23,943 nucleotides of DNA from a virus: IMG/VR virus record IMGVR_UViG_3300034082_000696, positions 1-23,943 of that record, one strand, 5' to 3'. The notes under the pieces are model-generated. The model was not told the origin of the DNA. It made no database searches and saw nothing but the letters and a program-made list of their open reading frames with translations. Both the position numbers and the translations under genes were made by a program. Of the stretch, positions 1 to 23,943 are shown piece after piece (the stretch's first letter is position 1; each line of letters starts with the position of its first letter).

Positions 1-1
1 T

Positions 2-256
2 GTAAATGAGATATGTGACGCATTGCGTACTGCTATTGAGAAGCCAAGTAATCAAATAGAATGCTTAGGGCATGGGGTAGGTTATACTGTTGCTGAGATA
101 GTTAATAAGTTCAAAGAAGTAAATAACATACCTAATATTAATTTGCTTACAAAGATAGGTCCAAGAAGAAAGGGTGACTTAGCAGTATCTGTATTAGATA
201 ATGTGTCACCCTATATGAAAGAGTTATACTCTTTAGACGAACTTCTTAAGGTCTAG
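2..256 (+). CDS. UDP-glucose 4-epimerase-like protein, C-terminal part (5' truncated by window)
   Basis: The frame is open from base 2 (VNEICDALRTAIEK...) and ends at TAG 254-256, so the gene begins outside the window. About 84 residues are visible. They match the C-terminal part of extended short-chain dehydrogenase sugar epimerases of the GalE type: a GYTVAEIVNKFKEV helix, then a basic GPRRKGDLA segment like the PRRPGDxA signature, and a closing YSLDELLKV. In GalE this end contributes to the nucleotide-sugar site, while the Rossmann NAD site and the catalytic YxxxK lie upstream and cannot be checked. Such genes in phages usually feed nucleotide-sugar or surface-glycan pathways, which agrees with the glycosyltransferases at 11-22 kb. 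Related NAD-dependent sugar dehydratases or epimerases are an alternative. Its stop codon interlocks with that of the convergent minus-strand gene. Confidence 0.72.
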   Translation, partial: VNEICDALRTAIEKPSNQIECLGHGVGYTVAEIVNKFKEVNNIPNINLLTKIGPRRKGDLAVSVLDNVSPYMKELYSLDELLKV

Positions 257-1773
257 TGTCTTAACAATAATGTACTTAGTACACCAGGATCATTGGCACT
301 AACATCGCCTTCGCCCGGGGCAACAATAACATTATACTTCATGCCAGAAGGAATTGAATTTCGTTTGGCCATATATTCAGTATAACTTAATATGCTTGAA
401 ACACTAATACCGTATTCTTTTGCAATACGTTGTTTCATTTCAGCAAGAGCCTCAGGACTAGCAGGTTGCCATGCTCCGTCATCAGTCTTTTTCAAGTTAC
501 CTTTCTCATCTTTAGCTAGTAAATCATAGAATAGTTTTTCTGGAACGATGCGGCTATTTTTAGTTGTATCTAAGTTTGGATCTTTTGCTTTAACTTGTTT
601 TTCTTGTGCAGTGTTAGCACCTTCACTCCAATTGATAATAAAGTTATCTGGCTTCTGAGCTAATGCTGCTCCTGCCATCTTAGTGTAAGCATAGAATCTA
701 ACATCAGGATGTTTAGCAGCCATCTTCAATGCCATATCTAAGTATTCTGGACTGAAGAAGTCACCGGCATCATGCCAGCGAACTGTTACTTGCCAACCAT
801 TAGGGAATTTCTTATCACCCTTTGCTGCTGCTTGTGATTCAACAGAGATTTCATTGCTTAGTTGATTAAAGAAACCATCTGGATCATTCAATAGATATGT
901 TAGTATTCTTCCGTCACTTTGCCAAGCTGCCTTAAATTGGATCTTACCGCCCTTCATAGCGAAACAGTCAACTTTACATGAACCAGCACCGGGGCAAGTA
1001 TTAACAACAATTAGATTATTTGTTTGTTCATCTAATGCAATACCTACCAATGCTGCGAATCCAACGTTAAAGAATTGTTCAAACTCTCCATTACTATGCT
1101 TCATCTTTTCGTTTTGTTTTAATAATGCTTTAGGACGAATTGATAATGTTTTCTTAACCGCATCTTCATCGTATGACTTACCATCTGGACTTAAGTATGA
1201 GACTACACTACTACGATGGATATAGGGCATTTTGTATTTGTCGCCGGCAGTCTTGCCAGTAGTATACTTTTCATTGCCCTTTTTATCTACCTTAACGTTA
1301 CCGGCTTTATCTAAGTCAGGTGTGCCTACGATACGTTTCATGTAGTCTTGAAACTCTTGACTATCTAAATCACGAGTTTGTGCTGGTAGTTTGGTTGCTT
1401 CACCTAACCCAGAAAGACTACGAATTCTATCTAAGTGTTCTTGGCCCTCCGCCACACCTTCTGAAAACCCGTTGTCTTCAAGATCGTTTTGTAATTCTAT
1501 CTGGGCCATATTGAACCCCGATTTATATTCATCCCACTCAGTGGGTTCATCTGCTCTACTATAAGGATTATGATACGAGTTTGATCCCATTCTTTGACCA
1601 TCGTAGTAACCTCGATCATAAGGATCAGGTGTCACCTGGCCTTCCGCCACACCTTCTTCTTCAGGCATGTCACCTGCACTAGCAACAAATTGCTGAGGTG
1701 TCATAATTGAGATACCTTTTGGGGCACCCGGCATCTTTGGCTCTGCGCCCTCGTGTAATTCTTTAAAGTTCAT
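253..1773 (-). CDS. Gp88-like phage protein with VAE-G punctuated N-terminal blocks
   Basis: The product has 506 residues from ATG 1773, which has an upstream AGGAA on the minus strand; an in-frame start 30 bases earlier has no such site. The C-terminal two thirds resemble the phage Gp88-type family of unknown function: NTCPGAGSCKVDCFAMKGG (Cys260, Cys266, Cys270), VRWHDAGDFFSPEY (331-344) and FYAYTK (360-365). The N-terminal part is modular. Residues 1-9 (MNFKELHEG) resemble a T4 capsid-targeting peptide. GVAEG occurs at 41-45 and 106-110. The block between them (about 51-104, RGYYDG...NPY...W..YKSGF) resembles the RMF/CrpP small-protein pattern. The gene overlaps the upstream VAE-G gene by 11 bases, so the two are probably cotranscribed late genes. 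The three cysteines suggest a metal or cluster site, but the activity is unknown. The family call is from motif memory, not a search. Confidence 0.62.
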   Translation of the reverse strand: MNFKELHEGAEPKMPGAPKGISIMTPQQFVASAGDMPEEEGVAEGQVTPDPYDRGYYDGQRMGSNSYHNPYSRADEPTEWDEYKSGFNMAQIELQNDLEDNGFSEGVAEGQEHLDRIRSLSGLGEATKLPAQTRDLDSQEFQDYMKRIVGTPDLDKAGNVKVDKKGNEKYTTGKTAGDKYKMPYIHRSSVVSYLSPDGKSYDEDAVKKTLSIRPKALLKQNEKMKHSNGEFEQFFNVGFAALVGIALDEQTNNLIVVNTCPGAGSCKVDCFAMKGGKIQFKAAWQSDGRILTYLLNDPDGFFNQLSNEISVESQAAAKGDKKFPNGWQVTVRWHDAGDFFSPEYLDMALKMAAKHPDVRFYAYTKMAGAALAQKPDNFIINWSEGANTAQEKQVKAKDPNLDTTKNSRIVPEKLFYDLLAKDEKGNLKKTDDGAWQPASPEALAEMKQRIAKEYGISVSSILSYTEYMAKRNSIPSGMKYNVIVAPGEGDVSANDPGVLSTLLLRH

Positions 1774-2658
1774 TTTTCTTATTCCTAATAAATTGTTCAG
1801 CAAGCATTACTAATTCTTGTAGTTCTTCTATAGATTCGCAATGCCATCTACGTAGACTTTTATTTATATTGCTATTTGGATCGTTTGCAGTTTTTGCACC
1901 GGTACGATGTTTCTTCATTCCACGCATTCTTGCACAAAAGCTAGCTCTACGCTTTGCTGCTTTGCTGCCTTTTTTAAGTTTGCTTGGTTTAGTTGTTACT
2001 GCTGTTTGAATCTTGCTACCAGGATGACTGCGGCGATAACTGGCTACACTCTTTTTACTCATCCCACCTGCACGTTTGTTATTGTGCTTTGACCAAGTTT
2101 CACCCTCCGCCACACCTTGTTTACTGTGTTTTGCAACCAAGGCATCAATCATGGCTTTTTTATGTTCTGGTGTTGCTGAACTTTGAGCAATTTTCTTTAT
2201 CAACTCAATTACTTCAGGAGGTAGTGCTGCACCTTCCGCCACACCTTGCTCTTTACTTTTCTTCAGTGTATTGGGATGTGCTAAACCTTTTTTGACTTTT
2301 TCTGCCTGACTCATTTTATCAACTTGCTTACCAAGTTTAGGATCAACATCGTGCCAAGTCTTAGGATAGGGCTTTTTATCACCTTTCTCCACACCCTCCG
2401 AAGTAATATTATTGGAACCTTTCCCTAGGAATTTTTTAATCATTGCTGGGTCATTTGCATAGAAACCCGGTAATTCACCAAATCTTTTAACATATTTTCT
2501 TATCATATCGTCACGTTCTGCCATTTTCAAACTATAACTTAAATCGTGAGAAGCATTAGCTGCTTTGTTTAATGCGCGGTAACTAGGACTAGTCATAAGT
2601 TTAATTCCGTGTTTAGCTCCGTGATACATGTCACCTACAATGCCTTCCGCCACATCTT
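1445..2658. repeat. Dispersed 16-bp repeat encoding the GVAEG linker
   Basis: Five near-identical 16-mers, CC(C/T)TCCGCCACACCTT on the plus strand, lie at 1445-1460, 1640-1655, 2103-2118, 2232-2247 and 2643-2658; the last has one change. A decayed copy lies near 2388-2400. Each is read in the same minus-strand frame as (G/D)-V-A-E-G. Four follow a Q or E residue. All sit between distinct sequence blocks of two adjacent proteins. The codons themselves are conserved (GTG GCG GAA/GAG), not only the peptide. Confidence 0.8.
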
Positions 2659-2875
2659 GTTGGCCAAAAGAATCAAACTTTTCTTGTGCTTGTTTTTTAG
2701 AATTATATCTGTGAATCTCACCAGTTGGAGTCGTAACTTTCCATTCCACGTGGTCAGTTGTTCTTCCTGCAGGATTATTATCCTTTTCAATCTTTGGAGT
2801 GGTTTTTACCACTGGTCTGATATACTTTTTAAATCGGTCTTCTGGAGAACTCTCGGTTATTTCATTAAATCTCAT
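1763..2875 (-). CDS. Modular basic phage protein with repeated VAE-G linkers and FCARM domain
   Basis: The product has 370 residues from ATG 2875, with GGA eight bases upstream on the minus strand. The N-terminus MRFNEITES resembles both that of the next gene and the T4 capsid-targeting peptide MKTYQEFIAEA. VAEG motifs at residues 75-78, 212-215 and 255-258, and a decayed VEKG at 162-165, divide it into five blocks. These are an N-terminal block with a WKVTTPTGEIHRYNSKKQA segment, a YHGAKHG...MIRKYVKRFGELPGFY block, a lysine-rich block, a short helical block (PPEVIELIKKIAQ) and a very basic C-terminal domain. The last block contains RRASFCARMRGMKKHR (309-324) and RRWHC (342-346), the signature of a small basic phage protein family (FCARM...G...RKWxC). 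Nucleic-acid binding is likely from charge. The function is unknown; an internal head protein or injected polyprotein is a hypothesis. Confidence 0.6.
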   Translation of the reverse strand: MRFNEITESSPEDRFKKYIRPVVKTTPKIEKDNNPAGRTTDHVEWKVTTPTGEIHRYNSKKQAQEKFDSFGQQDVAEGIVGDMYHGAKHGIKLMTSPSYRALNKAANASHDLSYSLKMAERDDMIRKYVKRFGELPGFYANDPAMIKKFLGKGSNNITSEGVEKGDKKPYPKTWHDVDPKLGKQVDKMSQAEKVKKGLAHPNTLKKSKEQGVAEGAALPPEVIELIKKIAQSSATPEHKKAMIDALVAKHSKQGVAEGETWSKHNNKRAGGMSKKSVASYRRSHPGSKIQTAVTTKPSKLKKGSKAAKRRASFCARMRGMKKHRTGAKTANDPNSNINKSLRRWHCESIEELQELVMLAEQFIRNKKNEL

Positions 2876-2893
2876 GTTGTTGTCCGTAAATAG

Positions 2894-2922
2894 TTGACTT
2901 TATTGTGTAAATATGTTACACT
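2894..2922 (+). promoter_or_regulatory. Sigma70-type promoter for the UV endonuclease gene
   Basis: TTGACT (2894-2899) and TACACT (2917-2922) are separated by 17 bases. The promoter lies in the 79-base divergent gap and points at the UV endonuclease gene, with a predicted leader of about 25 bases. It is unlike the class A promoters in its spacer and leader. Confidence 0.55.
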
Positions 2923-2930
2923 ACATGTAT

Positions 2931-2938
2931 TATTTATC
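2931..2938 (-). promoter_or_regulatory. Possible T4-like late promoter element (GATAAATA)
   Basis: The minus strand reads GATAAATA, matching the NATAAATA/TATAAATA late -10 element of T4-like phages. It sits 55 bases upstream of ATG 2875 in the only intergenic gap before the VAE-G genes. T4-type late promoters need no -35 box, and none is seen. The motif is short and this DNA is AT-rich, so chance is possible. Confidence 0.38.
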
Positions 2939-2954
2939 ACTTTAGACTTTTATC

Positions 2955-3980
2955 TTGACAAATCAATCTATCAACCGCATTGGATTTGCTTGCAAATTTA
3001 GTAAACTAAACACTAAGGGCGAAGTAGTTAGCATACCCGAAATGAATACTGGTGGTACTACTCTCGCTTGGGCAGCTAGGCAAAAGCGTAGTATCGCAGA
3101 AGAAAAGGTGATTGAAGTTGCAAAACGCAACATTTTACATACCCACAATCTAGTTAAAAAAGTAGCAACACTACAACCCGAACTACGTATGGTTCGGCTG
3201 ACTAGTGATATGCTGAGTTTTTATACACATGATGACTGGAAAGATTTTTGGCACGACAGTGATATTCAAAACAAACTAGAACACTGGATGGCACCTATTG
3301 GTGAAACTGCACGAGCTAATGATGTTCGTCTAAGTTTTCACCCAGGTCAATTTACAGTTTTAGCGAGTGATCGTGAAGAAGTAGTAAATAAGAGTATAGA
3401 AGAATTTGAATATCATTGCGATATGGTTCGTTGGATGGGCTATGGCAAATCATTTCAAGACTTCAAAGTTAATGTTCACATTTCTGGTAGAAAAGGTCCT
3501 CAGGGTATCAGAGATGTTTATAATCGGTTATCCCCTGAGGCAAGAAACACACTTACACTAGAGAATGAGGAATACACACATGGACTACTTGACTGCTTAT
3601 CATTATCTGACCTCGTACCTACGGTCCTCGATATCCATCATAATTGGATTCGTGAAGGAGAATACATTCAGCCTACTGATGCGCTTGTACAACGGGTTAT
3701 TGATAGTTGGCGTGGTATTCGCCCTACTATGCATTACAGTGTTAGCCGCGAAGATATACTCGGAGAACATTCCGCAACCCGATTACCCGATCATGGTGCG
3801 TTGATTGCAGCAGGCTATAGTAAACAGAAATTGCGGGCACATAGTGACCAATACTGGAATGATGCAGTGAACGATTGGGCATTGACATTTCTTGAGAACT
3901 TTGATATCATGTGTGAATCAAAATGGAAAAATCTTGCTAGCTTTAAATTATTTGAAAGATATAAACATGGGACTATTTGA
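2955..3980 (+). CDS. uvsE: UV-damage endonuclease (UvdE/UvsE family)
   Basis: The product has 341 residues with full UVDE-family features. It opens with RIGFACKF. Metal-site motifs follow: FHPGQFTVL (His129), VNVHISG (His175), TLENEE (Glu203), VLDIHHNW (Asp226, His228, His229) and MHYS (His260). The family is a TIM barrel with a multi-metal centre that nicks DNA 5' of pyrimidine dimers and some other lesions, starting ATP-independent repair. Length is normal. The start is uncertain: TTG at 2955 is the only plausible initiator before the conserved RIGF, there is no clear Shine-Dalgarno, and an in-frame stop lies at 2943-2945. It has its own sigma70-type promoter. Sunlight exposure of virion or host DNA is the likely reason for carriage. 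T4 uses the unrelated DenV for a similar job. Confidence 0.9.
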   Translation: MTNQSINRIGFACKFSKLNTKGEVVSIPEMNTGGTTLAWAARQKRSIAEEKVIEVAKRNILHTHNLVKKVATLQPELRMVRLTSDMLSFYTHDDWKDFWHDSDIQNKLEHWMAPIGETARANDVRLSFHPGQFTVLASDREEVVNKSIEEFEYHCDMVRWMGYGKSFQDFKVNVHISGRKGPQGIRDVYNRLSPEARNTLTLENEEYTHGLLDCLSLSDLVPTVLDIHHNWIREGEYIQPTDALVQRVIDSWRGIRPTMHYSVSREDILGEHSATRLPDHGALIAAGYSKQKLRAHSDQYWNDAVNDWALTFLENFDIMCESKWKNLASFKLFERYKHGTI

Positions 3981-4410
3981 TAAATTATTTGGCAAAAAGC
4001 CAGAACCAATCGTAGAGATACCAAATCCAGTTAAGGAAAAGAAACCTCGCAAACCAAAGGCAAAGAAGGAAGAACCTATTATATCTGACAAAGAAAAGGC
4101 AAATACTGAAGGACTGCCCTATGTTAATATTCTAAAGATGGAAATTGATCCATATGATATTAACAGTGGTGCGTTTGAACTTGACTTCAATGACAAATTC
4201 GTATTGAACTTGATACGTGCAGGATATAAGATGCGTGACGATGACAGTGATACTATCATTGTAGATCGGTGGTTTCAGACGGTATGCAGAAACGTAGCAC
4301 TTGAACTATATGAGCAGCAACAAGCTGATCCTGAGAATCGGGCACAGGCTACAGATATGAGAGTGGTCCGTGCTAAGGATATTGGAGAAGGAAGAACAGA
4401 AGTAAGCTGA
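3967..4410 (+). CDS. Conserved hypothetical phage protein
   Basis: The product has 147 residues. ATG 3967 lies inside the end of the UV endonuclease gene (14-base overlap), with GAAAG upstream. A longer in-frame version from 3892 would lie entirely inside that gene and is not favoured. The N-terminus MGLFDKLFGKK is a short amphipathic and basic stretch, followed by a Lys/Pro/Glu-rich linker (about 15-40). The C-terminal domain (about 47-147) contains NSGAFELDFNDKFVLNLIRAGY and IVDRWFQTVCRNVALELYEQ, which I recognise as a pattern conserved in proteins of T4-like marine phages. No enzymatic motif is visible and the role is unknown. It is cotranscribed with the repair gene but need not act with it. 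Confidence 0.75.
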   Translation: MGLFDKLFGKKPEPIVEIPNPVKEKKPRKPKAKKEEPIISDKEKANTEGLPYVNILKMEIDPYDINSGAFELDFNDKFVLNLIRAGYKMRDDDSDTIIVDRWFQTVCRNVALELYEQQQADPENRAQATDMRVVRAKDIGEGRTEVS

Positions 4411-4415
4411 AAAGG

Positions 4416-4444
4416 TTGACATCAAATAGATTTGAGTATATAAT
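4416..4444 (+). promoter_or_regulatory. Class A early-type promoter, copy 1
   Basis: Perfect TTGACA (4416-4421), 17-base spacer, perfect TATAAT (4439-4444). This is the most divergent class A copy: the spacer reads TCAAATAGATTTGAGTA, and the leader keeps only AGAGTCTTA before differing. It drives the first MNERI-family gene. Confidence 0.85.
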
Positions 4445-4475
4445 AGAGTCTTACTACCTTGTTTGGAAAAAAGTT

Positions 4476-4658
4476 ATGAACGAACGAATTAAAGAACTTG
4501 CCGAACAGGCTGGCTGGGATAGTCATCACTCAAAATTTGATACTAGGATTGAAAAGTTCGCCGAGTTGATTTTAGAAGAAATTATGCAGGAATTGATTAT
4601 CAACGGACATGATGATGCCTTTATTTTCTTGAACAAACATTTTGGAGTTGAAGAATGA
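4476..4658 (+). CDS. MNERI/HFGVEE-family small protein, copy 1
   Basis: The product has 60 residues. ATG 4476 is chosen because MNERIKELAEQAG matches the start of its paralogues; the longer frame back to 4416 begins inside the promoter. The family architecture is an N-terminal MNERI..LA.QAG helix, a central KFAELI helix (here IEKFAELILEEIM), a variable stretch and a terminal KHFGVEE. It is small, acidic and helical, with no signal peptide or membrane segment. The function is unknown; similar proteins occur in aquatic phages. It overlaps the next gene by ATGA, and the last codons (GGAGTTGAAGAATGA) supply that gene's ribosome-binding site. Confidence 0.8.
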   Translation: MNERIKELAEQAGWDSHHSKFDTRIEKFAELILEEIMQELIINGHDDAFIFLNKHFGVEE

Positions 4659-4840
4659 AAACAGAATTTGAAATGACCCTGTGGGATGATGAGGAAACAG
4701 AAAAAAACTTGACGATACTAAATCGTCTTGAGGCATTGTTTGATCACTCAAAGAACACTTTGCCCAAAGATTATTTTTGGTTCAGCGATAATTTGCCAGT
4801 GGGTTCTCGGGTGAAAATTACATTTGAGGTGATTGGATAA
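4655..4840 (+). CDS. Small acidic phage protein, unknown
   Basis: The product has 61 residues, is acidic, and is strand-rich by composition (FEMTLWDDEE..., VGSRVKITFEVIG). The start is set by the ATGA overlap with the preceding gene and the GGAG inside that gene's last codons. It has no recognisable domain. It belongs to the short operon from the promoter at 4416. Confidence 0.65.
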   Translation: MKTEFEMTLWDDEETEKNLTILNRLEALFDHSKNTLPKDYFWFSDNLPVGSRVKITFEVIG

Positions 4841-4843
4841 CGA

Positions 4844-5020
4844 ATGAAAACACTATTAGAAAAGATTCGCAACTTCTTCAATACTACTTGTCGGGATCAA
4901 GAGATTGAAGAACGATTCTATAAGCGTCTGCAGGATATGAAAGATCACCCAGAAAAGTATCAACATATTCTCAACAGAAACAGTGGAAGTTCAAAGATTC
5001 CGCCCGTTTCTCTATTTTAA
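4844..5020 (+). CDS. Small charged phage protein, unknown
   Basis: The ATG at 4844 opens a 58-residue frame ending TAA 5018-5020: MKTLLEKIRNFFNTT...QEIEERFYKRLQDMKDHPEKYQHI...PPVSLF. It fills an otherwise empty gap three bases after the previous stop, on the coding strand. The N-terminal 13 residues form a plausible amphipathic helix, followed by a charged helical stretch. The ribosome-binding site is weak (GAGG lies about 15 bases upstream), so coupling to the upstream gene is likely. Function is unknown. Confidence 0.6.
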   Translation: MKTLLEKIRNFFNTTCRDQEIEERFYKRLQDMKDHPEKYQHILNRNSGSSKIPPVSLF

Positions 5021-5030
5021 GGAGTTAAGA

Positions 5031-5255
5031 ATGAATGAACGAATCATAGAACTTGCAATTGAAGCGGGAATTTACACTAACAAATCCGAGATGCTTCATA
5101 AGTTCGCCGAGTTGATTGTCAGGGAGTGTATGAATCTAGCAATAACGGAAGAAGAAAAATATAGTTTTTCAAATAGCACGCCAGCCAAATATTTTACAGC
5201 GGCAATAAGTGACTTTCAAGGAGTGTTGGCAAAACATTTCGGAGTTGAAGAATGA
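5031..5255 (+). CDS. MNERI/HFGVEE-family small protein, copy 2
   Basis: The product has 74 residues from ATG 5031, with AAGGAG (5019-5024) spaced ideally upstream. MNERIIELAIEAG, then LHKFAELIVRECM, then a variable middle (about 40-67), then AKHFGVEE. The family signature is complete. It overlaps the next family member by ATGA, giving two adjacent paralogues. Function is unknown; the conserved KFAELIVREC helix suggests a shared binding partner. Confidence 0.8.
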   Translation: MNERIIELAIEAGIYTNKSEMLHKFAELIVRECMNLAITEEEKYSFSNSTPAKYFTAAISDFQGVLAKHFGVEE

Positions 5256-5437
5256 ACGAACGAATTGAAAAACTCAAAGATCAATGCTGGGTAGAGAGGC
5301 GTTGGAATAATGATATGTGGATCGAAAAGCATATTGATCTGGAAAAGTTCGCCGAGTTGATTGTCAGGGAATGTTGCGATCAGGTAAGAATGGTTGATGC
5401 TATGGAAATTAAAAAACATTTCGGAGTTGAACTATGA
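5252..5437 (+). CDS. MNERI/HFGVEE-family small protein, copy 3
   Basis: The product has 61 residues. MNERIEKLKDQCW, LEKFAELIVRECCDQV and terminal KKHFGVEL (the last residue is changed from Glu to Leu). It starts in an ATGA overlap with copy 2 and ends in an ATGA overlap with the next gene. The DNA around KFAELIVRE is almost identical to copy 2, pointing to recent duplication or gene conversion. Confidence 0.78.
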   Translation: MNERIEKLKDQCWVERRWNNDMWIEKHIDLEKFAELIVRECCDQVRMVDAMEIKKHFGVEL

Positions 5438-5682
5438 CTCCATACGGATATATTAGTAAGAGATATAGATTCATCTTTGGCCCAGGCAACTTTGAAATGC
5501 CTCGTATTGATACAAGGGAAGCAGACAAACTCTTTCCATTGTTTTCGTGTTATCTTGAGTCACAATACCCAGGACAAGAACCATGGGGCGGTGTTGTTCC
5601 CGACATAGGATTAGTTTACTACTATACTGAAAACATTGGCGAGTTGGGCATAGAGCCTTTATATCTAGGAGTTGAAGAATGA
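5434..5682 (+). CDS. Small phage protein with acquired GVEE tail
   Basis: The product has 82 residues: MTPYGYISKRYRFIFGPGNFEMPRIDTREADKLFPLF...GLVYYYTENIGELGIEPLYLGVEE. The body has neither MNERI nor KFAELI and looks unrelated to the HFGVEE family, yet it ends in LGVEE encoded by the same GGAGTTGAAGAATGA string. In many aquatic phage proteins of this flavour the body looks aromatic and strand-rich; no function is known to me. Starts and ends are both ATGA overlaps. Confidence 0.68.
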   Translation: MTPYGYISKRYRFIFGPGNFEMPRIDTREADKLFPLFSCYLESQYPGQEPWGGVVPDIGLVYYYTENIGELGIEPLYLGVEE

Positions 5683-5924
5683 ACGAAGTGCAATACAAAG
5701 CACACGAAGAATGGGCCAAGCAGAGAGTAGAAATCGCCCAGCGTGAGACGGATCAGGCTTTGCATTTGGTTGCAATGGCGCATTTGAATTTGATGCAGCA
5801 TCTCAATTACGGGTTTGATCCAAAGACTGCACATAGCACCCTGATCAGCGTGGGTCAAATATACCCTAAACTAAAAGCAAAGATGGATGAATTAACTCGG
5901 GAATTAGAGAATAAAAAAGATTGA
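5679..5924 (+). CDS. Small helical phage protein, unknown
   Basis: The product has 81 residues, strongly helical and charged: HEEWAKQRVEIAQRETDQALHLV... and a C-terminal KLKAKMDELTRELENKKD that could form a coiled coil. Start by ATGA overlap after GGAG in the previous gene's tail. Its TGA stop (5922-5924) lies inside the TTGACA of the next promoter, marking the end of this operon. Confidence 0.7.
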   Translation: MNEVQYKAHEEWAKQRVEIAQRETDQALHLVAMAHLNLMQHLNYGFDPKTAHSTLISVGQIYPKLKAKMDELTRELENKKD

Positions 5925-5949
5925 CATTAAATGGTTTTGGGTATATAAT
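5921..5949 (+). promoter_or_regulatory. Class A early-type promoter, copy 2
   Basis: TTGACA 5921-5926, 17-base spacer, TATAAT 5944-5949. The class A spacer core ATGGTTTTGGGTA is present, followed by the shared leader AGAGTCTTAATCAGTTAAT and AAAGG. It drives the 57-residue gene at 5982. Confidence 0.9.
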
Positions 5950-5981
5950 AGAGTCTTAATCAGTTAATTAAAGGAACATAA

Positions 5982-6155
5982 ATGAACGAACCAAAACCCT
6001 ATGCCCTAGTATTAGCTGACATATGTGAGGGTTTACCACAGATTTGCGGGCTGATTGTGGAGGCTTCCGCCGAACTGCGCCGACTGTACCACGAAGTGCA
6101 ACGGTTGCAAGATAAGCTAGATGACATAGACTACCAGAATTCAATGAATGCTTGA
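5982..6155 (+). CDS. Small phage protein, unknown
   Basis: The frame from ATG 5982 to TGA 6153-6155 encodes 57 residues (MNEPKPYALVLADICEGLPQ...ELRRLYHEVQRLQDKLDDID...). AAAGGA lies ten bases upstream and the gene has its own class A promoter. The second half (about 28-50) looks like a coiled coil. It is the only reading of this 200-base promoter-to-promoter interval that has a good ribosome-binding site. Function is unknown. Confidence 0.72.
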   Translation: MNEPKPYALVLADICEGLPQICGLIVEASAELRRLYHEVQRLQDKLDDIDYQNSMNA

Positions 6156-6164
6156 ATATATTGG

Positions 6165-6193
6165 TTGACATTAAATGGTTTTGGGTATATAAT
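6165..6193 (+). promoter_or_regulatory. Class A early-type promoter, copy 3
   Basis: TTGACA 6165-6170, 17-base spacer, TATAAT 6188-6193. Spacer and leader are essentially those of copy 2 (the leader has GTTAACT in place of GTTAATT). It drives the gene at 6227. Confidence 0.9.
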
Positions 6194-6226
6194 AGAGTCT
6201 TAATCAGTTAACTAAAGGACTTCAAA

Positions 6227-6415
6227 ATGTTTGCACCGAAAGATCAAAAAGCACTGTTTCGCATAGGCGCTAAGGTTAAATGCTCTTGGTACGGTTCTGG
6301 CGTGTATAAAGTCACTAAGAAGTATCGTGATGCTACAGGTTTGCTGAGTTATACCATTGAAAACGACCTTGAAACTCATCAATTTGTACGTCAAAAAGAC
6401 TTAGATAAGGTTTGA
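6227..6415 (+). CDS. Small SH3/KOW-like phage protein
   Basis: The product has 62 residues from ATG 6227, with AAAGGA upstream. FRIGAKVKCSWYGSGVYKVTKKYRD...YTIENDLETHQFVRQKDLDKV has the strand-turn-strand pattern of a small beta barrel: 'G.KV.C...G.G...V' at the front and a final basic strand. The C-terminal half of the 6933 product has a similar opening (VGTKVKF...). A nucleic-acid or protein-binding barrel is plausible but unproven. Single-gene transcription unit; the TGA lies inside the next promoter's -35 box. Confidence 0.7.
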   Translation: MFAPKDQKALFRIGAKVKCSWYGSGVYKVTKKYRDATGLLSYTIENDLETHQFVRQKDLDKV

Positions 6416-6440
6416 CATTAAATGGTTTTGGGTATATAAT
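6412..6440 (+). promoter_or_regulatory. Class A early-type promoter, copy 4
   Basis: TTGACA 6412-6417, 17-base spacer, TATAAT 6435-6440. The spacer is the class A consensus, but the leader diverges (ACGTACTTAGACAGACTAAAC) before AAGGAG. It drives the DUF7448-like gene. Confidence 0.9.
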
Positions 6441-6473
6441 ACGTACTTAGACAGACTAAACAAGGAGTTGAAA

Positions 6474-6875
6474 ATGGTGAAGATGGACTACAATAACATA
6501 GTTGATACCGCAGAAGGGCTAGAAATGATGAAGGGCATGACCTTTGTCAGCGTTACTGGTTCTGTAGGCAAAGATGAGATGGTCTTTGAGACTGCTGAGG
6601 GCAAGCGGTTTGTATTTGCCCACGATCAGGACTGTTGCGAGCATGTTTACATAGAGGACGTATGCGGTGATCTGCAGGACCTGGTTGGCGAGCCTCTGCT
6701 ACGGGCAGAAGAAAGTGAAGGGTTGGGTCCTGTAGAGTTCAACGAGGAAGATCACGAGAGCGTGACTTGGACCTTCTACAAGTTTGCTACTCGCAAGGGC
6801 TATGTGGATGTGCGTTGGTTGGGCGAGAGCAATGGCTATTACAGCGAACGAGTGGATCTGTTCGTAGAAGGTTGA
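6474..6875 (+). CDS. DUF7448-like phage protein
   Basis: The product has 133 residues from ATG 6474, with AAGGAG six bases upstream; the TTG two codons earlier overlaps that site. I recognise GKRFVFAHDQDCCEHVYIED (about 50-70) followed by GDLQDLVGEPLLRAEE, a block repeated in many phage and some bacterial hypothetical proteins and annotated as a domain of unknown function (DUF7448, name from memory). The HDQDCCE cluster with conserved acidic residues could bind metal, which is inference. The remaining half is strand-rich and aromatic (SVTWTFYKFATRKGYVDVRWLG). Base composition is visibly richer in G and C than its neighbours, suggesting separate acquisition under a resident promoter. Its TGA lies inside the next -35 box. 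Confidence 0.75.
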   Translation: MVKMDYNNIVDTAEGLEMMKGMTFVSVTGSVGKDEMVFETAEGKRFVFAHDQDCCEHVYIEDVCGDLQDLVGEPLLRAEESEGLGPVEFNEEDHESVTWTFYKFATRKGYVDVRWLGESNGYYSERVDLFVEG

Positions 6876-6900
6876 CATTAAATGGTTTTGGGTATATAAT
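6872..6900 (+). promoter_or_regulatory. Class A early-type promoter, copy 5
   Basis: TTGACA 6872-6877, 17-base spacer, TATAAT 6895-6900, then the standard class A leader through AAAGGAG. It drives the 6933-7601 operon. Confidence 0.9.
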
Positions 6901-6932
6901 AGAGTCTTAATCAGTTAACTAAAGGAGTTTGT

Positions 6933-7208
6933 ATGACTGACATTTCTGAAATCAACCGTGCTATTATCTCTGGTAATTTTACTAATGACCAACTGACTAG
7001 CATTGGTGATGCAATTCGTTTTGCCCGTGCCCAACTTGGGCAACAAAATAAATACACCCTCAGAGTCGGCACTAAAGTGAAATTCACTAGTAGCCGTACT
7101 GGTATGGAAGTGAGTGGTGATGTGCAAAAAATCAATCGCAAATTTGTTATCGTCAAGTCTGGTGTGACCAACTGGCGTGTTCCGGCATCAATGTTGTCTG
7201 TTGCTTAA
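6933..7208 (+). CDS. Conserved small phage protein (helical N-terminus, KOW-like C-terminus)
   Basis: The product has 91 residues from ATG 6933 with AAAGGAG upstream. Residues 1-36 (MTDISEINRAIISGNFTNDQLTSIGDAIRFARAQLG) are helical. Residues 42-91 (YTLRVGTKVKF...GDVQKINRKFVIVKSGVTNWRVPASMLSVA) look like a small barrel. I recall close relatives in several aquatic phage genomes, always hypothetical. First gene of a three-gene unit with the membrane protein and the HTH-like protein. Confidence 0.75.
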   Translation: MTDISEINRAIISGNFTNDQLTSIGDAIRFARAQLGQQNKYTLRVGTKVKFTSSRTGMEVSGDVQKINRKFVIVKSGVTNWRVPASMLSVA

Positions 7209-7218
7209 GGAGTAAATC

Positions 7219-7434
7219 ATGGATAAAGTTTTTGTTATCATCGGTGCAGTTGTGCTAGGTCTTGTTGGCTTGATGGCTCTCAGTTTCTTGCTGAGTTGGC
7301 CGGTGTACATGTTGTGGAACGGTTGTTTGGTTGGTGCTGTTGCAGGTGTTAGTGAAGTGACCTGGTTGCAGGCATGGGGACTAACCGTACTGTGCGGCTT
7401 CCTGGTTAAATCTAATGTGAGTACATCAAAATGA
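7219..7434 (+). CDS. Small phage inner-membrane protein
   Basis: The product has 71 residues from ATG 7219 with AAGGAG upstream. One long hydrophobic segment (about 4-33, VFVIIGAVVLGLVGLMALSF onwards) and a second moderately hydrophobic one (about 45-64, with TWLQAWGLTVLCGFL) predict two membrane passes. The WNG...TWLQAWGL pattern is common in small phage membrane proteins placed in early regions. The role is unknown; envelope modification or superinfection effects are only possibilities. It overlaps the next gene by ATGA. Confidence 0.75.
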   Translation: MDKVFVIIGAVVLGLVGLMALSFLLSWPVYMLWNGCLVGAVAGVSEVTWLQAWGLTVLCGFLVKSNVSTSK

Positions 7435-7601
7435 GCAAAATATCTGAGTTGGATCTAACTATCCGTGACATGTTGGAAGAGGGTTACGGTCCAGTATCAA
7501 TCTCTGTGCGATTGGGAATCCCTGTATACTTTGTTTATGATATTTTGTCATACGATGAGGACAACCAAGAATTGAGTCCGTTCAATACAGTAAATTCCTA
7601 G
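7431..7601 (+). CDS. Small phage protein with HTH-like segment
   Basis: The ATG at 7431, in an ATGA overlap with the membrane protein gene, opens a 56-residue frame ending TAG 7599-7601: MSKISELDLTIRDMLEEGYGPVSISVRLGIPVYFVYDILS...LSPFNTVNS. EEGYGPVSISVRLGIPVYFVYDIL fits a short helix-turn-helix (helix, Gly turn, SVRLGIP recognition-like helix). I recall similar proteins ending in LSPFxTVNS in other phages. A small DNA-binding regulator is plausible but unproven. Confidence 0.7.
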   Translation: MSKISELDLTIRDMLEEGYGPVSISVRLGIPVYFVYDILSYDEDNQELSPFNTVNS

Positions 7602-7602
7602 G

Positions 7603-7631
7603 TTGACAACAAATGGTTTTGGGTATATAAT
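7603..7631 (+). promoter_or_regulatory. Class A early-type promoter, copy 6
   Basis: TTGACA 7603-7608, 17-base spacer starting ACAAATGGTTTTGGGTA, TATAAT 7626-7631, leader ATACTCTTAAACAGTTAATT then AAAGGA. It starts two bases after the previous stop and drives the 7665 gene. Confidence 0.9.
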
Positions 7632-7664
7632 ATACTCTTAAACAGTTAATTAAAGGAAAAGAAA

Positions 7665-7829
7665 ATGTTAGTACGTGATTTGATGGCTTTGTTAGCAGAT
7701 ATGCCCCTAGATGCTGTGGTTGATATGACCATGAACGAAGAATATTATGGCGCAGTTGGCCGTGTTGATTGCCACTTTGATTCCGACCGCGGAGTTCATG
7801 TAGTGGTAATAGACGACCATTTAGCGTAA
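7665..7829 (+). CDS. Small acidic phage protein, unknown
   Basis: The frame from ATG 7665 to TAA 7827-7829 encodes 54 residues (MLVRDLMALLADMPLDAVVDMTMNEEYYGAVGRV...HVVVIDD). AAAGGA lies upstream and the gene has its own class A promoter. The opening RDLMALLADMPLDAVVD is a pattern I associate with small phage proteins of unknown function. Acidic, with alternating helix and strand. Confidence 0.72.
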   Translation: MLVRDLMALLADMPLDAVVDMTMNEEYYGAVGRVDCHFDSDRGVHVVVIDDHLA

Positions 7830-7844
7830 AAATATGCCCAAAAC

Positions 7845-7873
7845 TTGACAACAAATGGTTTTGGGTATATAAT
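7845..7873 (+). promoter_or_regulatory. Class A early-type promoter, copy 7
   Basis: TTGACA 7845-7850, 17-base spacer beginning ACAAATGG, TATAAT 7868-7873, leader ATAGTCTTAATCAGTTAATT followed by ACAGGAG. It drives the 7908-9624 operon, the longest unit in the early region. Confidence 0.9.
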
Positions 7874-7907
7874 ATAGTCTTAATCAGTTAATTACAGGAG
7901 TTCTCAA

Positions 7908-8321
7908 ATGGCATATTTTAATCAAGAACGCAAAGCAAAAATTGCCCCTAAAATCAAGGCTATTCTTGCTAAGTATAAGGTTAAGGGTTCGCTTGCTGTT
8001 CGCAATCATATGACCCTGTGCTTGAATCTTAAATCTGGTTCTATTGACTTTATTGCAAATTCTAATAAAGTTTGCGGGAATAGTCACTACCAAGTGGCTA
8101 GAGGCTTTAAGCCTAGTACTAGTGGTTACGATCAAGTTAATCCTTATCACTTTAAAGATCATTACGACGGTAAGGCCCTTGCTTTTATGCAGGAAGTTTT
8201 TGCTGCTATGAATGAAGGTAATCACGACCATAGCGACATTCAATCCGACTACTTCAACGTGGGGTGGTATGTTGATGTGAACATTGGTAAGTGGGACAAG
8301 CAGTATATTTTGGAAGCATAA
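7908..8321 (+). CDS. Conserved hypothetical phage protein (MAYFNQERKAKIAP family)
   Basis: The product has 137 residues from ATG 7908 with CAGGAG upstream. The pattern KAKIAPKIKAILAKYKVKGSLAVRNHMTLCLNLKSG..., then YHFKDHYDGKALAFMQEVFAAM, then NHDHSDIQSDYFNVGWYVDVNIG is one I recognise from many phages and some bacteria, always without a function. His, Asp and Tyr residues cluster in the NHDHSDIQSDYF block. Full length for the family. No enzymatic motif is clear. Confidence 0.82.
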   Translation: MAYFNQERKAKIAPKIKAILAKYKVKGSLAVRNHMTLCLNLKSGSIDFIANSNKVCGNSHYQVARGFKPSTSGYDQVNPYHFKDHYDGKALAFMQEVFAAMNEGNHDHSDIQSDYFNVGWYVDVNIGKWDKQYILEA

Positions 8322-8323
8322 TT

Positions 8324-8542
8324 ATGAACGAACGAATCTTAGAACTCGCTAAACAGGCTGGCCTAAAGTTTCCATCGGAAACTGCAATGAGCCCTGTGGA
8401 ACTGGAATTTGCCAAGTTGATTATTGATCATGCTACAGAATGTGTGCGTGATGTTCTGCGTGATGAAAATTCAGACTTGAGTTATGATGCTGCATCACAG
8501 GTACAAAATCGTATCAAAGAATTTTTCGGTGTTGAAGAATGA
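8324..8542 (+). CDS. MNERI/HFGVEE-family small protein, copy 4
   Basis: The product has 72 residues from ATG 8324, two bases after the previous stop and chosen for MNERILELAKQAG. The core is ELEFAKLIIDHATECV and the end is EFFGVEE. The family signature is present but divergent. Here the tail DNA reads GGTGTTGAAGAATGA, so the internal GGAG ribosome-binding site is lost although the GVEE peptide and the ATGA overlap are kept. Confidence 0.78.
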   Translation: MNERILELAKQAGLKFPSETAMSPVELEFAKLIIDHATECVRDVLRDENSDLSYDAASQVQNRIKEFFGVEE

Positions 8543-8898
8543 CCAACAAAATCACAACAGAAATGCTGGATCGCACAATGGCATGGTGCCAGCAAAATGC
8601 ATTTTGGGGCAATCCTCGTGCCATACAGCGTATGCAGGATTTCTACATTGAAAAGACTCGCACCAGTGTAAACGAGGATTGGCCAGGCACTGATGGCATG
8701 GAAGCGGCCCCTTTGGGTCATTTACGGTATCGTATTTACTACAGTAAAGATTTACTTACTAGTAGAGTGTTTATATTCCGCCCTCACTGCACTTGGGACG
8801 AACAGAAAATCATGTTGGACATGGGTTTTGTAGTTGCCCAAGAAGGTGATGCGGACAACATTCCCGATCAACCCGTAGAAGAAGGAGTTGAAGAATGA
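8539..8898 (+). CDS. Phage protein of unknown function with GVEE tail
   Basis: The product has 119 residues in an ATGA overlap on both sides. The body (TTEMLDRTMAWCQQNAFWGNPRAIQRMQDFYIEKTRTSVNEDWPG, then RYRIYYSKDLLTSRVFIFRPHCTWDEQKIMLDMGF) has no MNERI or KFAELI element, so it is unrelated to its neighbours. It nevertheless ends VEEGVEE, with GGAGTTGAAGAATGA at DNA level. Function is unknown. Confidence 0.7.
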   Translation: MTNKITTEMLDRTMAWCQQNAFWGNPRAIQRMQDFYIEKTRTSVNEDWPGTDGMEAAPLGHLRYRIYYSKDLLTSRVFIFRPHCTWDEQKIMLDMGFVVAQEGDADNIPDQPVEEGVEE

Positions 8899-9167
8899 AC
8901 GATAAAATCAACCAACTGTTGGTGCAGTCTGGTTTGCTGATAAATGTCAGCGAACACCGTGTGAACGAACTTGATCCTAATATCAAAAAATTCGCCGAGT
9001 TGATTGTGCAGGAATGTACCGCGGCGTTATTTGATGAATCGGAAAGATTGTCTGGATTGTATTCGGACGAAAACAATTGGTACTCGGCTGAGGAATATGA
9101 AATTCGTTCAAATCAATGTATTGATGACATAGCCTTGATTGAAAAACATTTCGGAGTTGAAGAATGA
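8895..9167 (+). CDS. MNERI/HFGVEE-family small protein, copy 5
   Basis: The product has 90 residues, the longest family member. MNDKINQLLVQSG replaces MNERI..LA.QAG. IKKFAELIVQECTAAL and EKHFGVEE are intact. The extra length lies in the acidic middle (residues about 48-80). ATGA overlaps at both ends. Confidence 0.8.
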   Translation: MNDKINQLLVQSGLLINVSEHRVNELDPNIKKFAELIVQECTAALFDESERLSGLYSDENNWYSAEEYEIRSNQCIDDIALIEKHFGVEE

Positions 9168-9394
9168 ACGAACGAATCCGAGAACTTTGGACTGAGGTCT
9201 GTCAAAGTGAAATGCCTGAACTGGATGAAAGTTGTATGACTTTGCAGCGGCAAGCAAAGTTCGCCGAGTTGATGGTCAGAGAGTGCAAAGAGAACTTTGC
9301 TAAAGTTTGGTATGAGCAAGGAGTGGATTGCCGTGGTGCAGAACTTGATAAGTTTATGACAAGATTTGACCAACATTTCGGAGTTGAAGAATGA
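9164..9394 (+). CDS. MNERI/HFGVEE-family small protein, copy 6
   Basis: The product has 76 residues: MNERIRELWTEV, AKFAELMVRECKENF and DQHFGVEE. ATGA overlaps at both ends; it immediately follows copy 5, so this is the second adjacent pair of paralogues in the region. Confidence 0.8.
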   Translation: MNERIRELWTEVCQSEMPELDESCMTLQRQAKFAELMVRECKENFAKVWYEQGVDCRGAELDKFMTRFDQHFGVEE

Positions 9395-9624
9395 ACCCAG
9401 ATAAACTTAATTTTTTTAAATTCTTGACTTCATTGGACAAAAATCAATTGGGAAAATATTTTCTCATGCTTGGTCCGGAAGAATCGGAATATGTTCATAA
9501 TATGGTACGTGATATTGGGACACAAGTGAATATGGCAATAGCCGAATTTCATGACGAGGTTGAGGACCTTGCAGAAGCAAAAAGTGTCCTTAATAGTTTT
9601 ACTCTTTTAGGTAAAACAAAATGA
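9391..9624 (+). CDS. Small acidic phage protein, unknown
   Basis: The product has 77 residues: MNPDKLNFFKFLTSLDKNQLGKYFLMLGPEESEYVHNMVRDIG...FHDEVEDLAEAKSVLNSFTLLGKTK. Largely helical with an acidic C-terminal half. Start by ATGA overlap, using GGAG in copy 6's tail. Last gene of the operon from the promoter at 7845; the next promoter starts 19 bases after its stop. Confidence 0.68.
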   Translation: MNPDKLNFFKFLTSLDKNQLGKYFLMLGPEESEYVHNMVRDIGTQVNMAIAEFHDEVEDLAEAKSVLNSFTLLGKTK

Positions 9625-9642
9625 TTTTGATAACAAAAATGG

Positions 9643-9671
9643 TTGACAATAAAGCCATTCTGTGTTATCAT
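9643..9671 (+). promoter_or_regulatory. Class B early-type promoter, copy 1
   Basis: TTGACA 9643-9648, 17-base spacer (ATAAAGCCATTCTGTGT), TATCAT 9666-9671. It shares the -35 box with class A, but spacer, -10 and leader are different. It drives the HNH endonuclease gene. Confidence 0.82.
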
Positions 9672-9677
9672 TATATT

Positions 9678-9695
9678 GTGCTGAATAATCAGCAT
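9678..9695 (+). other. Leader stem-loop after class B promoter 1
   Basis: GTGCTGA (9678-9684), loop ATAA, TCAGCAT (9689-9695): a 7-bp stem with one G-U pair, starting about at the predicted transcription start. No U-run follows, so it is not a terminator. A 5' mRNA-stabilising hairpin is a possible role. Confidence 0.6.
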
Positions 9696-9730
9696 TTTCA
9701 TAAACTTAGCTTTTATTTAAAGGAAACAAA

Positions 9731-10195
9731 ATGGCTAAACTTGAAACGAAATCTGTAAAAGGTTTCCCTGACTACTCTATCAGTTCTTCTGGTGTAGTTT
9801 ATTCTAGTAAACGCGGCTCGGTAACTGAAGTTAAAGGTAGTGTTTGGATGGGTTATCGTAAGGTTGCCTTGTCTAATGGTGATAAGACTAAAACAATTGC
9901 AGTACACCGGCTTGTAGCAGAAACCTTTTTGACTAAACCTCGAGGATTCAATGTGGTCAATCATATTGACGGTGTTAAGTCTAACAATACTCTTTCAAAT
10001 CTTGAATGGACAAATCACAGGGGCAATAGCAAACACTATAGTGAAAAATTGGCACCTGTGTACCGGGTTAAAAAAATCAGTGAGAAACAAGATAGGGTTA
10101 AAGCCAATCTGTCTGTAGTTGATTTTGCATTCCATACATTCAAGAATGATCCGGAATCCTTTCAAAAGGTGTACGGAGCAATTTTTGTAAAGTAA
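9731..10195 (+). CDS. HNH homing endonuclease (NUMOD4 + HNH_3 type)
   Basis: The product has 154 residues from ATG 9731 with AAAGGA upstream. Residues about 8-50 (VKGFPDYSISSSGVVYSSKRG...GYRKVALSNG) form a NUMOD4-like DNA-binding module. The HNH catalytic part is VHRLVAETFL (58-67), NHIDGVKSNN (77-86) and SNLEWTNHRGN (89-99). Such genes in phages are freestanding or intron-borne homing enzymes that cut related genomes and spread themselves. The C-terminal region (105-154) is not recognised. Promoter, leader and first codons (ATGGCTAAAC) duplicate those of the next gene, suggesting the HNH gene arrived or was expressed by inserting at that gene's promoter. Confidence 0.88.
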   Translation: MAKLETKSVKGFPDYSISSSGVVYSSKRGSVTEVKGSVWMGYRKVALSNGDKTKTIAVHRLVAETFLTKPRGFNVVNHIDGVKSNNTLSNLEWTNHRGNSKHYSEKLAPVYRVKKISEKQDRVKANLSVVDFAFHTFKNDPESFQKVYGAIFVK

Positions 10196-10216
10196 GAATA
10201 ATGGGTAACATAATGG

Positions 10217-10245
10217 TTGACAATAAAGCCATTCTGTGTTATCAT
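10217..10245 (+). promoter_or_regulatory. Class B early-type promoter, copy 2
   Basis: TTGACA 10217-10222, the same 17-base spacer as class B copy 1, TATCAT 10240-10245. It drives the basic protein gene at 10308 and probably the rest of the rightward block up to the terminator. Confidence 0.82.
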
Positions 10246-10252
10246 TATAACA

Positions 10253-10272
10253 GTGCTGAGTAATATCAGTAC
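10253..10272 (+). other. Leader stem-loop after class B promoter 2
   Basis: GTGCTGA (10253-10259), loop GTAATA, TCAGTAC (10266-10272). Same position and 7-bp stem as at 9678. The loop differs, and the stem changes preserve pairing through G-U/G-C swaps. Confidence 0.6.
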
Positions 10273-10307
10273 ATTTTTAAACTTAGCTTTATCTTAAAGG
10301 AAACAAA

Positions 10308-10706
10308 ATGGCTAAACAAACTTTTAAAGTCGCTGGTATTACTACTCACAATGGTAACACTAAGGTTCGTTTTACTGATGACATGGTTCGCCGTATCAAG
10401 CAGTTTACTAAGGGCGGAGCAAGTCGCATTGACTTGGTTGAGTTGCCCAGTGAAATGACTAAGATTGAGGCTCTCAATCATATGGCTACACTAGAGATGT
10501 TTGCATCTCCTGGCGATCAGGCAACTATTGCCGATACGCTTGATGACAAAACAAAGGAAGCAAACAAAGGTACAGTAAAAGTCAAAGTCGCAAAGACTAA
10601 GACTAAAGCAAAGCCTAGCATGGATGCAATCAAGTCTCGTGCTAAGAAGGTTACTAAAGAAGTTTCGGTAGATCAAATTCTCGCCGAAGCAGGTGTTACT
10701 GCTTAG
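10308..10706 (+). CDS. Conserved basic phage protein
   Basis: The product has 132 residues from ATG 10308 with AAAGGA upstream. The N-terminal domain (MAKQTFKVAGITTHNGNTKVRFTDDMVRRIKQFTKGGASRIDLVELPSEMTKIEALNHM) is conserved in other aquatic phages as far as I recall. A lysine-rich linker follows (about 84-105, VKVKVAKTKTKAK), then MDAIKSRAKKVTKEVSVDQILAEAG. Positive charge suggests nucleic-acid association, but no fold is certain. The gene has a dedicated class B promoter, which implies strong early expression. Confidence 0.78.
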   Translation: MAKQTFKVAGITTHNGNTKVRFTDDMVRRIKQFTKGGASRIDLVELPSEMTKIEALNHMATLEMFASPGDQATIADTLDDKTKEANKGTVKVKVAKTKTKAKPSMDAIKSRAKKVTKEVSVDQILAEAGVTA

Positions 10707-10714
10707 TAACAAAG

Positions 10715-10731
10715 AGGGACTACGTGTCCCT
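10715..10731 (+). other. Intercistronic stem-loop
   Basis: AGGGAC (10715-10720), loop TACGT, GTCCCT (10726-10731), a perfect 6-bp stem eight bases after the preceding stop. The bases after it (AAAACTCAA) are not a U-run, so it is not an intrinsic terminator. It could be an mRNA stability or processing element. Confidence 0.55.
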
Positions 10732-10751
10732 AAAACTCAATAAAGGAAAAT

Positions 10752-10940
10752 ATGAAACTCACTGATAAACTCAAAAAATGTAGTGATAGCCTAACTGTCA
10801 ATATGTATGATAATGGCTATATGGTTGAAGTGTCTGGTCGTGATTCACTAGACGAATGGAAATCTGCAAAGATTATGTGCCAAACATTGGACCAAGTCAA
10901 TGCGGTAATTGTAGAAGCTGCATCAATGCCGCGTGATTAA
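10752..10940 (+). CDS. Conserved small phage protein
   Basis: The product has 62 residues from ATG 10752 with AAAGGAA upstream: MKLTDKLKKCSDSLTVNMYDNGYMVEVSGRDSLDEWKSAKIMCQTLDQVNAVIVEAASMPRD. The pattern 'FTVNMYDNGxMxEVxGR' followed by 'W.(S/T)AKI.C..L..V' is one I recall from related phages, of unknown function. A compact alpha/beta fold is likely. It ends 10 bases before the next ATG. Confidence 0.72.
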   Translation: MKLTDKLKKCSDSLTVNMYDNGYMVEVSGRDSLDEWKSAKIMCQTLDQVNAVIVEAASMPRD

Positions 10941-10950
10941 AGATTACTAT

Positions 10951-11163
10951 ATGTCAATACTAAGTGCATTTGCTCGTAATTTCAATCCTCGTAGAAACTT
11001 TGATCCAACTAATATCAATGATTTGAAAGAATTGAAATATTTTAAGGAACATCATACTTGGAAAGTAGGTTGCCCCTTTCATCTAGAAGACCCGTTCTTA
11101 GAGATTCCTGCAATGTGTATGTCAAAGTACACTGACTATATGCTTACAAAATTGAAAACATAA
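10951..11163 (+). CDS. Conserved small phage protein
   Basis: The product has 70 residues from ATG 10951; a GTG at 10933 would add six residues and overlap the previous gene, so the ATG is preferred although its ribosome-binding site is weak. NDLKELKYFKEHHTWKVGCPFHLEDPFLEIPAMCMSKYTDYML has the feel of a conserved phage protein, with conserved Cys, His and Trp residues. Function is unknown. Last gene of the rightward block. Confidence 0.7.
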   Translation: MSILSAFARNFNPRRNFDPTNINDLKELKYFKEHHTWKVGCPFHLEDPFLEIPAMCMSKYTDYMLTKLKT

Positions 11164-11165
11164 AA

Positions 11166-11207
11166 AGCCCCAAAAGGAACTTTTTTAGCCCCGAAAGGGG
11201 CTTTTTT
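11166..11207 (+). terminator. Tandem-duplicated intrinsic terminator at the convergence point
   Basis: The second unit (11187-11207) is a textbook terminator: AGCCCC, GAAA loop, GGGGCT, then a run of T. The first unit (11166-11186) is an adjacent 21-base copy with 18 of 21 matches; its changes break two stem pairs. On the minus strand the outer arms (GGGGCTTTTT against AAAAAGCCCC) can also pair and end in a T run, so it may stop leftward transcription too. Confidence 0.85.
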
Positions 11208-11208
11208 A

Positions 11209-12105
11209 TTAACTTAAAATTTCAATCCAGTTGTCAATCACATATTTCCAGTCATAAGATTGTGCATGATGCTGTATCTCTAAACATCTTTGACGATATT
11301 TTTCTGAGTTTGATTTATAATAACTCAACAGTTCTACGGTTTTTTCTATAAACTCGTGTTCTTGGATTGGAACAAAATCTGCACCCTTCGGTCCTACTCT
11401 ACTGTAATGTCCAACCGGTGTGCTGATAACTAATTTCCCAGCAGCACCTGCTTCTAATAGAGGTAGTCCCGCACCTTCTTCAGTGCTAGCAATCAATACT
11501 GCATCTACTTTTTTATAAAATCCCGGCATAGTAATAAACGAATGATGATATGCGGCTGCTGCCTTGATATTTAATCCTGATCTTTGAGTAGCAATCTCTA
11601 ATAGCCACGGTCGTTTAATATGTTGATGCACCCCCACTTGTCCCAAATTCATACAGCCAACTGTGCATAATGAATCATTTGGCTTACTGTAAAAACTATT
11701 AGTATTAATACCCAATGGGGTGACAACTGCAGGTCTAGTAACACCTAATTCTAAACTTATATTACTTAACCATTCACTAACTGCACCATACTTGTGAAAC
11801 TTATTAAAGTCATCTGACCCGTGCATCTGAATTAATTCTTCAATATCTAATTTAGAATGGCCAATAACTACACATTGTCTTGGATCAACAATCTTGTAAC
11901 TGTATCCTAACAATCTCCATCCATGCGGAGTGGTAACAAACAAGTCAGTAGTGTCTATTAACTCTTGCATCTCCTCTAAGGTATAACTTTGATTCCAGGG
12001 AAGTAACTGACAATCAAATCCATATCCCCACAAATACTTACACAATTCATAGTGAATTGTGCCAAATGCCCAAGTAGGCTCCATGTAAAATACTATTTTT
12101 TTCAT
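11209..12105 (-). CDS. GT4-type glycosyltransferase (GT-B fold)
   Basis: The product has 298 residues from ATG 12105, in an ATGA overlap with the upstream gene. N-terminal Rossmann-like half: MKKIVFYMEPTWAFGTIHYELCKYLWGYGFDCQLLPW. The C-terminal donor-binding half contains ASTEEGAGLPLLEAGAAGKLVISTPVG, with the E-x7-E pair (Glu210, Glu218) of retaining GT4 enzymes. Somewhat short for GT4 (usually about 350-400). The likely reaction is transfer of a sugar from a nucleotide-sugar, but donor and acceptor are unknown. It is the last gene of the leftward operon, next to another glycosyltransferase-like gene and two methyltransferases. Cytoplasmic; no membrane segment. Confidence 0.8.
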   Translation of the reverse strand: MKKIVFYMEPTWAFGTIHYELCKYLWGYGFDCQLLPWNQSYTLEEMQELIDTTDLFVTTPHGWRLLGYSYKIVDPRQCVVIGHSKLDIEELIQMHGSDDFNKFHKYGAVSEWLSNISLELGVTRPAVVTPLGINTNSFYSKPNDSLCTVGCMNLGQVGVHQHIKRPWLLEIATQRSGLNIKAAAAYHHSFITMPGFYKKVDAVLIASTEEGAGLPLLEAGAAGKLVISTPVGHYSRVGPKGADFVPIQEHEFIEKTVELLSYYKSNSEKYRQRCLEIQHHAQSYDWKYVIDNWIEILS

Positions 12106-12935
12106 ATTGAATCGTAATTAATAATCTGTCTAGTGTCTTGATTTATAACGATACCATCGTAGTTTAAAAATTTCTTAAGTAAACTTCTAAACTGCACAAA
12201 CTCATCATTAGTTAATGCTATAACATCAAAGGCAAAGTATTCTTCTGTTAGTAAATAATCATAAAAATTACTTGCTATAACTTTCTTTTGAAATAATGAG
12301 GGCAATGTATCTATGTTAATAAATCCAGTATCATTAGTTAGATTAGGAAGATAGAACAGATTTTTTATTTTTGGTAATTCATATCTACCCCACCAGTAAG
12401 CAAATGCTGCCCAGAATTCGCAATTGTTTCTATACTCTATATCCATTAAATATGGATCAACCAGTAGTTTAGTATATGATGAATTGAACCAGTAGAAATT
12501 CCCCTTGAAATGCCAATGCCACATGGAACCAACAAGATCGGCTCCTTGATTTAAATGATATAGGCAGGTATTACTATTATCAACTACCCCGTACATCATT
12601 AATGATGCCCAACGTAATCCATTTTCAAATTCTAGTGTATCAGTCTTACTAGCGCCCTTGCAATGTAAGTATAGACCATAGAAGTCTAACTCTTTAGAAT
12701 CTTGCCATAATTTTCGTATAGCAGGGTATTCATAGTATGATGCAGAAAATCCGCTATTAACATATTCAATATCTAAATCTGTTAGAAAATCATATGGTGT
12801 CCAATCAACAGAATGGATGATGATTATCTTTTCATTAGATAGATTACTAGCTTTTAATTTACTGATTATATGAAACAGACTGGCTTTGGTGTTGGGTAAT
12901 TCATTACACGAAATGTAAATGCGTATCGGCTTCAT
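12102..12935 (-). CDS. Putative glycosyltransferase-like protein
   Basis: The product has 277 residues. ATG 12935 (MKPIRIYISCNELPN) is chosen because it follows the upstream stop by one base; starts further upstream lie inside the methyltransferase gene. Motifs LYLHCKGAS (88-96) and VGSMWHWHFKGNFYWFNSSY (135-154) with a later Glu173 match a family of phage and bacterial proteins annotated as glycosyltransferase-like (pattern YxHxKGxS...GNFWW...E). No DxD is obvious. Fold and activity are inferred from this pattern and from the neighbouring GT4 and methyltransferase genes. Confidence 0.6.
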   Translation of the reverse strand: MKPIRIYISCNELPNTKASLFHIISKLKASNLSNEKIIIIHSVDWTPYDFLTDLDIEYVNSGFSASYYEYPAIRKLWQDSKELDFYGLYLHCKGASKTDTLEFENGLRWASLMMYGVVDNSNTCLYHLNQGADLVGSMWHWHFKGNFYWFNSSYTKLLVDPYLMDIEYRNNCEFWAAFAYWWGRYELPKIKNLFYLPNLTNDTGFINIDTLPSLFQKKVIASNFYDYLLTEEYFAFDVIALTNDEFVQFRSLLKKFLNYDGIVINQDTRQIINYDSI

Positions 12936-12936
12936 T

Positions 12937-13506
12937 TCATTGTTTGAATACGCCATAATAGGCTTTACCAAAACATCCTGATTCTCTTAAATTAGCAGTG
13001 CCAGACCCGGGTAACATAATAATATCATCTAACATTGCTTTTGTTAATTCAAAAGGATGTCCATCATGTGCCGGAATATCAATCCATTCAAATAATCTAA
13101 GTATAGGTGCTGCACGTTTAGCATTATTAATGATTCGTTCTACACTTTCAACATGCTGTAAGCAATTGTAAATCCAAACTTCATCCCATCCTTCTTCATC
13201 AACTAGTTCACCTGGTTGAACATTAACACTAATGTTATGTCCTGCATAGCGTAGTTTAGTCCATTCTGGGTAATCAATTGGATCACAAACCTTGCCTTCA
13301 CGTAAGTTCTTGCATTTAAGTAACATGGAACTTGGTCCGCCACCTATGTCAAGTATACGTTTGTTTTTAGCATCAAATGAATAGTGTGATTGTGGTATCT
13401 CCATGAATCTAGCATATACAAAATGTTTTTGATCCTCATCAAAAGTATTAGCGCAATCTCCCCAATACTCTATTTCAAATTTGTGGTCGGCGTGGTGATC
13501 ACTCAT
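12937..13506 (-). CDS. Class I SAM-dependent methyltransferase
   Basis: The product has 189 residues from ATG 13506, with AAGGA nine bases upstream; the TTG start 24 bases earlier is rejected. Motif I is ILDIGGGPSS (51-60), the SAM-binding glycine loop. EVWIYNCLQHVES is in the position of the motif IV/post-motif region, and LRLFEWIDIPAHDGHPFELT follows. The N-terminal segment (FEIEYWGDCANTFDEDQKHFVYARFM) is typical of sugar or small-molecule methyltransferases in glycan clusters. The target is unknown; O- or C-methylation of a sugar is the contextual guess. Confidence 0.78.
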   Translation of the reverse strand: MSDHHADHKFEIEYWGDCANTFDEDQKHFVYARFMEIPQSHYSFDAKNKRILDIGGGPSSMLLKCKNLREGKVCDPIDYPEWTKLRYAGHNISVNVQPGELVDEEGWDEVWIYNCLQHVESVERIINNAKRAAPILRLFEWIDIPAHDGHPFELTKAMLDDIIMLPGSGTANLRESGCFGKAYYGVFKQ

Positions 13507-13567
13507 CTTGACATGTCCTTTTTTAGCCAATTAAGATTTTTTCTATTTTGTTGCATTTTGATTCCTA

Positions 13568-14170
13568 TTATCCACTAAAACCAGTTGGAAATTTATACAA
13601 TGATTCATGTATAGGAGTAGTATACCCCTTTAATACTGTGTAATGAATACATTGAGCATTATGATTGGAATTATTATTTAAGTATGAAAGGAAGTTTTTT
13701 AAATAAAACTGTACATCAAATTTTTCAGTAAGATCGTTTATTTTAAAATTACTTTTATGAATTTCATATTTATTATTTCCCCAATCATCTTGTGGCATGT
13801 TAGTTGGCCATATAATTATTATCCATTTACTTTTATAAAGAAAATAATCTAGATAATCTATTACTGTTGAACGAAATAAATGTTCTAAAATATCGCCAAA
13901 TATAACTAGATCATACTGGAATTTGTATTGAGTATCTATAAAAGTTTTTAAATCAGCATGATGTACTGTATCATATAAATTTTCAAGATTAAAATCTGTT
14001 ATATAAGAACTAGTAGGCTCAATACATTCCAAGTTACCAGTATATCCTAAATCTCTAATTAATTTTCCATTTTTACCAGCCCCGGCCCCTACATCTAATA
14101 TAGAGGTTGGTTTGATATTTCTTACATGGTCTTGTAGTATACTATCAAAAGTTGTTGCTGAATGTGGCAT
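13568..14170 (-). CDS. Class I SAM-dependent methyltransferase
   Basis: The product has 200 residues from ATG 14170, two bases after the previous stop. Motif I SILDVGAGAGKNGKLI (23-38), acidic motif II LECIEPTSSY, and DLVIFGDILEHL (motif IV with D-x-LEHL) are all present, so SAM binding looks intact. The DxLEH motif is common in UbiG/methyltransf_11-23 type enzymes. C-terminal half is AT-rich and aromatic. Substrate is unknown; it sits between a GT4 enzyme and another methyltransferase, which suggests glycan decoration. The longer TTG start at 14200 would overlap the upstream gene. Confidence 0.8.
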   Translation of the reverse strand: MPHSATTFDSILQDHVRNIKPTSILDVGAGAGKNGKLIRDLGYTGNLECIEPTSSYITDFNLENLYDTVHHADLKTFIDTQYKFQYDLVIFGDILEHLFRSTVIDYLDYFLYKSKWIIIIWPTNMPQDDWGNNKYEIHKSNFKINDLTEKFDVQFYLKNFLSYLNNNSNHNAQCIHYTVLKGYTTPIHESLYKFPTGFSG

Positions 14171-14172
14171 AT

Positions 14173-15291
14173 TTATTTTGGTAAATCTTTCTTCAGCCAA
14201 TTCATATCTGTTCTGTCCTCATGCATTTGATACCAGCCTTTGCCTTCGTGTACATCTAATACCATTTGAAAGTATTCTTCATACATGGGTGCTACTTTTT
14301 CTAATGAGAAGTTCTCTGCAAACTTTCTGCAATTCTTTGGATCAATCTTGTCAATGTTTTTTGCAGCCCATACAAACTGATCAAATGTACGGCAACGATA
14401 GCCTGTGTATCCATGAAGATTATTCTCAGTAAAACTACCCCAATCAGTTGTGATAGTAGGAGTACCACTCATTAACATTTCAATTTGTACACCACCGAAC
14501 GGTTCAATATACATACTTGGAACAAATGCAGCTTTGGCATTACTCATTAGTTCTTTACGTTTAGCCACATCAGCATAACCTGCAAACTCTACATGATCCG
14601 GAAAGATTAAGTTTTCTGGATTCTGTCCTGCAATGATAAGTTTAGCACCAATTGCTTCTGTTGCTTGTATTGCTACTTGAATACCTTTACCTTGATAAAC
14701 TCTTCCCAAAAACAAGAAGTAATCTTGCTTTTCTTCCTTGAATTCAAAATCATCAGTATCAAAGTAGTTTGGAATAACAGCATCATACCAATCTTGTTTG
14801 CAAGTACCAACAGCATCTAGACCATAGTATGCGTGATAGATAGCATAACTTTCAAATATCTTCCAACGTGCCCAATGTCCACCGGCATAACCTATGCCCG
14901 GTTCTACTACAATCATATCTGGATGTGCGTCACAAATTGGTCTGACACCACTACCCCAGAAGGGTAATATAAAGTCATTTTTTTGTTTGCGTTTGCCAAC
15001 TTCTCTGATAGCATTAGCATAGAATGTTTGATAAGCGTGGTCATCAGTACTGAACTTGAAAAAGTTCTTACGCCAATCATAATCGCCGTAAGCTATTTTC
15101 CAATCTTCATTTGTAATGACGCTTACATGTTCATCGCAAACTAAATCGCTATCTTCATGTCCATAGTGAATGATTGTATGCCCTCGGGCTTTCATCATCT
15201 TGCCGAATTTGACAACTTTTTGCGTGTATGCACACGCATTGTACTCTTTGCTTGTAACCGTATGCGGTAAACCTAGTATGTGAAATCTCAT
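14173..15291 (-). CDS. GT4 family glycosyltransferase
   Basis: The product has 372 residues, normal GT4 length, from ATG 15291. The N-terminal half has a glycine-rich opening ([38 protein letters not shown]). The linker [10 protein letters not shown] precedes the donor domain [19 protein letters not shown] (192-210). The signature [16 protein letters not shown] (263-278) has Glu263 and Glu271 in the E-x7-E spacing. Retaining transfer from a nucleotide-sugar is expected; the acceptor is unknown. No membrane segment. No strong ribosome-binding site is seen upstream. Confidence 0.88.
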
Positions 15292-15331
15292 ACAGATATT
15301 TAATCTAGGTTTTGTATTGCCGAAAAAAAAT

Positions 15332-16174
15332 TTACATGTTGGCTATTGATTTTATTACCCAAAAATCTCTGCTCATACTAGTGTTTTGTATTACTTGGAA
15401 TGGCATATAGAAGTAGCCGTTGTCACCCCAACGTGTTCCCCAACTGTTTCTTACTATAAAAGTATTATTAGTTTTGTTATAACCAACAATCAACACAGCA
15501 TGTCCGCCCAATAATCGTTCTTTATTAACATTGGGATATGGCATAATACCAGTTTTTGCTACTGCAGGACTATCAAAGCTAGAATATACATTAAACCCAA
15601 TCGTTACTGGATATCCACTAGTGATAGAATCCATTACTTGATTAAAGTCTAGGGCTCTTTGATATGATGTAACTTTTCTTTTTAATGCATCAACTATTGC
15701 AGTTTTATGTGGCTGCATTTTAAATTTGCTTATGTTATATGGCCATAAGTTTTCAGTTGGTGCTCCATAGGTATAACATGCTTTGATACCGTCACGTATA
15801 TATGCACCACTATCATAATTTACCGTGCCTATAAACTTACGCTCATAGTAGTATATAAAAAGACGGCTTATGTCAAGTGTCCTACTTTGGCGTTTGTGCA
15901 ATAATTCAATCGCACCTGCAATAGCATTGCCAGTACAACTACCTAGCTTACCCTGATCTTCAATTGATGAACAATATTGTCTTAAATCTACAATGTTAGG
16001 TTGTGTGGCACCAGTAAGACGATAAGGATGATCTCTTGTGTCTATTTTATCTTTAACCCAATGATATTTAGGTATATCAAAAGGTGGTTTCACCTTTCGC
16101 ATTGGTGGAAAAGGTCTACGATGCAGTCCCGGATCTAGTTCTATATCAATTATTGTGTTTGAATCTTGTTTCAT
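15332..16174 (-). CDS. Papain-like cysteine protease (peptidase family C1A)
   Basis: The product has 280 residues from ATG 16174. The catalytic apparatus is complete: oxyanion Gln74 and nucleophile Cys80 in [12 protein letters not shown], His225 in [13 protein letters not shown] and Asn243 in [18 protein letters not shown]. The Pro/Arg-rich first 60 residues are too short for a normal papain propeptide and there is no signal peptide, so it may be made active or be attached to the virion. It sits in the tail-fibre/propeller operon, directly after the Asp-box propeller gene (five-base gap). Possible roles are processing of fibre proteins or digestion of host surface protein. Catalysis is inferred from motif conservation. 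Confidence 0.9.
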
Positions 16175-16179
16175 ATATC

Positions 16180-17280
16180 TTATGATCCAACTGAGTATAA
16201 CCAGTTAGGACCAGTACCATCGACCCCAACTGCTACAAACTCACTTGTTACGGTGCTATATACAACCGACCTCATATATCCTGTAGCAGTACTACCATTA
16301 AACAATGAAGGAGTACCCCAATTACTACCATTTGCTGATGTCATATACAAAGGTTGTCCTATTCCACCTACTTGAAGTTGGCCAACTCCTACAAATTCAC
16401 CAGCTGGATTTGCTGTCAGTGAAAATATTTGCATGAGAGTAGTAGAACCAGAGATAAGTGTTTGTGTAGTCCAAGTTGAGCCATTGGTTGATGTAGAATA
16501 ACCAAGACCGCCGGACATATTACCAACGGTTACAAACAAATTATGGTAACTTGACCAAGTAACTGCTTTTAGTTGAAATGTTGAACTGAACATTTGTTGA
16601 GTAGACCAACTGCTGCCAGTTGCTGAGAAAGAATACCAGGGAGTGGTATCAAACCCGTCATAGCCGGTTACAACAAAATTTCCAGATGAATTAACTGCAA
16701 TAGATGCAGTGTTAAAGAATATTCCACTTGCAGCACCGGGTAAAGCTGTTGGTGTAGTCCAAGTTGAGCCGTCTGCTGAGGTAGAATATGCAGCCCCACC
16801 ACCGGAGGACAGTAGCATAATTGCCGCAAACACACCAGCACTATTAACAGTGATAGTATGTACATTACCAACGGCTATTGCTCCGCTTATCACAGTGGGA
16901 GTAGTCCAAGTGACTCCATCACTTGATGTGGAACATATAGCATTTGAACTAGAATTAACACCTATTGCTAAAAAGTAATTATGATAACTTGACCATGTAA
17001 TCTGAGTTAAGAATGTGCTACCGGTTATCTCTTGAGTTGGACCAGTCCAAGTAGTACCGTTCGTTGACACAGCACTACCAAAGTTACCATTATATGACCC
17101 AACCACGGTGATTAACCCTGTATTATCAATAGCACTAGCATTAGGTTGCAATAGAGATACAAATGCACCTGAATTCATTATAGCCGGAGTAGTAAAATTG
17201 ATTGTTGGAGGTGCGGGCGGGGGAGTACCTATATTAATATTTCCACCTATGTCTATCCCGCCTCCAATTGTAATTGCCAT
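16180..17280 (-). CDS. Tail-fibre-like Asp-box (BNR-type) beta-propeller protein
   Basis: The product has 366 residues from ATG 17280, with AGGA upstream on the minus strand. An N-terminal glycine/isoleucine-rich peptide (MAITIGGGIDIGGNINIG) is followed by PPPAPP and then six repeats with Asp-box-like motifs: STNGTTW, SSDGVTW, SADGSTW, SATGSSW, STNGSTW and SANGSNW. Between them come WSSYHN and strand-rich segments, consistent with a six-bladed propeller. Asp-boxes mark sialidase and other propeller folds structurally, without implying enzyme activity; no sialidase arginine triad was identified. The short N-terminus plus poly-Pro linker matches the kelch genes next door, so it is probably part of the same adsorption apparatus. 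Confidence 0.78.
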   Translation of the reverse strand: MAITIGGGIDIGGNINIGTPPPAPPTINFTTPAIMNSGAFVSLLQPNASAIDNTGLITVVGSYNGNFGSAVSTNGTTWTGPTQEITGSTFLTQITWSSYHNYFLAIGVNSSSNAICSTSSDGVTWTTPTVISGAIAVGNVHTITVNSAGVFAAIMLLSSGGGAAYSTSADGSTWTTPTALPGAASGIFFNTASIAVNSSGNFVVTGYDGFDTTPWYSFSATGSSWSTQQMFSSTFQLKAVTWSSYHNLFVTVGNMSGGLGYSTSTNGSTWTTQTLISGSTTLMQIFSLTANPAGEFVGVGQLQVGGIGQPLYMTSANGSNWGTPSLFNGSTATGYMRSVVYSTVTSEFVAVGVDGTGPNWLYSVGS

Positions 17281-17298
17281 GTTGTTAATCCTATTGTA

Positions 17299-17306
17299 TA
17301 TTTATT
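17299..17306 (-). promoter_or_regulatory. Possible T4-like late promoter element (AATAAATA)
   Basis: The minus strand reads AATAAATA 18 bases before ATG 17280, in the 76-base gap upstream of the Asp-box propeller gene. The leader would be very short, with the ribosome-binding AGGA near its 5' end. Confidence 0.3.
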
Positions 17307-17356
17307 GTTAACATCTGCATTGTGGGTTATTACCTTAAATGGGATCGTTATATGTA

Positions 17357-18313
17357 TTATTGTGTACCGCCGGCTGCAGCTAAACTATATCTAGCCGCAC
17401 TAAGTGGACCACGCACTGACGCGGTTGCGGTATCGGTTGCATATGTTATTCGGTCTACTGTTGAGGTTGCTGATGCCCCGCCTCCAAACCAGCCATCAGT
17501 AAAATTACCTGCAGCGGCTAAACGCTGTCTAGCCAAACTAAGTGGACCGCGTACTGTAGCAGTGGCAGTATCGGTTGCATATGTGATTCGGTTTACCGTT
17601 GAACGCACGGTAGTAGGAGTATAGCCGCCGCCAAACCAGCCATCCGTATCATTACCTGCTGCGGCTAAACGATAGGTAACCTGATTAAGTGGTCCACGTA
17701 CACTTGCCGTTGCTGTATCGGTTGCATATGTGATTCGGTCTACTGTTGAAACGCCTGGCGTCTCACCGCCGCCAAACCAGCCATCAGTTGTATTACCTGC
17801 TGCGGCTAAACCATATTTAGTCCCACTAAGTGGACCACGCACACTAGCGGTTGCAGTATCGGTTGCATATGTAATTCGGTCTACTGTTGATTTACTAAGA
17901 GGTGCTGTGCTGGTGTTATACCCGCCGCCAAACCAGCCATAAGTTGTATTACCTGCAGCCGCTAACAAATGTCTAGCCTGACTAAGCGGACCACGTACAC
18001 TTGCTGTTGCAGTATCAGTTGCATATGTTATTCGGTTTACTGTTGAAAAAAAACTGGGATATGTTCCTGACCCGCCTCCAAACCAGCCATCAGTAAAATT
18101 ACTGGCTGCGGCTAAATTATTTATAGCCAAACTAAGTGGACCGCGTACTGTAGCAGTGGCAGTATCGGTTGCAAATGTGATTCGGTCTACTGTTGAACGT
18201 ATTCCGGCGGGCGCCGCGGGGGTATATCCGGCGCCAAACCAACCCGCTGTGTTTTCTGGTGGTGGTGGTGTGTAAATAAATCCACTAGTTAATGTCATTC
18301 CGGTTAATTCCAT
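17357..18313 (-). CDS. Kelch-like WFGGG six-repeat propeller (tail-fibre type), paralogue D
   Basis: The product has 318 residues from ATG 18313 with GGAG upstream. A short N-terminus (MELTGMTLTSGFIY) and a PPPPENT linker lead into six repeats of about 45-52 residues. The consensus reads WFGGG-variable-STVDRITYATDTATASVRGPLS.AR..LAAAGNTTDG. This follows the kelch blade pattern (GG..., then aromatic/ATDT, then GPL...R..LAAA), giving a likely six-bladed propeller. The only length-variable part of each repeat is the loop after WFGGG. No enzyme motif is seen. Virion receptor binding is the likely role, inferred from family and context. Repeats are nearly identical at DNA level to those of the three paralogues. 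Confidence 0.8.
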   Translation of the reverse strand: MELTGMTLTSGFIYTPPPPENTAGWFGAGYTPAAPAGIRSTVDRITFATDTATATVRGPLSLAINNLAAASNFTDGWFGGGSGTYPSFFSTVNRITYATDTATASVRGPLSQARHLLAAAGNTTYGWFGGGYNTSTAPLSKSTVDRITYATDTATASVRGPLSGTKYGLAAAGNTTDGWFGGGETPGVSTVDRITYATDTATASVRGPLNQVTYRLAAAGNDTDGWFGGGYTPTTVRSTVNRITYATDTATATVRGPLSLARQRLAAAGNFTDGWFGGGASATSTVDRITYATDTATASVRGPLSAARYSLAAAGGTQ

Positions 18314-18349
18314 TTTAATTACTCCAAGGTAAAGGTAACATAATCATTT

Positions 18350-19285
18350 TTATTGTATACCGCCGGCTGCGGCTAAAGCCTTTCTAGCCAAACTAAGTGG
18401 ACCACGCACTGAAGCAGTGGCAGTATCAGTTGCATATGTAATTCGGTCTACGGTTGAAACGGGGCCCGGGCCTCCGCCGCCAAACCAGCCATCAGTTGTA
18501 TTACCTGCTGCGGCTAATCTATCTCTAGCTGAACTAAGTGGTCCACGCACACTTGCGGTTGCAGTATCAGTTGCATATGTGATTCGGTCTACTGTTGACA
18601 CCGAGCCACCAGGAATTTCACCACCGCCAAACCAACCATCAGTTGTATCACCTGCTGCGGCTAAATAACGTCTAACCGCACTAAGTGGACCACGTACACT
18701 AGCGGTATCAGTATCGGTTGCATATGTAATTCGCTGTACGGTTGAACGGATAACTCCTATATTGTCCTGGCCGCCACCAAACCATCCATCAGTAGTATTA
18801 CCTGCTGCGCTCATACCATTTCTAGCCAAACTAAGTGGACCACGTACACTAGCGGTTGCGGTATCGGTTGCATATGTGATTCGGTCAACTGTTGAACGGA
18901 TAGGATCGTACCCGCCCCCAAACCAGCCATCAGTAGAATTACCCGCAGCACCCATATTATATCTAGCTAAACTAAGTGGACCACGCACACTTGCGGTATC
19001 AGTATCGGTTGCATATGTGATTCGGTCTACGGTTGACCTAGTACCTGGGCTACCACCGCCAAACCAGCCATAATCAAAATTACTGGCTGCGGCTAAAGAA
19101 TGTCTACCTACACTAAGTGGACCACGTGTAGTAGCAGTTGCAGTATCGGTTGCATATGTTATTCGGTCTACTGTTGAAGCGACTGCTGGCGTGTTGCCGC
19201 CGCCAAACCACGCCGCAGTATTTTCTGGTGGAGGTGGGGCTATATAAGTAAATCCACCAGTTAATGACAATCCAGCTAATTCCAT
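18350..19285 (-). CDS. Kelch-like WFGGG six-repeat propeller (tail-fibre type), paralogue C
   Basis: The product has 311 residues from ATG 19285, with AAAGGAA upstream; the ATG at 19303 lacks such a site. The N-terminus MELAGLSLTGGFTYIAPPPPENT is clearly homologous to paralogue D's. Six repeats follow, with loop insertions NTPAVA, SPGTR, YDPIR, QDNIGVIR, EIPGGSV and GPGPV after each WFGGG (the last has an extra G). The core strands are almost invariant. The stop TAA follows GGIQ. Transcribed with paralogue D 37 bases downstream. Adhesin function is inferred. Confidence 0.8.
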   Translation of the reverse strand: MELAGLSLTGGFTYIAPPPPENTAAWFGGGNTPAVASTVDRITYATDTATATTRGPLSVGRHSLAAASNFDYGWFGGGSPGTRSTVDRITYATDTDTASVRGPLSLARYNMGAAGNSTDGWFGGGYDPIRSTVDRITYATDTATASVRGPLSLARNGMSAAGNTTDGWFGGGQDNIGVIRSTVQRITYATDTDTASVRGPLSAVRRYLAAAGDTTDGWFGGGEIPGGSVSTVDRITYATDTATASVRGPLSSARDRLAAAGNTTDGWFGGGGPGPVSTVDRITYATDTATASVRGPLSLARKALAAAGGIQ

Positions 19286-19401
19286 TTTTATTTCCTTTAA
19301 CATTGAATTTACCGCCGTTATTAAACGTTTGATAAAAGCAAAACTAGCAGTATTGGCTTGTGTACTAGTTTAATAATCAATAGCAGTAAAAAAATTTAAT
19401 A

Positions 19402-19812
19402 TTATTCAGGAATTTCCATTGGAGGATTAAGTTGTGCAAAACTAGCCAACATAGAATCAACATCAGTATTATCAAATGGTAATGCTATTACCTGTGCTGA
19501 AGTCATATTTAATTTAGTACACATTTCGCTATTAGCAGAAACACTTGCCCGTGCGGTTGTATAATGACCACTAATTTCTGACGACCAGTCATTATATGTC
19601 ATATCACTAAGTCCCGAACTTTCTGCAATCAATGTACTATCTGGCACTACGCTTAGACAATAATCTATTCCATTGGTGTCAACAAACCAAAATTTAACAT
19701 CTAGCCCGTCAAGTCTTGGATGCGTTTTCCCATTAGGGCCCATATTCTTATCAGTAAAATACTCTATTAAATTTTCGTAATCTACGTAATAATGTTTTAT
19801 GTACTTAGCCAT
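19402..19812 (-). CDS. Conserved phage protein, probably tail-associated
   Basis: The product has 136 residues from ATG 19812, with AAAGGAA upstream and a 16-base overlap with the oxygenase gene. MAKYIKHYYVDYENLIEYFTDKNMGPNGKTHPRLDGLDVKFWFVDTNGIDYCLSVVPDSTLI is a pattern I recall from marine myovirus hypothetical proteins found next to tail-fibre genes. Soluble alpha/beta; no catalytic motif. The role is unknown; a chaperone or fibre-assembly partner would fit the position before the kelch genes. A 116-base gap to the next gene holds no further ORF. Confidence 0.65.
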   Translation of the reverse strand: MAKYIKHYYVDYENLIEYFTDKNMGPNGKTHPRLDGLDVKFWFVDTNGIDYCLSVVPDSTLIAESSGLSDMTYNDWSSEISGHYTTARASVSANSEMCTKLNMTSAQVIALPFDNTDVDSMLASFAQLNPPMEIPE

Positions 19813-20489
19813 GTTTTTTCCTTTTTAACAGTTATATTGTATTTATCATTAATTACTGTTTCTTCTTCTTGTATGCTAGGAAATCCGATAATTGTCATCC
19901 AATTCACGATACTGTATCTATTACCATGTGTAATTGGTTCAACCCCATGCAAATACTCATGCGTAGATGGGAAACATACTAACATACCCGGCTCTGGACG
20001 AATTCTAATTTTTAATTCAGGGAATATAAAATCACCACCTTCAAAATCATTATTCAAAAACAACACGGTACTTAAATCTCTATCAGTACTTTTACGCCAA
20101 ATTAGCGGATGATTGCCCGGTGGTTTCCACAATGATTCTCCATCGCAGTGTGCTTTATAATGACCGCCTATTCCATAATGTAATAATTGCGGAATTTCAG
20201 AATCTTTAATTTCAACTTCATAAAATGGATTAATCACATTACTTACAATATTACGATACAAGTCAACTATTTCATCACTAATTTTTTCTAAATCAATCAT
20301 CTGAGTATCTCTGACTTTTTTATCTACTGTAAATTTAGTTGATTTAGTTGAATTACTTTTTGTTGGGTCAAAAACAGATAAATCCTTAAGTCCATCTTGT
20401 TTTTTAGCATAATTAATAATAAAATCTACTCCGGCTGAAGAAATAACATTGGGAGCAATCAATATTTTAGACAACAGATTATTTTTCAT
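19797..20489 (-). CDS. 2-oxoglutarate/Fe(II)-dependent oxygenase (prolyl 4-hydroxylase type)
   Basis: The product has 230 residues from ATG 20489, in an ATGA overlap with the glycosyltransferase-fusion gene and with GGA upstream. The double-stranded beta-helix metal site is complete: His114 and Asp116 in GGHYKAHCDGE, His181 in YLHGVEPI, and Arg191 in HGNRYSIVNW for 2-oxoglutarate. TVLFLNNDFEGGDFIFPEL is the usual core strand pattern. The reaction is 2OG-dependent hydroxylation of a peptide, sugar or other substrate. Such oxygenases are common auxiliary genes in marine T4-like phages, often near tail genes. The substrate is unknown; hydroxylation of a virion or host surface component is a contextual inference. 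Confidence 0.88.
   Translation of the reverse strand: MKNNLLSKILIAPNVISSAGVDFIINYAKKQDGLKDLSVFDPTKSNSTKSTKFTVDKKVRDTQMIDLEKISDEIVDLYRNIVSNVINPFYEVEIKDSEIPQLLHYGIGGHYKAHCDGESLWKPPGNHPLIWRKSTDRDLSTVLFLNNDFEGGDFIFPELKIRIRPEPGMLVCFPSTHEYLHGVEPITHGNRYSIVNWMTIIGFPSIQEEETVINDKYNITVKKEKTWLST
19840..19847 (-). promoter_or_regulatory. Possible T4-like late promoter element (GATAAATA)
   Basis: The minus strand reads GATAAATA 27 bases before ATG 19812, followed at the right distance by AAAGGAA. It lies inside the end of the oxygenase gene. This is the best-spaced of the late-promoter candidates. Confidence 0.38.
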
Positions 20490-22315
20490 TTATTATTCCA
20501 TTTGTCATTAAACAGGCTTTTTGGTGAATCAGTATGTTGTTTTTCTGAAGTTGATTCTTTAGTATGTATTCTATCCAATCGTTTTTCAATACCGATACGG
20601 TTGTTTACTGGTTCGTTGGTTAATAATTGAAGATCATTGCTTGTAACTTCTTCAATACCAGAAAGAACTTTTTTCTGTAATTCTACCAAAAATTCAAGTC
20701 CCAATTCACCGCCTGCTAATGCCTTACCCAAGTCAGGAAAAGGATTTTTAACACGATTAACATCATCGGGTAATAACGTAGGGGCACTTGCTCTACGCAT
20801 ACTGTAAACATTACTAGTACCTATACCGGTATTACGACTAATAATATCATCCATTGCTTGATTAGCCAAACGGCGTTCCCAATATATATGATCTTGTTCT
20901 TCAAATTGTTCACGAGTAATTGGCCCACCGTTTTGTTCAACTAATTTATTTAAAATCTTATCAAAGGTTTCAATTTGTTGAATTCTATCACGAATTTCTA
21001 ATTCAGAACTTTTTAAAAAGTTTTGTAAATTTAAAGCATCCAAATCATTCCAGCACAATTTAGTGCCACCGTCTTTTGTTGGCCATTGAATGGGTTCTTC
21101 TTTATTTTTATCTGCCCATTTATAATCAAACTCACGTTGATGTTCCTTCATTTCAGTTATTTTAGAAAATAACCCTTCTGCCATAATTCTACGATTTTTT
21201 AACATAGCATTAAACGCACTAGCAATTGTATAATTATCTAATGTTATGAATTTTTCAATTTGAAAATTACTTCGTCCTTGTGCGTGTTCCTTATCCTCAT
21301 TTTCCCAACGAAAAATTTCATTGAATACTTGAGATAGTATTTTTTCATCTTTTGCGATATTATTACCTGTTTGTGATATGATATTTTTTGTATCCAGTGT
21401 TTTTTGAAGTTTCATGCGGTTTCCATTTGTTAATAACTTATTTACTAGTGTGTGCCATTCTTTAGAAATATTATACCAAGAATAATATTCACACGCCCAC
21501 CTAGACTGTTCTATAGTATGTTTATATTTATTTTCAGATAGAGCATTGCAAATATTTTCTGCAAAATCACTTAAAAATTGTTTATTAGGTATCCACCCAG
21601 TTGAGTGATAAATTGCATCTAATGGTACAATTGTACCAAATTTATTTGCTGTTTCTGGTAATGCGCCTATATCACTTATTATTGGATAGCACCCAGAACG
21701 CAATGCTTCTATAAGCGTTACGCAACTGGTTTCTTCCCATGTATTTGGATAAACCAGTAAAGATGCTTGCTTAAATTCTTCTGCAAGTTGTGTATGACTA
21801 ATAGGTTCACTGTAGTATGTATTTGGTGTATTTTGTAGTTCTTTGTATATTTCTTTGAATTCTTGTGTATCTTGATCTCCATACAGTTGCATACCAGAAA
21901 ATACTTTTAGGATAGCATCTGGGTGTTGTTTTAGTACTTGTTTGAAAATATAAGGTAGATATTTCAATCCACGAAACGGAGTACTTGCGTATATGAGAGT
22001 TTTGTTTGTTTTTTCTTTATAGTTAAAATAGTCTGCGCCGCCATTGCGTATGACAGATATTTTATGTTTTGGTATATTGAGATATTTAATAAATTGTGAT
22101 TGTTGCCAGTTACTAACACATACAATGTGTGTTATTTTATCCCAGTTTACATTTAAGAAGATAGGTTGATCATGAGCGTAGTGTGCCCACAGTATTTTTA
22201 TTGGTTTAGTGCTATTAATTAGCTTATGTGGGTCAAAATCTACTGAAATATTTGATGGAAAATTAATATGTTGTTGTAAAAAATGAAATCCTGATTGAGT
22301 GGCACCTGAAATCAT
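20486..22315 (-). CDS. GT4-like glycosyltransferase fused to a phage structural-type domain
   Basis: The product has 609 residues. Residues about 35-296 form a shortened GT-B/GT4 glycosyltransferase: ILWAHYAHDQPIF, IVCVSNWQQSQFIKYLNI, ISVIRNGG, IYASTPFRGLKYLP, and the donor motif WEETSCVTLIEALRSGCYPI with Glu195 and Glu203 (E-x7-E). From about 301 it becomes a different protein. QGRSNFQIEKFITLDNYTIASAFNAMLKNRRIMAEGLF, then EIRDRIQQIETFDKIL, then YWERRLANQAMDDIISRNTGI and SMRRASAPTLLPDDVNRVKNPFPDL match a conserved cyanophage-type hypothetical protein that I recall near tail genes. Met301 (ATG 21415, with GGA upstream) could start that domain alone. The 609-residue start has no clear ribosome-binding site and follows the kelch stop by two bases. 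Confidence 0.72.
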   Translation of the reverse strand: MISGATQSGFHFLQQHINFPSNISVDFDPHKLINSTKPIKILWAHYAHDQPIFLNVNWDKITHIVCVSNWQQSQFIKYLNIPKHKISVIRNGGADYFNYKEKTNKTLIYASTPFRGLKYLPYIFKQVLKQHPDAILKVFSGMQLYGDQDTQEFKEIYKELQNTPNTYYSEPISHTQLAEEFKQASLLVYPNTWEETSCVTLIEALRSGCYPIISDIGALPETANKFGTIVPLDAIYHSTGWIPNKQFLSDFAENICNALSENKYKHTIEQSRWACEYYSWYNISKEWHTLVNKLLTNGNRMKLQKTLDTKNIISQTGNNIAKDEKILSQVFNEIFRWENEDKEHAQGRSNFQIEKFITLDNYTIASAFNAMLKNRRIMAEGLFSKITEMKEHQREFDYKWADKNKEEPIQWPTKDGGTKLCWNDLDALNLQNFLKSSELEIRDRIQQIETFDKILNKLVEQNGGPITREQFEEQDHIYWERRLANQAMDDIISRNTGIGTSNVYSMRRASAPTLLPDDVNRVKNPFPDLGKALAGGELGLEFLVELQKKVLSGIEEVTSNDLQLLTNEPVNNRIGIEKRLDRIHTKESTSEKQHTDSPKSLFNDKWNNK

Positions 22316-22317
22316 TT

Positions 22318-23289
22318 TTATTGTACACCGCCGGCTGCGGCTAAATTAAATGTGGCCACACTAAGTGGGCCGCGTACACTAGCAGTTGCAGTATCGGTTG
22401 CAAATGTGATTCGGTCTACGGTTGAAACGGCGTTCTGGGCACCACCGCCAAACCAGGCATCAGTAGTATTGCTTGCTGCGCCCATACCATATCTACCTGC
22501 ACTAAGTGGGCCGCGTACACTAGCTGTTGCAGTATCAGTTGCATATGTGATTCGGTCAACGGTTGACATGGGCCCTGGACCCGGAAGACCACCGCCAAAC
22601 CAGCCATCCGTATCATTACCTGCAGCGGCTAAACGCTGTCTAGCCACACTAAGTGGACCGCGTACACTAGCGGTTGCAGTATCGGTTGCATATGTGATTC
22701 GGTCTACTCTTGAAAAGTTTGGCGGTCCATAGCCGCCCCCAAACCAGCCATCAGTAGTATTACCTGCCGCGGATAAAACATCTCTTGTCAAACTAAGCGG
22801 ACCACGTACACTTGCAGTTGCGGTATCGGTTGCATATGTGATTCGGTCTACGGTTGATCTTCTGGTGTAGTCAGGCGCGCCACCGTTACCGCCACCAAAC
22901 CAGCCATCAGTAGTATTACCTGCCGCGGCTAATTGATTTCTAGCCGCACTAAGTGAGCCACGTACCGACGCGGTTGCAGTATCGGTTGCATATGTGATTC
23001 GGTCTACAATTGAATAGAGACTTCCAGTGTTGTTGCTGAACCCACCGCCAAACCATCCATAAGTAAAATTACCTACTGCGGCTAATAAAAATCTAGCCTG
23101 ACTAAGTGGACCACGTGTAGTAGCAGTGGCAGTATCGGTTGCATATGTTATTCGGTCTACCCTTGACGTTGAGTTTGCCTCCGCATTGCCACCGCCAAAC
23201 CATCCTGCTGTGTTTTGCGGAGGTGGAGGTGGAGGTGTGAAAGTAAATCCACCTGAAAAAGAAATTCCACTTGTAAATGTTATTGTCAT
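22318..23289 (-). CDS. Kelch-like WFGGG six-repeat propeller (tail-fibre type), paralogue B
   Basis: The product has 323 residues from ATG 23289 (MTITFTSGISFSGGFTFTPPPPPPQNTAG). The GTG at 23313 would overlap the upstream gene; neither start has a strong ribosome-binding site. The N-terminal strand-like peptide and poly-Pro linker precede six repeats. The loops after WFGGG are long and diverse: NAEANSTSR, FSNNTGSLYSI, NGGAPDYTRRST, YGPPNFSR, LPGPGPMST and AQNAVST. Core positions DRITYATDTATASVRGPLS and LAAAGNTTDG are almost fixed. Ends GGVQ-TAA, two bases before the glycosyltransferase-fusion gene. Receptor binding is inferred. Confidence 0.8.
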   Translation of the reverse strand: MTITFTSGISFSGGFTFTPPPPPPQNTAGWFGGGNAEANSTSRVDRITYATDTATATTRGPLSQARFLLAAVGNFTYGWFGGGFSNNTGSLYSIVDRITYATDTATASVRGSLSAARNQLAAAGNTTDGWFGGGNGGAPDYTRRSTVDRITYATDTATASVRGPLSLTRDVLSAAGNTTDGWFGGGYGPPNFSRVDRITYATDTATASVRGPLSVARQRLAAAGNDTDGWFGGGLPGPGPMSTVDRITYATDTATASVRGPLSAGRYGMGAASNTTDAWFGGGAQNAVSTVDRITFATDTATASVRGPLSVATFNLAAAGGVQ

Positions 23290-23302
23290 AGTATAATCAT
23301 TT

Positions 23303-23943
23303 TTATTGTACACCGCCGGCTGCGGCTAACTGATATCTAGACGAACTAAGTGGACCACGAACACTAGCAGTTGCAGTATCGGTTGCATATGTGATTCGGT
23401 CTACGGTTGAACGGGTACTAGCATTGTATCCACCGCCAAACCAGGCATCAGTACTATTACCTGCAGCGGCTAAACTATATCTAGCCAAACTAAGTGGACC
23501 ACGTACTGAGGAGGTGGCAGTATCGGTTGCATATGTAATTCGGGCTACTAATGATGTGGGTCCCGGAAATCCACCGGCAAACCATCCATCAGTGGTATTA
23601 CCTGCTGCTGCTAACCTGGTTATAGCCAAACTAAGTGGACCGCGTACACTTGCTGTTGCAGTATCGGTTGCATATGTGATTCGGTCTACGGTTGAAGTAA
23701 GACTGCTACCGCCACCAAACCATCCGTCAGTAGTATTACCTGCTGCGGCTAAATAACTTCTAGCCAAACTAAGTGGACCACGTACACTTGCAGTTGCAGT
23801 ATCGGTTGCATATGTGATTCGGTCAACTGTTGAAAGGAAACCGTTATTACCACCGCCGCCAAACCAGCCATCAGTAGTATTGCCTGCAGCGGCTAAAGCG
23901 TATCTAGCTGAACTAAGAGGACCACGCACACTTGCAGTTGCAG
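23303..23943 (-). CDS. Kelch-like WFGGG propeller (tail-fibre type), paralogue A, 5' truncated by window
   Basis: The frame is open to the window edge (residues ...TASVRGPLSSARYALAAAG), so the N-terminus and the first repeats are missing. Four complete repeats and part of a fifth are present; loops after WFGGG/WFAGG are GNNGFLST, SSLTST, FPGPTSLV and YNASTRST. One repeat reads WFAGG and VARITY in place of WFGGG and VDRITY, the strongest core departure seen in any copy. It ends GGVQ-TAA 13 bases before paralogue B. The internal GTG at 23929 is a valine codon of the repeat, not a start. Confidence 0.78.
   Translation of the reverse strand, partial: ATASVRGPLSSARYALAAAGNTTDGWFGGGGNNGFLSTVDRITYATDTATASVRGPLSLARSYLAAAGNTTDGWFGGGSSLTSTVDRITYATDTATASVRGPLSLAITRLAAAGNTTDGWFAGGFPGPTSLVARITYATDTATSSVRGPLSLARYSLAAAGNSTDAWFGGGYNASTRSTVDRITYATDTATASVRGPLSSSRYQLAAAGGVQ

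Follow-up and report, generated by a model that had tools for sequence, protein, structure and literature searches.

What use does a virus have for several kelch-like genes whose repeats are well conserved in their core and highly variable in their loops, and how does such variation arise? The question is raised by an IMG/VR virus record of 23,943 bases (the whole stretch of DNA analysed computationally here, called the window, from which all coordinates are taken), in which four kelch-like ORFs with a strong tandem-repeat signal, all on the minus strand, together hold 22 full repeat units and one partial unit. Each of the complete genes (A, B, and C) contains six units, as does every complete short relative that was fetched, and the unit is laid out as WFGGG-(variable)-STVDRITYATDTATASVRGPLS-xARxx-LAAAGNTTDG. 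A first-pass annotation of the same DNA had described four such paralogues with at least 22 full repeats, which the count bears out; the interval it gave, 17357–23943, is not kelch throughout, however, since 19402–22315 is occupied by a small gene, a 2OG-Fe(II) oxygenase, and a fused glycosyltransferase gene. The features are, in order of position (relatives carry L numbers):

16180..17280 (-), 366-aa protein whose leader, MAITIGGGIDIGGNINIGTPPPAPP, is related but whose repeat head differs; weak Pfam propeller match below the cut-off
17357..18313 (-), kelch-like head gene A, 318 aa, six units; phrog_19111, E=6e-42
18251..18313 (-), leader of gene A, MELTGMTLTSGFIYTPPPPEN; 84% DNA identity over 57 bp with the leader before a Gly-rich head in L116
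18350..19285 (-), kelch-like head gene B, six units; ORF extends to 19303, likely start 19285
19220..19285 (-), leader of gene B, MELAGLSLTGGFTYIAPPPPEN; from leader alignment and leader profile
19402..19812 (-), 136-aa gene; the exchange in L116 starts shortly downstream of it
19797..20489 (-), 2OG-Fe(II) oxygenase; conserved synteny, relatives also having it next to kelch-like genes
20486..22315 (-), fusion of a group 1 glycosyltransferase with a C-terminal domain; in Synechococcus phage S-SKS1 this domain is a separate protein encoded next to kelch-like genes
22318..23289 (-), kelch-like head gene C, six units; ORF to 23313, likely start 23289; modelled with AlphaFold2
23212..23289 (-), leader of gene C, MTITFTSGISFSGGFTFTPPPPPPQN; leader profile iE 1.6e-11, the gene C leader itself being part of the model
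23303..23943 (-), kelch-like head gene D, incomplete at the contig end; four full units and one partial

For genes B and C, an internal ATG (19285 and 23289, respectively) is the probable start, because the leader of B aligns with the L116 leader from the former position and the leader of C fits the family leader from the latter. Over the repeat region, A to D are matched by phrog_19111, a family to which no function is assigned (E values of 6e-42, 1e-39, 3e-39, and 6e-28, respectively), and none of the four matches the Kelch families of Pfam at E 0.1; they are therefore referred to as having a kelch-like fold, not as members of these families. Pfam matches of the repeats to SNARE and DUF3489 lay below the cut-off and were judged to be due to chance. 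The repeat head of the 366-aa protein is perhaps another propeller; no solved structure matching this protein was found.

Two Variable Sites in Each Blade

About half of the columns of the core STVDRITYATDTATASVRGPLS are free of any amino-acid change, in agreement with its first description as almost fixed, and the stretch following WFGGG does vary in both length and sequence (4–10 residues up to STV, no two of the 22 alike). LAAAGNTTDG, for which near fixation had likewise been claimed, is conserved to a lesser degree, residue 34 being represented by six different amino acids. What did not hold is the confinement of variation to one loop per blade; every blade varies at two places, namely the B-C loop that follows WFGGG and, as a second site at codons 23–27 (GPLS-xARxx-LAAAG), the D-A turn (xAR-xx). 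As a whole, the observation was thus confirmed in part.

Residues 26 and 27 reach 3.0 bits each in the 22 units of the window, and 3.5 and 3.7 bits, respectively, when 50 non-redundant genes (264 units) are considered; 259 of the 264 B-C loops in this larger set are distinct. Within the window, pN/pS is 2.05 at residues 26–27 (bootstrap 1.08–5.9) versus 0.21 in the core, and at the D-A site the first and second codon positions vary while the third positions are fixed. In other, more diverged genomes, pN/pS at residues 26–27 is nearer 1, which is partly the result of saturation.

Predicted Fold of the Heads

Modelling of gene C together with 45 relatives by AlphaFold2 (pLDDT 89.0, pTM 0.88) gave blades of mostly four strands, for which Foldseek returned Keap1, KLHL12, and the designed SAKe6 propellers (TM 0.8–0.9), and VIA-align superimposed the model on Keap1 (1x2j) with a Z of 39.4 and an rmsd of 1.8 Å over 283 residues. 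The predicted structure is a six-bladed propeller of the kelch type; the kelch propeller proposed from the sequence at the outset is the one on which the model, Foldseek, and VIA-align all agree. At the level of sequence, the family profile also finds SAKe6FR, a designed kelch protein (E 2e-7), and this match sets the register: the B-C loop corresponds to the first variable stretch and the D-A turn to the second. Because of the order of strands in an up-and-down meander, these two elements lie on the same face, and both hypervariable segments are accordingly predicted to share one face, as had been suggested for the loops, from the strand order of the model and the kelch register rather than from coordinates. 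In Keap1, the binding surface is formed by the loops of one face. The phage heads thus have the same predicted six-bladed kelch fold as the kelch domains of Keap1/KLHL and SAKe6 (Z about 39) at a sequence identity of approximately 16–20%, which is below detection by Pfam; unlike these, they combine natural hypervariability with a phage leader.

A Leader Shared with Other Heads

The leader comprises approximately 20–25 residues, is rich in G, S, and T, and ends in a proline-rich linker (e.g., MELTGMTLTSGFIYTPPPPEN); inspection by eye revealed no apparent hydrophobic signal peptide. A profile made from the leaders of kelch-like proteins alone also finds proteins with other bodies, namely a KAIFGYG repeat family (iE down to 3.5e-10) as well as Gly-rich, fibronectin, and ConA/LamG proteins (iE up to 4e-2); as the best shuffled N-terminus used as control scored 0.11, the weakest of these matches are suggestive only. 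Pfam confirmed Gly_rich_2, fn3, and Laminin_G_3 domains in leader-bearing proteins, and a wider leader model added more lectin-like candidates; the leader of the 366-aa protein is part of this wider model and does not constitute an independent match.

Like the kelch-like family, the KAIFGYG (FGYG) family has six units and is variable at the same two places. The structural model of this family reached a pLDDT of 40, and therefore no fold is claimed for it. Its weak PDB profile matches, to lectins of Photorhabdus (E 9e-5), may be due to composition. Neither FGYG nor Gly-rich heads had a match in the phage collection, and a scan of genome contigs (bacterial genomes) with gene B found no relative.

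Genomic Context

A T4-type major capsid gene, Gp23, is present in five of ten related records. The clusters of three relatives lie near genes with a bearing on virion structure: a tail-fibre-like protein, T4 gp15, and a head-tail adaptor in L016, a protein matching virion-structural and tail-spike families in L115, and a collagen/S74 fibre in L126; the window contains no recognised structural gene, so that the tail-fibre context comes from these relatives. Synechococcus phage S-SKS1 and Marine virus AG-345-L05 (Kyanoviridae) are among the distant relatives with kelch-like proteins, which share the repeat type and the neighbours of the family (the C-terminal domain of the glycosyltransferase, 2OG oxygenase, sulfotransferase). 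Their proteins have a different N-terminus and are mostly longer chains of many units (465–968 aa), whereas each head of the window consists of six units behind a short leader.

For pelagi- and cyanomyophages, PMC7029224 describes a hypervariable host recognition cluster in T4-like phages, located between VrlC and gp14 and containing tail fibres, glycosyltransferases, and putative receptor-binding domains. The relatives considered here appear, like those phages, to be T4-like, and gp15 and adaptor genes lie beside the cluster of L016; the context seen in the relatives appears to fit this description. A shared leader combined with the exchange of heads is a feature of the proteins treated here that was not seen in the passages of PMC7029224 consulted, and a term search of the paper returned no propeller or glycine-rich head.

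It is rather probable that the kelch-like genes encode interchangeable, virion-displayed host-binding heads of a freshwater T4-like phage, situated in its host-recognition cluster. The alternative that survives best, although we consider it unlikely, is that the kelch proteins act on the host during infection as effectors or enzymes, whether intracellular or secreted, and are exchanged since hosts differ. Kelch proteins are often intracellular adaptors, and glycosyltransferases, a 2OG oxygenase, and a papain-like protease are encoded in the same cluster, which would suit such a role; however, the other heads found behind the same leader (Gly-rich, ConA/LamG-like, fibronectin) are typical of adhesins, some clusters adjoin tail-fibre genes, and the leader has no apparent hydrophobic signal peptide.

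Exchange of Heads and Rewriting of Loops

Exchange was examined by comparing alleles of relatives, only a handful of which are similar enough to be decisive. In L116, the closest relative, the flanks on either side are approximately 96.5% identical to those of the window, but the place of genes B and A is taken by genes for two Gly-rich (Gly_rich_2) proteins with the same leader, separated by a DUF7936 gene; similarity to the window runs through the leader and then ends. L005 and L016 are 98.5% identical over 4.1 kb of flank, 90% in the leader, and 68% in the head. L009 and L015 have almost the same head but different leaders and surroundings, the similar stretch being bounded by the leader/head joint and the stop codon. 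L050 shares approximately 96% identity with the window across the next three genes; the loops of its last three units differ, and other genes occupy the place of B and A.

A second mode of change is apparent from L005 and L006, where the 4.1 kb flank is 98.5% and the head gene 93.4% identical, the changes lying in patches inside the loops. Amino-acid changes affect 15 of 35 codons in B-C loops versus 8 of 191 in the core and strands (P=8e-9); 16 of the 35 B-C loop codons differ, in addition to indels, while synonymous change elsewhere in the same gene and the 1.5% divergence of the flank are far lower. This comparison bears on the idea that the loops vary only for lack of constraint in genes unrelated to host binding. 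Propeller loops are generally tolerant of change, and the pN/pS of about 1 at the D-A site at larger distances would agree with it, but since loss of constraint cannot push change above the neutral rate, it is insufficient on its own for L005/L006; in addition, whole heads are exchanged within very close relatives, and the separate FGYG family varies at the same two sites. We therefore judge this explanation to be quite improbable.

Differences between near-identical contigs might also be produced by chimeric assembly of repetitive genes, a known hazard with metagenomes, and many contigs indeed start or end inside kelch-like genes. Against this, which we hold to be very improbable, several alleles recur identically in separately assembled datasets, the heads of L116 are of a type other than kelch repeats, with unique flanks at their joins, and reading frames stay open.

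As for the source of the new loops, the first-pass annotation had envisaged frequent recombination between repeated blocks, yielding a pool of binding faces without a reverse transcriptase. This interpretation is supported in part. Loop sets do differ among close relatives, as expected from it, and no reverse transcriptase was found in 12 related records; the recombination it invoked fared less well. Not one B-C loop of at least 12 bases is common to paralogues of one genome, and only two short B-C loops are common to units of otherwise different genes; with almost no shared loops, shuffling of blades between positions or paralogues was rejected. Similarity between units at the same position reaches significance for the strand-A stretch alone, and even there it is lost once the first and last units are excluded. 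Moreover, several alleles that are identical or nearly so keep identical loop sets across separately assembled samples; loops are therefore not rewritten constantly, contrary to the frequent exchange proposed. No donors of the L005/L006 loop patches were found among the fetched loci.

Diversification by a diversity-generating retroelement (DGR) elsewhere in the genome is hardly credible: phage receptor-binding proteins are classic DGR targets and the pattern of codon positions at the D-A site of the window is suggestive, but RVT_1 had no match in 12 related records (which may be fragments, and include records of 348.7 kb and 143.7 kb), the window (24 kb) contains no template-like copy outside the kelch-like genes, some of the patches in the loops alter loop length, and the adjacent AGA codon has mostly stayed the same. 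The DGR targets Mtd and the tentaclins (PMC10743442) are likewise phage binding proteins with concentrated variability; the heads described here differ from them in that no reverse transcriptase or template repeat was found and in that their loops change in length.

A Proposed Set of Interchangeable Binding Heads

Understood as host-binding heads, the proteins would each consist of a short N-terminal leader and one compact head. The leader would attach the head to the virion, probably to a fibre or the baseplate. The four heads of the window would be six-bladed kelch-type propellers, in each of which twelve hypervariable segments may form the likely binding surface, the variable face binding a molecule on the host surface. 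Diversity arises by the two routes seen in the comparisons above, no retroelement having been detected for either: single loops are rewritten in patches of about 10–25 bases, and a whole head is exchanged at the leader/head joint, even for one of unrelated fold. Selection on host binding presumably drives the change of heads and loops alike.

A known parallel in design is gp38, the tail-fibre adhesin of T-even phages, the gene for which is placed after the tail-fibre gene. Both systems have a small adhesin gene with a conserved attachment part and a variable recognition part, exchanged by recombination, and Gly-rich heads occur in the relatives studied here as in gp38; here, though, a short leader serves for attachment and the majority of heads are kelch-type propellers. 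No gp38 family was among the matches listed for the kelch or Gly-rich heads, and the Gly-rich heads match PF21722. A limited search of the open-licence literature found no description of kelch heads as variable receptor-binding proteins of phages. Modular phage adhesins are known; a propeller with two hypervariable segments per blade, a leader independent of the fold behind it, and loop change with no detected retroelement are unusual.

More tentatively, one short docking leader serving a range of unrelated binding folds (Gly-rich, lectin-like, and fibronectin heads as well as two kinds of repeat head with six units), heads moving between phages as exact modules, and retroelement-free rewriting of loops above the neutral rate could together provide a phage with several independent, evolvable binding faces, which we put forward as possible rather than probable. 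If true, freshwater T4-like phages would possess a natural counterpart of an engineered binding scaffold, in which a rigid propeller presents twelve variable segments on a single face and is combined with a common leader that accepts other folds. The loop sets would amount to a natural library on a stable scaffold, and host specificity might be read from metagenomes by searching for the leader and then cataloguing heads and loops; the system would further offer a testable case of fast evolution of a binding face without a reverse transcriptase.

Genes Outside and Beside the Head Cluster

Enzyme genes here include:

2955-3980, UvdE-type UV endonuclease gene
15332-16174, papain-family cysteine protease gene, adjoining the head cluster

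The protease has numerous relatives among viral contigs. Elsewhere, small ORFs with the C-terminal end GVEE (4416-4658, 4983-5255, 5434-5682, 8291-8542, 8539-8898, and 8895-9167), some with an MNERI-like internal start, look from their sequences like one family of small paralogues; two ORFs within 253-2875 carry repeated GVAEG motifs, and one of these matches phrog_727 and further phrogs without assigned function.

Possible Exchange Remnant, Fusion, and Related Heads

The stretch ATGTTACCTTTACCyTGGAGTAATTAAA is common to the gap before the kelch-like gene A (18314-18349) and to the DUF7936 gene of the closest related locus, L116, where it lies at the 3′ end; in the gap it resembles the remnant of an exchange. 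At 20486-22315, a C-terminal domain is joined to a glycosyltransferase; in Synechococcus phage S-SKS1 the same domain is a stand-alone gene (L061:820-1656), which likewise adjoins kelch-like genes.

The short G/S/T-rich N-terminal leader of the kelch-like heads is also found in a second six-unit repeat family, KAIFGYG (e.g., L019:6809-7747, and other genes), whose hypervariable positions fall at the same two places of the unit and which has weak profile matches to Photorhabdus PLL/PHL lectins. A series of leader-bearing proteins is encoded at L119:3103-9794; three are Gly-rich, one resembles the 366-aa protein of the window, and one is lectin-like.

Codon Bias at the Variable Sites

Among the variable codons of the kelch-like genes (17357-23943), 34 of the 44 at the D-A turn end in T, as compared to 22.5 ± 2.9 expected from codon usage, and C-ending codons are nearly absent there; in the B-C loops, which follow WFGGG, 30% end in C. 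The D-A and B-C sites may have separate histories.
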